Shown here: in pieces, positions 1-64,000 of the stretch
How positions within the stretch are numbered: the first letter of the stretch is position 1
How the letters are laid out: every line of letters starts with the position of its first letter
Source of the DNA: Rikenellaceae bacterium
Lineage (GTDB): Bacteria; Bacteroidota; Bacteroidia; Bacteroidales; Rikenellaceae
Reading direction: 5' to 3'
DNA length: 64,000 bases
Assembly: GCA_017463585.1 (NCBI GenBank)
Contig: JAFTOX010000017.1
Span: forward strand, 1-64,000
Translations under genes and position numbers: made by a program
The notes under the pieces: model-generated
Told to the model about the DNA's origin: nothing
What the model saw: the letters and a program-made list of their open reading frames with translations, nothing else
Databases searched by the model: none

Positions 1-167
1 CTTTCAAAAGATTTGTCTACCTTTGTGCTCGTAGTTAGTTGGCTTAATTACGACCTTCATGTAGTCTCCTATGTAGAATTTCGTAATTTTCGTAAAAACT
101 AACACTGAAAATCAGTGAGTTAAAAATAAAGCCTGTCTAACCATCGGATAGTTCCCTTTTTTATTAT

Positions 168-175
168 TATATTTG
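168..175 (+). promoter_or_regulatory. -7 box upstream of the amidase gene
   Basis: TATATTTG matches the Bacteroidota -7 consensus TAnnTTTG, about 50 bases before the amidase ATG. No convincing -33 TTTG is visible, so only half of the promoter is supported. Bases 1-160 hold no gene that I can see. They contain a small hairpin at about 109-123 (CACTGA/TCAGTG) and a TACCTTTG at 18-25 whose -33 partner would lie outside the window. Confidence 0.45.
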
Positions 176-226
176 TAGAGTTGAAAGTTCTGTTTTCACG
201 ATCATAAACTAAAAAACTATATCACA

Positions 227-1927
227 ATGAAACGAATCCTTATGCTTATGTGCGCCGTTGCAATGGTCGTAGTGCCCGCATCGGCTCAACGTCTTGAAAT
301 CGGTCGTGGCGAGCGCGCCACAACCCAAACCGCACGCCACTCGATCACGGGTGTGGCCGATCCCGACGCTACACTGACGGTCAATGGCAAGCAGTTCCCC
401 GTCTATCCTACGGGCGGTTGGGCTGCCGAGGTGATGCTCGAAGAGGGCAAAAATAGCGTGTCGGTGGTTGCCGTTTCGAAGGCCGGCCGCGTCGAGAAGA
501 ACTTCGATATCGAACTCACGAAGCGTCCCGAAAAGGAGCCTCTGACGGGTATCAAATTGCTCGAATGCAGCACCGTTCCCGCTGACATCAAGGCAGTTAC
601 CGCAGGCGAGCGCATTGCTCTGCGTGCCGTAGGCACGCCTGGTTGCAAGGTGTCGATCGTCGGTGGTTGCGAACTGACGGAGGTCGAGGCAGGTGTTTAT
701 CAGGGTCTGATCACCGCAAAGAAGGATTGCAAGGTGTTGGCTGAGCCGTTGCAGTTTAAGATCGAGGGTAAAGATGGCTCGGCGACCCTCACGATGAAGG
801 AGGCGATTGAGGTTATCGATCCCAATGCTCCCGTGATGTTGCGCACCGTTGGCGATCTGCCCTACCTGAACTATGGTTTGGGTACCGATCGTCTGGGTGG
901 CTCGAAGATCGGACACATCACCGAAGGCATTCTGCTCGAAGCAGTTGGCAAGGTGGGCAATCAATACAAAGTTCGTCTATCGAAGAATCGCACCGCCTAC
1001 ATTCCCGCTTCGTGCGTCGAGGTGCAGCCCGCAGGTACGCTGCCCGCACAGTCGTTAGTTGGCTCGTGGAGCGTTCGCGGTGGCAAGGAGGCTGATGTGG
1101 TACGTGTTTCGCTCACGGAGCGTCTGCCCTTCGCTACGTTCCATCAGTTGGATCCCGCCCGTGTGGTGGTCGATATTTTCGGAGCTGTTGCCAACACTTC
1201 GTGGCTGACCCAATACCCCGAAACCAAGAACGCAATCAAAAGCGTCGATTACGAGCAGGTCGAGGAGGATATTTTCCGCGTCGTGATTACGCTCGACCAC
1301 AATGCACATTGGGGACACTCGGTACGCTACGAGGGTAACTCGCTCATTATCCGCGTGAAGGCAGCGCCGAAAGCCTCGTTGCGCGGTCTGCACGTAGCGA
1401 TTGATGCGGGCCACGGTGGTCCGTACAAGGGTGCTGTGGGTGTTGCAGGTGTCGAGGAGAAAGACGTCAATCTCGACTTGGCTCATATGCTGCGCGAGGC
1501 ACTCGAAAAGCGTGGCGCAAAGGTTACGATGACCCGCACCGAGGACGTTAATGTCGATATGAGCGACCGCGTGCTGATGTTGCGCAAGGCCGATCCCAAT
1601 ATGATGATCTCGATCCACTGCAACGCCGGTGGCTCGCCGTTGAAGCCCCTCGGCACAAGTACCTACTACCGCCACCCGGGTTTCCAGCCGCTCTCGACTG
1701 CCGTTTTGAAGCGCGTTTTGGAGCTGGATATGAACAACTTCGGTAACATCGGCAGCTTCAACTTCATTCTCAATTCGCCCTACGAGTATCCCAATATGTT
1801 GCTCGAAACGTTGTTCATCTCGGCACCCGCTGAGGAGGCTCGTCTGGTCGATCCCAAGTTCCGTCGTGATCTGATCGACCGCGTGGTGAAGGGTATGGAG
1901 GACTACCTGAAAGAGTACGCTAAGTAA
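227..1927 (+). CDS. N-acetylmuramoyl-L-alanine amidase with SH3-like domain
   Basis: Predicted secreted zinc amidase that cuts the bond between MurNAc and L-Ala in peptidoglycan, as needed for daughter-cell separation. Residues 1-20 form a signal peptide ending ASA before Gln21. The middle (about 200-270) looks like a bacterial SH3 fold, and the C-terminal third from about 386 is an Amidase_3 domain. Visible zinc/catalytic residues are His396 (AGHGG), Glu near 411 (VEEKDVNLDL), His464 (SIHCNAGG) and Glu527 (LLETLFIS), the complete family set. The 566 residues are long for an amidase because of the N-terminal extension. The PHP-domain gene begins 12 bases after the stop, so the two are probably co-transcribed. 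Confidence 0.9.
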   Translation: MKRILMLMCAVAMVVVPASAQRLEIGRGERATTQTARHSITGVADPDATLTVNGKQFPVYPTGGWAAEVMLEEGKNSVSVVAVSKAGRVEKNFDIELTKRPEKEPLTGIKLLECSTVPADIKAVTAGERIALRAVGTPGCKVSIVGGCELTEVEAGVYQGLITAKKDCKVLAEPLQFKIEGKDGSATLTMKEAIEVIDPNAPVMLRTVGDLPYLNYGLGTDRLGGSKIGHITEGILLEAVGKVGNQYKVRLSKNRTAYIPASCVEVQPAGTLPAQSLVGSWSVRGGKEADVVRVSLTERLPFATFHQLDPARVVVDIFGAVANTSWLTQYPETKNAIKSVDYEQVEEDIFRVVITLDHNAHWGHSVRYEGNSLIIRVKAAPKASLRGLHVAIDAGHGGPYKGAVGVAGVEEKDVNLDLAHMLREALEKRGAKVTMTRTEDVNVDMSDRVLMLRKADPNMMISIHCNAGGSPLKPLGTSTYYRHPGFQPLSTAVLKRVLELDMNNFGNIGSFNFILNSPYEYPNMLLETLFISAPAEEARLVDPKFRRDLIDRVVKGMEDYLKEYAK

Positions 1928-1939
1928 TTCACGCTCACT

Positions 1940-3127
1940 ATGAAACGTTCGATAATATTGTTTGCCACGCTGCTGATCGCCTCGGCAGCGTCGGCACAAC
2001 ACTACTACCAAGACGCCAAAAACCCCGACATCACTCGCCACACGCTCCACAACTCGTCGCAGCGTGTCGAATTTGTGTTGCCCGAGGTCAATGGCTATAC
2101 GATCTACAAGGCCGATCTGCACACCCACTCGATCTACTCGGACGGCGACTGCACGCCCGAATTTCGTGTGCGCGAGGCGTGGTATGACGGTCTGGACGTG
2201 TTGGCTATCACCGAGCACGTCGAGTATCGTCGCCACGAGGGTAATATGATCAAGGCGTTGGGCGGAATCCTCCCCGAAGGCACTAAGGCTCAGAATCATA
2301 ACATTATCAACAAGGCGGCCGACGAGCGTGGTATTGCCTCGGATTTGAATCTGCCCGTCGAGCTGGCACGCAAGACCGCAAAGGGCTACGGGCTGACCAT
2401 TATTTCGGGCGTAGAGATTACTCGCACGCCCGAGACCATCGGCCACTATAACGCTCTCTTTACCACCGACAACAATGCAATCTACGACGCCGATCCCGCC
2501 GAGTCGATGCGTAAAGCTCGTGCGCAGGGGGCTCTCATTATGCACAACCACCCCGGCTGGCGTCGCACCTCGCTCGAACAGACCGAGGCCGAGCGTGGGT
2601 TCTATGCTGCGGGGTTGATCGATGGCGTGGAGGTGATGAATGGCTCGTCGTTCTACCCGCTGGCGATCGATTGGGCGCACGAGGGCAAGCTGTTCGTGTC
2701 GTCGAATACCGACATTCACGACGCTACGGCCGAGACCTATCGTATCAATGGCGTTCGCCGCAATATGACTCTCATCTTCGCTAAGGATCAGTCGGTTGAG
2801 TCGTTGCGTGAGGCTATCGCTGCACGTCGCACCCTCGCCTACTCGCTCGGCACGGTGGCTGGCGACGAGACTCTGCTGCGCGATCTGTTCCTCGCCTCGA
2901 TGCAGATGCGCGTGGTGGCTGAGGCCTCGAATGGCGTCAAGACCGTCGCGCTGACCAATATGAGTTCGGTGGCATACGTATTGCGTTACGGCTCGGGTAA
3001 TCCCGTGGTTATCAACCCCTTCTCGACCCGCACCGCCAAGACCAACAAGGAGGGCGTATTGCGTTTCACGGTCGAGAATATGTGGTGCGGCAGCGACGCT
3101 CAGCTTAAAATTGAGGTACGCCCGTAG
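1940..3127 (+). CDS. Secreted PHP-domain phosphoesterase
   Basis: Exported metal-dependent hydrolase of the PHP (polymerase and histidinol phosphatase) superfamily, 395 residues. The first 20 residues are a signal peptide ending SAASAQ. Metal-binding motifs are visible in order: DLHTHSIYSDG near residue 60, TEHVEY near 90, HNHPGW near 200 and SNTDIHD near 255, which is the expected PHP series. A C-terminal all-beta segment of about 80 residues follows. Such Bacteroidota proteins are often annotated as Sb-PDE-like phosphodiesterases. The substrate cannot be read from the sequence. It lies 12 bases after the amidase and is closed by the terminator at 3150. Confidence 0.85.
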   Translation: MKRSIILFATLLIASAASAQHYYQDAKNPDITRHTLHNSSQRVEFVLPEVNGYTIYKADLHTHSIYSDGDCTPEFRVREAWYDGLDVLAITEHVEYRRHEGNMIKALGGILPEGTKAQNHNIINKAADERGIASDLNLPVELARKTAKGYGLTIISGVEITRTPETIGHYNALFTTDNNAIYDADPAESMRKARAQGALIMHNHPGWRRTSLEQTEAERGFYAAGLIDGVEVMNGSSFYPLAIDWAHEGKLFVSSNTDIHDATAETYRINGVRRNMTLIFAKDQSVESLREAIAARRTLAYSLGTVAGDETLLRDLFLASMQMRVVAEASNGVKTVALTNMSSVAYVLRYGSGNPVVINPFSTRTAKTNKEGVLRFTVENMWCGSDAQLKIEVRP

Positions 3128-3149
3128 GAGAGATTCACAATTTACAATT

Positions 3150-3183
3150 AAAAAAACGCACTCCGACGTGGGGTGCGTTTTTT
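3150..3183 (+). terminator. Rho-independent terminator after the PHP gene
   Basis: Stem CGCAC (3157-3161) with GTGCG (3173-3177), flanked by an A run on the left and six T on the right. It closes the amidase-PHP transcript. A short ATTCACAATT-type repeat lies just before it at about 3133-3148. Confidence 0.8.
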
Positions 3184-3213
3184 GTTTCTCTCAAAGCAAT
3201 TTTCAATCAAAAA

Positions 3214-3243
3214 AAGCCGACCGCCCTTTCGGGTGGTCGGCTT
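3214..3243 (-). terminator. Terminator of the bamD-rpoZ transcript
   Basis: Stem AAGCCGACCGCCC paired with GGGTGGTCGGCTT around a TTTC loop (one G-T mismatch on the plus strand). On the minus strand it is followed by a run of seven T. A second hairpin without a T tract, CGTAAGTGC/GCACTTACG at about 3379-3402, lies directly after the rpoZ stop. The roughly 130 bases between the two hairpins show no gene. Confidence 0.8.
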
Positions 3244-3404
3244 GCTTTCGGAGTGGGGCGGTTGTTTCTGAAAAACCCCTACGGGTCCTACCTGCAAAAC
3301 AACTCTCGGTCGGTGCGCTTAACGTTTCACAACGTGCGACCCCTCGCTGGCCTCCTCCATCACATTCATTTGACCAAGCGTAAGTGCCTAATGCACTTAC
3401 GTAT

Positions 3405-3728
3405 CTACTCCTCGTCCTTGTTGTCGCGGTAGTAGAGCTTGCCAGCGAGGAACTCCTCGGTAGCGATGATCGACGGCTTCGGCAGACGCTCGTAGTAACG
3501 CGAAATCTCGATCTGCTCACGATTCTCGAAGGTCTCCTCCAACGAATCGCTGCTGCTCGAAAAATCGGCCAACTTACGGTTGAGCTCCTGCTTCATCTCG
3601 GCTGCGATCTGGTTTGCTCGACGCGAAATGATGTTGAGCGACTTGTAGATGTTACCCGTCGGCTGGTCCAAATCGACCAACTTACGAGTCTTGGTGTTGT
3701 TGGGAATGTTAGTTAACTTCAGATCCAT
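3405..3728 (-). CDS. rpoZ: DNA-directed RNA polymerase omega subunit
   Basis: Bacteroidota-type omega (Rpb6-like) subunit, 107 residues, that helps assemble core RNA polymerase. The N-terminal half holds the conserved stretch around NIYKSLNIISRRANQIA, typical of the Rpb6/omega fold. The acidic tail with PKPSIIATEEFLAGKLYY is characteristic of the Bacteroidota form. It lies 23 bases after bamD on the same strand; this pairing is common in Bacteroidales. Transcription probably comes from the bamD promoter and ends at 3214-3243. Confidence 0.88.
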   Translation of the reverse strand: MDLKLTNIPNNTKTRKLVDLDQPTGNIYKSLNIISRRANQIAAEMKQELNRKLADFSSSSDSLEETFENREQIEISRYYERLPKPSIIATEEFLAGKLYYRDNKDEE

Positions 3729-3751
3729 ACTGTTTTTGTACTTCTGATTTG

Positions 3752-4609
3752 TTATTTTGTAGTGTTCTCTGAGTTTTCGTCAGTTTTGTTCTCGTTCTGG
3801 TCGCCAAACTTAGCCAGATACTTCTTTGCCTCCTCCTGCATACGGGTCAGTTCCTTGACGTGCTTGCTCTCGGGGAACTCGGCAACGAACGAGTAGTACG
3901 AGTCCATCATCGCCATATAGCGGTCGCGCTGCAACGACTCAATCGAGTTGTGCGCCAGCTCATACGACGACTTGACGATCAAGTACATCAACTCCTCGCG
4001 GTGGGGCGAATCGGGATACTTTTTCAGGGCATTCTTCAACGCCGGAACAGCCGACTTGTAGCGACCGATCGTGTAGTAGGTTTTGGCATTGATGAAGACC
4101 TTATCGTACTGTTTTTGAGTCAATTCACGGATCATCTGCTCGAATGCTGCACGGCGTGTCGAGTTGGGATAGCGACCCAAGTACTCGTGGATAGCCGTCA
4201 GAGCCTGCGTGGTCATCGTCTGGTCACGCTCGGGATCGGGCGACATATAGTAGTAGCTCAACGCATACATACCCTCGACATCTTCGAGGAAGGGGCTGCG
4301 GGTGAACTTACGACGGAAATCGTCGAGCAACTCGGTGCTGGTCGAGAAGTCGTCGTTCTTGAAGTTTGCATAGGCGGTGTAGTACGCCAGCGAGTCCTCG
4401 CGCATCGTACCCACGAAGTAGGGCTGCACCTGCTCGAAGCACATAATTGCACGGTTGTACTTCGCCGCGTCGAGCATAGCCAGACCCTCAGCATATATCT
4501 TATCGTTGTCGCCACTTTTGAGCAGCTTGTTAAACGGGCCGCAGGCGGTGTTTGCCAAAGCGATGGCGCACACGGTAAGCAGCATCAAAATCGATCTTTT
4601 CATCTTCAT
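3752..4609 (-). CDS. bamD: BamD outer-membrane assembly lipoprotein
   Basis: Lipoprotein of the BAM complex that inserts beta-barrel proteins into the outer membrane. A signal peptide with lipobox ANTAC gives lipidation near Cys23. The rest is a series of TPR-like helical repeats (YAEGLAMLDAAKYNRAIMCFEQV and later copies), and the length of 285 residues is normal. I chose ATG at 4609; one codon upstream is a possible TTG, but ATG is preferred. It is first in a two-gene operon with rpoZ. A strong promoter (TTTG-N20-TAACTTTG) lies at 4650-4681. Confidence 0.9.
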   Translation of the reverse strand: MKMKRSILMLLTVCAIALANTACGPFNKLLKSGDNDKIYAEGLAMLDAAKYNRAIMCFEQVQPYFVGTMREDSLAYYTAYANFKNDDFSTSTELLDDFRRKFTRSPFLEDVEGMYALSYYYMSPDPERDQTMTTQALTAIHEYLGRYPNSTRRAAFEQMIRELTQKQYDKVFINAKTYYTIGRYKSAVPALKNALKKYPDSPHREELMYLIVKSSYELAHNSIESLQRDRYMAMMDSYYSFVAEFPESKHVKELTRMQEEAKKYLAKFGDQNENKTDENSENTTK

Positions 4610-4612
4610 CAA

Positions 4613-4922
4613 TCAAATAATTACAGCGCATTGTAACGCTACAACCGCGCAAAGTTATACATTTTTAACGAGCCAAACAAAAATATATTATACCCTTTCG
4701 ACGAATTAATTTCATAATCAGCTATTTTTTGTCGAGAAAGGGGCGAATGAGGGTTGCGAAATGATGGGTATAAATACGTATTTGTATTCGAATTTTGACA
4801 CAAAGTGTTCCGATTCGTACAGAATTGTTGTAAATTTGTGTGTTTTATGGAGAGGTAATGCTAATCCGCAAAGCAAACTTTTTTTTGAAGAAATCGTTTA
4901 ACATTAAAATTTATAAAAGACA
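4613..4922. other. Divergent promoter region bamD / oxoamine synthase
   Basis: A 310-base AT-rich spacer with no gene visible. It carries the bamD promoter on the minus strand (4650-4681). On the plus strand TAAATTTG at 4831-4838 is a -7 box for the oxoamine synthase, leaving a leader of about 75 bases; its -33 box is not clear. Confidence 0.6.
4650..4681 (-). promoter_or_regulatory. Promoter of bamD-rpoZ
   Basis: On the minus strand TTTG (4678-4681), 20 bases, TAACTTTG (4650-4657): a full match to the Bacteroidota vegetative promoter. Confidence 0.75.
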
Positions 4923-6173
4923 ATGACTGATATTTTTGAACGCTTGAAGAAGAGTGCCGGTGGTCCTATCGGTATGTATCAGAAGTATTCGCACGGCTAC
5001 TTCTCGTTCCCGAAACTCGAAGGCCCTATCGGCCCCCATATGAAGTTCCGCGGTAAGGAGGTTTTGAACTGGAGCTTGAACAACTACCTCGGTCTGGCTA
5101 ACCACCCCGAGGTGCGCGAGGCTGACGCTAAGGGCGCTATCGATTTCGGTATGGCTGCTCCGATGGGTGCACGTATGATGAGCGGTCAGACCGTTTATCA
5201 CGAGCAGTTGGAGCGCGAGTTGGCCGCTTTCGTTGGTAAGGAGGACGCATTCCTGCTCAACTTCGGTTATCAGGGTATGGTGTCGATCATCGACTGTCTG
5301 CTGACCCCCCGCGACGTTGTGGTTTATGACGCTGAGGCTCACGCTTGTATCATCGACGGTCTGCGTATGCACAAGGGCAAGCGTTTCGTATTTGGTCATA
5401 ACGATATGGACAGCCTGCGCTTGCAGCTGCGCCACGCTACCGAGCTGGCTGAGACGCAGAATGGCGGCGTGCTGGTTATCACCGAGGGTGTATTCGGTAT
5501 GAAGGGTGATCTGGGTAAGCTGGACGAGATCGTGGCTTTGAAGAGCGAGTTCTCGTTCCGTCTGCTGGTTGACGACGCTCACGGCTTCGGTACGATGGGT
5601 GAGGGCGGTCGCGGTACCGCTTCGCACTTCGGCGTAACCGATGGCGTTGATGTTCTGTTCAACACCTTCGCTAAGTCGATGGCAGGTATCGGTGCTTTCG
5701 TTGCATCGCACAAGTGGCTGGTTGACCTGCTGCGCTACAATATGCGTTCGCAGCTCTACGCTAAGAGCCTCCCGATGCCGATGGTAATGGGTGCTTTGAA
5801 GCGCCTTGACCTGATCCGCAAACACCCTGAGTATCAGCAGAAATTGTGGGAGATCACCAACGCATTGCAGAGCGGTCTGCGCGAGCGTGGTTTCGATATC
5901 GGTGGCACGCTGTCGCCCGTAACCCCGATCTATATGAAGGGTTCGGTACCCGAGGCTTGCAACTTGGTTGTCGATCTGCGCGAGAACCACGCTCTGTTCT
6001 GCTCGATCGTGGTTTACCCCGTGATCCCGAAGGGCGAGATGATTCTGCGTATCATTCCCACGGCGGCTCATACGTTGGAGGACGTTCAGTACACTTTGGA
6101 CTGCTTCTCGTCGATCCGTTCGAAGTTGGAGAATGGCGAGTACGACAAGCCGATGCCCAATATGGCCGACTAA
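4923..6173 (+). CDS. PLP-dependent alpha-oxoamine synthase family enzyme
   Basis: Member of the family that contains serine palmitoyltransferase, KBL, BioF and cysteate acyltransferase: a PLP enzyme that condenses an amino acid with an acyl thioester. The PLP lysine is Lys251 in NTFAKSMAGIG. Asp217 and His220 in VDDAHGFG are the usual cofactor contacts. The length of 416 is normal. It differs from well-known Bacteroides serine palmitoyltransferases: the region usually reading GSRFLNGT is GARMMSGQT, and the N-terminus (FERLKKSAGGPIGMYQ) belongs to another clade. In Alistipes, which makes sulfonolipids, a cysteate acyltransferase (SulA/CFAT-like) role is as plausible as sphingolipid synthesis. 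The substrate is not decided here. Single-gene unit with its own terminator. Confidence 0.82.
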   Translation: MTDIFERLKKSAGGPIGMYQKYSHGYFSFPKLEGPIGPHMKFRGKEVLNWSLNNYLGLANHPEVREADAKGAIDFGMAAPMGARMMSGQTVYHEQLERELAAFVGKEDAFLLNFGYQGMVSIIDCLLTPRDVVVYDAEAHACIIDGLRMHKGKRFVFGHNDMDSLRLQLRHATELAETQNGGVLVITEGVFGMKGDLGKLDEIVALKSEFSFRLLVDDAHGFGTMGEGGRGTASHFGVTDGVDVLFNTFAKSMAGIGAFVASHKWLVDLLRYNMRSQLYAKSLPMPMVMGALKRLDLIRKHPEYQQKLWEITNALQSGLRERGFDIGGTLSPVTPIYMKGSVPEACNLVVDLRENHALFCSIVVYPVIPKGEMILRIIPTAAHTLEDVQYTLDCFSSIRSKLENGEYDKPMPNMAD

Positions 6174-6196
6174 ATCCGACTCACCTCGATAAACGA

Positions 6197-6226
6197 AGGG
6201 CTGCGTTTCGACGCGGCCCTTTTTTT
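6197..6226 (+). terminator. Terminator after the oxoamine synthase
   Basis: AAGGGC-t-GCGT-TTCG-ACGC-g-GCCCTT followed by T residues: a strong hairpin capped by a TTCG tetraloop. Confidence 0.85.
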
Positions 6227-6227
6227 G

Positions 6228-6330
6228 ATTCACAATTAATCCTGCTACGCAGGCTTTTCCTCCTTCGCGCCTCAGCCGAGTTCGAGCTACCGCTCGACTC
6301 CGCATTCGGCTTGGCGTCGGTTCACAATTC
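6228..6330 (+). repeat. 103-bp dispersed intergenic repeat, copy A
   Basis: Identical at 102 of 103 bases to the reverse complement of 52237-52339. It begins and ends with TTCACAATT in the same orientation. Inside are a small hairpin CCTGC/GCAGG (6241-6253) and a larger fold (about 6268-6316) with outer arms CGCC/GGCG and AGCCGA/TCGGCT and inner arms CGAGC/GCTCG. It has no coding capacity that I can see. It resembles a REP- or MITE-type element. Copies of TTCTCAA follow in tandem to about 6352. Confidence 0.85.
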
Positions 6331-6451
6331 TCAATTCTCAATTCTCAATTATTGACTTTGCTTTCAACAAATGCACACTCGCATAGCGAAAATTTGAATA
6401 ATTTTTGTTAGCTTTGCGGAAAATAGAACAAACCAAAAACTTTGATAGATT

Positions 6452-7240
6452 ATGAGAACAAAGACTTTGATTCTTTCGATAATGTTGTTGCTCGTGGCTG
6501 GCGTCACCGAGGCAAAGAAGGTACGCGTGGTTGCACACCGCGGCTATTGGAACACCGAAGGCTCGTCGCGCAACTCGATCAGCGCACTCAACAATGCGAT
6601 GACGATCGGCGCGTATGGCACTGAGTTTGACGTGAATATGACCGCCGACGGCGTGTTGGTCGTACACCACGACGCCAAGACATCAAACGGCTTGCAGATC
6701 GAGAAGATCACCTTCGCCGAGCTGCGCGAGAAGGCTCCCAAACTCTCGAATGGCGAGTTGATCCCCACGCTCGACGACTACCTCACAACGTGGAATCACA
6801 ACAAAAAGACCAAGCTCGTTTTCGAGATCAAACCCCAATCGACCCCCGAGTTCGAGACCCGTATGGTCGAGGCTTGCTTGGAGGCTCTGCGCAAATATCA
6901 GGTAACCGACAAGCAGGTTGAGTTCATCTCGTTCAGCTACCACGTTTGCAAGGAGTTGAAGCGTCTGCGCCCGACGGCTGTGGTGCTGCCGCTTTCGACT
7001 GCCGAGGCTGAGCCCGAGCAGATGTTCAAGGACGGTATGGACGGTTTCGACCTGCACTACAACGTGCTGCGCGAGCACCCCGAATGGGTTGAGCTGGCAA
7101 AGTCGCAGAAGAAGATCGTCAATGTTTGGACCGTTAATCAGGAAGATGTGATGCGCGAGATGATCAATCTTGGCGTCGATTACATCACCACCGACGAGCC
7201 CGTGCTGCTCAAACAGGTGATCAAGGGCAAGAAAAAGTAG
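6452..7240 (+). CDS. Glycerophosphodiester phosphodiesterase
   Basis: Exported GDPD-family enzyme of 262 residues that hydrolyses glycerophosphodiesters to glycerol-3-phosphate and an alcohol. A signal peptide ends near GVTEA. Catalytic/metal motifs are VVAHRGYWN with the general acid/base His near 29, EFDVNMTADGVLVVHHD carrying the metal ligand Glu-Asp pair and second His, and FEIKPQ in mid-barrel. The C-terminal NVWTVNQ and ITTDEP match the family's TIM-barrel end. A -7 box TAGCTTTG sits at 6409-6416. It is a single-gene unit ended by the hairpin at 7281. Confidence 0.88.
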   Translation: MRTKTLILSIMLLLVAGVTEAKKVRVVAHRGYWNTEGSSRNSISALNNAMTIGAYGTEFDVNMTADGVLVVHHDAKTSNGLQIEKITFAELREKAPKLSNGELIPTLDDYLTTWNHNKKTKLVFEIKPQSTPEFETRMVEACLEALRKYQVTDKQVEFISFSYHVCKELKRLRPTAVVLPLSTAEAEPEQMFKDGMDGFDLHYNVLREHPEWVELAKSQKKIVNVWTVNQEDVMREMINLGVDYITTDEPVLLKQVIKGKKK

Positions 7241-7280
7241 TCCGCCGAACGACACGGAAACAACACACGAAAACCGCCTA

Positions 7281-7318
7281 AAAAACGCCTGATCGGATTG
7301 TCAGAGTGGGCGTTTTTT
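7281..7318 (+). terminator. Terminator after GDPD gene
   Basis: AAAAACGCC (7281-7289) pairs with GGCGTTTTT (7309-7317), with an inner CTGA/TCAG pair and a six-T tract. Confidence 0.8.
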
Positions 7319-7387
7319 CGTTGTTGAGCGTACGAATTTGGCGACCAAATATGTAAATTTGCAGTCGCAAAACTCAATTCTCAAACA

Positions 7388-8311
7388 ATGCAAAAACTCA
7401 AAGGTACAATCTGGGCGCTCGTTTCGTCATCGACCTTCGGACTGATCCCCCTGTTCTCGCTACCCGTGCTGACGTGTGGCGTGGGGTTGGATTCGCTGTG
7501 CTTCTATCGTTTTGCCTTCGCCACAGCCGCAATGGGAGCATATATGTTACTGAGTGGGCGCTCGTTACGCATTTCGTGGCGGGAGCTGGCGACGGTAGCC
7601 GTGCTGTCGGTTTTCTATGGCTCGACGTCGATGTTCCTCACCTCGTCGTACGAATTTATCCCCAGCGGGATCGCCACAACAATCCACTTCCTCTATCCCG
7701 TATTGGTTACGACGATAATGATTGTAGGCTTTGGCGAGCGGGCGTCGTGGTGCGTCTTTACGGCGGCAGCAATGGCCATCGGAGGCGTCTATCTACTGAG
7801 CGGGTCGAGCGAGGGCGCAACGATCCAACTGCGTGGTATTGTGTCAGTTCTCATCACGGTTGTAACCTATGCGACCTACATCGTCGGCGTCAATCGCTCG
7901 GCGGTCAAGGATATGGAGGGGCGCAAGATGACCTTCTACGTATTGCTCTGCACAGCGATACTCTTTTATATGAATTTGGTGGTGCGCCACGGGGGTACAA
8001 TCGACCCCATTCCCGACACAGGAGCGTGGGTGCGACTGCTGCTATTGGCGTTGGTGCCTACCCTACTCTCGGATCTGGCGTTGATCTATGCTATTCAGAT
8101 GGTCGGCTCGACCACCACGGCCATACTCGGTTGTATGGAACCTCTGACGGCGGTTGTGATCGGCATTGTCTGCTTTGGCGAGCGTTTCGGGGCGTTGCAA
8201 GCGGCAGGTGTAGTGGTTGTGCTGGCGGCTGTGGTGCTGGTGATTATGGCCGAGCGGTGGGGTCGTAAACCGTTGCGCGAGTTGCTCGGTTGGGCACAAG
8301 GCGAAAAATAG
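7388..8311 (+). CDS. DMT/EamA family transporter
   Basis: Inner-membrane drug/metabolite transporter of 307 residues with about ten hydrophobic helices in two EamA repeats: residues 1-140 and about 150-290, the second containing LLLLALVPTLLSDLALIYAIQ and the signature-like GCMEPLTAVVIGIVCFGE. The substrate is unknown; relatives export amino acids or metabolites. A -7 box TAAATTTG lies at 7354-7361. It stands alone between GDPD and the Ntn hydrolase. Confidence 0.85.
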   Translation: MQKLKGTIWALVSSSTFGLIPLFSLPVLTCGVGLDSLCFYRFAFATAAMGAYMLLSGRSLRISWRELATVAVLSVFYGSTSMFLTSSYEFIPSGIATTIHFLYPVLVTTIMIVGFGERASWCVFTAAAMAIGGVYLLSGSSEGATIQLRGIVSVLITVVTYATYIVGVNRSAVKDMEGRKMTFYVLLCTAILFYMNLVVRHGGTIDPIPDTGAWVRLLLLALVPTLLSDLALIYAIQMVGSTTTAILGCMEPLTAVVIGIVCFGERFGALQAAGVVVVLAAVVLVIMAERWGRKPLRELLGWAQGEK

Positions 8312-8323
8312 CAGTCGGCACGC

Positions 8324-8353
8324 TTGTAATTCGAAAAGAAATTGTTAAATTTG
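8324..8353 (+). promoter_or_regulatory. Promoter of the Ntn-hydrolase gene
   Basis: TTG (8324-8326), 19 bases, TAAATTTG (8346-8353), 25 bases before the ATG. Confidence 0.65.
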
Positions 8354-8378
8354 TCAAAACTAAAAAACATTGATACCT

Positions 8379-9590
8379 ATGAAACTTCGTAATCTGATCA
8401 CCACTGCGATGGCCGTTGCCCTCGCAATCACATCGATAATGCCCGCCGAGGCTTGTACGTCGGCCGTTATTTCGGGCCGTGCGACCAAATCGGGTCGTCC
8501 GCTGTTGTGGAAGCACCGCGACACGGGCACCGAGTGGAACCACATCGAGCACTTCAAGGGCGAGAAATATGCCTTTCAAGCGCTGGTAAATTCGAAAGAC
8601 GAGAGCCGCAAAGAGGCGTGGGCAGGTGCCAACGAGAAGGGCTTCGCCATTATGAACACCGCCTCGTACAATATGAAACCCGACTCGCTCAAATATCTGC
8701 CCGAAAATGAGGGTATCACGATGAAGGCGGCACTTGGCGTCTGCGCTACGGTCGATGAATTTGAGGAGTTTATCAAAAATATGCCCCTGCCCCGCGCTTT
8801 GGAGACCAATTTCGGCGTGATCGACGCTGAGGGTGGCGCGGCCTATTTCGAGGTTTGGGACTATGGCTATACCAAATTCGACGTCAATGACGTGGCACTC
8901 GCTCCGAACGGATACATCATTCGTTCGAACTACTCGTTCTCGGGAGTGCAGGACGAGGGTATGGGCTACATTCGCTACCAAAATGCTGAGTATCTGATTC
9001 ATCGCGGTTACGCTGCGGGCGAGTTGTCGGCTGAGTGGATCTTTGCCAACCCCTCGCGTTCGTTCTTCAACGCAATTCTCGATAGCGATCTGATGACCGA
9101 AGGCGGTCGCCCCGAAAGCGGCTGGGCTATTGATCAGGACTATATTCCGCGCAAATCGTCGAGCGCCTCGGTGGTAGTCGAGGGCGTTGTTGCCGGCTCG
9201 AATCCCGACGCTACGACCATCTGGACCGTGCTGGGCTATCCTCCTTGCAGCTACGCAGTTGCATCGTGGGTGAAGGCAGGCGATAAGATCGCCGCTCCGA
9301 TCGCAGTCGACTCGGAGGGCACCGCTCCCGTCAATCGTATGGCTGTGGCTTTGAAGCGTAAGGTCTTCCCCGTAACGCGTGGCAATGGCAGCAAGTATAT
9401 GCGTACCGACGTGATTGCCAAGGCAATAGACGCACTGCGTCCCTACGAGCAGCAGTCAATTGCAACGGCAGCAGACGTGCGCGACGCGATTGCCAAAGAG
9501 GGCTTCTCGATGAAGAAAATCGAGGCATACAACAATGCCGTAAAGACGATGATGCCCGACGAAAAGTGGATCGTGTTGCAGGTAAAATAG
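8379..9590 (+). CDS. Secreted C45-like Ntn hydrolase
   Basis: Exported N-terminal-nucleophile amidohydrolase related to acyl-CoA:6-APA acyltransferase/C45 peptidases and distantly to choloylglycine hydrolases. The signal peptide ends AEA and the next residue is Cys26 (CTSAVISG), so signal cleavage itself would expose the nucleophilic cysteine. LLWKHRDTGTEWN supplies the family Arg-Asp pair, and NEKGFAIMNTASYN follows. ATG at 8379 was chosen over a TTG at 8370 because the signal peptide starts MKLRN. 403 residues. The substrate is unknown; an amide of a bile acid, fatty acid or peptide is possible. It ends at a terminator. Confidence 0.82.
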   Translation: MKLRNLITTAMAVALAITSIMPAEACTSAVISGRATKSGRPLLWKHRDTGTEWNHIEHFKGEKYAFQALVNSKDESRKEAWAGANEKGFAIMNTASYNMKPDSLKYLPENEGITMKAALGVCATVDEFEEFIKNMPLPRALETNFGVIDAEGGAAYFEVWDYGYTKFDVNDVALAPNGYIIRSNYSFSGVQDEGMGYIRYQNAEYLIHRGYAAGELSAEWIFANPSRSFFNAILDSDLMTEGGRPESGWAIDQDYIPRKSSSASVVVEGVVAGSNPDATTIWTVLGYPPCSYAVASWVKAGDKIAAPIAVDSEGTAPVNRMAVALKRKVFPVTRGNGSKYMRTDVIAKAIDALRPYEQQSIATAADVRDAIAKEGFSMKKIEAYNNAVKTMMPDEKWIVLQVK

Positions 9591-9597
9591 CGCGTAG

Positions 9598-9630
9598 AGA
9601 GGCCTCAGCGATTGTTTGAGGCCTCTTTAT
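9598..9630 (+). terminator. Terminator after the Ntn hydrolase
   Basis: AGAGGCCTCA (9598-9607) pairs with TGAGGCCTCT (9617-9626), followed by TTTAT. Confidence 0.8.
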
Positions 9631-9650
9631 CGAAAAAATTATCATAAAAT

Positions 9651-9682
9651 TTTGGTGGAACGAAAAATAGTTCTTACCTTTG
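9651..9682 (+). promoter_or_regulatory. Promoter of tRNA-His
   Basis: TTTG (9651-9654), 20 bases, TACCTTTG (9675-9682): a full match, 31 bases before the mature tRNA 5' end. Confidence 0.8.
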
Positions 9683-9713
9683 CACACCGTTCGAGAGAAC
9701 CTCGGACTTAAAT

Positions 9714-9791
9714 GGTGGATGTAGCTCAGTCGGTTAGAGCACTGGATTGTGGTTCCAGGTGTCGTGGGTTCGAGTCCCATCTTCCACCCCA
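9714..9791 (+). tRNA. tRNA-His (GTG)
   Basis: Complete cloverleaf: extra 5' G typical of tRNA-His, D arm GCTC..GAGC, anticodon stem CTGGA/TCCAG with loop TTGTGGT (anticodon GTG), T arm GTGGG/CCCAT with TTCGAGT, and an encoded CCA end. Pair 6-67 of the acceptor stem is a T-T mismatch; the rest pairs. A terminator follows at 9800. Confidence 0.95.
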
Positions 9792-9799
9792 ACGATTGC

Positions 9800-9830
9800 A
9801 AAGCCTTGCCTGTGAGCAAGGCTTTTTTTA
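9800..9830 (+). terminator. Terminator of tRNA-His
   Basis: AAGCCTTGC (9801-9809) pairs with GCAAGGCTT (9816-9824), followed by a run of T. Confidence 0.85.
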
Positions 9831-9997
9831 TTTGACACCACGCATTGGCAAATTTCTTGTATAATTTTCACTTATATATTCATCAAAAAATATAATCGCA
9901 GATTTATGCACAAAGTGGTATCAATTCCGATTTTTATGCTTATCTTTGCAATACAGAAAAACAAACAAGAAGTTAAACAATTAAAAAGTATAAAGCT

Positions 9998-10522
9998 ATG
10001 TTAAGTCAGAAATTACAGGACGCTATCAATGCGCAAATCAATGCCGAGTTGTGGTCGGCTTATCTCTACTTGTCGATGTCGATGGACGCTGCCGACAAGG
10101 GTCTAAAAGGTGTTGCTAACTGGTTCTACGTGCAGTGGAAGGAGGAGCAGGATCACGCTCAGATCTTCATCAACTATCTCCAATCGCGTGGCGCACGTGT
10201 AGTGCTCGCTCCCATTGCTGAGGTGAGAACCGAGTGGGATTCGGTGTTGGAGATGTATGAGGAGACGCTCAAACACGAGAAGGTCGTTACTTCGTTGATC
10301 AACAACCTCGCTAACATCGCCGCTGAGGAGCGCGACCACGCAACCGCAAATATGCTCATCTGGTTCGTTGATGAGCAGATCGAGGAGGAGGAGAGCGCAC
10401 GCGACATCATCGATCAGCTGAACCTGATCGAGGGCAACAAGCTCGGTTTGTATATGCTCGACAAGGAGTTCCAGACTCGTACCTACACTCAGGCATCGCC
10501 TTTGACAACCGCGGCTGAGTAA
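9998..10522 (+). CDS. ftnA: Ferritin
   Basis: Non-haem ferritin, 174 residues, forming the 24-mer iron-storage shell with ferroxidase activity. Ferroxidase ligands are visible: Glu17 (NAELW), the EEQDHA motif with Glu50 and His53, Glu94 (KHEKV) and Glu near 127-130. Typical opening LSQKLQDAINAQINAELWSAYLYLS. The gene stands alone with a -7 box TATCTTTG at 9941-9948 and a shared bidirectional terminator at 10566. Iron and oxidative-stress control is usual for the family, but no operator is recognisable. Confidence 0.93.
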   Translation: MLSQKLQDAINAQINAELWSAYLYLSMSMDAADKGLKGVANWFYVQWKEEQDHAQIFINYLQSRGARVVLAPIAEVRTEWDSVLEMYEETLKHEKVVTSLINNLANIAAEERDHATANMLIWFVDEQIEEEESARDIIDQLNLIEGNKLGLYMLDKEFQTRTYTQASPLTTAAE

Positions 10523-10565
10523 CTCTCGGTGTGATTGCGGGTCAGACCGCTCACACTCCACAAAC

Positions 10566-10598
10566 AAACCCGCCTATCTCGCTGAGATAGGCGGGTTT
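10566..10598. terminator. Bidirectional terminator, ferritin / galM
   Basis: Perfect 15-bp inverted repeat: AAACCCGCCTATCTC, a GCT loop, then GAGATAGGCGGGTTT. It lies between converging genes and can end both transcripts. Confidence 0.88.
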
Positions 10599-10619
10599 AA
10601 TTTTCAATACTGAGGTTAA

Positions 10620-11666
10620 TTAACGCACCGAAAATGCGAACGATATAGTGCGGTCGTAACGCTCGCCGCGACGAAGTACCGACGTGGGGAACGACGGGTG
10701 GTTGGGAGCGTCGGGGAAATTCTGACACTCGATCGCAACACCCGCATAGTCGTGATACTTATACGCGCCCTTGCCCATTGGGCTATCATCGAGCCAATTA
10801 CCCGTATATACCTGAACAGCAGGCTGATCAGTCGCAACCGTCATCACACGTCCCGACTTGGGGTCGTACAACTCGGCAGCACAACGCAGTTCACTCTCTG
10901 CGCCGTCAATCACCCAGCAGTTGTCGTATCCCTTGCCATAGCGTAGCGCATCGAAATCCGCCTCGATACGGCTGCCAATGACCTGTGGCATAGTGAAATC
11001 CATCGGGGTGTTTGCCACCGCTTGGAGCTCGCCCGTAGGTACCAGCGACGGATCGGTCGGCAACCAGCGCGACGCCCACAAACGCATCTGATGGTCGAGC
11101 GCCGAGCCCGTGTCGTGTCCCGACAGGTTCCAATATGCGTGGTTGGTCAGATTGAGCACCGTTGCGCCATCGGTCGTTGCCGAGATATTGAGCGCCAAGC
11201 AGTTATCATCGTTCCACGTATATTTTGCCACCACGTCCAATGCCGACGGAAAACCTGCGTGTCCATCGGCGCTATGCAGACTAAACACCACACTCTCGCC
11301 CTCAATCGAGGCTGTCCAGAGTTGATTTGCAAAGCCATCGGGACCACCGTGAAGATGGTTCGGGCCGCAATTAACGGGAACCTCATACGCTACGCCATCG
11401 AGCGTAAATCGACCTGCCGCGATACGATTGGCGTATCGACCGGGGATCTTACCCATACAGGGACCATCGCCCACATAGTCGCGCGGATCGTCGTACCCGA
11501 GCAACACATCGGCCATTGCCCCCTCGCGATCGGGCACAACCACCGAGGTAATTCCCGCACCCACGTTGCACAGTTCGACATAGGCTCCTGCGGCGTTGGT
11601 CATACGAAAACGACGCAGCGTACCCTTTTCGTGTTCGATCGATGTCAGTTCTTCAATCTTTGCCAT
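10620..11666 (-). CDS. galM: Aldose 1-epimerase (galactose mutarotase)
   Basis: GalM-type mutarotase of 348 residues interconverting alpha and beta anomers of aldoses. Catalytic motifs are present: His in GPNHLHGGPDGF near 102, His in NLTNHAYWNLSGH near 178 and the general-base Glu in AIECQNFPDAPNHP near 310. No signal peptide is visible, so it is probably cytoplasmic. It is last of a four-gene minus-strand operon (cyclophilin, DUF3127, lipoprotein, galM), 13 bases after the lipoprotein gene. Confidence 0.9.
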   Translation of the reverse strand: MAKIEELTSIEHEKGTLRRFRMTNAAGAYVELCNVGAGITSVVVPDREGAMADVLLGYDDPRDYVGDGPCMGKIPGRYANRIAAGRFTLDGVAYEVPVNCGPNHLHGGPDGFANQLWTASIEGESVVFSLHSADGHAGFPSALDVVAKYTWNDDNCLALNISATTDGATVLNLTNHAYWNLSGHDTGSALDHQMRLWASRWLPTDPSLVPTGELQAVANTPMDFTMPQVIGSRIEADFDALRYGKGYDNCWVIDGAESELRCAAELYDPKSGRVMTVATDQPAVQVYTGNWLDDSPMGKGAYKYHDYAGVAIECQNFPDAPNHPSFPTSVLRRGERYDRTISFAFSVR

Positions 11667-11679
11667 ATCAAATTTATTT

Positions 11680-12105
11680 TCAATCGTTTACATTCTGCGA
11701 AGCATACTCTTCGGGCGCAATTTCGACCACAAACAGAGGCTTACCCGAGGGGTTGCCATAGAGATAGTGCAACTCGACGCCCAGCACAGACAACGCCGCC
11801 GAGCCTCGCTCCTCGCGCAGTCGCTCGGGCAGGGTCGTGCGCATATACTCGATCATATCGGCTCGCTCCGCAGCCGACAGTGAATCGAGCGCAAGAGTAT
11901 AGTGGTAGCGCAACGTCGTGGGCAGCTGATATGAGGCCGAATCGAGGCGCGTAATCTCGTCCACCTCGATCGGCGCCAGCGCATTGACTGACTCGACCGT
12001 CGTGCGCAAAACCTCCTCGCGGTCGGGCTGTTCTCCGCAACCCGACAGGCACACCACTGCGTTTATCGCCCACGCAACGCAAGCGACTATCTTCGTGATT
12101 TTCAT
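11680..12105 (-). CDS. Small lipoprotein of unknown function
   Basis: 141 residues. I place the start at ATG 12105, where MKITKIVACVAWAINAVVC leads into lipobox LSGC (Cys23); a longer reading from 12240 would run into the DUF3127 gene. The mature part is mainly alpha/beta with no recognisable motif (VESVNALAPIEVDEITRLDS; later PLFVVEIAPEEY). It resembles short Bacteroidota envelope lipoproteins but I recognise no family. It is 4 bases after DUF3127 and 13 before galM, so translationally linked. Confidence 0.7.
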   Translation of the reverse strand: MKITKIVACVAWAINAVVCLSGCGEQPDREEVLRTTVESVNALAPIEVDEITRLDSASYQLPTTLRYHYTLALDSLSAAERADMIEYMRTTLPERLREERGSAALSVLGVELHYLYGNPSGKPLFVVEIAPEEYASQNVND

Positions 12106-12109
12106 CTTA

Positions 12110-12481
12110 TTAGAACGGCAGGTCGTCAAACTGATCGCCACCTGCCGGCATTGCTGGTTCAGCCGTTTCGAAGGGAGGCAGATCGGGAATTGGTGCTGCG
12201 GCGGGTTGCTCGGGCTGCACCTTCTGGATACGCCAAGCACGCACGTCGGTATACCAACGACCGTTATACTCGCGCGACTCGATATTGACCGAAACGTTCA
12301 ACTTGTCACCCACTTGCAACGAAGCCGCGTCCTGTGCACGGTCGCCAAAGAAGGTCACGCACACCTTGCGCGAAAACTCATCGGGCAGCTCGAAAACCAC
12401 CTCCTGCTTCTGCCACTGACCGCGAGCCGAAGTACCCGACTGCGGAGGCAGAATTCTGTAAACTACACCTACAAAATCCAT
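12110..12481 (-). CDS. DUF3127 protein with SSB-like C-terminal tip
   Basis: 123-residue member of DUF3127, a Bacteroidota family with a predicted OB-like fold (KQEVVFELPDEFSRKVCVTFFGD, then LQVGDKLNVSVNIESREYNGRWYTDVRAWRI). After a Pro/Ala-rich linker the protein ends FDDLPF. That acidic-Pro-Phe tip resembles the C-terminal peptide by which single-stranded-DNA-binding protein recruits repair proteins. The combination suggests a nucleic-acid-binding accessory protein, which is inference. It lies between cyclophilin and the lipoprotein gene with 4-6 base gaps. Confidence 0.8.
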   Translation of the reverse strand: MDFVGVVYRILPPQSGTSARGQWQKQEVVFELPDEFSRKVCVTFFGDRAQDAASLQVGDKLNVSVNIESREYNGRWYTDVRAWRIQKVQPEQPAAAPIPDLPPFETAEPAMPAGGDQFDDLPF

Positions 12482-12487
12482 AATTTA

Positions 12488-12925
12488 TTATTCTTCAACT
12501 ATTTGTATACTCAAAATCAGATCACCCTGACGCAGATCGTCCAGCACATCAAGACCCTCAACGACCTTACCGAAGGCGGTATGCACGCCGTCCAGATGCT
12601 GGGTATTCATTCGGTTGTGGCAGATAAAGAACTGCGAGCCACCCGTATTACGTCCACGGTGAGCCATCGACAGCACACCTCGATCGTGATATTGACGCTC
12701 GGCCGAGGTCTCGCACGGAATGGTGTAACCCGGACCGCCCGTACCGTCACCGAACGGGCAACCACCCTGCACCACGAAATCGGGGATCACACGGTGGAAG
12801 GTCAGACCATCATAAAAACGTTTCTCGGCCAGCGAGCAGAAGTTCTCGACCGTAATCGGGGTCTCCTTCTCGTACAATTCGGCCTTCATATCACCCTTTT
12901 CGGTGCTTATCAGTGCATATTTCAT
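12488..12925 (-). CDS. Cyclophilin-type peptidyl-prolyl isomerase
   Basis: 145-residue cytoplasmic cyclophilin catalysing cis-trans isomerisation of Xaa-Pro bonds. Active-site motifs: FHRVIPDFVVQGG with the catalytic Arg, SMAHRGRNTGGSQFFI and HLDGVHTAFGKVVEG. No signal peptide. First gene of the operon down to galM. A minus-strand -7 box TACCTTTG lies at 12955-12962. Confidence 0.9.
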   Translation of the reverse strand: MKYALISTEKGDMKAELYEKETPITVENFCSLAEKRFYDGLTFHRVIPDFVVQGGCPFGDGTGGPGYTIPCETSAERQYHDRGVLSMAHRGRNTGGSQFFICHNRMNTQHLDGVHTAFGKVVEGLDVLDDLRQGDLILSIQIVEE

Positions 12926-13055
12926 TGTCGTAAATATTTTTATTGGTAATCATACAAAGGTACAAAATTATCGCTAACCGCGAAATCGTTTTTCGCGGAA
13001 AATAGGATAACTTTTTACGTTTTTATGATATTTTCGTGCTCGCCGCCCGCCGCCT

Positions 13056-13721
13056 CTACAAGCGACCCTGCGCCGCATAGCTGAAATGCGACCCGCGAGC
13101 AATGATGATGTGATCCAACAGTCGGATATCGAACAGCGCTGCCGCCTCCTTCAAGCGCTCCGTTACGCGGTCGTCCTCCCCGCTCGGCTGAGCCGATCCC
13201 GATGGGTGATTATGAACGACAATAATCTGAGGCACAAGCAATTCCAGCGCACGCTTAACCACCAGACGATGATCGACAACCGTACCCGAGACGCCTCCCT
13301 GGCTCACACGTCGGCTATCGACCACACGATTCGACGCCGTCAGGTAGATCGCCCAGCACTCCTCGTGCTGCAACCCCTCCATACGCGGAGCGAACATTCG
13401 ACGAATATCGTCGCTCGACTCGACCGTCTGCACCTGCTCGCTCTGCTGAGCCGACACTCTCCGACCCAACTCCGCAGCCGCAGCGATCCTCTCGGCACGA
13501 CGCAGACCCAAGCCCGCCGTCATTCTCAAACGGGCAATCTCGTCGCTGCAAACCGCCGACAACTGACCGCCATACTCCTCCAAAAGACGCTCAGCATCGG
13601 TCGTCGCAGCCGTCGCCGTATCCTCGCCCATAACCACAGCCAGCAACTCCGAATCGCTCAACGATTCGACGCCACGTGCCGCAATTCGTTCGCGGAGAGT
13701 CAGTCCGTCATCTTTATACAT
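13056..13721 (-). CDS. radC: RadC-like JAB-domain protein
   Basis: 221-residue protein with an N-terminal helix-hairpin-helix part (GVESLSDSELLAVVMG, LRMTAGLGLRRAERIAAAAELGRR) and a C-terminal JAB/MPN metalloprotease-like domain: VVHNHPSGSAQPSGEDDRVTERL carries the His-x-His, Ser and Asp zinc ligands. Family members were called DNA-repair proteins, but the actual role is not established. It is last of the acpP-fabF-rnc-radC operon, 11 bases after rnc. The motif set is complete and the length normal. Confidence 0.88.
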   Translation of the reverse strand: MYKDDGLTLRERIAARGVESLSDSELLAVVMGEDTATAATTDAERLLEEYGGQLSAVCSDEIARLRMTAGLGLRRAERIAAAAELGRRVSAQQSEQVQTVESSDDIRRMFAPRMEGLQHEECWAIYLTASNRVVDSRRVSQGGVSGTVVDHRLVVKRALELLVPQIIVVHNHPSGSAQPSGEDDRVTERLKEAAALFDIRLLDHIIIARGSHFSYAAQGRL

Positions 13722-13732
13722 AGCTTTGAGTA

Positions 13733-14515
13733 TTAGTGTTTTGCAGCAAAACGATCGAACTCTTCGAGCAGTTGATCGCCAAGATCGTTATCCGAGATAA
13801 CCTTCCAAACCGAGGCCGACGCTCGTTGCTCGGCCTGCTTCTTCGACTCGCCCGTGCCGTGCCCGACATCGACACCGTCGATCACAACCGTCGAAAGAAA
13901 AACGGGGTGATTGTCCGAATACTCGGCGTCGTGCACCGTACGGAACGTAATCGGCTGGCGGCTCTTCTGGCACCACTCGATCAGGCGGCTCTTGAAGTCG
14001 GTTTCCTCGGTCATCAACTCCTCCAAGTCGATGTGGCGACCTATCAACTCATTGATCAACAGTCGATTGACAAAGTTATAACCCTTATCCAGATAGATCG
14101 CACCGATCATCGCCTCGAACGCATCGCCGAAGATATGCTTTTGCGCCAGCGTGCCCGCCGACTGCGCAATAACGTGCTGATCCAGCCCGATCTCGACCGC
14201 CAAACGATTCAACGACTGACGGCTCACGATCTTCGATCGCAACTTGGTCAGAAAACCCTCGTCGGCCTCAGGATATTCAATGAAAATGTAGTCCGACACG
14301 ACCGTCTCGATCACCGCATCTCCCAGAAATTCAAGGCGTTCGTTGTTGATCTGGCGACCATCGTCCAAAAACAAAGAAGCTGACTTGTGAACCAAAGCCA
14401 GCTTATAAAGCTCGATGTTATCGGGACAAATCCCGAACACATCGTCTATTATTCGGTAATACACGCTGTCACGACCGTAACGTCGCAAGAATGGACGGCG
14501 AATGAAATCAAACAC
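13733..14515 (-). CDS. rnc: Ribonuclease III
   Basis: 260-residue double-strand-specific endoribonuclease that processes rRNA precursors and structured RNAs. Signature NERLEFLGDAVIE near residue 50 and a second acidic cluster (DAFEAMIGAIYLD) supply the metal ligands. A C-terminal double-stranded RNA-binding domain spans about residues 165-250. It has a slightly longer N-terminus than E. coli. It sits 24 bases after fabF; acpP-fabF-rnc order is common in Bacteroidota and many other bacteria. Confidence 0.93.
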   Translation of the reverse strand: MFDFIRRPFLRRYGRDSVYYRIIDDVFGICPDNIELYKLALVHKSASLFLDDGRQINNERLEFLGDAVIETVVSDYIFIEYPEADEGFLTKLRSKIVSRQSLNRLAVEIGLDQHVIAQSAGTLAQKHIFGDAFEAMIGAIYLDKGYNFVNRLLINELIGRHIDLEELMTEETDFKSRLIEWCQKSRQPITFRTVHDAEYSDNHPVFLSTVVIDGVDVGHGTGESKKQAEQRASASVWKVISDNDLGDQLLEEFDRFAAKH

Positions 14516-14539
14516 GGTCGTGAGCGTTTTTTTGGTGTA

Positions 14540-15793
14540 TTACTCCGAGAATTTACCGAACAGGATCGTCGAGTTGTGACCGCCGAAACCGAACGTGTTG
14601 CTCATCGCATAGCGTACCTCACGCTTCTGCGCCTTGCCCAACGTCAGGTTGAACTTGGGATCGATCTGCGGATCGAGCTCCTCGCAGTTGATCGTGGGAG
14701 GAATCACACCGCGATCGATAGCCATCACACACGCCAGCGCCTCGACAGCTGCCGTTGCACCCAGCAGGTGACCGGTCATCGACTTGGTCGACGAGATGTT
14801 CATCTTATAGGCGTTCTCACCGAAGACCTCAGCGATACCCTTCAACTCGGCAGGATCACCCACCGGAGTCGACGTACCGTGAACGTTGACATAATCAACC
14901 TCCTCGGGCGAAACACCTGCGTCCTTCAAGCAGTTGCGCATCGATAGGATTGCGCCCTTGCCTTCGGGATGGGGAGCCGTATAGTGGTAAGCGTCGGCAC
15001 TCACACCGCCACCCATCACCTCGGCATAGATCTTCGCGCCACGAGCCTTAGCGTGCTCATACTCCTCGAAGATCAATGCGGCACCACCCTCACCGATAAC
15101 GAAGCCATCGCGGTTCACGTCGAAGGGACGCGAAGCGGTCTTGGGGTCGTCGTTACGGGTCGAGATAGCCTTCATTGCGCCGAAACCACCCACACTCGGC
15201 TCATTGACGGGAGCCTCCGAACCGCCCGTAACGATCATATCGGCCTTACCCAAACGGATAGCGTCCAATGCGTTGATCATTGCGTGGTTCGACGAAGCAC
15301 ACGCCGAGACGGTGCAGTAGTTGGGGCCCATAAACCCATATTTCATTGCGATATGGCCTGCGCCGATATCGGCAATCATCTTAGGGATAAAGAAAGGGCT
15401 GAATCGAGGGGTGTTACCGCCCTCGACAAAGCCCTTTACTTCGTGGAAAAAGGTCTCAAGACCGCCAATACCTGAGCCCCAGATTACGCCGACATTCTCT
15501 TTGTTGATCGTGTCCAGATCGATGCCCGCATCGACAACAGCCTGATCGGTAGCGATCAGAGCGAACTGGGTATAGAGATCGTAGAGGCGAACCTCCTTAC
15601 GATCGAAGTATTTGGTATAATCGTAGTCCTTGACCTCGCACGCAAATCTCGTCTTAAATTTTTCCGCGTCGAATCGAGTAATCGGGGCTGCACCGCTAAC
15701 GCCGTTTTCGAGATTAGTAAAATATTCTTCAATATTATGACCCAACGGGTTAATAGTTCCTATGCCTGTGACAACTACTCTTCTTCTTGCCAT
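14540..15793 (-). CDS. fabF: Beta-ketoacyl-ACP synthase II
   Basis: 417-residue condensing enzyme for chain elongation in type II fatty-acid synthesis. Cys-His-His catalytic set: SACASSNHAM (nucleophilic Cys near 165), VHGTSTPVGD (His near 305) and TKSMTGHLLGATAAVE (Lys and His near 335-342). The glycine-rich end NTFGFGGHNSTILF is typical. It is downstream of acpP, its substrate carrier, with a 94-base gap, and upstream of rnc. Confidence 0.95.
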   Translation of the reverse strand: MARRRVVVTGIGTINPLGHNIEEYFTNLENGVSGAAPITRFDAEKFKTRFACEVKDYDYTKYFDRKEVRLYDLYTQFALIATDQAVVDAGIDLDTINKENVGVIWGSGIGGLETFFHEVKGFVEGGNTPRFSPFFIPKMIADIGAGHIAMKYGFMGPNYCTVSACASSNHAMINALDAIRLGKADMIVTGGSEAPVNEPSVGGFGAMKAISTRNDDPKTASRPFDVNRDGFVIGEGGAALIFEEYEHAKARGAKIYAEVMGGGVSADAYHYTAPHPEGKGAILSMRNCLKDAGVSPEEVDYVNVHGTSTPVGDPAELKGIAEVFGENAYKMNISSTKSMTGHLLGATAAVEALACVMAIDRGVIPPTINCEELDPQIDPKFNLTLGKAQKREVRYAMSNTFGFGGHNSTILFGKFSE

Positions 15794-15887
15794 AATTTTC
15801 GGTTTAAGGTGAAAAATTTCTCTCAGCTACGCGCGACGAGAGTTACGCATTGAACAGATGTGCTGTTCGATTGTCGGGATCAGAGAA

Positions 15888-16124
15888 TTAGTTCTTCTTC
15901 TCCTCGATGTACGAGATAGCGTCGCCAACGGTAGCGATCTTCTCAGCGTCCTCATCGGGGATCTGAATGTCGAATGCCTTCTCAAACTCCATAATCAACT
16001 CAACAGTGTCGAGCGAATCTGCACCGAGGTGGTTGGTAAAGCTTGCTTCGGGTACTACTTCCTCAGCCTTAACGCCAAGCTTATCAACGATAATCTCGAC
16101 AACTTTGTTTGCAACTTCTGACAT
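15888..16124 (-). CDS. acpP: Acyl carrier protein
   Basis: 78-residue acyl carrier. The 4'-phosphopantetheine attachment site is Ser37 in [14 protein letters not shown] at 16124 was chosen; a TTG three codons upstream would add residues not usual in the family. Strongly acidic, as expected. First gene of acpP-fabF-rnc-radC. On the minus strand TACTTTTG at 16194-16201 is a likely -7 box, with a TTG 22 bases upstream. Confidence 0.95.
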
Positions 16125-16280
16125 AACTTTCAATTTTTAGTTAAACAATATTTAAACTGTAAATTTTCTTCAATTCAATTGATGAATTTTGCGCAAAAGT
16201 AACACTTTTTTTATTACTTTTGACAATTCGACGAAGAAATTTGTCGCTTTTCCCGATTTTTTATACGTAAATATTTGACA

Positions 16281-16853
16281 ATGACCAACATAGCAATTTT
16301 CGCCTCCGGAATGGGTTCCAATATGCTCCAAATTGCCCGAAAATTCGAACAATCTGAGGACGTTTTGGTGCGTCTTGTAGTGGCCTCGCGCGCCTCTGCG
16401 GGCGTTTTGGATCACGCCAAGGCGTGCGGCATCGAGTCGATACTCTTCACGCGTGCCGACCTCGACCGTCCCGAGCTGCTGCTCGATGCCCTACGCACTC
16501 GAAATATTGAATGGCTGGTGCTGGCGGGGTGGCTGCTGCTCCTTCCTGCCGAGGTAATCGAGGCTTATCGCGGTCGAATCATCAACGTCCACCCCTCGTT
16601 GCTGCCCGAATTCGGCGGACGAGGAATGTGGGGACACCACGTGCACGAGGCGGTCATCGCTGCGGGTCGTACACGGAGCGGAATCACGATTCACTATGTC
16701 AATGAACAGTACGACAGTGGCGCGATCATTGCCCAATTCGAGTGCGAGGTGTTGCCCGACGACACTCCGCAGACGCTTGAAGCGCGAATCCACGCGCTCG
16801 AACATCGCCACTATCCCGAACAGATCGAACAACTAATCTTAAAACACAAATAA
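16281..16853 (+). CDS. purN: Phosphoribosylglycinamide formyltransferase
   Basis: 190-residue GAR transformylase of purine biosynthesis, moving a formyl group from 10-formyl-THF to GAR. Motifs: FASGMGSN near residue 10 (phosphate binding), NVHPSLLPEFGG with the catalytic Asn-His pair, TIHYVNEQYDSGAII with catalytic His and Asp. ATG 16281 was chosen over a TTG two codons upstream. It runs divergently from acpP and is 2 bases before pepE. Confidence 0.92.
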   Translation: MTNIAIFASGMGSNMLQIARKFEQSEDVLVRLVVASRASAGVLDHAKACGIESILFTRADLDRPELLLDALRTRNIEWLVLAGWLLLLPAEVIEAYRGRIINVHPSLLPEFGGRGMWGHHVHEAVIAAGRTRSGITIHYVNEQYDSGAIIAQFECEVLPDDTPQTLEARIHALEHRHYPEQIEQLILKHK

Positions 16854-16855
16854 TT

Positions 16856-17557
16856 ATGCGTCTACTTTTAATTAGCAATTCGACCAACGCAGGTGAACCT
16901 TACCTGCAATACCCTATGCCCCAAATTGGCGACTTTTTGAAGGGTATCACCGAGATCGTCTTTGTGCCCTATGCGGCTGTAACCTTCTCGTATGCCGAGT
17001 ATGAGGCAAAAGTTCAAAAGCGCTTCGACGAGCTTGGTATCCGTGTTCGCTCGGTACACCGCTCGAAGAATCCAGCCAAGTTGATCCGCGAGGCTCAGGC
17101 TATCTGCGTGGGTGGCGGCAACACCTTCGCGCTGGCTCGCAAGATGCAGCAGCAGAAGTTGATGACGGCCATCAAAAACAAGATCGCTCAGGGCACTCCC
17201 TACGTAGGTTGGAGCGCAGGTAGCAACGTGGCTTGTCCCACAATCTGCACAACAAACGATATGCCTATCGTTGAGCCCGAGTCGTTCAAGGCAGTTGGTG
17301 CGGTACGTTTCCAGATCAACCCCCACTACCTCGACGCTAACCCCGAAGGTCACGCCGGCGAGACACGCGAGCAGCGTATCTTGGAGTATATCGAGGCCAA
17401 TCCGCGTCGTTACGTCGTAGGTCTGCGCGAGGGTTGTATGCTGCGTATCGAGGGCGAGAAGATGGAGCTGATCGGCAAGCGCCCGATGCGTGTATTCAAG
17501 CGCAACCAGCCCACCATCGAGCTCAATGCAGGCGACGACCTGTCGTTCCTGATGTAG
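16856..17557 (+). CDS. pepE: Peptidase E (alpha-aspartyl dipeptidase)
   Basis: 233-residue cytoplasmic serine dipeptidase (S51 family) specific for N-terminal Asp. The nucleophile is Ser120 in GWSAGSN, the same position as in the enterobacterial enzyme. FQINPHYLDANPEGHAGETR carries the conserved His region and CVGGGNTFALARKM the oxyanion/substrate loop. It starts 2 bases after purN, so is co-translated with it. Confidence 0.92.
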   Translation: MRLLLISNSTNAGEPYLQYPMPQIGDFLKGITEIVFVPYAAVTFSYAEYEAKVQKRFDELGIRVRSVHRSKNPAKLIREAQAICVGGGNTFALARKMQQQKLMTAIKNKIAQGTPYVGWSAGSNVACPTICTTNDMPIVEPESFKAVGAVRFQINPHYLDANPEGHAGETREQRILEYIEANPRRYVVGLREGCMLRIEGEKMELIGKRPMRVFKRNQPTIELNAGDDLSFLM

Positions 17558-17643
17558 CACACCGAAGTCGATCATCTGCGGTCGGGTGCGTGAAGGCTCG
17601 GTCGCAGATGATTGCTCTATGTCAATTTCTAAACAAGCGAGCG

Positions 17644-18009
17644 ATGAACAGCAAATATAATATAGGTATGGCGGGCGAGGAGGCTGCGGCCGAGTGGTTG
17701 CGGGCGAACGGATTCGAGATACTTTTTCGCAACTGGCGCAGCGGCCGTTTGGAGTTGGATATCGTGGCGACGTGCTTCGATCGAATCCACTTCGTCGAGG
17801 TCAAAACACGCAAGGCGGGAGGTCTGACATCGCCCGAAGAGGCCATCGATCGCAACAAACAAAAGACACTAAAACGCGCAGCCTCATTGTTTTTAGCAAC
17901 TTATGACGTATCTTTGGAGCCGCAATTCGACCTTATAGCGGTCGAACACTGGCCCGACGGGCAACTCGACGTGCGTTATGTACCCGATGTTGTGGAGTTT
18001 GGCTGGTAG
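17644..18009 (+). CDS. yraN: YraN/UPF0102 endonuclease-like protein
   Basis: 121-residue member of UPF0102, a small nuclease-fold family near LPS or division genes in many bacteria. Motifs: GMAGEEAAAEWLRANGFEIL, then LELDIVA and IHFVEVKTRK, which give the E..D..ExK pattern of restriction-like nucleases. A longer open frame from 17434 overlaps pepE. I set the start at ATG 17644 because family members begin a few residues before the GEEAAA motif. Waa-type gene follows. The biological role is not established. Confidence 0.85.
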   Translation: MNSKYNIGMAGEEAAAEWLRANGFEILFRNWRSGRLELDIVATCFDRIHFVEVKTRKAGGLTSPEEAIDRNKQKTLKRAASLFLATYDVSLEPQFDLIAVEHWPDGQLDVRYVPDVVEFGW

Positions 18010-18034
18010 ATATAACTAATTGGCAGACAGAGAG

Positions 18035-19267
18035 ATGTTATTATACGATTTTGGTATCGCGGCCTACACAGCCGCAATCAAGGCGGTCGCACCGTGGAAA
18101 CCGAAGGCGCGTAAATGGGTCGAGGGTCGTCGCGGAATTTTCGAGCGTTTGCAGGCTACGGTCGGCGCTTCGGACAAGCCCGTGGTGTGGATTCACGCCT
18201 CGTCGCTCGGTGAGTTCGAGCAGGGTCGCCCCGTGATCGAGGCAATCCACGAACACTATCCCCAATACCGCGTGTTGCTGACCTTCTTTTCGCCGTCGGG
18301 CTACGAGATTCGTAAGGATTTCGCAGCGGCCGATTGGGTCTTCTATCTGCCTGCCGACACCCCCCGCAACGTGCGCCGATTCTTGGATATCGTGCGTCCC
18401 GAGATGGCGATCTTCGTCAAGTATGACTATTGGCTCAACTACCTCAGCGAGCTGCGCCGACGCAAGATTCGCAGCTACATCTTCTCGTCGCTGTTCCGTC
18501 GTAACTCAATCTTTTTCAAGCCCTACGGAGGTATGTTCCGCCGCGCGCTGGAAACCTTCGAAACGATCTTCGTGCAGAACGACGAGTCAAAACAGTTGCT
18601 CTCGGAGATCGGTTTCGAGAATGTGATTGTGGCGGGCGACACCCGATTCGATCGCGCTGCGGCTCTGCCCGCACAGGCGTCGCGTTATCCGCTCATCGAG
18701 CACTTCAAGGGCGAGGGTCGTCTGTTTATTGTCGGTAGCAGCTGGCGTCCCGACGAGGACCTGCTGGTGCCGTTTGTTAATGCGCACCCCGATGTGAAGT
18801 TTGTCATTGCACCCCACGAAATGGAGCAGCCTCGTATCGAGCGTCTCGAAACGGAGTGCACGGGTGGCGTAGTGCGTTATAGCAGATGCCGCACGGAGAG
18901 CGACGTCGAGGGGGCGCGAGTGCTGATTATCGACGTGATCGGTATCCTCAATCAGCTCTACCAATATGCCGATTGGGTCTATATCGGTGGCGGTTTTGGT
19001 GTTTGTATCCACAACACGCAGGAGCCTGCAACGTATGGCGTACCGATTGCCTTTGGCCCTAAGTATCACAAGTTTAAGGAGGCGTGCGATATGATTGCAT
19101 TGGGAGCTTGCTGCTCGGTTACAACCACCGAGGAGTTGGAGGAGTGGTTCGCACCGCTCAAAGCCGACGAAAAGCGACGTGCCCACTTTGCCCGCATTGC
19201 CGCCGACTACATCACTGCCAACAAAGGCGCAACGGAGCTGATCGTCCGCACGATTTTCGAGAGGTAG
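18035..19267 (+). CDS. waaA: 3-deoxy-D-manno-octulosonic acid transferase
   Basis: Kdo transferase (GT30) of 410 residues that adds Kdo from CMP-Kdo to the lipid A precursor at the inner membrane. Base Glu60 lies in SSLGEFEQG. The N-terminal hydrophobic anchor is short. The C-terminal GT-B half shows YIGGGFGVCIHNTQEPATYGVP, the CMP-Kdo binding region. ATG at 18035 was preferred to TTG 18020, which would only add a hydrophilic stub. A terminator follows at 19297. Confidence 0.93.
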   Translation: MLLYDFGIAAYTAAIKAVAPWKPKARKWVEGRRGIFERLQATVGASDKPVVWIHASSLGEFEQGRPVIEAIHEHYPQYRVLLTFFSPSGYEIRKDFAAADWVFYLPADTPRNVRRFLDIVRPEMAIFVKYDYWLNYLSELRRRKIRSYIFSSLFRRNSIFFKPYGGMFRRALETFETIFVQNDESKQLLSEIGFENVIVAGDTRFDRAAALPAQASRYPLIEHFKGEGRLFIVGSSWRPDEDLLVPFVNAHPDVKFVIAPHEMEQPRIERLETECTGGVVRYSRCRTESDVEGARVLIIDVIGILNQLYQYADWVYIGGGFGVCIHNTQEPATYGVPIAFGPKYHKFKEACDMIALGACCSVTTTEELEEWFAPLKADEKRRAHFARIAADYITANKGATELIVRTIFER

Positions 19268-19296
19268 AAATCGGTTGTCGAGCCATCAAAAGAGAT

Positions 19297-19327
19297 AGAG
19301 TTGTCCTGCGCGGGCAACTCTTTTTTG
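19297..19327 (+). terminator. Terminator after waaA
   Basis: AGAGTTG (19297-19303) pairs with CAACTCT (19315-19321), followed by T residues. Confidence 0.8.
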
Positions 19328-19451
19328 TGCCCGAACGAGCCGAAATTCACTTTTTGGATTCGATTTTCGGGCTACGGGGTTTCGTATCTCGCTAATTATC
19401 GCTAAATTTGCAGGTTGTAACCGTGAATAATACAAAAAACTATATCAAAAT

Positions 19452-20999
19452 ATGACACAGGAAGAACTTTTCAAAAAGTTGGTCGCTCACTGCAAAGAGT
19501 ACGGTTTTGTATTCCAGTCGAGTGAGATCTACGACGGTCTGAGTGCCGTTTATGACTACGGTCAGAATGGTGTTGAGCTCAAAAACAACATCAAGCGTTA
19601 CTGGTGGGATTCGATGGTTAAGCTCCACGAAAATATCGTCGGCATCGACGCTGCAATCTTTATGCACCCCCGCACGTGGGAGGCTTCGGGACACGTGGGC
19701 GCGTTCAACGACCCGCTGATCGACAACCGCGACTCGAAGAAGCGCTATCGTGCCGATGTGCTGATTGAGGATTGGCTGGCTAAGCAGGACGAGAAGATTC
19801 AGAAGGAGGTCGATAAGGCTCGCAAGCGTTTTGGCGAGGCATTCGACGAGGAGCAGTACCGTGCAACTTCGCCCCGCGTGCTGGATATCGCTGCACGCCG
19901 CGACGAGGTGCATAAGCGTTTCGCTGAGGCACTGAACGACACCAACCTCGAAGAGTTGCGTCAGATTATCCTCGACTGCGAGATCGTATGCCCCATTTCG
20001 GGTACTCGCAACTGGACCGAGGTGCGTCAGTTCAACCTGATGTTCTCGACCCAGATCGGTTCGGTGGCTGAGGGTGCTAACACCATCTATCTGCGTCCCG
20101 AAACGGCTCAGGGTATCTTCGTAAACTTCCTCAATGTGCAGAAGACGGGTCGTATGAAGCTGCCGTTCGGTATTGCTCAGATCGGTAAGGCGTTCCGTAA
20201 CGAGATCGTTGCACGTCAGTTCATCTTCCGTATGCGCGAGTTCGAGCAGATGGAGATGCAGTTCTTCGTTCGTCCGGGCGAGGAGATGATGTGGTGGAAC
20301 AAGTGGAAGAATACCCGTATGGCTTGGCACCGCGCGCTGGGCTTTGGCGACGAGAACTACCGTTTCCACGATCACGATAAGCTGGCTCACTACGCTAACG
20401 CTGCAACCGACGTCGAGTATAACTTCCCGTTCGGTTTCAAGGAGGTTGAGGGTATTCACTCGCGTACCGACTTCGACTTGGGTAACCACCAGAAGTTCTC
20501 AGGTCGCAAGATTCAGTACTTCGATCCCGAGACGGGCGAGAGCTACGTACCGTACGTTGTTGAGACCTCGATCGGTGTCGATCGTATGATCTTGCAGGTG
20601 CTGTCGGCAGCCTACACCGAGGAGAAGCTCGAAGGTGGCGACTCGCGCGTTGTGTTGCGCTTCCCCGCTGCGCTGGCACCGGTGAAGGTGGCTGTGCTGC
20701 CGCTGGTGAAGAAGGACGGTATGCCCGAGGTGGCTCAGAAGATCGTCGATGAGTTGAAGTATGACTTCAATGTGGTTTACGACGAGAAGGATTCGGTCGG
20801 CAAGCGCTACCGTCGTCAGGACGCAATCGGTACTCCGTTCTGCGTTACGGTCGATGGTCAGACTTTGGAGGACGGAACGGTTACGGTTCGCCACCGCGAC
20901 ACGATGACTCAGGAGCGCGTAGCAATCGACAAGCTGCACGCAATGGTCGATGAGGAGTGCTCGTTCCGCAAGCTCTTCAAGAAGTTGCAGGAGGCATAA
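19452..20999 (+). CDS. glyS: Glycyl-tRNA synthetase
   Basis: 515-residue class II synthetase of the homodimeric type (GlyQS, as in eukaryotes, archaea and Bacteroidota) that charges tRNA-Gly. Class II motifs: motif 2 GKAFRNEIVARQFIFRMREFEQMEMQFF and motif 3 VVETSIGVDRMILQVL; the C-terminal anticodon-binding domain starts near 410 (APVKVAVLPL). An acidic/basic insertion at about 95-165 separates motif 1 from the catalytic core. A -7 box TAAATTTG lies at 19403-19410. Confidence 0.95.
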   Translation: MTQEELFKKLVAHCKEYGFVFQSSEIYDGLSAVYDYGQNGVELKNNIKRYWWDSMVKLHENIVGIDAAIFMHPRTWEASGHVGAFNDPLIDNRDSKKRYRADVLIEDWLAKQDEKIQKEVDKARKRFGEAFDEEQYRATSPRVLDIAARRDEVHKRFAEALNDTNLEELRQIILDCEIVCPISGTRNWTEVRQFNLMFSTQIGSVAEGANTIYLRPETAQGIFVNFLNVQKTGRMKLPFGIAQIGKAFRNEIVARQFIFRMREFEQMEMQFFVRPGEEMMWWNKWKNTRMAWHRALGFGDENYRFHDHDKLAHYANAATDVEYNFPFGFKEVEGIHSRTDFDLGNHQKFSGRKIQYFDPETGESYVPYVVETSIGVDRMILQVLSAAYTEEKLEGGDSRVVLRFPAALAPVKVAVLPLVKKDGMPEVAQKIVDELKYDFNVVYDEKDSVGKRYRRQDAIGTPFCVTVDGQTLEDGTVTVRHRDTMTQERVAIDKLHAMVDEECSFRKLFKKLQEA

Positions 21000-21034
21000 A
21001 CGCCGACACACTATCAAAGAAAAACACATTCGGA

Positions 21035-21145
21035 ATGGAGAAGACCAAGCGTATTTTGGGTATCGTGGTAAGGATCGTGGCGTTTTTAGCTGCGGCCTAT
21101 GCCGTAGGGTATCTTATCGGATTGGCAGCGAGGGCTTTGGCTTAG
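21035..21145 (+). CDS. Small single-span membrane peptide
   Basis: 36 residues: basic start MEKTKRILGIVVRIV, then one hydrophobic helix (FLAAAYAVGYLIGLA) ending RALA. It lies 35 bases after glyS and 4 bases before ruvX, so it is in a tight run of genes. I do not recognise a family. Size, basic N-terminus and placement argue for a real short membrane protein; conservation in relatives would decide. Confidence 0.55.
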   Translation: MEKTKRILGIVVRIVAFLAAAYAVGYLIGLAARALA

Positions 21146-21149
21146 GAAG

Positions 21150-21575
21150 ATGGGGCGCATACTCGCAATAGACTACGGATTGAAACGCACGGGATTGGCC
21201 GTGAGCGACCCGCTGCGAATCATCGCGGGGGCGTTGGATACGGTGGCAACCCACACTTTGATGGATTACTTGAAACAATATCTGTCGAAGAACGACGTTT
21301 CGACTATTGTGGTGGGGCAACCCAAGCAGACCAATGGCGCGATGTCGGAGTCGTGGCGTGCGATTGAGCCCTTCGTGAACCGATTGCGAAAGGAGTTCCC
21401 GCAGACGGAGGTGGTGCTCTACGACGAGCGTTTCACCTCGGTACTTGCCCATCGCACGATGCTCGAAAGTGGCATTGGGCGTATGGCGCGCCGCGATAAA
21501 GCGTTGGTCGATCGCATCTCGGCAACGATCATCTTGCAGGACTATATGCAGAGTCTGGAACTGAGAGGAATGTAA
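21150..21575 (+). CDS. ruvX: Holliday-junction resolvase-like RuvX (YqgF)
   Basis: 141-residue RNase H-fold nuclease thought to process 16S rRNA ends and/or Holliday junctions. Motif ILAIDYGLKRTGLAVSDP holds the first catalytic Asp; VVLYDERFTS gives the conserved Glu, and KALVDRISATIILQDYM the last Asp. It is followed by def after 30 bases. Confidence 0.92.
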   Translation: MGRILAIDYGLKRTGLAVSDPLRIIAGALDTVATHTLMDYLKQYLSKNDVSTIVVGQPKQTNGAMSESWRAIEPFVNRLRKEFPQTEVVLYDERFTSVLAHRTMLESGIGRMARRDKALVDRISATIILQDYMQSLELRGM

Positions 21576-21605
21576 ATAAAAACAAAACAGAAGGAGTATA
21601 AAACT

Positions 21606-22157
21606 ATGATCTATCCTATCGTAATATATGGTGCTCAGGTGCTGCGTGAGCAGTGCAAGGAGGTGCCGGCGGACTATCCCGATCTGAAAAAGCTCGTCGA
21701 GGATATGTTCGCAACGATGTACGAGGCTGAGGGTGTAGGTTTGGCTGCGCCACAGATCGGCAAGGCGTTGAAGCTCTTTGTGATCGATTGCTCGCCGTGG
21801 GCCGAGGACGATCCACGCTTGGAGGGTTTCCGCAAGGCGTTTATCAACCCCGAGATCTATGAGCGTTCGGAGGAGGAGGAGCTCTTCAATGAGGGTTGCC
21901 TGAGTCTGCCCGGACTGCACGAGGACGTTTCGCGCCCCGTGGCGATCCGTATCCGCTACTTCGACGAGGATTTCGTCGAGCACGATGAGGAGTTCGATGG
22001 CTATGCTGCCCGCGTGATCCAGCACGAGTACGACCACTTGGAGGGTAAGGTCTTCACCGACCGTCTGTCGCCTCTGCGTCGCAATCTGTTGCGCAGTAAG
22101 TTGCTCGGCTTCGGCAAGGGTAAGTTCCGTGCCCACTACCGCACACGCCAAAAATAG
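21606..22157 (+). CDS. def: Peptide deformylase
   Basis: 183-residue metalloenzyme removing the formyl group from nascent proteins. The three signature motifs are complete: GVGLAAPQIG, EGCLSLPG (Cys ligand) and QHEYDHLEGKVF (two His ligands and catalytic Glu). Last gene of the run glyS-peptide-ruvX-def, closed by the terminator at 22183. Confidence 0.95.
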   Translation: MIYPIVIYGAQVLREQCKEVPADYPDLKKLVEDMFATMYEAEGVGLAAPQIGKALKLFVIDCSPWAEDDPRLEGFRKAFINPEIYERSEEEELFNEGCLSLPGLHEDVSRPVAIRIRYFDEDFVEHDEEFDGYAARVIQHEYDHLEGKVFTDRLSPLRRNLLRSKLLGFGKGKFRAHYRTRQK

Positions 22158-22182
22158 GCTCGCGCTCATATATTATATATAG

Positions 22183-22221
22183 GTGTCGGCTGCTCCGAGG
22201 GGGGGTGGCCGACACTTTTTT
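22183..22221 (+). terminator. Terminator after def
   Basis: GTGTCGGC (22183-22190) pairs with GCCGACAC (22208-22215), followed by a run of T. Confidence 0.82.
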
Positions 22222-22309
22222 CATTACAATTCTGTGAAATTTCGAGTAGGCGGGCACACGTTTCAAAGGCATTTTTTAACTTTGTAGCAAAGTTTCAACT
22301 ACACGAACT

Positions 22310-22990
22310 ATGGCAAAGGAGAGAATCTTGGTAGTCGATGACGAGGAGTCGCTGTGCGAGATCCTGCAATTCAACCTCGAAGTCGAGGGTTATGAGGTCG
22401 ATGTGGCGTATAGTGCCGAGGAGGCGTTGGAGTGTGACGTGGCCAGCTACGACCTGCTGCTGCTCGACGTGATGATGGGTGCGATGAGCGGCTTTCGAAT
22501 GGCGCAGGAGCTGAAACGCAACCCCGCAACTGCCTCGGTGCCAATCATCTTCTGCACCGCCCGCGATAGCGAAGACGACACGGTGGCGGGTCTGAATCTG
22601 GGTGCCGACGACTACATCTCGAAGCCCTTTTCGTTGCGTGAGGTGATTGCGCGCGTGCGTAGCGTACTGCGTCGCAGCACCACCCCGAAGAGCGACAACG
22701 ACATCGTCAGCTACCTCACCCTCTCGCTCGATCGACGCAGCAAACGCTGCACACTCGACGGCAACGAGGTGCAACTGACCAAAAAAGAGTTCGAAATCCT
22801 CGCCCTGCTGCTCTCGAATCGCGGTCGAATCTTCTCGCGCGAGGAGATTTTGGAGCGTGTATGGACCGACGAGGTAGTGGTTCTCGACCGCACGATCGAC
22901 GTCAATATCACCCGACTGCGCAAAAAAATCGGCCAATATGGTCACAATATAACCACACGCTTGGGCTATGGCTACGGTTTTGAGGAGTAG
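22310..22990 (+). CDS. OmpR-family response regulator
   Basis: 226-residue DNA-binding regulator. Receiver domain 1-120: acidic pair Asp10-Asp11, phospho-acceptor Asp53 (LLLLDVMMG), Lys in YISKPFS. C-terminal winged helix 130-226 (LTKKEFEILALLLSNRGRIFSREEILERVW; DVNITRLRKKIG). It ends with the usual wing hairpin GYGYGF. The histidine kinase gene overlaps its 3' end by 23 bases, so the pair is translationally coupled. A -7 box TAACTTTG is at 22277-22284. Closest by feel to PhoB/RprY types; the signal is unknown. Confidence 0.92.
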   Translation: MAKERILVVDDEESLCEILQFNLEVEGYEVDVAYSAEEALECDVASYDLLLLDVMMGAMSGFRMAQELKRNPATASVPIIFCTARDSEDDTVAGLNLGADDYISKPFSLREVIARVRSVLRRSTTPKSDNDIVSYLTLSLDRRSKRCTLDGNEVQLTKKEFEILALLLSNRGRIFSREEILERVWTDEVVVLDRTIDVNITRLRKKIGQYGHNITTRLGYGYGFEE

Positions 22991-24416
22991 ATGGTCGTTT
23001 CGACGATCGCTGTTTGCCACGCTGACCGCATTCAGCGTGGTGCTGATCTGCTTCATCGCGTTCCAATATTATCGTGAGCGCCAATACCGTATTCACTTAA
23101 TCGACAACCAATTACAACTCTATAACCGCCAAGCGTCCGAGGCATTGGCTTCGGGCGAGAGGATCGAGGACTTCGTTGCGGAGCAGCGCGAAGTGTTTGG
23201 CAACGTGCGCCTGACGCTGATCGACACCACGGGGCGCGTGCTCTACGACTCGCGCCAAGAGGCCTCGACAATGCCCAACCACGCCACTCGAAACGAGGTC
23301 GCACGCGCCATCAGCAAGGGCGAGGGCTACACCATTCGCCGCCAATCGACCGCCAATAGCGAAAGCTATTTCTACTCGGCAACGCTCATCGATAGCATCG
23401 TGATCCGCTCGGCACTGCCCTACCAGCAGGCAACCGAAGATGTGTTGCAGACCGATCTGCACTTCATCTCACTTATGTTGTTCATCGTCATAGTGATAGG
23501 TGCGATTGCATTCTTCTATATGCGTCGCTTGGAACGCAACATAAAGCACCTGCGCCGATTTGTCGAACAGGCCGATCGTGGCGAACATATCAGCAATTTC
23601 GAGCCATTCGATGCCGACGAGTTGGGCGAAATTTCGGACCACATCGTGCGGACATACAGCGCCCTGCAACAGGCTCAGGACGACCTGCGCAACGAGCACG
23701 AGAAGGTGCTGCACGAACAGGAGGAGAAGATCCGAATCAAGCGCCAGCTGACCAACAATATCAACCACGAATTGAAGACTCCGGTCAGCTCGATCAAGGG
23801 CTATCTGGAAACGATTATCAACAATCCCGACCTTCCCGAGGCGACCGTACGTAATTTTGTATCAAAGAGTTACGCTCAGAGCGAACGACTCCTGCAACTA
23901 TTGCAGGAAGTATCGACGCTCACCCGCCTCGACGACGGAACGCACAACATCGAACGCAGCGAGGTCGACCTTTCGGCCATCGTGCGCGAGATCATCGTCG
24001 ATATGAATCTGCAACCGCCCGCAAACCGAATGTTCATCGATTGCGACTTCATCGACCGACCGCTGACAATGATCGGCAACCAGCAACTGCTATCGTCGAT
24101 TTTCCGAAATCTGACCGACAATTCGGTAGCGTATTCGTTTGGCAGTCATATATTTATCTCGCTCATCGAGGAGAGTGACGAGCAACTCACAATACGTTTC
24201 TCGGACAACGGAATGGGCGTCGAGCCCGAACATCTGAGCCGACTTTTCGAGCGTTTCTACCGCGTCGACAAGGGTCGCTCGCGCAAATCGGGCGGCACGG
24301 GTCTGGGCTTGGCGATTGTTAAAAATGCGGTGACCTTCCACGGAGGTACGATCGCCGTCGCCCTCAGTAACGGCAATGGTGGTCTTGAATTTACCTTCAC
24401 CCTCCGCCGCAAGTAG
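22968..24416 (+). CDS. Sensor histidine kinase
   Basis: 482-residue membrane kinase, partner of the upstream regulator. TM1 at about 14-34, a periplasmic sensor domain to about 165, TM2 at about 166-185 (FISLMLFIVIVIGAIAFFYM), HAMP/coiled linker, then HisKA with phospho-acceptor His267 (NNINHELKTPVSSIKG) and HATPase_c with NLTDNSVAYS, DNGMGVEPEHL and GGTGLGLAIVKN boxes. The ATG at 22968 lies inside the regulator gene; the other ATG at 22991 is out of frame. PhoR-like layout. The sensed signal cannot be inferred. Confidence 0.92.
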   Translation: MATVLRSRWSFRRSLFATLTAFSVVLICFIAFQYYRERQYRIHLIDNQLQLYNRQASEALASGERIEDFVAEQREVFGNVRLTLIDTTGRVLYDSRQEASTMPNHATRNEVARAISKGEGYTIRRQSTANSESYFYSATLIDSIVIRSALPYQQATEDVLQTDLHFISLMLFIVIVIGAIAFFYMRRLERNIKHLRRFVEQADRGEHISNFEPFDADELGEISDHIVRTYSALQQAQDDLRNEHEKVLHEQEEKIRIKRQLTNNINHELKTPVSSIKGYLETIINNPDLPEATVRNFVSKSYAQSERLLQLLQEVSTLTRLDDGTHNIERSEVDLSAIVREIIVDMNLQPPANRMFIDCDFIDRPLTMIGNQQLLSSIFRNLTDNSVAYSFGSHIFISLIEESDEQLTIRFSDNGMGVEPEHLSRLFERFYRVDKGRSRKSGGTGLGLAIVKNAVTFHGGTIAVALSNGNGGLEFTFTLRRK

Positions 24417-24440
24417 TCGCACGACCACCCCACCCACACG

Positions 24441-24466
24441 ACCCGCACTCTCGCCGAGTGCGGGTT
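24441..24466 (+). terminator. Terminator after the two-component pair
   Basis: ACCCGCACTC (24441-24450) pairs with GAGTGCGGGT (24456-24465) around TCGCC. The T tract is weak (TTGTTC). Confidence 0.7.
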
Positions 24467-24575
24467 GTTCGTTACGTAGGCAGACGCTCCGAGAAACAGC
24501 CCACGCCCGCCGTCACAGTCAATTCTCAGTCCGTTGAAAAGACCGACGAGAAACATTCTCGATACCTATTTATAT

Positions 24576-24607
24576 TAAGGTCGTCCACGTCAGGCGACCT
24601 TATTTTT
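24576..24607 (+). terminator. Second terminator before the receptor gene
   Basis: TAAGGTCG pairs with CGACCTTA (arms 24576-24583 and 24595-24602), followed by TTTTTTA. It isolates the two-component operon from the receptor promoter. Confidence 0.75.
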
Positions 24608-24619
24608 TACAAAAAATTA

Positions 24620-24648
24620 ACGATAAACATTAAATAATTAATGAAAAA
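24620..24648 (+). repeat. Operator-like direct repeat, left copy
   Basis: 29-bp AT-rich sequence starting ACGATAAACATTAAATAATT. It matches 24685-24713 at 26 of 29 positions in the same orientation, and the two copies bracket promoter P1. A pair of regulator-binding sites is the likeliest reading (inference). Confidence 0.6.
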
Positions 24649-24649
24649 G

Positions 24650-24680
24650 TTTGCAGATTCAAAAAATGCCATTACTTTTG
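24650..24680 (+). promoter_or_regulatory. Promoter P1 of the receptor gene
   Basis: TTTG (24650-24653), 19 bases, TACTTTTG (24673-24680), lying exactly between the two 29-bp repeats. Confidence 0.7.
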
Positions 24681-24684
24681 CATA

Positions 24685-24713
24685 ACGATAAACGATAAAT
24701 AATTAACGAAAAA
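24685..24713 (+). repeat. Operator-like direct repeat, right copy
   Basis: 29 bp starting ACGATAAACGATAAATAATT, 65 bases from the left copy. It would cover the start site of P1, as expected of a repressor or of an activator at a downstream site. Confidence 0.6.
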
Positions 24714-24835
24714 ATATTATCAAACATTAAAATCCAAGCGCCAATTTTCGGCAGCACGCCTCCAATTCCGCCGCTTATATAAATATAGGTATCGAAAAAA
24801 GTTTAAGAATATTCGCATTTTTCTTATTCTATGTA

Positions 24836-24867
24836 TTGCATAATACCAAAATTATTTCATATCTTTG
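24836..24867 (+). promoter_or_regulatory. Promoter P2 of the receptor gene
   Basis: TTG (24836-24838), 21 bases, TATCTTTG (24860-24867), 60 bases before the receptor ATG. With P1 it gives two start points in the 510-base gap 24417-24927. Confidence 0.65.
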
Positions 24868-24927
24868 CGATGTAAAACAATAAAAACTATGCAGACAATT
24901 TAACAACAAACACAAAAACTTCCCCCT

Positions 24928-27333
24928 ATGAAAAAAATTTTTACACTTCTCGTGGTCATCTTGACGCTTGCCGCCTCGTCGGCAACGGCAGCACGCCAAA
25001 ACAACCACTCGCTGCGCGGTCGCGTAGTCGATGAGAACAACCAGCCCGTCGAATTTGCAACGGTCGTAGTCCTCGCCCCCGACTCGACCCAGCGCACGGG
25101 TATCGCCACCGACTCGAAGGGTCGCTTCGAGCTCTCGACCATCGAGGGCGAGGCGATCCTGACGGTGCAGTACGTAGGCTACCAGCCCTACTATCAGCCC
25201 ATCAACCTCACCTCATCGACCGACTTGGGCGACATCGCAATCGCGCCTGCCTCGAACTCGGTCGGCGAGGTGGTCGTTACGGCTCGACTGATTACCCGCG
25301 AGGCCGACCGTTTTGTGGTCGATGTGGCCAACAACCGCGCCGTAGCGATCGGCAAGGACGGTATGGAGATTCTCCGCACAGCCCCAGGCGTCTGGATTCA
25401 GGGCGACAAGATCTCGATCAATGGCGCGTCGGGCACACGCATTATGGTCAATGATCGAATGTTGAACCTCACGGGCGACGATCTGGCAGCATACCTCCGC
25501 TCGCTCAATGCCGAGGACGTGCAGAAGATCGAGGTGATCCCCGTTTCGGGTGCCGACTACGACGCCAATTCGTCGGGTGGTATCATCAAGATCACGATGC
25601 GCAAACCGCGTCGCGACGGCGTTACGGGTTCGGCGCAAACACGCGTGCATACCAACAAATACAACCCTATCTACGTTGTTCCGTCGGCTCGCGTCAGCTA
25701 CCACCGTGGTCGCGTAACCATCAATGCATCTGCAAATTACACCTACGACAAATATATGAACGAGGCGATCGAGAATACCGATTTTCTCACTTCGTCGAAC
25801 TCGCTGACGGGCTACTCAATGGATAGCCTCCGCAACCAGCGTGCCTACGCCTCTCTTGGCGCGATCTATGAGGTGAACGATCGACACAGCATTGGCGCCG
25901 AGGGTTACTACCAGCTCTCGACCACCCGCAACCGCACCAACTCGACCTCGACCTTTGCAAATGGCTCGATGACCGAGAACCAAAGCCTCTACTCGGGGCA
26001 CGAGCGTCGCAACGTATGGTCGGCGTCGGCCAACTACATCGCCAAACTCGATACGCTCGGCTCGACCTTCAAGCTGATTGGCGACCTCTATTCGCAAACA
26101 AATAACGACCGCGACGACTTCTTCAACCAATCGACAACAAACAGCCTCACAACCGACTCGACCTATCGTAGCGCGGTCGGCACCGATTACCGAATCTATT
26201 CGCTCTCAGCCGCTTATGAGAAGATCTTCACCAAGAAAACCAACCTCCGCGTGGGTGCAAAATATACCCGCAATGAGATGAACAACGATTTGCTCTACGA
26301 ATATCTGTCGGGCAACGCGTGGAACACTCACGACGGGCAGACCATCGACATCAACTTTACGGAGAATATCGCCGCAGCCTACGCCGTTCTCAACACCAAG
26401 TTAGGCAAGGTGGGCGTGAATGCGGGTCTGCGCCTCGAATATACCCACTCGGCACCCCGCACCAAGGGCGAGGGCGACAAATCGACCTACACCAAGCGCG
26501 AGTACCTCAGCCTCTTTCCGCACGCCAACATCAGCGTTCCGCTGAACCAGAAGCAGACCCACTCGCTCGTTGCCACATACGCTCGCACGATCGGTCGTCC
26601 GTCGTTCTGGCAGCTGTCGCCCTACCGCACACAAATGACTGAGCACTCTTATGTTACGGGCAATCCTTACCTGAAACCTGTCTATAACAACAACTTCACG
26701 ATGACGGCCATCTTCGACCACAAGTATACCATCGCATTCACCGCCCTGATGCAGCAGAACTACATCGCACAGATCGCCCACATCGACCCGACGGATCCCA
26801 ATATGATGTTCTACCGCCACGACAATATGAACTCGAATTGGAACTTCTGGCTCAATGTCAATCTGCCATTCCAAATCACTAAGTGGCTGTCGCTCAACAC
26901 TTCGCTCGGAGGTATGAGTATCAACCAGCGCATTACAGCAGGCTCGGCAGTCGAGCGCAAGTGGATCGGTCAAGGTCGCGCTGCCCTCGCCGCAACACTG
27001 CCCAAGGGTTTCTTCATCGAGAGCACTTTCTCGTGTATGTCGCCCATTATGCAGGGCAACCTCTACGTCGAGAATTGGATCACCGATTTCGGCGTGTCGG
27101 TCAAGAAGAGCTTCGCGAAGGATCGCTTTACGGTCAGCGCCACGGTCGATAACCTCTTCCAGCAGGAGAACGTGATTTTAGCCAAGCAGACCGAGTTCCG
27201 CCGTCGCACGCTGCTAAACGACCAGAACCACACACCGCGATTCAGTCTTTCGTTGCGCTATAACTTCAAGAGTGGCGTAAAGTTCCGCAACCGTTCGATC
27301 GAGCGTGGCGAGAGCAGCGAACGACTCAACTAA
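24928..27333 (+). CDS. Outer-membrane beta-barrel receptor (TonB-dependent type)
   Basis: 801-residue outer-membrane protein. Signal peptide to about residue 23; carboxypeptidase-regulatory-like beta domain 28-110 (LRGRVVDENNQPVEFATVVVLAPDS); plug domain about 115-225 (EILRTAPGVWI; IEVIPVSGADYDANSSGGIIKI); then a C-terminal barrel of the OMP_b-brl_3 type ending in alternating strands (FSLSLRYNFKSG). No SusD partner is adjacent, so a glycan SusCD role is unlikely; the ligand may be a peptide or metal chelate (unknown). Two promoters and a repeat pair upstream suggest tight control. Confidence 0.87.
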   Translation: MKKIFTLLVVILTLAASSATAARQNNHSLRGRVVDENNQPVEFATVVVLAPDSTQRTGIATDSKGRFELSTIEGEAILTVQYVGYQPYYQPINLTSSTDLGDIAIAPASNSVGEVVVTARLITREADRFVVDVANNRAVAIGKDGMEILRTAPGVWIQGDKISINGASGTRIMVNDRMLNLTGDDLAAYLRSLNAEDVQKIEVIPVSGADYDANSSGGIIKITMRKPRRDGVTGSAQTRVHTNKYNPIYVVPSARVSYHRGRVTINASANYTYDKYMNEAIENTDFLTSSNSLTGYSMDSLRNQRAYASLGAIYEVNDRHSIGAEGYYQLSTTRNRTNSTSTFANGSMTENQSLYSGHERRNVWSASANYIAKLDTLGSTFKLIGDLYSQTNNDRDDFFNQSTTNSLTTDSTYRSAVGTDYRIYSLSAAYEKIFTKKTNLRVGAKYTRNEMNNDLLYEYLSGNAWNTHDGQTIDINFTENIAAAYAVLNTKLGKVGVNAGLRLEYTHSAPRTKGEGDKSTYTKREYLSLFPHANISVPLNQKQTHSLVATYARTIGRPSFWQLSPYRTQMTEHSYVTGNPYLKPVYNNNFTMTAIFDHKYTIAFTALMQQNYIAQIAHIDPTDPNMMFYRHDNMNSNWNFWLNVNLPFQITKWLSLNTSLGGMSINQRITAGSAVERKWIGQGRAALAATLPKGFFIESTFSCMSPIMQGNLYVENWITDFGVSVKKSFAKDRFTVSATVDNLFQQENVILAKQTEFRRRTLLNDQNHTPRFSLSLRYNFKSGVKFRNRSIERGESSERLN

Positions 27334-27385
27334 CTCACACTCAGCAAGCAAGCGATTTCCCCCTATAACACAATTTTTCGCCCCG

Positions 27386-27418
27386 CGCCCCTTTCCGACA
27401 AGGATTGGGGCGTTTTTT
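27386..27418 (+). terminator. Terminator after the receptor gene
   Basis: CGCCCC (27386-27391) pairs with GGGGCG (27407-27412), inner TCC/GGA, then six T. Confidence 0.8.
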
Positions 27419-27487
27419 GTGGGCGGGCAATGATTACACGCAACAATTTTGTATATTTGTACGTTAAAACGGAAAAATTTATACGCT

Positions 27488-28645
27488 ATGAAAATACACG
27501 AAGATATCAAATACATCGGCGTCGATGACCTCGATTTGGATCTGTTCGAGAGCCAATACATCATTCCCAACGGCATTTCGTACAACTCGTATCTCATTCT
27601 CGACGAGAAAGTTGCGGTGATGGATACGGTTGATTCGCGCAAGTTCCGCACGTGGCGCTCGAATCTGCAATCGGAGCTCGAAGGTCGCACACCCGACTAC
27701 CTCATCGTACACCATATGGAGCCCGACCACGTGGGCGACATCGTGGCACTGATGGACGACTACCCCGAGATGAAGATCGTCGCCTCGGCACGCGCCGTGC
27801 AGATGATGCCGCAATTCTTCGAGGGTGTCGATTTCACACTCCGCACGATTGCCGTAAAGGAGGGCGACACGCTCTCGTTAGGCGCTCACACTCTGCACTT
27901 TATGATGGCACCAATGGTGCATTGGCCCGAGGTGATGGTGTCGTACGATGAGCTGTCGAAGGTGGTCTTTTCGGCCGACGCATTTGGTAAATTTGGCGCA
28001 CTCGAACACGACGAAGAGTGGGCTTGCGAGGCGCGTCGTTACTACTTCAACATCTGCGGAAAGTATGGCGTGCCCGTGCAGACGTTGCTCAAAAAGTTGG
28101 CGACGCTCGACATCGAGGTGATCTGTCCGTTGCACGGTCCGATACTGACCGAAAATCTCGATTACTACATCGGTCTGTACGACACGTGGAGCAAGTATGA
28201 GCCTGAAACTGAGGGCGTTTTCATTGCATACGCGTCGATTCACGGAGGCACGGCAGCAGCTGCCGAAAAGTTGGCCGAGATACTGCGAGCAAAGGGTGCG
28301 CCGAAGGTTTCGGTGGCAGATCTGAGCCGCGACGATATGGCTGAGGCTGTGGAAGATGCGTTCCGAATGAGCAAGCTCGTGGTGGCAGCGTCGTCGTATG
28401 ACTCGGGCGTATTCCCACCGATGTACGACTTCCTGCACCATTTGCAGATCAAGAGTTTTCAGAAGCGTCGCGTTGCGATCGTCGAGAATGGCTCGTGGGC
28501 CCCGTCGGCAGGTCGCGTTATGCGCGCGATGTTGGGCGAGATGAAGGATTTGGAGATCGTCGAGCCGATGGTTACGATTCGCTCGCGAATGAAGAGCACG
28601 GATCTGCCCGCAATGGAGGCTCTGGCCGACGCTCTGCTGGCATAA
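27488..28645 (+). CDS. Flavodiiron protein (FprA-type)
   Basis: 385-residue diiron-FMN enzyme that reduces O2 to water and/or NO to N2O in anaerobes. An N-terminal metallo-beta-lactamase-like domain carries the diiron ligands HHMEPDHVGD, with others in FSADAFGKFG and the late His (CPLHGP). A flavodoxin domain from about 250 (EGVFIAYASIHGGTAAAAEKLAE) binds FMN. ATG 27488 was used; an upstream frame to 27449 would only add leader residues. No rubredoxin gene is adjacent. A -7 box TATATTTG is at 27452-27459. Confidence 0.93.
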   Translation: MKIHEDIKYIGVDDLDLDLFESQYIIPNGISYNSYLILDEKVAVMDTVDSRKFRTWRSNLQSELEGRTPDYLIVHHMEPDHVGDIVALMDDYPEMKIVASARAVQMMPQFFEGVDFTLRTIAVKEGDTLSLGAHTLHFMMAPMVHWPEVMVSYDELSKVVFSADAFGKFGALEHDEEWACEARRYYFNICGKYGVPVQTLLKKLATLDIEVICPLHGPILTENLDYYIGLYDTWSKYEPETEGVFIAYASIHGGTAAAAEKLAEILRAKGAPKVSVADLSRDDMAEAVEDAFRMSKLVVAASSYDSGVFPPMYDFLHHLQIKSFQKRRVAIVENGSWAPSAGRVMRAMLGEMKDLEIVEPMVTIRSRMKSTDLPAMEALADALLA

Positions 28646-28666
28646 ACCATTGATACGCAAACCGAT

Positions 28667-29746
28667 ATGAAGCTGATGTTTTTGGCGATGATGGCGGCGT
28701 ATGTGGGTGGCAACATCTACATTTTCGTACGTGCATTACAGCAACTTGGCGGTGCGCCCGTGTGGGTGCGCGTGCTGTTCGGGGTGCTGTTTTGGGCGGC
28801 GGCGCTGGCGCTATTTGTCGCTATCGGAATGCGAAACGTCGCTCTGCCCGCAACGCTCAGCCGCGCGATGTTCAACCTCGGCTCGATCTGGTTAGTCTTT
28901 ACGCTTTATATGGTTATTGCGCTGATTGTTACCGACTTGGCGCATTGGGCAATGCCGTCGTTCAGGTGCGGATTTTGGGTCGCATTTGTGGCAGTCAGCG
29001 CGTTGCTCGTATATGGATATTGGAACTATCGACACCCGCGCGTGGTCGAACTGGACCTTGCAATCGACCGCCCGATCGAGGGTAGCGAGATGCGAATTGT
29101 GGCGGTGAGCGACGTCCATTTGGGCGAGGGTACGGGGCGCAAAAAGTTGCGTCGCTATGTCGATATGATCAACGCCCAAAAACCTGATGTTGTGCTCGTT
29201 GCAGGCGATTTGATCGACAACTCGGTGCTGCCCGTCGTGCGCGATTCGATGGGCGAAGAGTTAGCTCGAATCGAGGCTCCGATCTATATGGCGGCGGGTA
29301 ACCACGAGTATATCAGCGGAATAGAGCGTGTCGAGGAGTATCTGCGCTCGACGCCCGTACGCTTGTTGCGCGACTCGGTGGCGGTGCTGCCCAATGGGGT
29401 GCAGTTGATCTGCCGCGACGACCGTGCGAATCGACGTCGAGAGTCGCTGAGTACGCTCATCGCCAAGGCCGACACGACACGCCCAATGGTCGTTATCGAC
29501 CACCAACCCTACCACTTGGCGGAGGCTGACTCGCTCGGTATCGACCTGCAAATCAGCGGACATACCCACCGCGGACAGGTATGGCCACTCAATCTGCTCA
29601 CCGATCGAATGTACGAACAGAGCCAAGGCTATCGGCGTTGGTCGCAGGCACACATCTACGTTTCGAGTGGTCTGTCGCTGTGGGGTCCTCCGTTCCGAAT
29701 CGGCACCCAAAGCGAGATCGTTGTAATCCGACTTAAAAACGAATAA
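28667..29746 (+). CDS. Membrane-bound metallophosphoesterase
   Basis: 359-residue protein with about four N-terminal transmembrane helices (1-130) and a C-terminal calcineurin-like phosphoesterase domain. All metal motifs are visible: SDVHLGEG, AGDLIDN, AGNHEY, DHQPYHL and ISGHTHRGQVWP. Family YkuE/YpbG-like; substrates may be lipid phosphates such as UDP-diacylglucosamine relatives, which is inference. It lies 21 bases after the flavodiiron gene and 4 before the nitroreductase. Confidence 0.88.
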   Translation: MKLMFLAMMAAYVGGNIYIFVRALQQLGGAPVWVRVLFGVLFWAAALALFVAIGMRNVALPATLSRAMFNLGSIWLVFTLYMVIALIVTDLAHWAMPSFRCGFWVAFVAVSALLVYGYWNYRHPRVVELDLAIDRPIEGSEMRIVAVSDVHLGEGTGRKKLRRYVDMINAQKPDVVLVAGDLIDNSVLPVVRDSMGEELARIEAPIYMAAGNHEYISGIERVEEYLRSTPVRLLRDSVAVLPNGVQLICRDDRANRRRESLSTLIAKADTTRPMVVIDHQPYHLAEADSLGIDLQISGHTHRGQVWPLNLLTDRMYEQSQGYRRWSQAHIYVSSGLSLWGPPFRIGTQSEIVVIRLKNE

Positions 29747-29750
29747 CGAT

Positions 29751-30389
29751 ATGGCAGACAATTACTTAGGCAAAAAGATGGAGGAGTATATGGCTCGTCG
29801 TGATGCGGGCACTGCACCTCGACGTGGGCACTCGCTCACGCACTTGCTGACCCGAAATCGCAGCCACCGCGCCTACGATCCGACGTTCATCGTGCGCGAG
29901 GATCAGCTGCGACGCATTATCGAGGTCAATACGCGCACTCCGTCGGCTCGCAATCAACAGGTTCTGCGCTTCCGTGCGGTGCTCTCGGACGAGGCGGCGA
30001 AGGTGCTGCTGCACGTGCGTATGGGCGGTGCGCTGCCCGAGCTACATCTGCCCACTGCGGGCACCGAGCCGAACGCCTACATAGTCATCTGCGCGACCGT
30101 GCCCGAAACGCGCGAGGTGAGCATTGATCTGGGCATCTCGGTACAGTCTATGTTGCTGCAAGCCACCGAGATAGGGCTGAACGGACTCTGCATTGCAGCG
30201 TTCAATCGTGAGGCAGTGAAGGAGGCGTTGGAGTTGCCCTACGACCCGTTGCTCATCGTGGCGATTGGGCGTGGAGCCGACCGAATCGAGCTGACCCAAA
30301 TCGCTGCCGCAGACGACCACCGATACTACCGCCGCGAGGGCACGCACTACGTCCCGAAAGTCGCTCTCGACGAGTTGATAATCAAGTAA
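29751..30389 (+). CDS. Nitroreductase family protein
   Basis: 212-residue flavin oxidoreductase. FMN-binding motifs: NRSHRAYDPTF, NTRTPSARNQQVLRF and DLGISVQSMLLQATEIGLNGLCI. N-terminal extension of about 30 residues before the core. The substrate is unknown. It follows the metallophosphoesterase after 4 bases; operon ends at the hairpin 30410. Confidence 0.87.
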   Translation: MADNYLGKKMEEYMARRDAGTAPRRGHSLTHLLTRNRSHRAYDPTFIVREDQLRRIIEVNTRTPSARNQQVLRFRAVLSDEAAKVLLHVRMGGALPELHLPTAGTEPNAYIVICATVPETREVSIDLGISVQSMLLQATEIGLNGLCIAAFNREAVKEALELPYDPLLIVAIGRGADRIELTQIAAADDHRYYRREGTHYVPKVALDELIIK

Positions 30390-30409
30390 AACGTCCGACA
30401 ACACAATCG

Positions 30410-30434
30410 AAAGCCACCCTCGCGGGTGGCTTTT
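30410..30434 (+). terminator. Terminator after the nitroreductase
   Basis: AAAGCCACCC pairs with GGGTGGCTTT around TCGC, with a short T tail. Confidence 0.82.
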
Positions 30435-30500
30435 ACCTTATATATAATGGTGGTTTGAAAACAATTTTGTATCTTTGCAAAAATCTATTGACTGAAAACT

Positions 30501-31499
30501 ATGGGATTATTCGATTTTTTCAAGAAGAAAAAGGCCGAAGAGCAGGCCGCGGCACCCGAAACCGCAGCCGCCGAGCGCGAAGAACTTAACGCAGGACTCG
30601 AAAAGACCAAGCAGGGTCTGTTCAGCAAGTTGGCACGCACCGTGGCGGGTCGCTCGAAGGTCGATGACGATATGCTCGATGAGTTGGAGGAGATCCTGAT
30701 CACCTCGGACGTGGGCGTCGAAACAACCGTAAAAATCATTCGCCGTATCGAGGAGCGTGTGGCGCGCGACAAGTATATGAATGCCGCTGAGCTTCAATCG
30801 ATTCTGCGCGACGAGATCGCTCTGCTGCTCGAAGAGAATCACGGCAACGACTCTACTTTCGGGCTCGACGCAAAGGAGGGCGAGCCCTATGTTGTGATGG
30901 TCGTGGGCGTCAATGGCGCAGGCAAAACCACCACCATCGGCAAGCTCGCTGCACAGCTTCGCAAGGCGGGCAAGAAGGTCTATATCGGTGCGGCGGATAC
31001 CTTCCGTGCGGCTGCGATCGACCAGCTGGGCGTGTGGGCAGAGCGTGCCGGTGCGACGATGATTCGCCAAGAGATGGGCTCGGATCCCGCTTCGGTGGCC
31101 TTCGATACGCTCAAATCGGCAAAGGCAAACGGTGCAGACGTGGTGCTGATCGACACCGCAGGTCGTCTGCACAACAAGATCGGTCTGATGAACGAGCTGA
31201 CCAAAATCCGCAACGTGATGGCAAAGGTGATCCCCGACGCTCCACACGAAGTGATGCTCGTGCTGGACGGCTCGACGGGGCAGAACGCCTTTGAGCAGGC
31301 TCGTCAATTCACTCAGGCCACGAAGGTTACCTCGTTGGCAATCACCAAGTTGGACGGCACGGCAAAGGGTGGCGTTGTGATCGGCATTAGCGATCAGTTC
31401 CACGTTCCGGTACGCTACATAGGCATTGGCGAGGGTATCGACCAGCTGAAAATCTTCGACCGTCGCGAGTTCGTCGACGCTCTGTTTGGGGACAAATAG
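30501..31499 (+). CDS. ftsY: SRP receptor FtsY
   Basis: 332-residue GTPase that docks the signal recognition particle at the membrane. A charged N-terminal region (FDFFKKKKAEEQAA) is followed by the N domain and the G domain: GVNGAGKTTTIGKLA (G1), DTAGRLHNK (G3), TKLDGTAKGGVVIGI (G4). The A domain is short, as in other Bacteroidota. The -7 box TATCTTTG is at 30470-30477. Transcription probably continues into the DUF4919 and rimO genes. Confidence 0.95.
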   Translation: MGLFDFFKKKKAEEQAAAPETAAAEREELNAGLEKTKQGLFSKLARTVAGRSKVDDDMLDELEEILITSDVGVETTVKIIRRIEERVARDKYMNAAELQSILRDEIALLLEENHGNDSTFGLDAKEGEPYVVMVVGVNGAGKTTTIGKLAAQLRKAGKKVYIGAADTFRAAAIDQLGVWAERAGATMIRQEMGSDPASVAFDTLKSAKANGADVVLIDTAGRLHNKIGLMNELTKIRNVMAKVIPDAPHEVMLVLDGSTGQNAFEQARQFTQATKVTSLAITKLDGTAKGGVVIGISDQFHVPVRYIGIGEGIDQLKIFDRREFVDALFGDK

Positions 31500-31521
31500 T
31501 ATCATTAAGCAAGTAAAAATT

Positions 31522-32325
31522 ATGAGCCGAATTTTAATTACTGCCTGCGCAATCATTTTTACGACGAGTGCACTTTTTGCTCAACAACCGACGGCAGATA
31601 GCATTGCAACGGAGCCTAAACAAGCACGATGGACCAATGTGATCGAGGGAGATAGTTTGCTTGCACTTGCCGGCGCAAATGGAAAACTTGATTATGCAGT
31701 TTTCGGTCAGGTCGCTCGCAACGATGAGCAGTACAACGCGCTGGTTACTCGTTTTGAAAACTTAGATGGGAAGTTTGAGTTGTCCGATATCTTTGTACTT
31801 TATTATGGACAAGCCTTTCGTGATGATTTTGCAGGAGGACACATCTCAGGTGTCATAACGCCTGAAACATCAGATTTTGAGGCTGCTTATAATGAATGTT
31901 GCCAAAAATTGGCAAAGTCTCCCACATCATTACGGTTGCTTGGTGAGGCGGGTATGTTGGCTCACAAACTCAATTTGCCCGAAGAGGTTGCAAAAAAATA
32001 CCGTATTCGCTACCTGTTAATAAGAGAGGTGATAACGCTGACGGGTGATGGAACATTCGATCAACCTTACAAAGTCGTTCACATCAGCGATGAGTATGAG
32101 ATTTTGTTCAGTCTGCTTGGGGCAAATTCAATCGTCACACAAGGCGTTGCAAGTGGAAATACCATAATGGATCGAATTACTTACACGATAAAAAGTGCAA
32201 CAACCGATCCCGCAACGAACGAGCAGCAACTCGAACAGCAAGATGCCTATTTTGATATAGAGTTGCCGATGGCCTATTTACAAAAGATGTTTTTGGGGAA
32301 GGTAAAAAGCGATGAAAAAAATTAA
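31522..32325 (+). CDS. Exported DUF4919-like protein
   Basis: 267 residues with a signal peptide (MSRILITACAIIFTTSALFAQ). The body fits DUF4919 of Bacteroidota: YYGQAFRDDFAGG in the first half, GDGTFDQPYKVVHISDEYEILF in the second; function unknown. The family call is moderately sure. The gene is clearly AT-richer than its neighbours (many AAA, TTA, GAT and TTT codons), although it lies 22 bases after ftsY and overlaps rimO by 14 bases. That suggests later insertion between two genes usually adjacent in this order. Confidence 0.72.
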   Translation: MSRILITACAIIFTTSALFAQQPTADSIATEPKQARWTNVIEGDSLLALAGANGKLDYAVFGQVARNDEQYNALVTRFENLDGKFELSDIFVLYYGQAFRDDFAGGHISGVITPETSDFEAAYNECCQKLAKSPTSLRLLGEAGMLAHKLNLPEEVAKKYRIRYLLIREVITLTGDGTFDQPYKVVHISDEYEILFSLLGANSIVTQGVASGNTIMDRITYTIKSATTDPATNEQQLEQQDAYFDIELPMAYLQKMFLGKVKSDEKN

Positions 32326-33610
32326 CGTAGTAACGCTCGGTTGTTCGAAAAATACGGTCGATTCGGAGCACCTCGCAGCTCAACTCGCGGCGGCGGGATA
32401 CCAGATTGTCTTCGACAGCAACCGCACCGACGCCAAAGTCGTGGTGATCAATACGTGCGGATTTATCGGCGACGCCAAGCAGGAGTCAATCGACACGATT
32501 TTGCGTTTCGCCGCCGCAAAGGAGCAGGGGTTGATCGAACGCCTATTCGTAATCGGCTGCCTCAGTGAGCGTTACGCCGACGAGTTGCGTGCCGAGATTC
32601 CCGAAGTCGATGACTATTTCGGTGCGCGCGATATGCAGGGCATTGCCCGTGTGCTGTGCGCTGCGGGCGATCCCGACACTTCGACCGAGCGTCTGACCTC
32701 GACCCCAAAACACTACGCTTATCTCAAAATCGCCGAGGGCTGTAATTGGCACTGCGGCTATTGCGCCATTCCGTTGATTCGCGGTCCGCACCGCTCGGTA
32801 CCGATGGAGCGTTGCGTCGAGGAGGCGGAGCGATTGGCAGCGCAGGGTGTGCGTGAGTTGATCGTAATCGCCCAAGATACAACCTATTACGGTCGCGATC
32901 TGTATGGTCGTCGCGCGTTGGCCGAACTGCTCGAACGCCTGTGCAAGGTCGAAGGCATCGAGTGGATTCGACTGCACTACGCCTACCCTACCGACTTTCC
33001 GCAGGACGTGATCGAGGTGATGGCACGCGAGAAGAAGATCTGCCCCTACCTCGATATTCCGTTCCAGCACATCTCGGATCACCAGCTGACGTTGATGAAG
33101 CGTCGCCACACGAAGGCCGACGCATACGCGCTCATCGAGCGTCTGCGCGCAGCAGTGCCCGATTTGGCTCTGCGCACCACACTTTTGGTGGGTTATCCCG
33201 ACGAAACGGAGCAGGATTTTAAGGAGTTGATGGAGTTTGTCGAGAAGGTCCGATTCGAGCGTCTGGGCGTCTTCCCCTACTCGGAGGAGGAGGGCACGTT
33301 CTCGGCTCGCGAGCTGCAAGATAATATACCTGAGGAGGTTAAGCAGGAGCGCGTCGATCGTATTATGGCTCTGCAAAATCGCATTTCGCTCGAAAAAAAT
33401 CAGGCACGTGTAGGTCAGCGCGAGCAGGTGATTGTCGATTCGCGCCAAGGCGATTGGTACGTTGCTCGCGGTCGCTACGACTCGCCCGAAGTCGATCAAG
33501 AGATCTTGATTCCCGCCTCGGAACGCCAACTCAGACGCGGCAAGATCTACACGGTCGAGATCACGGGCGCCGAAGAGTATGACCTCTACGCGAGCGTGGT
33601 CGCAAAATAA
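32312..33610 (+). CDS. rimO: Ribosomal protein S12 methylthiotransferase
   Basis: 432-residue radical-SAM enzyme that adds a methylthio group to an Asp of S12. An N-terminal MTTase domain with three Cys (LGCSKNTVDSE, NTCGF, IGCLSERY) binds one FeS cluster; the radical-SAM motif CNWHCGYCAIP binds the second; a C-terminal TRAM domain (QARVGQREQVIVDSRQ) ends it. Its start overlaps the DUF4919 gene by 14 bases. Confidence 0.95.
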   Translation: MKKINVVTLGCSKNTVDSEHLAAQLAAAGYQIVFDSNRTDAKVVVINTCGFIGDAKQESIDTILRFAAAKEQGLIERLFVIGCLSERYADELRAEIPEVDDYFGARDMQGIARVLCAAGDPDTSTERLTSTPKHYAYLKIAEGCNWHCGYCAIPLIRGPHRSVPMERCVEEAERLAAQGVRELIVIAQDTTYYGRDLYGRRALAELLERLCKVEGIEWIRLHYAYPTDFPQDVIEVMAREKKICPYLDIPFQHISDHQLTLMKRRHTKADAYALIERLRAAVPDLALRTTLLVGYPDETEQDFKELMEFVEKVRFERLGVFPYSEEEGTFSARELQDNIPEEVKQERVDRIMALQNRISLEKNQARVGQREQVIVDSRQGDWYVARGRYDSPEVDQEILIPASERQLRRGKIYTVEITGAEEYDLYASVVAK

Positions 33611-33622
33611 GAGCGAACGAAA

Positions 33623-33654
33623 TTTGTAAGTTTCAGCAAAATTTACTACCTTTG
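33623..33654 (+). promoter_or_regulatory. Promoter of the coiled-coil/zapA operon
   Basis: TTTG (33623-33626), 20 bases, TACCTTTG (33647-33654), 31 bases before the first ATG. Confidence 0.75.
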
Positions 33655-33684
33655 AGGTTGAAAAGCTAAATATATACCCGAAAA

Positions 33685-33972
33685 ATGGCAAACAAAAGCA
33701 TTATCGAAGGCATCGAGAAGAAGGTTGCGCGACTCATCGAGCAGCACGACCATCTCAAACGTCAGGCCGCAACGTTGCAGGCTGAGCGCGATAATCTTGT
33801 TGCTAAGAATAGGGAACTTACAAACAAATTGGCCGAGGCCGAACGCCGTATCTCGACGCTCGAACTGAGCGAGGGTCTGGCTGGCAATGCGGCCGATAAG
33901 AAGCAGGCAAAAGCACGTGTCAATCGTCTTATGCGGGAGATCGATCGTTGCATTGCCCTACTGAACAAATAA
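33685..33972 (+). CDS. Coiled-coil protein upstream of zapA
   Basis: 95 residues, almost entirely a heptad-type coiled coil (residues 5-55: EKKVARLIEQHDHLKRQAAT, AERDNLVAKNRELTNKLAEAE), then a short basic helix RVNRLMREIDRCIALLNK. 13 bases before zapA. The location and form recall ZapB-like division factors, but I see no direct sequence match; a partner of ZapA is an inference. Confidence 0.8.
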   Translation: MANKSIIEGIEKKVARLIEQHDHLKRQAATLQAERDNLVAKNRELTNKLAEAERRISTLELSEGLAGNAADKKQAKARVNRLMREIDRCIALLNK

Positions 33973-33985
33973 CGAATAAACGAAG

Positions 33986-34282
33986 ATGTCGAAACAATCG
34001 ATAACGCTGAAAATTGCCGGTAAGCAATACCCCCTGAGCGTCGATGCACGTCAGGAGGAGTTGTATCGTATGGCGGAACGTGAACTGAATGAGCGTTTTA
34101 GCCGTATCGAAAAGGCAAAATTCAAGGATTTCAAGCGCGATGACTGCTTGGCGTTGGCCGCTTTGCAGATCAGTTTCGACTTTATTGAAACGCGCCTCAG
34201 CCGCTCGCTCGGTGACGAGCAGGTGGAGCAGCTGGCCGAACTCGACTCGAAGTTGGATCAATATTTGAATCAACTCGACTAA
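33986..34282 (+). CDS. zapA: Cell division protein ZapA
   Basis: 98-residue FtsZ-associated protein that bundles FtsZ filaments at the Z ring. N-terminal beta part ITLKIAGKQYPLSVDARQEELYR, then a long dimerising helix. Normal length. It is followed by a 6S-like RNA, an order also known from proteobacteria (zapA-ssrS). Confidence 0.9.
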   Translation: MSKQSITLKIAGKQYPLSVDARQEELYRMAERELNERFSRIEKAKFKDFKRDDCLALAALQISFDFIETRLSRSLGDEQVEQLAELDSKLDQYLNQLD

Positions 34283-34430
34283 CGGCGGACAGCGTGGCTG
34301 CGTGCTCACAACATCGGGAGGCGTAGTCAAATTGCGAGGGCACGGAGTGATATATTAGATGGGTAATGCGTTGAGAATTAACACAAACCGCCCAACAAGT
34401 TCTTTGAACATACGACACAAAATTGGAATA
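34283..34430 (+). other. Structured spacer between zapA and the 6S-like RNA
   Basis: No gene. Potential pairing of GGCGG (34284-34288) with CCGCC (34388-34392) would close a domain of about 109 bases; within it GTGCTC (34302-34307) pairs with GGGCAC (34338-34343, one G-T). It could be the zapA 3' UTR or a separate RNA. Confidence 0.4.
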
Positions 34431-34644
34431 TCCCGCATAGATTCCTTATAAGCTTTGCGAAACTGAACACTTTTTACATTGAGGATAACTCGACCATTCA
34501 AAAACAGGCCTTAACCGCGCTTCGGCTCGGTGTATCCGAGGATACCGTTGGACGTTTGCGACTGGATTTTTCGGAGCCCTCACACCTGACTTATCTTTGC
34601 AGATTCGTCAAACAAGATTAGGAATCTCTATGCGGGACTTTTTT
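34431..34644 (+). ncRNA. ssrS: 6S RNA (candidate)
   Basis: Ends form a long closing stem: TCCCGCAT (34431-34438) with ATGCGGGA (34630-34637), and AGATTCCT (34439-34446) with AGGAATCT (34620-34627), separated by a two-base bulge, followed by a T run (34639-34644). The middle is a mostly imperfect rod with a wide asymmetric centre and an apical GC-rich hairpin near 34515-34545. Length about 207, position after zapA and rod shape fit 6S RNA, which binds RNA polymerase by mimicking an open promoter. The 3' side holds TATCTTTG (34592-34599). Rfam 6S-Flavo and Bacteroidales-1 models would test it. Confidence 0.75.
34567..34599 (+). promoter_or_regulatory. Promoter-like boxes within the 6S-like RNA
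   Basis: TTTTT (34567-34571), 20 bases, TATCTTTG (34592-34599). It can be read as the rny promoter in DNA or as a -7 mimic in the RNA. Confidence 0.4.
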
Positions 34645-34698
34645 ATTTGTAATAAACTGTAAAACATTTATATAAACCATAAAATACACTAAATAACA

Positions 34699-36252
34699 AT
34701 GAGCACAAGTATCGTAATACTGATCGCCGCTCTGGCCGCTGTGGCTGCCGTAGGTTGTTATATCGTGGTGACCAACCTCGTTACCAAGAATACAATCCGT
34801 GCACGCCGCGAGGCAGCTATCAAAGAGGCTGAGGCTGAGGGCGAAATGATAAAGAAAGAGAAGATTCTCCAAGCAAAGGAGAAGTTTATTCAGCTCAAAA
34901 GCGACTACGACCGACAGGTCAATGAGCGCAACGCTAAACTCAAAGAGCGTGAGCAGGCTATCCGCCAGAACGAGAACTCGATCAAGGATCAGCAGAAGGA
35001 TCTCGAACGTAAGCACAACGAGTCGAATCGTTTGAAGGAACAGCTTGAGAATCAGCTGGCTGCACTCGACCGCAAGAAGGAAGATGTCGAGCGTATGATG
35101 CGCGAGCAGAACGCACGCTTGGAGCAGATCAGCGGTATGAGCAGCGAGGAGGCCAAGAATATTCTGATCGAGAATATGAAAGCCGAGGCTAAGGCCGACG
35201 CGATGACCTACATCAACGAGACCATCGAGGAGGCAAAAATGAGCGCCAACAAGGAGGCAAAACGTATTGTCGTTCAGACGATTCAGCGTGTTGCAACCGA
35301 GACCGCAATCGAGAACTCGGTAACGGTTTTCAACATCGATAGCGACGAGGTCAAGGGTCGTATCATCGGTCGTGAGGGTCGTAACATTCGCGCTTTGGAG
35401 GCCGCTACGGGCATCGAGATCATCGTCGATGACACGCCCGAGGCGATCATTCTGTCGGGTTTCGATCCCGTTCGCCGCGAAATCGCACGACTGGCTCTGC
35501 ATCAGCTGGTTACCGACGGGCGTATCCACCCCGCACGTATCGAGGAGGTGGTTGCAAAGGTGCAGAAGCAGATCGAGGAGGAGATCGTCGAGGTGGGTAA
35601 GCGCACCACAATCGACCTCGGTATTCACGGTCTGCACCCCGAGTTGATCCGCTTGATCGGTAAGATGAAGTACCGTTCGTCGTATGGTCAGAATCTGTTG
35701 CAGCACTCGCGCGAGACGGCAAATATGGCGGGCATTATGGCTGCCGAGTTGGGTCTGAACCCGAAGTTGGCTCGCCGCGCAGGTCTGTTGCACGATATCG
35801 GCAAGGTGCCCGATGATGAGCCCGAACTGCCGCACGCAATTATCGGTATGAAGTTGGCCGAGAAATATAAGGAGAAACCCGACGTTTGCAACGCCATCGG
35901 GGCGCACCACGACGAGGCCGAGATGACCTCGCTCTACGCTCCGATTGTGCAGGTTTGCGACGCAATTTCGGGTGCACGTCCCGGCGCTCGCCGTGAGGTT
36001 GTGGAGTCGTACATCAAGCGTTTGAAGGAGATGGAGGATATCGCTCTGTCGTACCCCGGCGTGATGAAGACCTACGCAATTCAGGCTGGTCGCGAGCTGC
36101 GTGTGATTGTTGGTGCAGACAAATTGTCGGATCAGGAGTCGGATCAGCTCTCGCACGATATTGCAAAGAAGATTCAGGACGAGATGACCTATCCCGGTCA
36201 GGTGAAGATCACCGTAATCCGCGAAACCCGTTCGGTAAGCTACGCAAAGTAG
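34699..36252 (+). CDS. rny: Ribonuclease Y
   Basis: 517-residue membrane-anchored endoribonuclease initiating mRNA decay. One N-terminal transmembrane helix (about 3-25), a coiled coil to about 190, a KH RNA-binding domain ([28 protein letters not shown] near 220-250) and an HD domain with [12 protein letters not shown] and GLLHDIGK near 335-370. It follows the 6S-like RNA and ends at a strong terminator at 36279. Confidence 0.95.
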
Positions 36253-36278
36253 TCGACCGCGAGGCGGACAAAAAGCAG

Positions 36279-36313
36279 CCCCCGACGTTCACGCGTCGGG
36301 GGTTACTTTTTTT
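36279..36313. terminator. Terminator between rny and the fimbrillin cluster
   Basis: CCCCCGACG (36279-36287) pairs with CGTCGGGGG (36294-36302), then TTACTTTTTTT on the plus strand. It may also slow the converging minus transcript. Confidence 0.85.
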
Positions 36314-36371
36314 GGGGGCACATTGTAAAAAGCTATGCTTTAAGCCACTACCCCTCTTTGCGGATTGCGGA

Positions 36372-38087
36372 CTATTCCGCCACACAACGAATATTCATTC
36401 CGTAGCCTCGATTGGCATAGATGTTCTTCGAAGGGTATATGGTTGTGTTATTTTTCGAGAATTGGAAGTAAGTCGAAACCGTTGTGAGCGACTCACTTAC
36501 ATAGTTCGAATTTGTCCAAAAGTAGCCCGTCAAAGCATTTGACCACTTGCCGTCCTTGGTCAGTCGATCCGTCAGCGGGAAGTAGGCCACCTCGCCATCG
36601 AGTGCCACCGTGTAGTAACCGTCGCCCGCCGTAAGCAACGAGGCAATCGAGCGGAAGAAGGTCGGCTGCGCCACACGCCACCCCGCAGGACAGGGATCGT
36701 GCTCGGTCTTGACACCCGCCGCCGTGCTGAAACCCGATGTCGTCGGATTGCCCCAACGATCGACCGTTGCCAGAGTGGCCCAATTCGAGATATAGAGATC
36801 GGGACGGCTCACCTCGTCTGCCAATGTCCCCACGCCTACCGTCGAGGGCGTGGTCACAAACGGCGTGCGACGACCCCACTGATAGTACATACCGATATCG
36901 GTCGGCGACACCGCCCCAAGATTGCGATCGAGCGCCACCGTACCATCGGCAAACGTCTGCGCCTTAGGCTCTTCGGTCGCCCAAATGTGCCAACTTCCAA
37001 CGATTGCATTGCTCGAATCACGCACCACGAGCAACGCATTTCCACGCTGCTCCGACGCCTCGAAACTCACGTAACCATCACTCGTCAGACCGACCTCCGA
37101 GATCAAACCCTCGCTATCCTCCCACAACAGTTCTGCCGTCACGCCACCATTCACACCGCAATCGAAGCAGTAACTGCCCGCCTCCGAAACGATGTAGCAA
37201 TTAGCTCGCCCATCGAGGCTCAAATCGGTCTGCTCGCCCGCAAACGTCAGCGTCGGAAGGTTATAGAGCACACCTCGTTGCAACGTGCGTCCGCCATTGC
37301 GACCTACCGTGCGCACCATCGTGCGACCGTCGCTCGTGGTCACACGCACCGAATATCCCGCCGTGTATTCAATCGCAGGAACAACAATATACAATGCCGT
37401 CGGCTCCGCACCCAACTCCTTATCACTCAACAAGTAAGTGCGTACGGAGGCATCATCGGCAAACACAACCACAAGCTCCTCGCCGCGCATATCGACCGTG
37501 AATTCGCCCGACATCTTCTCGCCCGTGCCACCCGTCACGCAGACACGGGCCAGCTGCTCTCCCCCGCCCGCAATCGAGAGTTTAAGCACCGCAAACAGAT
37601 TTTCGAACCCGAACGAGAGTGCATCTACCGCTGCCTCCGAGCTCTTGGCAACCATAAAACCGCACGCCTCGCCGTCGATTCCCGACGCCACATTGCGCTG
37701 CTCCGAGGGTAGCGTAAGCAGCAACTGCCCCTCAGTTACGGTCGCCTCGTCCTGCCGAGGATAGAATGCGAAATAGTCCTCCGTCGCGGCATTTTGGGTG
37801 GCCACCTCGCCATCGAAAGTTGCTACGCGACCTCCTGCTCCACTCGCCAAATCGAGCGCCGAAATCGCCCCATTCGACATCGCCACGACACCGATTTGGT
37901 CGCCCTCGGCCCACGTTACGACCGCCTGACGCGCAGTGGCGTCATCGGTAATTGTCGTGCGCACCTCGTCGCCAACACTTGCGGTAACTTGCACACGATA
38001 TTTTGGAGTATCATCAAGATTTTTATCATTGCACGCAACGGTCAGAAGTGCCAGAAATACCGTTGCAAAAATATTTAACGCTCTCAT
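36372..38087 (-). CDS. Fimbrillin-like lipoprotein with C-terminal FISUMP domain (1)
   Basis: 571-residue surface lipoprotein. Lipobox LTVAC gives Cys21; a fimbrillin-like beta-sandwich region spans about 30-290; then RANCYIVSEAGSYCF (near 310), SWHIW (near 400) and a FISUMP (TIGR02145-like) module: VALDRNLGAV, MYYQWGRRTPF, HDPCPAGWRVAQP and the end RCVAE. Same ordered motifs as the two other lipoproteins of the cluster. ATG 38087 was used rather than GTG 38099 because the signal peptide begins MRALN. It starts 2 bases after the stop of the small protein at 38090, so the two are coupled. Probably a pilus or surface-adhesion component (inference). Confidence 0.83.
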   Translation of the reverse strand: MRALNIFATVFLALLTVACNDKNLDDTPKYRVQVTASVGDEVRTTITDDATARQAVVTWAEGDQIGVVAMSNGAISALDLASGAGGRVATFDGEVATQNAATEDYFAFYPRQDEATVTEGQLLLTLPSEQRNVASGIDGEACGFMVAKSSEAAVDALSFGFENLFAVLKLSIAGGGEQLARVCVTGGTGEKMSGEFTVDMRGEELVVVFADDASVRTYLLSDKELGAEPTALYIVVPAIEYTAGYSVRVTTSDGRTMVRTVGRNGGRTLQRGVLYNLPTLTFAGEQTDLSLDGRANCYIVSEAGSYCFDCGVNGGVTAELLWEDSEGLISEVGLTSDGYVSFEASEQRGNALLVVRDSSNAIVGSWHIWATEEPKAQTFADGTVALDRNLGAVSPTDIGMYYQWGRRTPFVTTPSTVGVGTLADEVSRPDLYISNWATLATVDRWGNPTTSGFSTAAGVKTEHDPCPAGWRVAQPTFFRSIASLLTAGDGYYTVALDGEVAYFPLTDRLTKDGKWSNALTGYFWTNSNYVSESLTTVSTYFQFSKNNTTIYPSKNIYANRGYGMNIRCVAE

Positions 38088-38089
38088 AA

Positions 38090-38251
38090 TCAGTCCCACT
38101 TATCGTCTTCGTAATCATAACCTGGAGTTGTACTACCCTGCTCTCCCTCACCCTCGGAAGGACCTTCACCCGACCCTCTAAAACCAATTTCGGCCGCCAC
38201 CACAGTCACCTGCAATAACGGACACTGATAATCACACTTTTGCTTCTCCAT
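38090..38251 (-). CDS. Tiny Gly-rich protein preceding fimbrillin 1
   Basis: 53 residues, missed by size cut-offs. Begins MEKQKCDYQCPLLQV, has a core AAEIGFRGSGEG, then a Gly/Glu/Ser-rich acidic tail ending YEDDKWD. No signal peptide. The stop is followed after 2 bases by the ATG of the lipoprotein gene. The core matches the tiny protein at 43157-43366 (AE-[V]-x-[IM]-GFxGS) and both end in Trp plus acid. A minus-strand -7 box TATGTTTG lies at 38277-38284. Function unknown. Confidence 0.72.
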   Translation of the reverse strand: MEKQKCDYQCPLLQVTVVAAEIGFRGSGEGPSEGEGEQGSTTPGYDYEDDKWD

Positions 38252-38351
38252 TTTGTTATAAGTTTGAATTGTGGCGCAAACATACTACATTTTTCACAAT
38301 TAAACGACTAATAATAGAAACTTAGCATTGAAATCAAGTGTTTTGACTCAC

Positions 38352-38386
38352 AAAAAAATCTCCCCGCCATTTCTGGCGAGGAGATT
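38352..38386 (-). terminator. Terminator after fimbrillin 2
   Basis: On the minus strand AATCTCCTCGCC pairs with GGCGGGGAGATT (one mismatch) and is followed by TTTTTTTG. It separates fimbrillin genes 3-2 from the tiny protein/fimbrillin 1 unit. Confidence 0.85.
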
Positions 38387-38407
38387 CACTTTTAAGACAA
38401 GGAGCGG

Positions 38408-40357
38408 TTACTCCTTAACACAACGCACTGCGGCAGTTTCCGAAGCCTTCAACTGACCGTTCGAGGTAATACCATAAACACCCGAAGTCGTTTCACGAAT
38501 TGCCATCGTGTAGAACGCTGCGCCGTAATGGTGATTAGACGAGCGCGGGAAATAGGCCGTCGAGGTCCAATAGTGACCCATAGTGCCCACCTTGAACAAT
38601 TTGCCGTTACCGTCATAAGTACGATAGCCAGCCGCGGGCAACCAGCAATTTACACTCGAAAGGGTCAAACCGTTAGTCTTGCCACTTGTTGTAAATTGGC
38701 TCGTCAAGTCCGAGAAATCAGCCTTGACCTGCGCCTGTGTCGGCACTCGATAGCCTGCCGGGCACGGGTCATAATTACTCTTCTGGTCATCTACCCACAA
38801 CTGCGAGTACTCAACTGCACACATACCAGCAACCCACGGACGGGTTACATTGTTAAAGTTCTTGCTACCATCAGCACAGCTCGGATCGGGATCCGCAGCA
38901 GTCGCATTCTGACACATAAACATCGGCTGAGCAATAGCCTCAGCAACCGTCAAACCGACACCCGACTCATACTTCCAACCATAACCGCTATTGGCAACCG
39001 TATAGTATGTGTAATCTGAACTGAAAGCCGACGATTCGTCATTGGTGCCCGTCCACGAGTACAACTTACTACCAGGGAACGGATCCTTACGGCCCCACTG
39101 ATACATCAAACCATACGACCCCACATCGCCCGAGACAGCAGTAACAGCACCGAGGTTACGATCGAGCCACGTATTTGCATTCCACGACTGATCGGCAGGC
39201 ATATCGGTACACCAAATGTGCCAGCTCCACAGAATCTCACCTGCTTCGTTGGTATATGCCACTACGGCATTACCCTCCTCGCCCGAAAGAGTGAACTTAA
39301 TGGTAGCATTGGGGCAAGTCTCGTCTACGGGTGTTCCATCGGGTTTAACAGCAGGAATCGAATACGTACCAGCCGCCGAAGCGATGTAGCAGTTTGCAGT
39401 ACCTGCCTCAGCCAAATTTGTAGCCTCAGCGACCGACAAGGTCGACACGTTGCTAATCAGATTGCTCGACGAAGCCCATACCCACTTTGCAGCCTCATAC
39501 TCAGGACCATTCTCATCAACGGGAGCAGGGAAATCGATCGTCTTGCCCACGGTCAGCAATGAAGCACGCTGCATAGGCAGTTCCTGCGTAAACTTGTAAG
39601 TATCGGGCTCGTCTGCGGTATTGAAAGTAATGCCGTCACTATCCTCCAATGTGATGTTCAAACCCTCAGCATAGGTCGCAGGGGGCAGAATCACCAAGAA
39701 CGCGTACTCGGTATTCGCCGACATAGCAACAGCGCCTTCAAGCGTAACCGTTGCCGAGCCACCCGACGCCATAGTAAGCACGGGCTCGGTGGGGTCGGTC
39801 AGATCAGCGGTATAGTTACCCGCGATGGGCTCACCGGCATTCATTGTCACGACCATCTTGGTCAGCGTACGAGCTACCTTGCTTGACACCTTCACGCGCA
39901 AAACACCGCACATATTGTAGAAATATACGGTCTTATCGAAGTTGTCAGCCTGCGAGCTCATCGGCATCACATTGTACGACGAGCCTTCGGCGAGCGACTG
40001 CACGGCGGGCAATGACGATGTGAGAATGTTGTTCGCGAACTTAGCTGTTGCGCTGTAAGGATAGTAGAGGACGAAACTTGGCGTCTGTTCGTCGATCGTA
40101 GTGATCTCGCCCGAGAAGTAACCGAGCATATCCTGCGATGTAGTGAATTTCACATTTGTGTTTTTCTCAGCGAAACCACCGATACAATCCGAAGCGTCCC
40201 AATAGTTCGTGTTTTCGATAAAGTGAGTACGGCTAGTGTGACCAGCATTAAAGGTCACCAACTTTTTGCCATATACCACTTCGGGTTCGGGCGTAGGTTC
40301 GTCCGAACAAGCTGCGAGTGCAAAAACTGCAACACAGAGGAGTAATTTCTTCATCAT
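38408..40357 (-). CDS. Fimbrillin-like lipoprotein with C-terminal FISUMP domain (2)
   Basis: About 649 residues. Start at the ATG-ATG pair 40357/40354; lipobox LAAC lies near residue 21 (CSDEPTPEPEVVYG). An N-terminal fimbrillin-like half is followed by TANCYIASAAGTYS, SWHIWCTDMPADQSW, WLDRNLGAVTA, LMYQWGRKDPFPG, YDPCPAGYRVPTQ and end RCVKE. The spacing of these motifs parallels fimbrillins 1 and 3. It follows fimbrillin 3 after a 167-base gap and has no tiny protein of its own. Predicted exposed on the outer membrane; ligand unknown. Confidence 0.83.
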   Translation of the reverse strand: MMKKLLLCVAVFALAACSDEPTPEPEVVYGKKLVTFNAGHTSRTHFIENTNYWDASDCIGGFAEKNTNVKFTTSQDMLGYFSGEITTIDEQTPSFVLYYPYSATAKFANNILTSSLPAVQSLAEGSSYNVMPMSSQADNFDKTVYFYNMCGVLRVKVSSKVARTLTKMVVTMNAGEPIAGNYTADLTDPTEPVLTMASGGSATVTLEGAVAMSANTEYAFLVILPPATYAEGLNITLEDSDGITFNTADEPDTYKFTQELPMQRASLLTVGKTIDFPAPVDENGPEYEAAKWVWASSSNLISNVSTLSVAEATNLAEAGTANCYIASAAGTYSIPAVKPDGTPVDETCPNATIKFTLSGEEGNAVVAYTNEAGEILWSWHIWCTDMPADQSWNANTWLDRNLGAVTAVSGDVGSYGLMYQWGRKDPFPGSKLYSWTGTNDESSAFSSDYTYYTVANSGYGWKYESGVGLTVAEAIAQPMFMCQNATAADPDPSCADGSKNFNNVTRPWVAGMCAVEYSQLWVDDQKSNYDPCPAGYRVPTQAQVKADFSDLTSQFTTSGKTNGLTLSSVNCWLPAAGYRTYDGNGKLFKVGTMGHYWTSTAYFPRSSNHHYGAAFYTMAIRETTSGVYGITSNGQLKASETAAVRCVKE

Positions 40358-40468
40358 TTTATTAAAATTAGTCATCAATTTCACCATTATCGTACTCACT
40401 CCCTGACTACTTCTATTCTCACCGTAAATGGATAATTCGATAAATTATGTTTCACGTTTTGGGGATTT

Positions 40469-40499
40469 GCGCTTGCACCTGTGGCGATGGTGCAAGCGC
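40469..40499. repeat. Perfect 11-bp inverted repeat between fimbrillin genes
   Basis: GCGCTTGCACC (40469-40479), loop of 9, GGTGCAAGCGC (40489-40499). Neither side carries a T tract, so it is not a classic terminator. It may protect an mRNA end or adjust relative expression. Confidence 0.7.
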
Positions 40500-40524
40500 G
40501 CGTCCTCTTAATTATTAACCAATT

Positions 40525-43128
40525 CTATTGTTGTACGTTATCGTTATACTCCTTGATACAACGAGCAGGAGCAGCGTACATATTCTTAGCTTGCTCGCCG
40601 ATAAGAGCGGGTGATACACCAAAGTTCGAAGTGCTAATATCTACTGTATAAGGGGCATATACTGACCAATAGCTATCAAGCCAGCTAGATCCAGTGGCAT
40701 AGTCTGAATCACCACGAGGACCAAACCAGTGAGGAGAATAAATATCAACCGTACCACCTGAATAGCTCGCTTTTGCCTCAATACGCCCAGCAGCCCAAAG
40801 TGCGAAATTCTTATTTACCTGATAACCTGCACCAGCGGGAGTAATAGCACCGCTATTGGGGAAATTGGTGATAATAGGAGTCGAAGCTGTTGATCCTGCC
40901 AAAGCAACTGTCTGATACGAACGCTCACCATCGCTGTTTCGAGTATAATAGTTGCCAGCATCACGTCTTGTTGTAAATGTACCTGCTGGGTCAACAGTTT
41001 CTCCGTTAATGGTACTTGTACGTGAATTGCTCAATGTTACTGTATTCAATACAGAGTAACCAAATACACCAGAGCAATTCGACGCAGGGTCAGCATATTC
41101 AAACTCGTTATTCTTTAAGTTATCCCACTCGCGAGTCAAAGGCAACTTATAACCCAGCGGACACGGGTCGAAGAGCGTCTTCGAGTTAGCCGTTGCGGGC
41201 TCGTCGCTCGTAGCCCAACCGTACAACCAGTAACCTGCCGTTGCTTGATTGTCTTGTATGCTGTATACTTTGCCGTTACGCTCAGTTATCGTCTTAGGAG
41301 CTACTGTATTGGTATTCAGCTTCATCGGATGGGCATAAATGTTATTATAAAGATATGATCCTGATCCCCAAACCGCTTCATCAGGAAATTTAGTTGTGTT
41401 TCGGTAAGTATCAGACGTAGCCCAAGTACCCGAAGCGTTTGGTCCGATAAACGGGTCTTTACGACCCACCTGGTAATACAATCCATAGCTATCGGCGGTA
41501 CCTAACTCTGCCGACTCAGCACCAATATTACGATCCAACATATACCAATCCTCGTTGTTGATAGGAATCGACGGACGAGTGTTGGGGAAATTATAGTGCT
41601 GTGCCTTAGGAGCACCAAACCAAATATGCCACGACCAAATAATATCGGTCGAGTTCTTTTTGGTCAATGCAACCACAAGGTTACCACTCAAATTGGCAGC
41701 CTGAGGTTTCACAACAAGCACACCGCTCTCGCCATTAAGCGAAACGGTTACAACGTCCTCGACCTTGCCATTTGCAGCATCGAACGAATCACCCGAAGCC
41801 CACAACCAATTAACCTCGTAGTTCGTAGCCTCCGAAGCCTCGAAGAACTTGCCGTTCTCATTTACGGCCAAGCCCAAGCCTTCGTATGTAGCATTAAACG
41901 GCAGCTGACCATTACCCGGGATATTTACATTGAAGGTATAAGTACCGGGGTACGAAACAATGTAGCAGTTCGAGTGACCCTCAGCATCAAGCTGAGCCGA
42001 AGCCTCTGCGGGATCGACAACCTTATACGAAATCTTGTAGTAGTCGCCACCCTTCAATGCGTCGAGCGAACGCAAATCAATATAACGAGTGCGCTCAACA
42101 TACTCGGTACCCTCCTTGTTAACCAACTGTACAACGGCACGAATGCAGTTTACATTCTCTTTGGTTACCAATGCAGGGTTAACAACTGCCAACACGGGGA
42201 GTTTCTGCGACTGCCCCTTCAACTCCTGCTCCTCTGCCAACGTTACCGATACAACGGTTGCCGTACCCGAGCTCTTAACTACAACGTCATTACGGCTAAC
42301 ATTATTCTTCGAATAGGTATAATTCGAAGGCAGACCATAACGATAGTTACCAGCGATAGCTACGGGAGTAAACGTACCGTCGAGTTTGCTATTCTTGCTA
42401 TCCTTGCTAATAGTGCCGTCAAACTTACCCAACTCAACACGCATACCCTGAACCTTGTAGCCACCATCGGCAAATGCGTGCTGACCATCGGTGTTCTCGC
42501 CATAAAGCTCGAACTGCAAATATGCGGTCTGGTGCTGCAACTCAAATGCGCCAACACCCGTATCATCGGTCGTAATCAGGTCAACAGCTGCGCCGTAAGC
42601 ATTAATACTATTAACCGACGGGTGATCTGCTGCGCCATCAGTAATATTGTAGCCCGACTGAGTCTGCTGTGCCAAAGTACGAACCTGAACACCTGTTTCC
42701 TTCAAATAATTGACTGCGGTTGCACTCTCATTGATATTCGACGAGTTGTAGGGCCAATAGATAAACAGATCCTGCGCACCCTTACCAGTTGCATAGATAT
42801 CACCCTGGAAACGTGCCAAGTTCTTGCTCGAGTTGTTCAGCTCATTGATAGCAGCCTCAAAGTTCTCCATTGTTGAAGTATTGCTAAGTGCATACATACC
42901 AACCTTATCGGTCTCTTCCCAAAAGTAGGTCACCTTGCTACCAAAGGTACCCAAATAAACACGGGTCTCATCAGCCTCCGAAGCACCCTTGCCAGCTTCG
43001 AGAGTGATGGTCATCTTCTCCAAATTACCCTCAGGACCAACCGGTGTAGGCTCCTCGGTAAAATTATCTTCGCACGAAACGAAGCCAATGGCAATAATTG
43101 CCAATGCTAAATATTTCAATCTTTTCAT
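40525..43128 (-). CDS. Fimbrillin-like lipoprotein with C-terminal FISUMP domain (3)
   Basis: 867 residues, the largest of the trio. ATG 43128 gives MKRLKYLALAIIAIGFVSC with the lipidated Cys19; the open frame upstream to 43287 overlaps the tiny-protein gene and is rejected. The N-terminal 400 residues are fimbrillin-like; then HSNCYIVSYPGTYTF, SWHIWFGAPKAQ, YMLDRNIGAESA, LYYQVGRKDPFIG, FDPCPLGYKLP and RCIKEYNDN. The FISUMP segment is longer than in the other two, by insertions between LDRN and the C-terminus. It lies 28 bases after the tiny protein. Confidence 0.83.
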   Translation of the reverse strand: MKRLKYLALAIIAIGFVSCEDNFTEEPTPVGPEGNLEKMTITLEAGKGASEADETRVYLGTFGSKVTYFWEETDKVGMYALSNTSTMENFEAAINELNNSSKNLARFQGDIYATGKGAQDLFIYWPYNSSNINESATAVNYLKETGVQVRTLAQQTQSGYNITDGAADHPSVNSINAYGAAVDLITTDDTGVGAFELQHQTAYLQFELYGENTDGQHAFADGGYKVQGMRVELGKFDGTISKDSKNSKLDGTFTPVAIAGNYRYGLPSNYTYSKNNVSRNDVVVKSSGTATVVSVTLAEEQELKGQSQKLPVLAVVNPALVTKENVNCIRAVVQLVNKEGTEYVERTRYIDLRSLDALKGGDYYKISYKVVDPAEASAQLDAEGHSNCYIVSYPGTYTFNVNIPGNGQLPFNATYEGLGLAVNENGKFFEASEATNYEVNWLWASGDSFDAANGKVEDVVTVSLNGESGVLVVKPQAANLSGNLVVALTKKNSTDIIWSWHIWFGAPKAQHYNFPNTRPSIPINNEDWYMLDRNIGAESAELGTADSYGLYYQVGRKDPFIGPNASGTWATSDTYRNTTKFPDEAVWGSGSYLYNNIYAHPMKLNTNTVAPKTITERNGKVYSIQDNQATAGYWLYGWATSDEPATANSKTLFDPCPLGYKLPLTREWDNLKNNEFEYADPASNCSGVFGYSVLNTVTLSNSRTSTINGETVDPAGTFTTRRDAGNYYTRNSDGERSYQTVALAGSTASTPIITNFPNSGAITPAGAGYQVNKNFALWAAGRIEAKASYSGGTVDIYSPHWFGPRGDSDYATGSSWLDSYWSVYAPYTVDISTSNFGVSPALIGEQAKNMYAAPARCIKEYNDNVQQ

Positions 43129-43156
43129 AATACTCACATTCAAATTGTTAAACACT

Positions 43157-43366
43157 CTACTCAGCCCACTGACCTGCATCATACAAAGCTGCACTCGCCT
43201 GCGCCGAATCCGTCGACATACCATCGTCGCTATCGCCAATAGTAGTACCATCGCCAAAACCCGCACTGCCGTCAGGCGAGCCGACAAAACCCATCTCTAC
43301 CTCCGCAAAAAGGCAGTCGATTCTCGGAACCTCGTAAGGCTCCTTTCTAAGTTCACATTTGTTCAT
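43157..43366 (-). CDS. Tiny Gly/Ser-rich protein preceding fimbrillin 3
   Basis: 69 residues from ATG 43366. Start MNKCELRKEPYEVPRIDC, core FAEVEMGFVGSPDG, then a Gly/Ser/Asp-rich tail with end DAGQWAE. No signal peptide, so either cytoplasmic or exported after processing. Related to the 53-residue protein at 38090-38251 by the AE..GFxGS core, an N-terminal pair of Cys and a C-terminal Trp. First gene of the transcript with fimbrillins 3 and 2. Confidence 0.72.
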   Translation of the reverse strand: MNKCELRKEPYEVPRIDCLFAEVEMGFVGSPDGSAGFGDGTTIGDSDDGMSTDSAQASAALYDAGQWAE

Positions 43367-43897
43367 ACTCACTTACTTTTAGTTATTATTTTTTAAGTTT
43401 CTTTTTCGTTTGCGCCTGAAAATTTCAAGCGTGGAGAACCGTCGCGCAGCGAATCTCTGCGCGGGAGAACCGAAAATAAGTGATGGGAAACAACTTAAGC
43501 CCCAGACAGACCGCCCAGAGCTATAATAATTAATATGCTACCGATACAAAGATGGCCGTAACCACCTTTGATTGGCAGATAAAATCTGATTGATTCGCAT
43601 TTTTGTTTTCGTTCTCCGCTACAAATGTACGAATAATTATGTTACATCGTACCTTTTATTCAACTTTTTTTCGGAATTTGAGCGAATTTCTCCCAAAACG
43701 GGCACAAACGGAGCTTTTCGACAACCCGACGAACCAATCGTACTATATAATATTATATATAGGTATACTCTTATCTAAATTCTTCGAATAAATTCAACCA
43801 ATCAGCCACACTCTTCTGCAAACAGGACAAAACGAAAGAGACCGCCCCACAAGTGGGACGGCCTCTCGGCTTATAGATGTACTATCTTGCCCTTAGA
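43367..43897. other. Leader and promoter region of the fimbrillin cluster
   Basis: 530 bases without a gene. On the minus strand TACATTTG at 43622-43629 is a -7 box, implying a leader of about 250 bases before the tiny protein. In that leader a hairpin CGCGCAG/CTGCGCG (arms 43443-43449 and 43457-43463) is bracketed by two copies of GGAGAACC (43433-43440 and 43464-43471, plus-strand reading). The mutB terminator lies at 43834-43866. The rest is plain AT-rich DNA. Confidence 0.5.
43834..43866 (-). terminator. Terminator of mutA-mutB
   Basis: Interrupted stem GAG-CCG-CCCA with TGGG-CGG-CTC, followed on the minus strand by TTTCGTTTTGTC. Confidence 0.7.
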
Positions 43898-46030
43898 TTA
43901 CTCCTCCGAGAGGATCTCCAAGATCTTGATAGCTGCAGTTGCGATCGGAGTACCGGGACCGAAGATTGCTGCTGCGCCATCGCGATAGAGCTGATCGTAG
44001 TCCTGTGCGGGGATTACACCACCTACTACAACTACGATATCCTCGCGGCCCAGCTTCTTCAACTCGGCAATGATCTGAGGAACAAGCGTCAAGTGGCCTG
44101 CTGCCAACGACGATACACCTACTGCGTGAACGTCATTCTCAACTGCCTGCTTAGCTGCCTCCTCGGGAGTCTGGAACAACGGACCCATATCGACGTCGAA
44201 ACCGATGTCGGCATAACCCGTTGCAACAACCTTAGCACCACGGTCGTGGCCGTCCTGACCGAGCTTAGCGATCATAATACGGGGCTGACGACCCTCCTTC
44301 TTAGCGAATGCCTCGGCCATCTCCTTAGCCTTAGCAAAAGTTGCATCTGCTTTCACCTCTGACGAATATACACCTGAAATTGAACGAATAACTGCCTTGT
44401 AGCGACCTACTACAACCTCGCAAGCGTCCGAGATCTCACCCAGAGTTGCGCGTACCTTAGCTGCCTCAACAGCCAGCTCCAACAGGTTGCCCTGCTTGGT
44501 CTTCACGCACTCGGTGATTGCTGCCAGAGCCTTCTGAACAGCTGCCTCGTCGCGGTTAGCGCGCAGCTCCTGCAAACGCTTGATCTGCGACTCGCGTACT
44601 GCGGTGTTATCAACTGCCAAGATGTCGATCGGAGCCTCTTTTTCAAGACGGTACTCGTTTACGCCGATGATCTTCTCAACGCCCGAGTCGATACGAGCCT
44701 GCTTACGTGCAGCTGCCTCCTCGATACGCATCTTAGGAATACCGGTCTCGATTGCCTTAGCCATACCACCGAGCTTCTCAACCTCCTCGATCAGTGCCCA
44801 AGCCTTGTGAGCGATCTCGTTGGTCAGCGACTCTACGTAGTACGAACCTGCCCACGGGTCAACCTCGCGGCATACGTTAGTCTCCTCCTGAATGTAGATC
44901 TGGGTGTTACGAGCGATACGTGCCGAAAAGTCGGTCGGCAGTGCGATTGCCTCGTCCAGAGCGTTGGTGTGCAACGACTGGGTATGACCCAGAGCAGCAC
45001 CCATAGCCTCGATTGCGGTACGAGCTACGTTGTTGAAAGGATCCTGCTCGGTGAGCGACCAACCCGAGGTCTGCGAGTGAGTACGCAGTGCCAACGACTT
45101 AGGATTCTTCGGGTCGAACTGCTTAACGATCTTAGCCCACAACATACGCGCTGCACGCATCTTAGCGATCTCCATAAAGTGGTTCATACCGATTGCCCAG
45201 AAGAACGACAGACGCGGAGCGAACTGGTCGATGCTCATACCGGCATTAACACCTGCGCGCAGGTACTCCAAACCGTCGGCCAGCGTGTAAGCCAGCTCGA
45301 TGTCTGCCGTTGCACCTGCCTCCTGCATATGGTAACCCGAGATCGAGATCGAGTTGAACTTAGGCATATTCTTCGAAGTGTACTCGAAGATATCGGCGAT
45401 GATTCGCATCGAGAATTCGGGGGGATAGATATAGGTGTTACGAACCATAAACTCCTTCAAGATATCGTTCTGGATCGTACCTGCCATCTGATCGAGGGTG
45501 CAGCCCTGCTCCAAACCTGCTACGATGTAGAATGCCAAGATGGGAAGAACGGCGCCGTTCATCGTCATCGAAACCGACATCTGGTTCAGAGGAATACCAT
45601 CGAACAGTACCTTCATATCCTCAACCGAGCAGATCGATACACCTGCCTTACCTACGTCGCCAACTACACGCGGGTGGTCAGCGTCGTAACCACGGTGAGT
45701 AGCCAAGTCGAATGCTACCGACAGACCCTTCTGGCCCGAAGCCAGGTTACGGCGGTAGAATGCGTTCGACTCCTCAGCGGTCGAGAAACCTGCATACTGA
45801 CGAATGGTCCAAGGACGCATTACATACATTGTCGAATAGGGACCGCGCAGGAACGGAGCGATACCTGCTGCATAGTTCAGGTGCTCCATACCGGCCAGAT
45901 CCTCAGCCGAGTAATGACCTTTGACGGGTATCTGCTCGGCGGTCAGCCATACGTTTTCGTTGCACTCGCACGGCTTCTGTGCATCGCAAGCTGCGCCTGC
46001 GTATGCCAAATCAGCGAATTTTGCTCTCAT
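43898..46030 (-). CDS. mutB: Methylmalonyl-CoA mutase large subunit
   Basis: 710-residue catalytic subunit converting succinyl-CoA and methylmalonyl-CoA with adenosylcobalamin, used by Bacteroidales for propionate formation. An N-terminal TIM barrel ([37 protein letters not shown]) binds CoA; a C-terminal B12 domain from about 580 has [22 protein letters not shown], with the His that coordinates cobalt, plus the GGVIPAQDY loop. It follows mutA after 15 bases. No cobalamin riboswitch is visible upstream of mutA. Confidence 0.96.
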
Positions 46031-46045
46031 AGTTTTTCCTTCCGT

Positions 46046-47896
46046 TTAGATACCGAGTTCTTTTAAGTAATATTCCAAGGTGTCGAGCACATTAACCTTA
46101 ACGTGGATAAAGTTCTCGATGCCCTGAGCTTTCAGCTCGTCCATCGATGCGGGAGCACCTGCAACAACCAGAATTGCCTTACCGCCCAGCAGCTCCTTAA
46201 CCTTAGGAGCAACGGTCAGGTAATCGTCGTCAGCAGCGCAAACCACTACGATATCTGCCTGAGCTGCCAATGCAGCCTCAACGCCCTCCTCAACCGACTT
46301 GAAGAAGGTGTTGTCCTGTACGCGGATACCTGCGCAACCGAAGAAGTTGCACGAGAACTGTGCACGAGCACGTGCCATACCCAGCGTACCGCAGGTCAGC
46401 ATAAATGCCTTAGGAGTCTTCTCGCTACGGTCAACCTTCAAGCGCATAGCCTCGAATGCCATTGCACCGCGGTAGGGCTTCAAGCAGTTGCACTCGCAAG
46501 TCTTGCGGGTTACAACATCTGCCTTTACGTCCTCAGCAGCAACCTCCGTGAAGTTAGGATACTGGTTAGCACCCAACAAGATCTGACGGCGAGTCGAAAC
46601 AGCCTTATCCTTAGCAGCAGCAGCCTTCTCGACCTCAGCTACGATAAAGCCCTCCTTGAATGCAGCCATATAGCCACCCTTCTCCTCAACGGTCTTGAAC
46701 AGAGCCCAAGCCTGCTCAGCGATGTTCTTGGTGAGGTTCTCGATGTAGTACGAACCACCTGCGGGGTCAACTACCTGATCGAAGTGCGACTCGTGCTTCA
46801 ACAGCAACTGAACGTTGCGTGCGATGCGATCCGAGAACTCGGTCGGAGTCTCAAATGCTGCGTCAAACGGAGTAACCTCCAACGAGTGAACACCGGCGAT
46901 AGTTGCCGACATTGCCTCGGTGGTACCGCGCAACATATTGATATAGGGGTCATAAACGGTCTGGTTCCACTTCGACGTTACAGCGTGAGTGAACATCTTG
47001 GTCGAGCACTTGCACTCGGGCTTGTAAGCATCAACGATGTTAGCCCACAACAGACGTGCTGCGCGGAACTTAGCCATCTCCATAAAGTAGTTCGACGAAA
47101 CGGCCATCGTGAAGCGGATCTTCTCAGCCACCTGGTCAACACTCAGACCCAGTTCCATCAGCTTCACGAGATACTCGTGGCCGACAGCCAGCGTGAATGC
47201 CAACTCCTGAACGATGGTCGAACCTGCGTTGTGGAACTGCGAACCGGTAACGCCTACAACGCGAACACGCTTGTAAGCAGCGGTCTTCTTGATCAGCTCT
47301 GCCATATCAGCGAAGCAAGCCTCGCCATTCTCGCAGCAGCCGAACTCGCCCTTCATCGAGAGTGCCATCACGATAGGATCGACTACAAAGTTTACACGCA
47401 GGTCGTCAGCAGCTACGCCCTCCTTCTCAACCTTTGCCAAGAGCAGGTCAGCAACCTCCTCGACTGCCGAGCCGCAGATAGTCAGCTCGATAGCGGGCAG
47501 TGCGATGCCAGCCAGCAGGGTGTCGAGATCCTCAGCCGAGAACTCAGCATTGCAGATGCAGAAACCAAGTGCATCAACGCCTGCGTTAAGAATTTTCAGA
47601 GCCTCAGCATTAGCCTTTGCGGGGCACTCTACGCCGATAGTCTGATGTACGCGCCACTCGTTCTTTTTGCCGGTGCTACGTACGTACGGGAACTGGCCGA
47701 TGCCAGCGCCCAAGAAATCAATAGCCTTAAGGTCTTCGGCGCGGTAGTAGGGACGTACGTTGAAACCTTCGTCGGTACGCCATACCAATTTGCGCTCATA
47801 GTCAGCACCTTTAAGGTCAGCCGTAATCACCTCTTCCCACTTCTCGGTCGGTACCGGCGGGAAAAGATCGAACAGCTTTTCTTTGGTATTTGCCAT
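46046..47896 (-). CDS. mutA: Methylmalonyl-CoA mutase small subunit
   Basis: 616-residue non-catalytic partner of MutB in the heterodimer. A barrel domain similar to MutB lacks several catalytic positions, and the C-terminal Rossmann-like domain lacks the DxHxxG cobalt motif (GTLGMARARAQFSCNFFGCAG in its place), as is normal for the small subunit. A basic/Cys-rich linker VTRKTCECNCLKPYRG separates the domains. On the minus strand the -7 box TACCTTTG lies at 47940-47947 with a TTTG 22 bases upstream. Confidence 0.94.
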   Translation of the reverse strand: MANTKEKLFDLFPPVPTEKWEEVITADLKGADYERKLVWRTDEGFNVRPYYRAEDLKAIDFLGAGIGQFPYVRSTGKKNEWRVHQTIGVECPAKANAEALKILNAGVDALGFCICNAEFSAEDLDTLLAGIALPAIELTICGSAVEEVADLLLAKVEKEGVAADDLRVNFVVDPIVMALSMKGEFGCCENGEACFADMAELIKKTAAYKRVRVVGVTGSQFHNAGSTIVQELAFTLAVGHEYLVKLMELGLSVDQVAEKIRFTMAVSSNYFMEMAKFRAARLLWANIVDAYKPECKCSTKMFTHAVTSKWNQTVYDPYINMLRGTTEAMSATIAGVHSLEVTPFDAAFETPTEFSDRIARNVQLLLKHESHFDQVVDPAGGSYYIENLTKNIAEQAWALFKTVEEKGGYMAAFKEGFIVAEVEKAAAAKDKAVSTRRQILLGANQYPNFTEVAAEDVKADVVTRKTCECNCLKPYRGAMAFEAMRLKVDRSEKTPKAFMLTCGTLGMARARAQFSCNFFGCAGIRVQDNTFFKSVEEGVEAALAAQADIVVVCAADDDYLTVAPKVKELLGGKAILVVAGAPASMDELKAQGIENFIHVKVNVLDTLEYYLKELGI

Positions 47897-48026
47897 AACT
47901 ATTAATAAAATGAGGTTAAGTTGTTTCTGTTCATTTGAACAAAGGTACGAATTTTTTTTGTTTGTTATTCAAAAAACAGGAAAATTTTCACTCTTCTCGA
48001 ACAAAACAGCATAAAACCGCGAAAAT

Positions 48027-48052
48027 AATTGTGAATTGTAAATTGTGAATTG
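48027..48052. repeat. Tandem AATTGTGAATTG repeat
   Basis: Two copies of AATTGTGAATTG separated by TA, in the pdxA promoter region. The same motif flanks the 103-bp element at 6228 and 52237 and recurs near 3133. One copy supplies the TTG used as -33 box of pdxA. Confidence 0.7.
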
Positions 48053-48072
48053 AATAAAAATTGTTATCTTTG
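48043..48072 (+). promoter_or_regulatory. Promoter of pdxA
   Basis: TTG (48043-48045), 19 bases, TATCTTTG (48065-48072), 26 bases before the ATG. Confidence 0.7.
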
Positions 48073-48098
48073 TAAGTTGATAAGTACACTAAAACACA

Positions 48099-49196
48099 AT
48101 GAGTGATAATAAAATACGAGTAGGTATTACGCAGGGCGACACCAACGGCATCGGTTGGGAGGTCATCATCAAGACCTTTGCCGACGCACGTATGGCCGAA
48201 TTGTGTACCCCCGTGATCTACGGCTCGCCCAAAGTGGCGACATATTACAAAAATCGACTGAGCGACGTCGAGGGCTTTATTTACAACCCCATTCAGTCGG
48301 CTTCGCAGGCACGTCGCGGTAAGGTCAATATCATCGACTGCGGCCCGTCGGAGATCCCTATCGAGATGGGTAAGGCTACGGCAGCGGCAGGTGCTGCGGC
48401 GGTGGCGTCGTTGAAAGCGGCAATGAAGGACCTCAAAGAGGGAGAGATCGACGTTCTGGTTACCGCTCCGATCAACAAGGAGAGCGTGCAGAGCGACGAG
48501 TTCCGCTATACGGGTCATACCGAGTTTTTGGCTGCTGAGTTGGAGGGCGAGCCGATGATGATGATGTGCAGCGAGGTGTTGCGTGTGGGTTTGATGACGA
48601 TCCACATTCCGCTGGCGGAGGTGGCTCAGGCGATCTCGAAGGAGAAGATTGTCGAGGCTCTGCACCGTCTGCGCGCGACGTTGCGTAGCGATTTCGCCAT
48701 TGTTGAGCCACGTATTGCGGTGCTGGCACTCAACCCCCACGCGGGCGACGGAGGTCTGCTCGGCACCGAGGAGCAGGAGGTGATTCGCCCCGCAGTGCAG
48801 GAGGCCTTCGAGCAGAAGGTGCTGGCATTTGGTCCGTTTGCTGCCGATGGTTTCTTTGCGAGCGGTATGTTCAAGAAGTATGACGCGGTGCTGGCAATGT
48901 ATCACGATCAGGGTTTGGCTCCGTTCAAGACCATTTCGCCTGAGGGAGTGAACTTTACGGCGGCGCTGTCGAAGGTGCGCACCTCGCCCGACCACGGTGT
49001 GGCGTACGACATTGCGGGTAAGGATGTGGCCGATCCGCAGTCGATGCGCGAGGCGATCTATGCAGCGATCGATATCTTCGAGAACCGTCGTCGTTGGGCG
49101 CAGATGAATGCCAATCCGTTGCAGCATTTCGAGCGAGAGAAGGGTCGCGACGTATCGGTACACGATCTGAAACTGCCCGAACCCGCAGAGGAATAA
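48099..49196 (+). CDS. pdxA: 4-hydroxythreonine-4-phosphate dehydrogenase
   Basis: 365-residue metal- and NAD-dependent enzyme of the DXP-dependent vitamin B6 pathway. Metal ligand and substrate motifs: GDTNGIGWEV near the start, TGHTEFLA, NPHAGDGG and AMYHDQGLAPFK. Slightly longer than E. coli because of a 30-residue C-terminal tail. Located before thrS with a 132-base gap. Confidence 0.93.
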   Translation: MSDNKIRVGITQGDTNGIGWEVIIKTFADARMAELCTPVIYGSPKVATYYKNRLSDVEGFIYNPIQSASQARRGKVNIIDCGPSEIPIEMGKATAAAGAAAVASLKAAMKDLKEGEIDVLVTAPINKESVQSDEFRYTGHTEFLAAELEGEPMMMMCSEVLRVGLMTIHIPLAEVAQAISKEKIVEALHRLRATLRSDFAIVEPRIAVLALNPHAGDGGLLGTEEQEVIRPAVQEAFEQKVLAFGPFAADGFFASGMFKKYDAVLAMYHDQGLAPFKTISPEGVNFTAALSKVRTSPDHGVAYDIAGKDVADPQSMREAIYAAIDIFENRRRWAQMNANPLQHFEREKGRDVSVHDLKLPEPAEE

Positions 49197-49328
49197 AAGA
49201 CTGCATAGCAGAATTAATTTTGAATCTTGAATTAACTAAAATAACGCCGACCGTCGTGTATTCCGTCTCGTAATTGTGGGAGCGCGGCGCGAGGAAAACT
49301 AACAACACAAACAAAACACAAACAAGCA

Positions 49329-51278
49329 ATGATGAAAATCACTTTCCCCGACGGCAGCATTCGTGAGTATGCCAAAGGGACTACGGCGATGCAGATCGCC
49401 GAGAGCATCAGCCAGCGTTTGGCACAGGAGGTGCTGGCGGCTGAGGTTAATGGCGAGGTTCGTGATCTGAACCTGCCGATCAATGATGACAGCCACGTGA
49501 AGCTGCTCAAATGGGACGATGATGAGGGTAAGCACGCATTTTGGCACACCTCGTCGCACCTGTTAGCAGAGGCTTTGGAGGCATTGTACCCCGGTATCAA
49601 GTTCGGTATCGGTCCCGCTATCGAGAGCGGTTTCTACTACGATGTCGATTGCCCCGTGCCCATCACCGAGGGCGACCTGCCGCGTATCGAGCAGAAGATG
49701 ACGGAGTTGGCTCGCACGAAGGAGGCTGTCGTACGTACCGAGGTAGCTAAGGCTGAGGCGTTGCGTACATTCACCGAGAAGGGCGACCAGTACAAAGTTG
49801 AGCTGATCGAGGCATTGGAGGACGGCACGATTTCGTTCTACACCAATGGCGCGTTCACCGACCTCTGCCGTGGTCCGCACCTGCCCAACACAGGATTAAT
49901 CAAGGCTATCAAACTGACCTCGGTTGCAGGCGCTTACTGGCGTGGCGACGAGAAGCGTCAGATGCTGACCCGTATATATGGTATCTCGTTCCCAAAAAAG
50001 TCGATGCTCGATGAGTATCTGGCAATGATGGAGGAGGCTAAGAAGCGCGACCACCGTAAGCTCGGCAAGGAGTTGGAGTTGTTTGCGTTCTCGCAGCGCG
50101 TAGGTCAGGGTCTGCCTCTGTGGTTGCCTAAGGGTGCCGCTCTGCGCGACCGTTTGGAGCAGTTCCTGCGCCGCGTACAGAAGGCTTATGGCTACCAGCA
50201 GGTTATCACCCCGCACATCGGTAACAAGGAGCTCTATGTAACCTCGGGCCACTACGCAAAGTATGGCAAGGATTCGTTCCAGCCGATCCATACTCCCATC
50301 GAGGGCGAGGAGTATCTGCTCAAACCGATGAACTGCCCCCACCACTGCGAGATCTACAAGACCAAGCCCCGTTCGTATAAGGATCTGCCTTTGCGTTTGG
50401 CTGAGTTCGGTACGGTATATCGCTACGAGCAGAGCGGTGAGCTGCATGGTCTGACCCGCGTGCGTGGTTTCACGCAGGACGACGCTCATATGTTCGTACG
50501 CCCCGACCAGCTGTTGGAGGAGTTCGAGAAGGTTATCGACATCATTCTCTATATCTTCAAGACGTTGAAGTTCGACAACTACACCGCTCAGATATCGTTG
50601 CGCGACCCCAACAACAAGGAGAAGTACATCGGTTCGGACGAGAACTGGGAGAAGGCCGAGCAGGCAATTATCGACGCTGCTAAGGAGAAGGGTCTGAATA
50701 CCGTTGTGGAGTATGGCGAGGCTGCATTCTACGGTCCGAAACTCGACTTTATGGTTAAGGACGCTATCGGTCGTAAGTGGCAGCTGGGTACTATTCAGGT
50801 GGACTATAACCTGCCCGAGCGTTTCGACCTGACCTACACCGGCGCCGACGACAAACCCCACCGCCCGATTATGATCCACCGCGCACCGTTTGGCTCGATG
50901 GAGCGTTTCGTGGCAGTATTGTTGGAGCATACCGCAGGTAAGTTCCCGCTGTGGCTCTCGCCCGATCAGGTGGCTGTGCTGCCCATCAGCGAGAAGTACA
51001 ACGACTACGCCGAGAAGGTTACCGACTTCCTCAATCGCAACGACGTGCGCGCTCAGATCGACAACCGTAACGAGAAGATCGGTCGTAAGATCCGCGACAA
51101 CGAGTTGAAGCGTATCCCCTACCTGCTGATCGTGGGTGAGAAGGAGCAGGCCGATGGTCTGGTTTCGGTGCGCGTTCAGGGCGAGGGCGACAAGGGCCAG
51201 ATGACTATGGAGGCCTTCCGCGACCTGATCCTCGAAAAGGTGAAGGAGGAGACCGCAGGTAACGACAAAATTCAGTAA
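49329..51278 (+). CDS. thrS: Threonyl-tRNA synthetase
   Basis: 649-residue class II synthetase. TGS domain (1-62), editing domain with [10 protein letters not shown], catalytic core with [11 protein letters not shown] (zinc Cys), [13 protein letters not shown] (motif 2) and [18 protein letters not shown] (motif 3), then an anticodon-binding domain from about 550. The ATG-ATG start follows a 132-base leader with GC-rich imperfect pairing at about 49255-49285. It is upstream of infC, as in many bacteria. Confidence 0.95.
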
Positions 51279-51300
51279 ATCAAAGTTTTATTAACCAATA

Positions 51301-51305
51301 GGAGG
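51301..51305 (+). promoter_or_regulatory. Strong Shine-Dalgarno of infC
   Basis: AGGAGG (51300-51305) is a perfect Shine-Dalgarno sequence, eight bases before ATA at 51314. Strong SD sequences are rare in this phylum, where initiation normally does not use them, so it helps fix the unusual infC start. Confidence 0.65.
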
Positions 51306-51313
51306 ACAAAACT

Positions 51314-51922
51314 ATAAACACTACAAAACCATTTCCGCCGAGGACAAACAACGCAGGCCCGCAGAACGGTGGCCAGCGTCCCAACGGGCCACGTCGCCCC
51401 GAGAAGGAGAATCCTCATCGCATCAATGACGAGATCACTGCACCGCAGGTACGCGTCGTAGGCGACAATATCGAAAACCCCGTCGTGCTCTCGATTCGTG
51501 AGGCCATCAAGCTGGCCGACGAGATGGAGCTCGACCTGATCGAGATTTCGCCCAAGGCCGATCCCCCGGTGTGCCGTATCGCCGACTATCAGAAGTTCCT
51601 GTATCAGCAGAAGCGTAAGGCTAAGGAGATCAAGGCCAAAGCCGTGAAGGTCGTAATCAAGGAGATCCGTTTCGGTCCGCAGACCGACGATCACGACTAC
51701 AACTTCAAGTTGCGCCACGCCGAGAACTTCTTGAAGGAGGGTGCAAAGGTGAAGGCGTATGTCTTCTTCCGTGGTCGTTCGATCGTCTTTAAGGAGCAGG
51801 GCGAAATTCTGTTGCTGCGCTTCGCTACCGATTTGGAGGAGCTGGCAAAGGTCGAGCAGATGCCCAAGCTGGACGGCAAGAAGATGACGATGATGCTCGC
51901 ACCCAAACCCAAGAAGGGTTAA
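51314..51922 (+). CDS. infC: Translation initiation factor IF-3, ATA start
   Basis: 202 residues when started at ATA 51314. The conserved IF-3 N-terminus [18 protein letters not shown] lies at 51418-51471, well before the first possible standard start (GTG 51485). There is no ATG, GTG or TTG in frame between the stop TAG at 51299 and that GTG, so a non-standard start is required. ATA 51314 is the best candidate because of AGGAGG eight bases upstream. The rest is typical: [58 protein letters not shown]. Rare start codons in infC permit autoregulation, since IF-3 rejects non-standard starts. 35 bases after thrS. Confidence 0.88.
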
Positions 51923-52162
51923 GCTGTCGGCATCGTCCAAGAACCGAGCGATTTCGTTCGCAGGCCGACCGGTGAGGTCGGTGGCACAGACCGTGCAGAT
52001 GGGTCGGTGCGAGGGGTTACGTGTGCGTGCACCCCGATGTACTGACGTGGTCTAAGGCGTGTAGCGTGGCTATGGCTACGTGTGCCAAAGTGGTTGTGCC
52101 AAAGTGGTTTGAATCGACTCCTAACGTGGCGAGAGGCACTCCCCTCGCCCACCATTTATACT
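51923..52162 (+). ncRNA. Hairpin-rich region after infC, candidate structured RNA
   Basis: 240 GC-rich bases without a plausible gene, where rpmI and rplT normally follow infC. Hairpins in order: AGCGA/TCGCa (51948-51961), CCGACC/GGTCGG (51965-51981), GCAC/GTGC (51984-51996), GGGGT/ACCCC (52013-52035), GTAGC/GCTAC (52061-52079) and GTGGCGAG/CTCGCCCAC (52126-52152). TGTGCCAAAGTGGT occurs twice in direct tandem at 52081-52108. It could be the infC 3' UTR or a stable RNA ending at the terminator 52163-52199. Confidence 0.5.
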
Positions 52163-52199
52163 AAACCGCCCGTGCACTTCCGTGCGCGAGCGGTTTTTT
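52163..52199 (+). terminator. Terminator of the infC transcript
   Basis: ACCGC pairs with GCGGT, with an inner GCAC/GTGC hairpin (loop TTCC), followed by six T. Confidence 0.85.
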
Positions 52200-52236
52200 G
52201 TTATTCAAAACACAAAATTAATAGTTAAAAAATTGT

Positions 52237-52339
52237 GAATTGTGAACCGACGCCAAGCCGAATGCGGAGTCGGGCGGTAGCTCGAACTCGGCTGAGGCGC
52301 GAAGGAGGAAAAGCCTGCGTAGCAGGATTAATTGTGAAT
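52237..52339 (-). repeat. 103-bp dispersed intergenic repeat, copy B
   Basis: Reverse complement of copy A (6228-6330) with a single change: the inner arm GCTCG of copy A reads GCCCG here, replacing one pair by a mismatch. It lies between the convergent infC and rplS units. Confidence 0.85.
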
Positions 52340-52359
52340 TGATATACGTGACTACACAA

Positions 52360-52391
52360 AAAAACAAGCGACCGTCCGCGGAGACGATCGC
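52360..52391 (-). terminator. Terminator of rplS
   Basis: On the minus strand GCGATCGTC pairs with GACGGTCGC (one mismatch), followed by TTGTTTTTTTG. Confidence 0.82.
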
Positions 52392-52422
52392 TGTTTCGTG
52401 ATAAGGATTAACGCCAGAGGGT

Positions 52423-52791
52423 TTACTTGTTCGAAACCATACGCTTCTCCTTGATACGAGCCTTCTTACCGGTGAGCTCACGCAGGTAGTAGATACGTGC
52501 ACGGCGAACAACACCAACCTTGTTCAGCTCGATCTTCTCGATGTGGGGCGAGTAGAGGGGGAAGATACGCTCAACGCCTACGCCATTCGATACCTTGCGA
52601 ATGGTAAACATCTTGGTCATACCGCGACCCTTGATCTGGATAACTACGCCACGGAAGCTCTGCAGACGCTCCTTGTTACCCTCGACGATTTTGTAAGTTA
52701 CGGTAATGGTATCACCGCTCTTGAATGCGGGAATCTCCTTCTCCGCCCACAAAGCCTGCTCAACAGACTTGATAATTTGATCCTTGTTCAT
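52423..52791 (-). CDS. rplS: Ribosomal protein L19
   Basis: 122-residue 50S protein at the 30S-50S interface. Conserved stretches: [43 protein letters not shown] and [20 protein letters not shown]. Normal length. It is preceded by a 190-base structured leader with its own strong promoter, so expression may be controlled at the RNA level. Confidence 0.96.
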
Positions 52792-52990
52792 TGTTTAAAC
52801 AATTAATTTGATTTAGCGCGAAATATTACGGCTGCACGAATCCTACCATAACGGCCTCAATTTCCGACCGATAATCCCGTGGCGCTACCTTCTCTCAGTC
52901 GGACCTCCGCTATTCCACAAAGCCCTCCTCGATTAGCTGCACCCCTCGGTTCGCACCCACGTAAGAGATTTCTACACTCCACTTGGGACG
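52792..52990 (-). ncRNA. Structured rplS leader, candidate regulatory RNA
   Basis: From the inferred start near 52986 to the rplS ATG at 52791, about 195 bases, GC-rich and non-coding. On the minus strand ATAGCGG (52907-52913) pairs with CCGTTAT (52848-52854) including a G-U wobble that exists only on this strand; inside it CCGAC (52898-52902) pairs with GTCGG (52864-52868). GCTGCAC occurs twice in the plus-strand reading (52831-52837, 52936-52942). A ribosomal-protein autoregulatory leader is plausible; I cannot match a known family. Confidence 0.5.
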
Positions 52991-52992
52991 GC

Positions 52993-53024
52993 AAAATTAA
53001 GGGATAAAATGGTCATAGACAAAT
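52993..53024 (-). promoter_or_regulatory. Promoter of rplS leader
   Basis: Minus strand TTTG (53021-53024), 20 bases, TAATTTTG (52993-53000): full consensus. Confidence 0.8.
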
Positions 53025-53124
53025 TTTTGGACGAGAAAATCGCGTTCGGGGGTTAAAGTTGTTCCAAAAAGGTGGAAAAATAGCTATCTTTGTGGAGCTA
53101 TAAGAGCATAAAAACGAACAAACA

Positions 53125-53892
53125 ATGACAAAACCACTGATATTTATCACCAATGACGACGGCGTGAACGCTAAGGGTTTCCGCCAGCTGGTTGATGTTG
53201 CGGCACGTTATGGTCGCGTAGTTGCGATTGCGCCTGCCGAGGTGCAGTCGGGCAAGTCGAACGCCATCACGATGTTCAAACCGCTGTTTCTGCAAAAGGT
53301 TGTAGACGAGCCCGATAAGCAGGTCTACTCGCTCACGGGTACGCCTGTCGACTGCGCCAAGATGGCATTCGACAATCTGTTGCTCGGCGAGAAGGTCGCC
53401 CTCTCGCTCTCGGGTATCAACCACGGCTCAAACTCGGGCATCAACGTGCTCTATTCGGGCACGATGGGCGCCGCTATGGAGGGTAGTTTCTATGGTTGTC
53501 CGTCGGTGGGTCTGTCGATCGACGACCACGATGCCGACGCCGACCTCGACGCTGCATTGGAGGTGGCTGCGATGATGATCGAGAAGATGCTCAGTGCGCA
53601 GTTCGACGAGCAGGTATGTCTGAATGTGAATATCCCCGTGGGTCGCCCCGAGGAGTTGAAGGGCGTGCGCATATGCCGTCAGACGCGCGGTTTCTGGCGC
53701 GAGGAGTATGATTGTCGTCAGGATCCTCGTGGCAATGACTATTTCTGGTTGAAGGGTGCATTCTGCAACGCCGAGCCCGATGCCGAAGATACCGACGAAT
53801 GGGCACTTAAAAATGGCTACGTCACGGTTGTTCCCGTCAAGATCGATATGACCAACTACGGTCTGATGGACCGCTTGAAGGAGATATTGTAA
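53125..53892 (+). CDS. surE: 5'/3'-nucleotidase SurE
   Basis: 255-residue metal-dependent phosphatase acting on nucleoside monophosphates in stationary phase. Motifs: FITNDDGVNAKG (Asp pair), AEVQSGKSNAIT, LTGTPVDCAK and LSLSGINHGSNSG (Asn ligand). -7 box TATCTTTG at 53085-53092. The bidirectional hairpin at 53922 closes the unit. Confidence 0.95.
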   Translation: MTKPLIFITNDDGVNAKGFRQLVDVAARYGRVVAIAPAEVQSGKSNAITMFKPLFLQKVVDEPDKQVYSLTGTPVDCAKMAFDNLLLGEKVALSLSGINHGSNSGINVLYSGTMGAAMEGSFYGCPSVGLSIDDHDADADLDAALEVAAMMIEKMLSAQFDEQVCLNVNIPVGRPEELKGVRICRQTRGFWREEYDCRQDPRGNDYFWLKGAFCNAEPDAEDTDEWALKNGYVTVVPVKIDMTNYGLMDRLKEIL

Positions 53893-53921
53893 GGCGCAAG
53901 AATAGTTTTATATTAAATGGC

Positions 53922-53957
53922 AAAATCCCCGATATTCGATTGAATATCGGGGATTTT
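53922..53957. terminator. Bidirectional terminator after surE
   Basis: Perfect 16-bp stem AAAATCCCCGATATTC with GAATATCGGGGATTTT around GATT. Confidence 0.88.
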
Positions 53958-54090
53958 GCGGTATGGACGAGACTCGAGCCCGCGCTACGCGCATGCAGGC
54001 TCGCGATCTTTATTTTGACAGCCCCTCCAAACCTCCCCTTGATAGGGGAGGCTTAGTCGGTCGCGAGTTCCAAAACTCAACGTACATAAA
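53958..54090 (-). repeat. tRNA-Asp 3'-end repeat, copy 1
   Basis: 133-bp unit. Its left end reads GCGGTATGGACGAGACTCGA, identical on the minus strand to the T-arm loop and acceptor 3' strand of the tRNA-Asp gene at 54298. It then has a CCTCCCCT/AGGGGAGG hairpin (54033-54051) and ends with GGTCGCGAGTTC, another tRNA piece but in opposite orientation. It differs from copy 2 at 5 of 133 positions. Confidence 0.85.
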
Positions 54091-54098
54091 CAAAAAAA

Positions 54099-54118
54099 TC
54101 CGAAGATAAATCTTCGGA
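54099..54118. terminator. Hairpin between the tRNA-Asp repeats
   Basis: TCCGAAGAT pairs with ATCTTCGGA around AA. It stands directly 3' (minus strand) of the second tRNA fragment, like the true tRNA terminator. Confidence 0.65.
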
Positions 54119-54124
54119 CTTTCT

Positions 54125-54257
54125 GCGGTATGGACGAGACTCGAGCCCGCGCTACGCGCGTGCAGGCTCGCTATCTTTATTTTGACAACCCCTCCAAACC
54201 TCCCCTTGATAGGGGAGGCTTAGTCGGTCGCGAGTTCTAAAACTCAACGCACATAAA
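54125..54257 (-). repeat. tRNA-Asp 3'-end repeat, copy 2
   Basis: Second 133-bp unit, 128 of 133 identical to copy 1, no gaps. The tRNA-derived piece starts at 54127. Spacing of the three GGTATGG sites (53960, 54127, 54299) is 167 and 172 bases. Confidence 0.85.
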
Positions 54258-54260
54258 ATC

Positions 54261-54296
54261 AAAATCCCCGAGATTCAAAAGAATCTCAGGGATTTT
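54261..54296 (-). terminator. Terminator of tRNA-Asp
   Basis: AAAATCCC-c-GAGATTC pairs with GAATCTC-a-GGGATTTT around AAAA, directly downstream of tRNA-Asp on the minus strand. Confidence 0.8.
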
Positions 54297-54297
54297 G

Positions 54298-54371
54298 CGG
54301 TATGGACGAGACTCGAACTCGCGACCTCCTGCGTGACAGGCAGGCATTCTAACCAACTGAACTACCACACC
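54298..54371 (-). tRNA. tRNA-Asp (GTC)
   Basis: Complete cloverleaf on the minus strand: acceptor GGTGTGG/CCATACC (one G-T), D arm GTTC..GAAT, anticodon stem CCTGC/GCAGG with loop CTGTCAC (anticodon GTC), T arm GCGAG/CTCGT with TTCGAGT, discriminator G. CCA is not encoded. Its 3' end is duplicated twice downstream. Confidence 0.95.
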
Positions 54372-54389
54372 GTTTGCTGTTTGCGAGTG

Positions 54390-54420
54390 CAAAAGTAATA
54401 CATTTTTCACAATCTGCAAA
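54390..54420 (-). promoter_or_regulatory. Promoter of tRNA-Asp
   Basis: Minus strand TTTG (54417-54420), 19 bases, TACTTTTG (54390-54397). Confidence 0.8.
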
Positions 54421-54462
54421 CTCTCAAACCATTTTTTTACATTTTTTTTGCGATTTTTTTCG

Positions 54463-56778
54463 TTAGCGGCGCTGAACACTCTCCACAAACTCAATCGCCT
54501 CGGGCGACAACGTCTCCGTGCGATCACGCCAATGTCCACTCTCAGTCAGACGTTTACGTCGTCGGTCGATCGACTGCTGGATCGGGAACTCGGGTTGTGG
54601 CTTGCGCATCATCTGCTCACGACGCGAAGGACGCAAATCACGATCAAAAACCTGCTCCTGCGTGGGACATTTATCGCCGTGCCACTCAAAATCGCGCAAC
54701 GTGCGCTCCTGCTCGGCGGGCACCTGCGTAATATTATATATAGAGTACACGGGGTTGCCTCGCCAAATGATCGTCTCGATCTGACGGTCGACAAGCAAGA
54801 ACGAGATGTCGCCACACGTGATGGTCATAAACTCGGTGACACGCCCCGAATTTTCGTCGGTCGTATAGTAGAGCGTCTGACCGTTACCGATGGCATTGAC
54901 GCGATAGATCTCGTTGTCACGGAACAGAGCCTCGATGGTCTTGCCCGCCACCTGGTTGTATGCCACCGAGTCGATCTGCTCGGCCATAATCGGGTTGCCG
55001 ATAAATTCGGCACGCGTAATCTGCTGATTCGAAGTAAAAATATCGATCTGCTGGGCAGTCACTTGATTGCTGCCGTACCAAAGTATCGGCGTGCGATAGA
55101 GGTGGATTGTCGAATCGACCGAGAGTACCACCATAGAATCACTAACCGATTGGAAATCTTTGCGATAGGTTCGTACATTACGATATGCGCGGATAATTCG
55201 ATGCACCGAATCGTGCGGAATCGTATCCTTCACCGCCGTGCTATCAGCCATCTCGTCCTCGGCAAATTCGGCTGCGGGATCGACGCCCGCCAGCGAGTCG
55301 GCCGCCAGCGAATCCTGCGCCAACGAGTCGCGCACAATGCCACGCGAGCGCTCATATTTTTCGAGTTTAGCCTGACGCTTGGCGCGACGCTCCGCCGCCT
55401 TTGCCTTCAATCGCTCCTCCTTGGCTGCCGCTTTCTCGGCTTTTACCTTCGCCTTTTCGGCCTTCACGCGCTCCTTCTCGGCCTTCGCTGCCGCCTTGCG
55501 AGCCTCAGCCTCGGCACGCTCCTGAGCCTTGATCTGCTCGGGCGTAAGCTCTGCTGCCGGCTCAGCGTCGGACGCAACTTCAACGCCCTCAACCACCGTA
55601 CTATCAGCTGGTTGCGCTACACTTATATCGGTTGCGGTGCTATCGGCAACGGGTTGCGAAACTGCGGTCGAGTCGCTCTGTTGTGTACCCATCGCTGCGG
55701 CTGCTGCGGCAATCTGCTGGCGCATAGCATCGTCGGCTGCCATCTGTGCCTGCACCTGAGCCAACGAGTCGGCACGTGCCAACGAATCGGCCGCCAACGT
55801 AGTACTATCAACATCGTAAGGACGCTCGGTGAAGAGCAGAATCGAGTCGGCACGCACAAACAACGAGTCGCCCATCTCGGGATCGTAGCTGATCACCGAC
55901 GGGCGCTCGGTGAGCAGAGCCTCCTCGCGGTCGCCCCAATACTCGCCATAATCGCCAAATGCCAGCACCTTCTGGTCGGTATCGTCGATCTGGATATTGC
56001 GACGCAGAATAGCATTCTCCAACGCACGTCGGTAGTCGACGCTATCGGCCCAAACCTCCTGTTTTTCAGTAAGAATGTAACTATCCGAGAAGAGTTGAAA
56101 GTGATCCGCCACACGGTCGTATCGACCCGCCGTGGCATTGACCATCTCGTTGTTTTCGTTCCAGATATAGGTGTCGGTAGCGAACGACGCAACGTCGGTA
56201 TCGAGGTTATAGATCACCGAATCGGACTTCAATTTGTACTGCGTATCCTGCATTTCGACCGCCTCGACGCAGATCACCACGCTGCTATCGGCATAGTAGT
56301 AACCACGCTCGGCCTCCAAGCGGTTATCGCCCTTGTTCACGATCGCACCGCCACTAAAACGACCCACATTTTCGAGCGTATTGAACGAGAAATTGTAGGT
56401 GTACATCGTCGCATCGCCATCGACAACCTTGATCAGCGGCGAGTAGACATAGGCCATATTGGTCTCGCCGTTGTACTCGGCACGGTCGCCGTAGACATAC
56501 AACGAATCCTTGTTAATCAGCACGTTACGGAAGCACTCCATATGACGCTCGCTGTAACGTACCGCACTATCGCACGTGATGACTGCACCGTTGTGATAGA
56601 ACATCACATTGCCCACAAGGCAGAGTGCCGTAGTATCCTCGAACTTGATCGAATAGGCGTCGTCGCCCTGCATATCGACCGGCTTGCGACCTCGACGTGA
56701 CGAGGAGCCCGACTGCGCAAAAGCAATCGAGAAAAGCGCCACCACGAAGATCAGCAATATGGTCGACAGACGTTTCAA
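54463..56778 (-). CDS. OstA-like (LptA/LptD-type) envelope protein
   Basis: 771-residue exported protein of the OstA family, linked to lipopolysaccharide transport. Signal peptide to about residue 22. N-terminal OstA repeats of short beta strands (CLVGNVMFYHNGAVITCDSAVRY; YGDRAEYNGETNMAYVYSPLIK) to about 330. A low-complexity insert follows: DS-rich segments (ADSLARADSLAQ) and then a long Lys/Ala/Glu helix (KAEKERVKAEKAKVKAEKA) at about 415-470. OstA-type strands resume to the end. The insert makes it longer than most relatives. Last gene of the envelope operon, 27 bases after the SurA-like gene. Confidence 0.85.
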   Translation of the reverse strand: MKRLSTILLIFVVALFSIAFAQSGSSSRRGRKPVDMQGDDAYSIKFEDTTALCLVGNVMFYHNGAVITCDSAVRYSERHMECFRNVLINKDSLYVYGDRAEYNGETNMAYVYSPLIKVVDGDATMYTYNFSFNTLENVGRFSGGAIVNKGDNRLEAERGYYYADSSVVICVEAVEMQDTQYKLKSDSVIYNLDTDVASFATDTYIWNENNEMVNATAGRYDRVADHFQLFSDSYILTEKQEVWADSVDYRRALENAILRRNIQIDDTDQKVLAFGDYGEYWGDREEALLTERPSVISYDPEMGDSLFVRADSILLFTERPYDVDSTTLAADSLARADSLAQVQAQMAADDAMRQQIAAAAAAMGTQQSDSTAVSQPVADSTATDISVAQPADSTVVEGVEVASDAEPAAELTPEQIKAQERAEAEARKAAAKAEKERVKAEKAKVKAEKAAAKEERLKAKAAERRAKRQAKLEKYERSRGIVRDSLAQDSLAADSLAGVDPAAEFAEDEMADSTAVKDTIPHDSVHRIIRAYRNVRTYRKDFQSVSDSMVVLSVDSTIHLYRTPILWYGSNQVTAQQIDIFTSNQQITRAEFIGNPIMAEQIDSVAYNQVAGKTIEALFRDNEIYRVNAIGNGQTLYYTTDENSGRVTEFMTITCGDISFLLVDRQIETIIWRGNPVYSIYNITQVPAEQERTLRDFEWHGDKCPTQEQVFDRDLRPSRREQMMRKPQPEFPIQQSIDRRRKRLTESGHWRDRTETLSPEAIEFVESVQRR

Positions 56779-56805
56779 ATCGACAGTGATTTAGGGAGTT
56801 ACGAT

Positions 56806-58194
56806 CTATTTAACCCAGCCTTCGTACTCCCACTCGCCCTCTCGGAACTCAGGCTCGATACGCACGTACATCGACTGAATCTTACCCGTCAGCCACTTGT
56901 TATATTCGGCGCGTTTCTTGTGCTCCAACGCCGCCTCCTCGATCATCAGATAGTCCTCGTCGAGCGTTGCCGTATGCGACGGAATCACGTCGATCAACTT
57001 GATGATCTTGCTGAGCTGGTTGTTCTTCAAGTCCATCGTCTGGAAGGCGTCCGAAATCTCGCCCTTCTTCAAGCGACGAATCGCATTGTAGTCGGCGGGC
57101 ATCAGGTACTCCTTATAGAATTTGGTCTGTGTCAAGCTCGCCTGGTATGCCTGCTGAGCCTCCAAAATATCGTGGTTCGAAACCAAACCGCCATTCTGCT
57201 TCGAGTAGGGGTCGTCCGAGTGCTCCATCGCCGCCTTCTCGAAGGTGATCGAGTCGCAACGGATCAAGTTTGCCAGCGAATCGAGCAGCTGATCGCTCTC
57301 GGCCAACTCCGAAGGAGTGTAGTAGGGACGTATCAGAATGTGACGGCAACGATAGGTGTTATTCGGCAGACGCTCAATGCCTTGAATGATATGGAAACCG
57401 AACTCAGTTTCGACAACCTCCGAGATCTGATCGGGTTTCAACTTCTCCAAAGCATTGGCAAACGGCTTCACGAAACCATCGAGAGGCATAGGCTCCAACT
57501 CGCCACCACGCACCGCCGAGCCGTCCTCCGAGTACATACGTGCCAGAGTCGCAAACGACGCCTTGCCCGAGATGATACGCTCGCGCATATCGAGCAGACG
57601 CTCACGAACACGACGCTTAGCCTCGTCCATCGACGAAGGGAACTTGGTGATATGTGCATAGACATACTGCTCGGGAACAATCGGAAGGCTATCTTTGGGC
57701 TGCGACTTGTAGAAGCGCTCGACCTCGCCCGGCGTAATCTCGACCTTGTCCATAATCGTACGCTGCATAGCCTCAGCCGATTGCATCTCGACATACTGCT
57801 GTATCATCGTCTCGCGGATATCGTAGACCGCCTTATGCTCCTGCGCCTCCAATGCGCCAATCGAGCCCGCCTCCGAGATCATATTCTGGATCACATTCTC
57901 AACCGGAACGGCCACCTCGGCACGCTTCACATCGACCGAGTCGATCTGCGACTGATGGTAGAGCAACTTCTGCAACATCAACTGTTCGAGTGCCTCATTT
58001 TTCGGATCGCGGTCCGACGTGTAACCCATCTCGCGGCGCTGCTGAACCAAACGGTCAGCCGTCTCGACAACGTCCGAATAGTAGATAGCCGAATTGCCCA
58101 CAACAGCCACAATCTTATCGATGATCACCTGCTGTGCCTCGACTGCGCCCGCGCAAAGAATGGCGCAAAGCAACATTATACCTCTCTTAATCAT
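56806..58194 (-). CDS. surA: SurA-like periplasmic peptidyl-prolyl isomerase
   Basis: 462-residue chaperone with signal peptide (ending AVEAQ). N-terminal chaperone module KIVAVVGNSAIYYSDV, then two parvulin-type domains at about 170-275 (YAHITKFPSSMDEAKRRV; ARMYSEDGSAVRGGELEPM; ETEFGFHIIQ) and 280-385 (RCRHILIRPYYT; MEHSDDPYSKQNGGLVSN). Likely carries outer-membrane proteins to BAM. Located between a second PPIase-type lipoprotein and the OstA-like protein, 20 bases after the former. Confidence 0.88.
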   Translation of the reverse strand: MIKRGIMLLCAILCAGAVEAQQVIIDKIVAVVGNSAIYYSDVVETADRLVQQRREMGYTSDRDPKNEALEQLMLQKLLYHQSQIDSVDVKRAEVAVPVENVIQNMISEAGSIGALEAQEHKAVYDIRETMIQQYVEMQSAEAMQRTIMDKVEITPGEVERFYKSQPKDSLPIVPEQYVYAHITKFPSSMDEAKRRVRERLLDMRERIISGKASFATLARMYSEDGSAVRGGELEPMPLDGFVKPFANALEKLKPDQISEVVETEFGFHIIQGIERLPNNTYRCRHILIRPYYTPSELAESDQLLDSLANLIRCDSITFEKAAMEHSDDPYSKQNGGLVSNHDILEAQQAYQASLTQTKFYKEYLMPADYNAIRRLKKGEISDAFQTMDLKNNQLSKIIKLIDVIPSHTATLDEDYLMIEEAALEHKKRAEYNKWLTGKIQSMYVRIEPEFREGEWEYEGWVK

Positions 58195-58214
58195 TTTGTT
58201 CGTTTATTGTTTTT

Positions 58215-59246
58215 TTATTTTTTCGTTTCCTGTTTGGTTGTATCTGCCACAACGACCTTTGTCGTATCTGCCTCCGCAGTTGGCTCACCCTCAGTCGGTT
58301 CGCTCTTCTCGGTCGGTTGGGCACTCGATGTCGCCTCGACGGTTGGTGCGACCTCCTCGATCGGCTCCTCAATCGGCTCCTCGTCGGTCAAATTGATACG
58401 CAACTCGCCCGACGCCAGCGCCTCATTGTAGATTCGCTCCTCGTGCGCACGGATAATCTCGCTCTGACGCTGGGCAAACAGAATGCGCTTGATCGTCTCA
58501 CGCACACGCTCCAACGGCGCAGCGTCGCCCGAACGACGTATGTCGGTGATTACGAAGAAGTAACGACCATCATCGACACGCATCTCCTGCAACACGTTCG
58601 GCTTCAACAGCTCCTCATATTTGCGACCACGCGAGGTGGGCAGCGTCGAAAGGAACTCCGTGTAATCGACCCACGAGGTGTACTCCTGCACTTCGAGGTT
58701 GCTCTTTTGGCACATATCTCGCCAATCCTGCAACCTCTCCTCCTCGGACGAGCGCATTGCCTCGCGCAACTTGGTCGTCTGACGGAAGGTCGTGGGCACC
58801 AGCACCTGACGACCACGTACCACCGTGCGATCCAATCGGAAATCGGACGGGTGGCGGTTGTAGTACTCCTCGATCTGTGCGTCCGTAAAGACTGTATCTA
58901 TCTCTTGATCAACGTAATGCTGATCCAAACGACGCGTCAGCAACGAGTTGCGATACTCGGCAACCATCGCCTCGATCGCCTCCTCGCTATCGCGGAAGAG
59001 GTTCTCGGCCGCACGCAGTTTCAACTCCTTTTTGACCCAACGGTCGACATAGATTTCGAGCAGTGCGGTGCTATCCTCAGCCGTTACAGCCTGCGCATAG
59101 ATCGACTGCACGTCGCTCTCACGCAGCTTTTTATCGCCCACCTGAGCCACCACGCGGTCGTATTCGAACGGCGACGGCAACTCGCGGCACGCCCCCAAGA
59201 TTACGAGCACGCCGACCACGAGCAATATTTTTGTAATTCGAGCCAT
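58215..59246 (-). CDS. PPIase-related lipoprotein
   Basis: 343 residues from ATG 59246; lipobox ILGAC lipidates Cys20. N-terminal SurA/PrsA-like chaperone helices (YDRVVAQVGDKKLRESDVQSIY; DRWVKKELKLRAAENLF) are visible but a clear parvulin active site is not, so it may be a chaperone only. The last 60 residues are an acidic Pro/Thr/Glu-rich tail (EEPIEEPIEEV; ending ADTTKQETKK), probably unstructured. It precedes surA in the operon and follows the CPBP gene after 57 bases. Confidence 0.8.
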   Translation of the reverse strand: MARITKILLVVGVLVILGACRELPSPFEYDRVVAQVGDKKLRESDVQSIYAQAVTAEDSTALLEIYVDRWVKKELKLRAAENLFRDSEEAIEAMVAEYRNSLLTRRLDQHYVDQEIDTVFTDAQIEEYYNRHPSDFRLDRTVVRGRQVLVPTTFRQTTKLREAMRSSEEERLQDWRDMCQKSNLEVQEYTSWVDYTEFLSTLPTSRGRKYEELLKPNVLQEMRVDDGRYFFVITDIRRSGDAAPLERVRETIKRILFAQRQSEIIRAHEERIYNEALASGELRINLTDEEPIEEPIEEVAPTVEATSSAQPTEKSEPTEGEPTAEADTTKVVVADTTKQETKK

Positions 59247-59303
59247 AAACAAAATGCAAAGATAGTGTTTTTCCTGCAACTAACGCACTTTCACACCCGA
59301 TTA

Positions 59304-60308
59304 TTATGCGCGAGGGCTCCCAGCGTTGATTTTTTCGATCGAACGCCACACCATATAGCCCGATGCCACGAGCGCCGCCAGCGACACTCCATAGACCACG
59401 GCATAGAGCGTATTGTTCTCGATGAGCGAGCGCACGGTGATATTTGCGCCATCGCTCCACTGCATAATAACGTAGGCCATTGCGTTGTTCAGCGCGTGGA
59501 TAATGATCACCGGCCAAAGCGACTCGGTGCGAACATATATGTATCCGAGAATCAGACCAATAGCAAAGGCATTGACCACCTGCTGAGGAATCAGGTGGAT
59601 CACACCGAACATCAGCGCCGACACCACGATTGCACGTCCTGCGCTATGTTTCGAGCGCACCGATTCGAGCAGTATTCCGCGGAAGAGCACCTCCTCCATC
59701 ACGGGTGCCAGCACCACCAACATCAGAATCGACCAACCGCCGTGCATACCCATCTTGTCGATCATTTTGAGGAATGCGTCGGGGAAGAGTTCGAGCACGG
59801 GTTCGATCACCACGCCCGTCAGCAGTACCATCACAAATCCCCACAAGATCAACATCGGATTGAAACCTCGCAGCGAGAAGTGGAACATACGTCCCGTACC
59901 ACGACGCAACTTGCGGTAGATCAGCACGCCCACGATTGTCAGGCCCATCGACAACGCATAGCTCAGTGCGCTCATCGGACCACTCGACACTCGCTCGGCA
60001 AAGTTCTCCGCTCCGCCCGAAATGGCTGCAATAACCGACACCACGAGCGACGTTGCGACGGTCGACAGCAGATAGATTCCGATCACAGCCAGCATATCGC
60101 CCCACGTCGGGAATCGCTGTGCGCGCGGCGCCTCAAATCGAGGATCGTTCATCGGATCCACAGCGGGCTCGGTAGCGGGTGCATCGGTAGTCTCTGAGGG
60201 CTGCTCCGAGGGGTTATTTTCGCTATTGTTGGGGGCGGTAGTTTCGATTGTTTCTGCGACCTCCGAGCGGGGATTCACGTTCGGGGTCTGCTCCAAATTT
60301 TCGCTCAT
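59304..60308 (-). CDS. CPBP family intramembrane protease
   Basis: 334 residues from ATG 60308. A 75-residue hydrophilic N-terminus (Asn/Glu/Thr/Pro-rich) precedes about eight membrane helices. CPBP/Abi catalytic motifs are visible: MEEVLFRGILLE, FGVIHLIPQQ and HALNNAMAY. Relatives process prenylated proteins or act in bacteriocin self-immunity; the role here is unknown. First gene of the envelope operon; -7 box TATATTTG on the minus strand at 60336-60343. Confidence 0.87.
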   Translation of the reverse strand: MSENLEQTPNVNPRSEVAETIETTAPNNSENNPSEQPSETTDAPATEPAVDPMNDPRFEAPRAQRFPTWGDMLAVIGIYLLSTVATSLVVSVIAAISGGAENFAERVSSGPMSALSYALSMGLTIVGVLIYRKLRRGTGRMFHFSLRGFNPMLILWGFVMVLLTGVVIEPVLELFPDAFLKMIDKMGMHGGWSILMLVVLAPVMEEVLFRGILLESVRSKHSAGRAIVVSALMFGVIHLIPQQVVNAFAIGLILGYIYVRTESLWPVIIIHALNNAMAYVIMQWSDGANITVRSLIENNTLYAVVYGVSLAALVASGYMVWRSIEKINAGSPRA

Positions 60309-60484
60309 AATTACATTATATTTAGTTTTAAGTGTCAAATATAGTCATTTTCCTCGGAATATGGTGGCAAAATCCGAGAAAATCATTAATTTTGTGGGTT
60401 GAATACTATGCCTCAACCGCAGGGTGCGCAATATGGAGTGCAATACCAAGCGTTTGTGGCATAATAAGATAGCAACCGTTTACA

Positions 60485-61258
60485 ATGGGAAAGATAGTAG
60501 CATTAGCAAATCAAAAAGGCGGCGTGGGTAAGACCACGACGGCAATCAATCTGGCAGCCTCGTTGGCGATCTTGGGTCGCAAGGTGCTGTTGGTCGATGC
60601 CGATCCGCAGGCAAACGCCACGTCGAGCCTCGGCTTCGACATCACGGGCGAAGGCATCTACGAGTGTATCACCGGTCAGCGTAAAGCCGAGGAGGTGATT
60701 CAGCAGAGCCACGACCTGAAAAAGCTGTGGCTCATCGGATCGAGCATTGATCTGGTGGCTGCCGACACCGAACTGCCCAAAATGGACGACGCCCACTTTG
60801 TCGTCAAACGCGTATTGGAGTCGGTGCGCGACCGTTTCGACTACATTTTAGTCGATTGCTCGCCCTCGTTAGGCTACACCACCGTCAATGTGCTGACGGC
60901 CGCCGACTCGGTGCTGGTACCCGTGCAGTGCGAATACCTCGCTTTGGAGGGTCTGAGCAAGTTGCTCAACACGATCAAAATCGTCAAGAGCGGTCTGAAT
61001 CCCCAACTCGAAATCGAGGGTTTCCTGCTGACGCTCTACTCGCGCAACCGTCTTAACAATCAGGTGGTTGCCGAAGTTCGTGAGCACTTCGGACACTTGG
61101 CTTTCGACACAATAATTCAACGAAATATACGTTTGGGAGAGGCTCCCTCGCACGGCAAACCCGTAATGTTGTACGACGCCTCGGCAACGGGCTCGCAGAA
61201 CTATCTGAACCTTGCAAAAGAGTTCCTCAAACGTAACAAAAAGCAATCGAGCAGATGA
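60485..61258 (+). CDS. parA: Chromosome partitioning ATPase ParA
   Basis: 257-residue ParA/Soj ATPase that drives origin segregation together with ParB. Deviant Walker A LANQKGGVGKTTTAINLA, switch DADPQANATSSLG and YILVDCSPSLGYTT. Overlaps parB by 4 bases (ATGA). -7 box TAATTTTG at 60387-60394, leaving a leader of about 85 bases. Divergent from the envelope operon. Confidence 0.95.
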   Translation: MGKIVALANQKGGVGKTTTAINLAASLAILGRKVLLVDADPQANATSSLGFDITGEGIYECITGQRKAEEVIQQSHDLKKLWLIGSSIDLVAADTELPKMDDAHFVVKRVLESVRDRFDYILVDCSPSLGYTTVNVLTAADSVLVPVQCEYLALEGLSKLLNTIKIVKSGLNPQLEIEGFLLTLYSRNRLNNQVVAEVREHFGHLAFDTIIQRNIRLGEAPSHGKPVMLYDASATGSQNYLNLAKEFLKRNKKQSSR

Positions 61259-62124
61259 AAAACAAAGGTTTAGGACGCGGTCTGGACGCCATCTTCGGGC
61301 TGGACGGCGCAAACATAGATGTCAAGAGTACTCCGATGAGTTCGATGCGCGAAATCGAGCTGTCGAAGATCATTCCCAACCCCACACAGCCCCGCGCAAA
61401 GTTCGACGACGAGGCTCTCACGGAGTTGGCCGACTCGATCCGCACACTCGGTGTGATTCAGCCCATTACGGTCAAGCGCAACACCGATAACGAGTACGTT
61501 ATCATCAGCGGCGAGCGTCGTTGGCGCGCCTCGAAAGCGGCTGGATTGGCAACAATTCCTGCCTATATCCGCGAGGTCGATGACGCCAATCTGCACGCAA
61601 TGGCACTGGTTGAGAACATTCAGCGTCAGGATCTTAACGCTATCGAGATCGCTCTCGGACTGCAACGTCTGGTCGATGAGTGCGGACTGACGCAGGACTC
61701 GTTGGCCGAGAAGGTGGGCAAGAAGCGCTCGACCGTAGCCAACTATATGCGTCTGCTGCGTCTGCCCGACGAAGTGCAGCTGGCATTGAAGGAGGGTCTG
61801 ATCTCGATGGGTCACGCCAAGGCGATTGCAGGTGTGCCCGATGAGAAGCAACTCGCGCTGTTGAAGCGTTGCTTGAAGAAGGCTCTCTCGGTGCGTCAGG
61901 CCGAGGAGATGGCTCGTGCGATGTGCGAAGCTCCCAAGGCAAAAGCGATCGAGGAGGAGCAGGAGTATCCCGAATCGTACACCCGCCTGGTGGAGCAGTT
62001 CGAGAAACTCTTCTCGCAGAATATCAGTATCAAACGCTCGAAGACGGGTGGCGGTCGCATTACGATCGACTTCGCCTCGGACGCCGACATCGAGCAGTTT
62101 GTAACACGTTTCGACAACCTCTAA
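61255..62124 (+). CDS. parB: Chromosome partitioning protein ParB
   Basis: 289-residue CTP-dependent DNA clamp that binds parS. N-terminal ParA-interacting peptide NKGLGRGLDAIFG, ParB/Srx domain (NPTQPRAKFDDEALTELADSI; SGERRWRASKAAGL; ALVENIQRQDLNAIE), helix-turn-helix (LTQDSLAEKVGKKRSTVANYMRLL) and C-terminal dimerisation part. No convincing full parS site is visible in this window. Confidence 0.95.
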   Translation: MKNKGLGRGLDAIFGLDGANIDVKSTPMSSMREIELSKIIPNPTQPRAKFDDEALTELADSIRTLGVIQPITVKRNTDNEYVIISGERRWRASKAAGLATIPAYIREVDDANLHAMALVENIQRQDLNAIEIALGLQRLVDECGLTQDSLAEKVGKKRSTVANYMRLLRLPDEVQLALKEGLISMGHAKAIAGVPDEKQLALLKRCLKKALSVRQAEEMARAMCEAPKAKAIEEEQEYPESYTRLVEQFEKLFSQNISIKRSKTGGGRITIDFASDADIEQFVTRFDNL

Positions 62125-62141
62125 AAACGATTCACTCGACA

Positions 62142-63362
62142 ATGAGCCTCGCAAAGAGAATATTCCTCGCCATTGCGCTCGCGCTGAGTTGCATCGCCAC
62201 CGCTACGGCACAACAACCTCGCGGTGCGCGAACGATCATTCGTGGCGGTACGCGACAGGAGATCCGTAGCGACTCGGCCTCGATGGCTGCCGATTCGTTG
62301 CGTTCGGGCGTGATGGGTTTGGACTCGGCATCGCTGGCTGCGCTCGGTCTGGACGAGGCCCTGATCGACACCCTCTCGGCCGACTCGATTGCTGCTCGAT
62401 TGAGCTCACTTCCGGTCGATTCGCTCGCCTCGCTGATGGGGCGTATGCCCGACACCACAACCGTCGCAAAGCTCGATTCGCTGGCACTCGATACGATCAA
62501 ACCCCGCCGTTGGGACTCGATCACAATCTCGAAAATCTCGTGGATCTCGGCCGTTGCGCCCGGCTTCGGACAGATCTACAACAAACAATATTGGAAGTTG
62601 CCGATCCTCTACTCGACCTTGGGTGCGGGTATCACGATGGGCGTGCTCGAAAACAAAAAGTATCAAGACTATAAGCGTCAGGTTAAGGCGATTACCGACG
62701 TCAGTCTGGTGCGCACCGAAGAACTTGACGCTCTGCAAACCCAGATGATTCGCCACAACACCCGCCGCCAGTTGTACTTTCTCGGTGCGATTGCCTCGTA
62801 CATATATTTTATTGGCGACGCAGCGATGAACTACGACGGTAAGATTCCCGCCACGAGGGTCAAGAAGGCCACTACCCTCTCGATGATCTGCCCGGGTGCG
62901 GGACAGATCTACAACGGTAGCTATTGGAAGGCTCCGATTGTGATCGGTGGCTTCGCTTCGATGATCTACGTTGTGGATTGGAACAACCGTGGTTATCAGC
63001 GTTTTCGCACCGCCTACAACCTGCGTGTAGCCTACGACAACGCTCTGAAAGAGTACAACGCCGCAACCGACAAAGAGGGGTTGACACGCCCCACTCCGAC
63101 CGACGAATTCCGCGGTCGATATACGGCCGACTATCTGAAAAACCTCAAAAATAGCTATCGTCGTAACCGCGACCTCTCGATCATCATCACAGCGGGTGTC
63201 TACCTGCTCAATGTGATCGACGCACACGTCGATGCTCACTTGCAGGATTACGATATTTCGGACAACCTTGCAATGGACGTCCAACCCCACATAGGCAACG
63301 TTTACACGGCTCAATCGGGCAGCGTAAACACCTATGGCTTAGGCATTAATATTAGATTCTAA
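62142..63362 (+). CDS. DUF5683 membrane protein
   Basis: 406 residues from ATG 62142 (MSLAKRIFLAIALALS...TAQQ is a signal peptide; the longer frame from 61869 overlaps parB and is rejected). Residues 35-150 are DS/DT-rich low complexity (ADSLRSGVMGLDSASLAALG). From about 160 comes DUF5683: WISAVAPGFGQIYNKQYWKLPILYS and a second copy CPGAGQIYNGSYWKAPIVIGG, each with hydrophobic helices. This parB-DUF5683-transglycosylase order is common in Bacteroidales. Function unknown. Confidence 0.85.
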   Translation: MSLAKRIFLAIALALSCIATATAQQPRGARTIIRGGTRQEIRSDSASMAADSLRSGVMGLDSASLAALGLDEALIDTLSADSIAARLSSLPVDSLASLMGRMPDTTTVAKLDSLALDTIKPRRWDSITISKISWISAVAPGFGQIYNKQYWKLPILYSTLGAGITMGVLENKKYQDYKRQVKAITDVSLVRTEELDALQTQMIRHNTRRQLYFLGAIASYIYFIGDAAMNYDGKIPATRVKKATTLSMICPGAGQIYNGSYWKAPIVIGGFASMIYVVDWNNRGYQRFRTAYNLRVAYDNALKEYNAATDKEGLTRPTPTDEFRGRYTADYLKNLKNSYRRNRDLSIIITAGVYLLNVIDAHVDAHLQDYDISDNLAMDVQPHIGNVYTAQSGSVNTYGLGINIRF

Positions 63363-63389
63363 TCTCCCCGAAAGATAAACTCCCAAACA

Positions 63390-64000
63390 ATGAAATTCGC
63401 ACTCAAAACCACTACCCTGATACTCGCAGCCGCACTCACCGCCTCGACCGTAATGGCCGCCGACGGTCCCATCTGGCCCTTCGGCAAGAACCGTCGCAAG
63501 GCGCAAAAAGAGCAACAAGCCGAGATGGAGGCAGCCGAGCGCCAAGCCCTCGTCGAGCGATTGGTGGCCGATTCGATCAAGCGTCTGCTGGCTGAAACCG
63601 CTAAGACTGAGGAGGTTGAACCCGAGGAGGTTGGTCACGAGGGTGCAATCAGCGACAGCTCGTATTGGCGCGATCACTTCGCCGCAATGAGCATTCATCA
63701 GCGCGACTCGGTGGTGTCGCAGTGGTACGAAAAGACCACAATCGACGCATTCGAAAATTACTATAAAGAGTATATCTGCTTCGACTCGACGTGGGTGCCT
63801 ACGACCGAAAATGTACTTCCCGACTCGGTCTATGCCGCACGCTTGAAGGCGATGGTTTCGCCCATTCATCTGCCTTATAATGAGATCGTTCGTAACTATA
63901 TCGTGCGCTACACCTCGCCCACCAGCGGACTGATGGGCCGCGTGCTCGGACTGTCGCAATACTACTTCCCGATGATCGAGCAGGAGCTGATCAATGCGGG
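63390..64000 (+). CDS. Lytic transglycosylase, MltD-like (cut by window end)
   Basis: First 203 residues only. Signal peptide MKFALKTTTLILAAALTAS...MA; a charged helical region to about 75; then the start of a transglycosylase domain: PYNEIVRNYIVRYTSP, MGRVLGLSQYYFPMIEQELINAG. The catalytic Glu lies beyond the window. LysM repeats would be expected downstream. It follows DUF5683 after 27 bases, in the usual Bacteroidales order. Confidence 0.78.
   Translation, partial: MKFALKTTTLILAAALTASTVMAADGPIWPFGKNRRKAQKEQQAEMEAAERQALVERLVADSIKRLLAETAKTEEVEPEEVGHEGAISDSSYWRDHFAAMSIHQRDSVVSQWYEKTTIDAFENYYKEYICFDSTWVPTTENVLPDSVYAARLKAMVSPIHLPYNEIVRNYIVRYTSPTSGLMGRVLGLSQYYFPMIEQELINA

Follow-up and report, generated by a model that had tools for sequence, protein, structure and literature searches.

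The closest described system is that of the linear polyphosphorylated peptides (LPPs; lppA-K-B-S-D-N), a RiPP family from Paenibacillus alginolyticus (Nat Commun 2026; PMC13381572). LPP precursors carry the motif YxxPxVLxHQxIxFETxxS and are cleaved, with the assistance of an RRE, by the SpI-like peptidase LppS, which has the catalytic residues S29, H68 and D93, while Ser3 of the core is polyphosphorylated in an LppK-dependent manner (PMC13381572). The gene clusters, which contain 1-3 precursors each, belong to capsule loci, show in Bacilli a patchy distribution typical of conflict systems and were called restricted to Bacillota, and the role of LPPs was stated to be unknown (PMC13381572). A term search of the text of that paper returned no mention of Bacteroidota or fimbriae. 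More generally, the YxxP motif in leaders is described in the literature as bound by RREs. In Bacteroidales, a mining study of RiPPs recovered mainly GG-motif peptides with C39 transporters.

The window analysed here, a stretch of 64,000 nucleotides from a Rikenellaceae bacterium, contains two tiny ORFs that lie directly before two of three surface lipoprotein genes, all on the minus strand. This arrangement had been reported in a first-pass annotation, and the ORFs, their coordinates and the gaps were confirmed. Protein 1 (53 aa; 38090-38251) is encoded by an ATG ORF, and its stop codon is separated by 2 nt from the ATG, at 38087, of a 571 aa lipoprotein (36372-38087). Protein 2 (69 aa; 43157-43366), also from an ATG ORF, is the first gene of its module and ends 28 nt before the ATG, at 43128, of an 867 aa lipoprotein (40525-43128), which was identified from its ORF and lipobox and is similar in sequence to other lipoproteins in the window. 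The third lipoprotein (38408-40384), recognized by its ORF and its similarity to the others, has no small ORF of its own. Between it and protein 1 is a minus-strand terminator-like hairpin of 14 pairs with a T tract (38356-38387), and the protein 1 gene thus probably begins its own transcription unit. A further terminator-like hairpin on the same strand (36279-36302) lies 3' of the protein 1 partner. No match to the Bacteroidetes-type promoter pattern was found upstream of the small ORFs (36.3-44.2 kb, minus strand).

Both small genes are genuine. The locus is syntenic in a close relative, G133, where the orthologue of the 69 aa protein is 94% identical, with a dN/dS of 0.26 that is calculated from 8 changes only. 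The syntenic G133 orthologue of the 53 aa protein retains the Y, P, E, GF and S residues and the YDYEDDxWD tail. It has lost the Cys residues, and just 9/165 members of the family described below contain at least two, so the Cys pair that the first-pass annotation had listed as a shared trait is not a property of the family. Its remaining observations on the small proteins, that they have no signal peptide and that their acidic Gly/Ser tails end in Trp plus acid, were borne out.

A family was assembled from a tblastn search of the genus followed by an HMM, and approximately 85,000 prokaryote genomes were searched with a degenerate DNA pattern. The family is spread Bacteroidales-wide and reaches 23 hits in a single genome, and small-ORF matches to the pattern were found in Alistipes/Rikenellaceae, Bacteroides, Phocaeicola, Mediterranea, Dysgonamonadaceae and other Bacteroidales. 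Outside Bacteroidota, pattern matches were inside large ORFs or not family-like, as chance predicts, and a plasmid search returned no match. The gap-free core consensus is YxxPx[ILV][ED]x5[VI]ExGFxxS, in which Y, P, E, G and F are invariant in an alignment of 66 diverse rows. The core shared by the two window proteins is ExGFxGS with Y-x-x-P before it in the alignment, which corrects the core noted earlier, where Y-x-x-P had been overlooked. The third residue after GF is Ser in 159/165 members and Thr in 5/165. A variable tail follows (mean 18 residues), in which Gly, Asp, Glu, Ser and Trp are abundant and Lys/Arg almost absent. A variant found in genus g26 (L297, L299, L309, L310 and L315), mostly directly before a lipoprotein, has VEAGIAxS in place of VExGFxxS.

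The recurrence of the family is beyond chance expectation and selection on it is purifying. Across 29 relative pairs, leaders gave a dN/dS of 0.33 and tails one of 0.40, values that are approximate as the pairs were picked for similarity; together with the G133 comparison, they place the small frames at 0.26-0.40, not near the value of 1 that would have spoken against the first-pass reading. A conserved leader followed by a length-variable acidic tail is, judged by sequence, the pattern of a RiPP precursor. In protein 2, the predicted leader comprises residues 1-27 (YEVP...VEMGF; 43286-43366), delimited from the invariant residues and by analogy to the LPP leader, and Ser/Thr conservation and the same analogy predict a core of residues 28-69 (43160-43285). 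Ser30 (codon 43277-43279), the third residue after GF, is the predicted modification site. In protein 1, the family alignment points to a leader of residues 1-24 (...YQCP...AEIGF; 38180-38251), while conservation, the G133 orthologue and the LPP analogy suggest a core of residues 25-53 (38093-38179), with the conserved Ser27 (codon 38171-38173) as the putative counterpart of Ser30. The cut sites in both proteins are inferred. The pairs L079/L116 and L090/L093 have near-identical leaders, different tails and different partners, which suggests that core and partner have been shuffled behind a common leader.

Searches of the small proteins against Pfam, NCBIfam and PHROGs assigned no family, neither Pfam nor NCBIfam has a model for the one described here, and a leader profile found nothing among PDB sequences. 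One weak PHROG match (E 0.013) was judged to be due to chance. With a best E of 0.0078, 4/27 members weakly matched NF033524, the model of paeninodin lasso precursors, which pointed to YxxP, the motif that RREs bind. In the openly licensed literature, we found no report of the family or of its lipoprotein pairing in Bacteroidota. The statement of the first-pass annotation that no characterized family matches was nearly right: the matching pathway was published in 2026, for Bacillota only (PMC13381572).

The pairing seen in the window is general. The unbiased pattern scan gave 109 unique members for which the sequence extended far enough downstream; in 102 of them a lipoprotein gene follows directly (same strand, start ≤400 nt away), and in 96 it starts within 100 nt (median gap 28.5 nt). 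Lipoproteins make up 13.6% of the other genes at the same loci. These figures strongly support the earlier suggestion of a repeated module of a small protein plus a big surface protein. The genome of the window itself contains at least six family members, five of them directly before a lipoprotein. No lipoprotein follows the sixth (G000:C8:267436; L371:2239-2526).

The partners are fimbrillin-like adhesins that have a common type V fimbrillin-like N-terminal domain and varied C-terminal modules. A W..GD-type signature is present near the N terminus in 81/98 partners, and Pfam matches in 63 partners were few: LRR_5 in 10, Mfa_like_1 in 4, CBM26 in 3, BACON in 2, and FimA and an M64 peptidase in 1 each. 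For the 571 aa partner, a structural model, confident in residues ~60-280 only (pLDDT ~80 with lower patches; overall mean 58.7), predicts a type V fimbrillin-like fold over residues ~28-285. The model matched structures of fimbrial proteins and adhesins from Bacteroidales (Foldseek E 6.8e-10), with a best Z of 14.8 to 3t2l over 218 residues and a Z of 9.4 to FimA (4q98). The FISUMP part of the earlier 'fimbrillin-FISUMP' description fared less well than the fimbrillin part. In the window partners, matches to FISUMP PF09603 scored 19.2 and 13.7 bits, below the cut-off of 33.9, and the best match to TIGR02145 scored 18.5 bits against a cut-off of 41.65. The 571 aa protein has a weak FISUMP match at its C terminus, and in the 867 aa protein FISUMP and PG1828 matches are both sub-threshold. 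As the ends of the partners vary on a shared fimbrillin-like domain, FISUMP is one of several C-terminal types and too narrow a label. Covariation between tails and partners was weak (partial rho 0.067; 3/300 permutations) and was set aside as evidence; the case for an interaction between peptide and adhesin therefore draws mainly on gene order.

The genome of the window encodes one standalone PqqD-like RRE (PF05402, E 3.3e-12; G000:C20) and, elsewhere, an HprK-like kinase located between an ABC exporter and an S26-like gene in an operon of adjacent genes (G000:C7). An NTP transferase is also present, inside a polysaccharide locus. That the RRE, the operon and the NTP transferase are at three separate places, the last among polysaccharide genes, counts against an LPP-like reading. 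When the RRE profile was compared with the PDB, the lasso RRE TfuB1 was the sole match. The kinase has an invariant Walker-type GESGTGKSTH and weak matches to TIGR04352 and TIGR04249, and the best NCBIfam matches of the exporter are PglK and MsbA. In the S26-like proteins, GxSMxP, HR and GDGN are invariant, Ser and His are 38-40 residues apart, against 39 in LppS (PMC13381572), and the profile matches SEC11 subunits, i.e. the ER/archaeal type of signal peptidase. Motifs, spacing and the SEC11 match together point to an SpI-like site of Ser, His and, putatively, Asp. Near the RRE gene is a lipoprotein that resembles C10 peptidases (L189:5567-7114). A second set of PqqD-like, NTP transferase and HprK-like genes was seen in polysaccharide loci of some genus members (L225:7770-10046, L286 and L287; second sets in G034, G008 and G027). 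It includes no S26-like gene and was judged to be a separate system.

Elsewhere in the order the same genes are found together. In G158 and G169, which represent two other families, the only ones for which the sample contained confident members, the RRE gene is in an operon with genes for the HprK-like kinase, the S26-like peptidase and the ABC exporter, to which G169 adds the NTP transferase. A family member lies inside the kinase/S26/RRE/NTP/ABC operon of G169, 38 nt upstream of the kinase gene, and in G356 another is ~2.1 kb from the cassette, whereas in the genome of the window the members are scattered away from it. Of the 18 kinase loci that were inspected outside the genus, 14 had the RRE, kinase and peptidase genes together, and the NTP transferase was within the cassette in 12 of the 21 loci listed.

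Across Bacteroidales, the distributions of RRE and kinase follow that of the family. In the genus set (37 genomes, 33 family-positive and 4 family-negative), the RRE was found in 32/33 positive and 0/4 negative genomes (p = 7.6e-5, phylogeny ignored) and the kinase in 30/33 and 0/4 (p = 5.3e-4, phylogeny ignored). Outside the genus, in the sample that included G158 and G169, strong kinase scores were confined to these two. A further 295 more complete genomes of the order included 20 with a strong kinase match, 14 with the family and 10 with both (p = 1.4e-10, phylogeny ignored). A strong RRE match (E < 1e-30) was seen in nine genomes that span six families of the order, and all nine have the family (p = 4.9e-14, phylogeny ignored). 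Four family-positive genomes are without a strong kinase, and at least one of these (G193) looks like a chance match. The absence of a family match, at the threshold used, from 10 of the 20 strong-kinase genomes (G225, G314, G368, G376, G203, G433, G434, G233, G312 and G416) likewise counts against the LPP-like reading; their precursors are probably divergent. A candidate precursor was noted in G376 (L360:12208-12393).

On this evidence, an LPP-like pathway is a well-supported assignment at the level of sequence. By homology, the standalone PqqD-like RRE would bind the leader at its YxxPx[IL] strand and the HprK-like kinase would phosphorylate the conserved Ser three residues after GF. The ER/archaeal-type signal-peptidase-like protease would remove the leader near ExGF, and the acidic core with its Trp tip would leave the cytoplasm through the MsbA-like ABC exporter. 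A single pathway would serve the many precursors, which are dispersed in the genome and each encoded with a type V fimbrillin-like surface lipoprotein; gene order suggests that, outside the cytoplasm, the most likely action of the mature peptide is with or on this adhesin. We consider it probable (roughly 0.72) that the small proteins give rise to an LPP-like RiPP, with the pathway and the action with the adhesin as proposed. A more specific proposal, that each pilin-like lipoprotein has as its cognate component or ligand the mature peptide encoded with it, probably in phosphorylated form, is tentative, and we would give it rather less than even odds. Of the three roles guessed at by the first-pass annotation, that of modified peptides is the best supported, ahead of pilus-tip or export partners and of regulators, by the YxxP leader, the co-occurrence with RRE, kinase, peptidase and exporter, and the in-operon member.

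The products of an LPP-like pathway might instead be diffusible signals or antagonists, with the lipoprotein as receptor, carrier or immunity factor and not as a structural partner. The patchiness of LPP genes in Bacilli, as in conflict systems (PMC13381572), would suit this, as would tails that vary widely behind common leaders, including near-identical leaders with different tails (L079 and L116). However, up to 23 hits per genome, each with a large pilin-like partner, are unlike known bacteriocin-immunity layouts, and the partners have a fimbrillin-like adhesin fold, which makes such a role unlikely. The small proteins could also be unmodified cytosolic or export-helper proteins dedicated to their own lipoprotein, as in the pilus-tip or export partner of the earlier guess. 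While the tight pairing (median gap 28.5 nt), the conserved residues and the missing signal peptide are in keeping with this, it leaves the RRE and kinase co-occurrence, the in-operon member and the RRE-type YxxP strand unexplained, and we regard it as quite improbable. Were the small ORFs instead cis-acting, their translation coupling or attenuating that of the lipoprotein and the peptide itself irrelevant, their position as the first gene of the module, the short gaps and the stop codon 2 nt before the next ATG would be expected. Conservation of an amino acid motif across the order, a dN/dS of 0.26-0.40 and co-occurrence in trans with RRE and kinase would not, and we regard this explanation as very improbable.

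Two further routes were considered and rejected. True lasso peptides of the paeninodin type would account for the YxxPx[IL] leader, the standalone RRE, the HprK-like kinase and the weak NF033524 match, but no B2-type protease (Transglut_core3) was found above the cut-off in the genome of the window, which is 96.65% complete, a signal-peptidase-like protease takes its place, and the conserved GFxxS occurs without the penultimate leader Thr; we consider this reading hardly credible. Double-glycine peptides, which C39 peptidase-containing transporters cleave and export, represent the usual bacteriocin route of Bacteroidales and are common there, and GxGS/GxAS with a Gly-rich tail is superficially like a GG leader. 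As eight control genomes contain Peptidase_C39 and the genome of the window has no match to it, this route is already contradicted and its probability is close to nil.

An LPP-like pathway with scattered, adhesin-paired precursors would extend a RiPP class described as Bacillota-restricted to a dominant gut order, and would change the way in which it is organized: where LPP has a single cluster with 1-3 precursors, here a single pathway would have numerous precursors dispersed in the genome. As the precursors lie away from the enzymes, cluster-based mining tools likely miss these genes. As nearly every precursor sits before a pilin-like adhesin, they also offer a first genomic clue to the role of such peptides, which is now testable via the paired adhesin genes. 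If the link between peptide and adhesin is true, surface adhesion in gut Bacteroidales would depend on a peptide modification that has gone unrecognized, and one RiPP pathway would equip many surface adhesins with private modified peptides, a new role for a RiPP.

Compared with type V fimbrillins (FimA, Mfa1-5 and Bacteroides fimbrial-like adhesins), the N-terminal region of the partners has, according to the model, the same fold, and the partners add C-terminal modules (FISUMP-like, LRR_5, CBM26, BACON and M64). To our knowledge, the fim and mfa operons have not been described as containing such a small gene. Paeninodin-type lasso systems likewise have an RRE-bound leader with Y/W-x-x-P-x-[LI], an HprK-like kinase, an NTP transferase and an ABC exporter, and differ in their protease, the genome of the window having yielded a different protease and no B2. 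The likeness to LPP goes further. Both have an RRE, an HprK-like kinase, an SpI-like peptidase, an NTP transferase and an MsbA-like exporter, here known from genes, no lasso B2 protease was found here either, and the precursors share a YxxPx[VLI] leader, a Ser at (predicted) core position 3 and a variable C terminus. The LPP core begins AQS, and AQ before Ser is the second commonest pair after GF in the present family (15/165). Formal LPP membership is not claimed, since the precursors are mostly outside the cluster and the product is known from genes only. Unlike in LPP, the second half of the leader is VExGF and not HQxIxFET, and is one residue longer, and the precursors, which are in Bacteroidales and number up to 23 hits per genome, are mostly scattered off the cassette and before a fimbrillin-like lipoprotein. 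We favour reading the module as a branch of the LPP RiPPs in Bacteroidales, or as a close analogue of them, in which scattered precursors are paired with adhesins.
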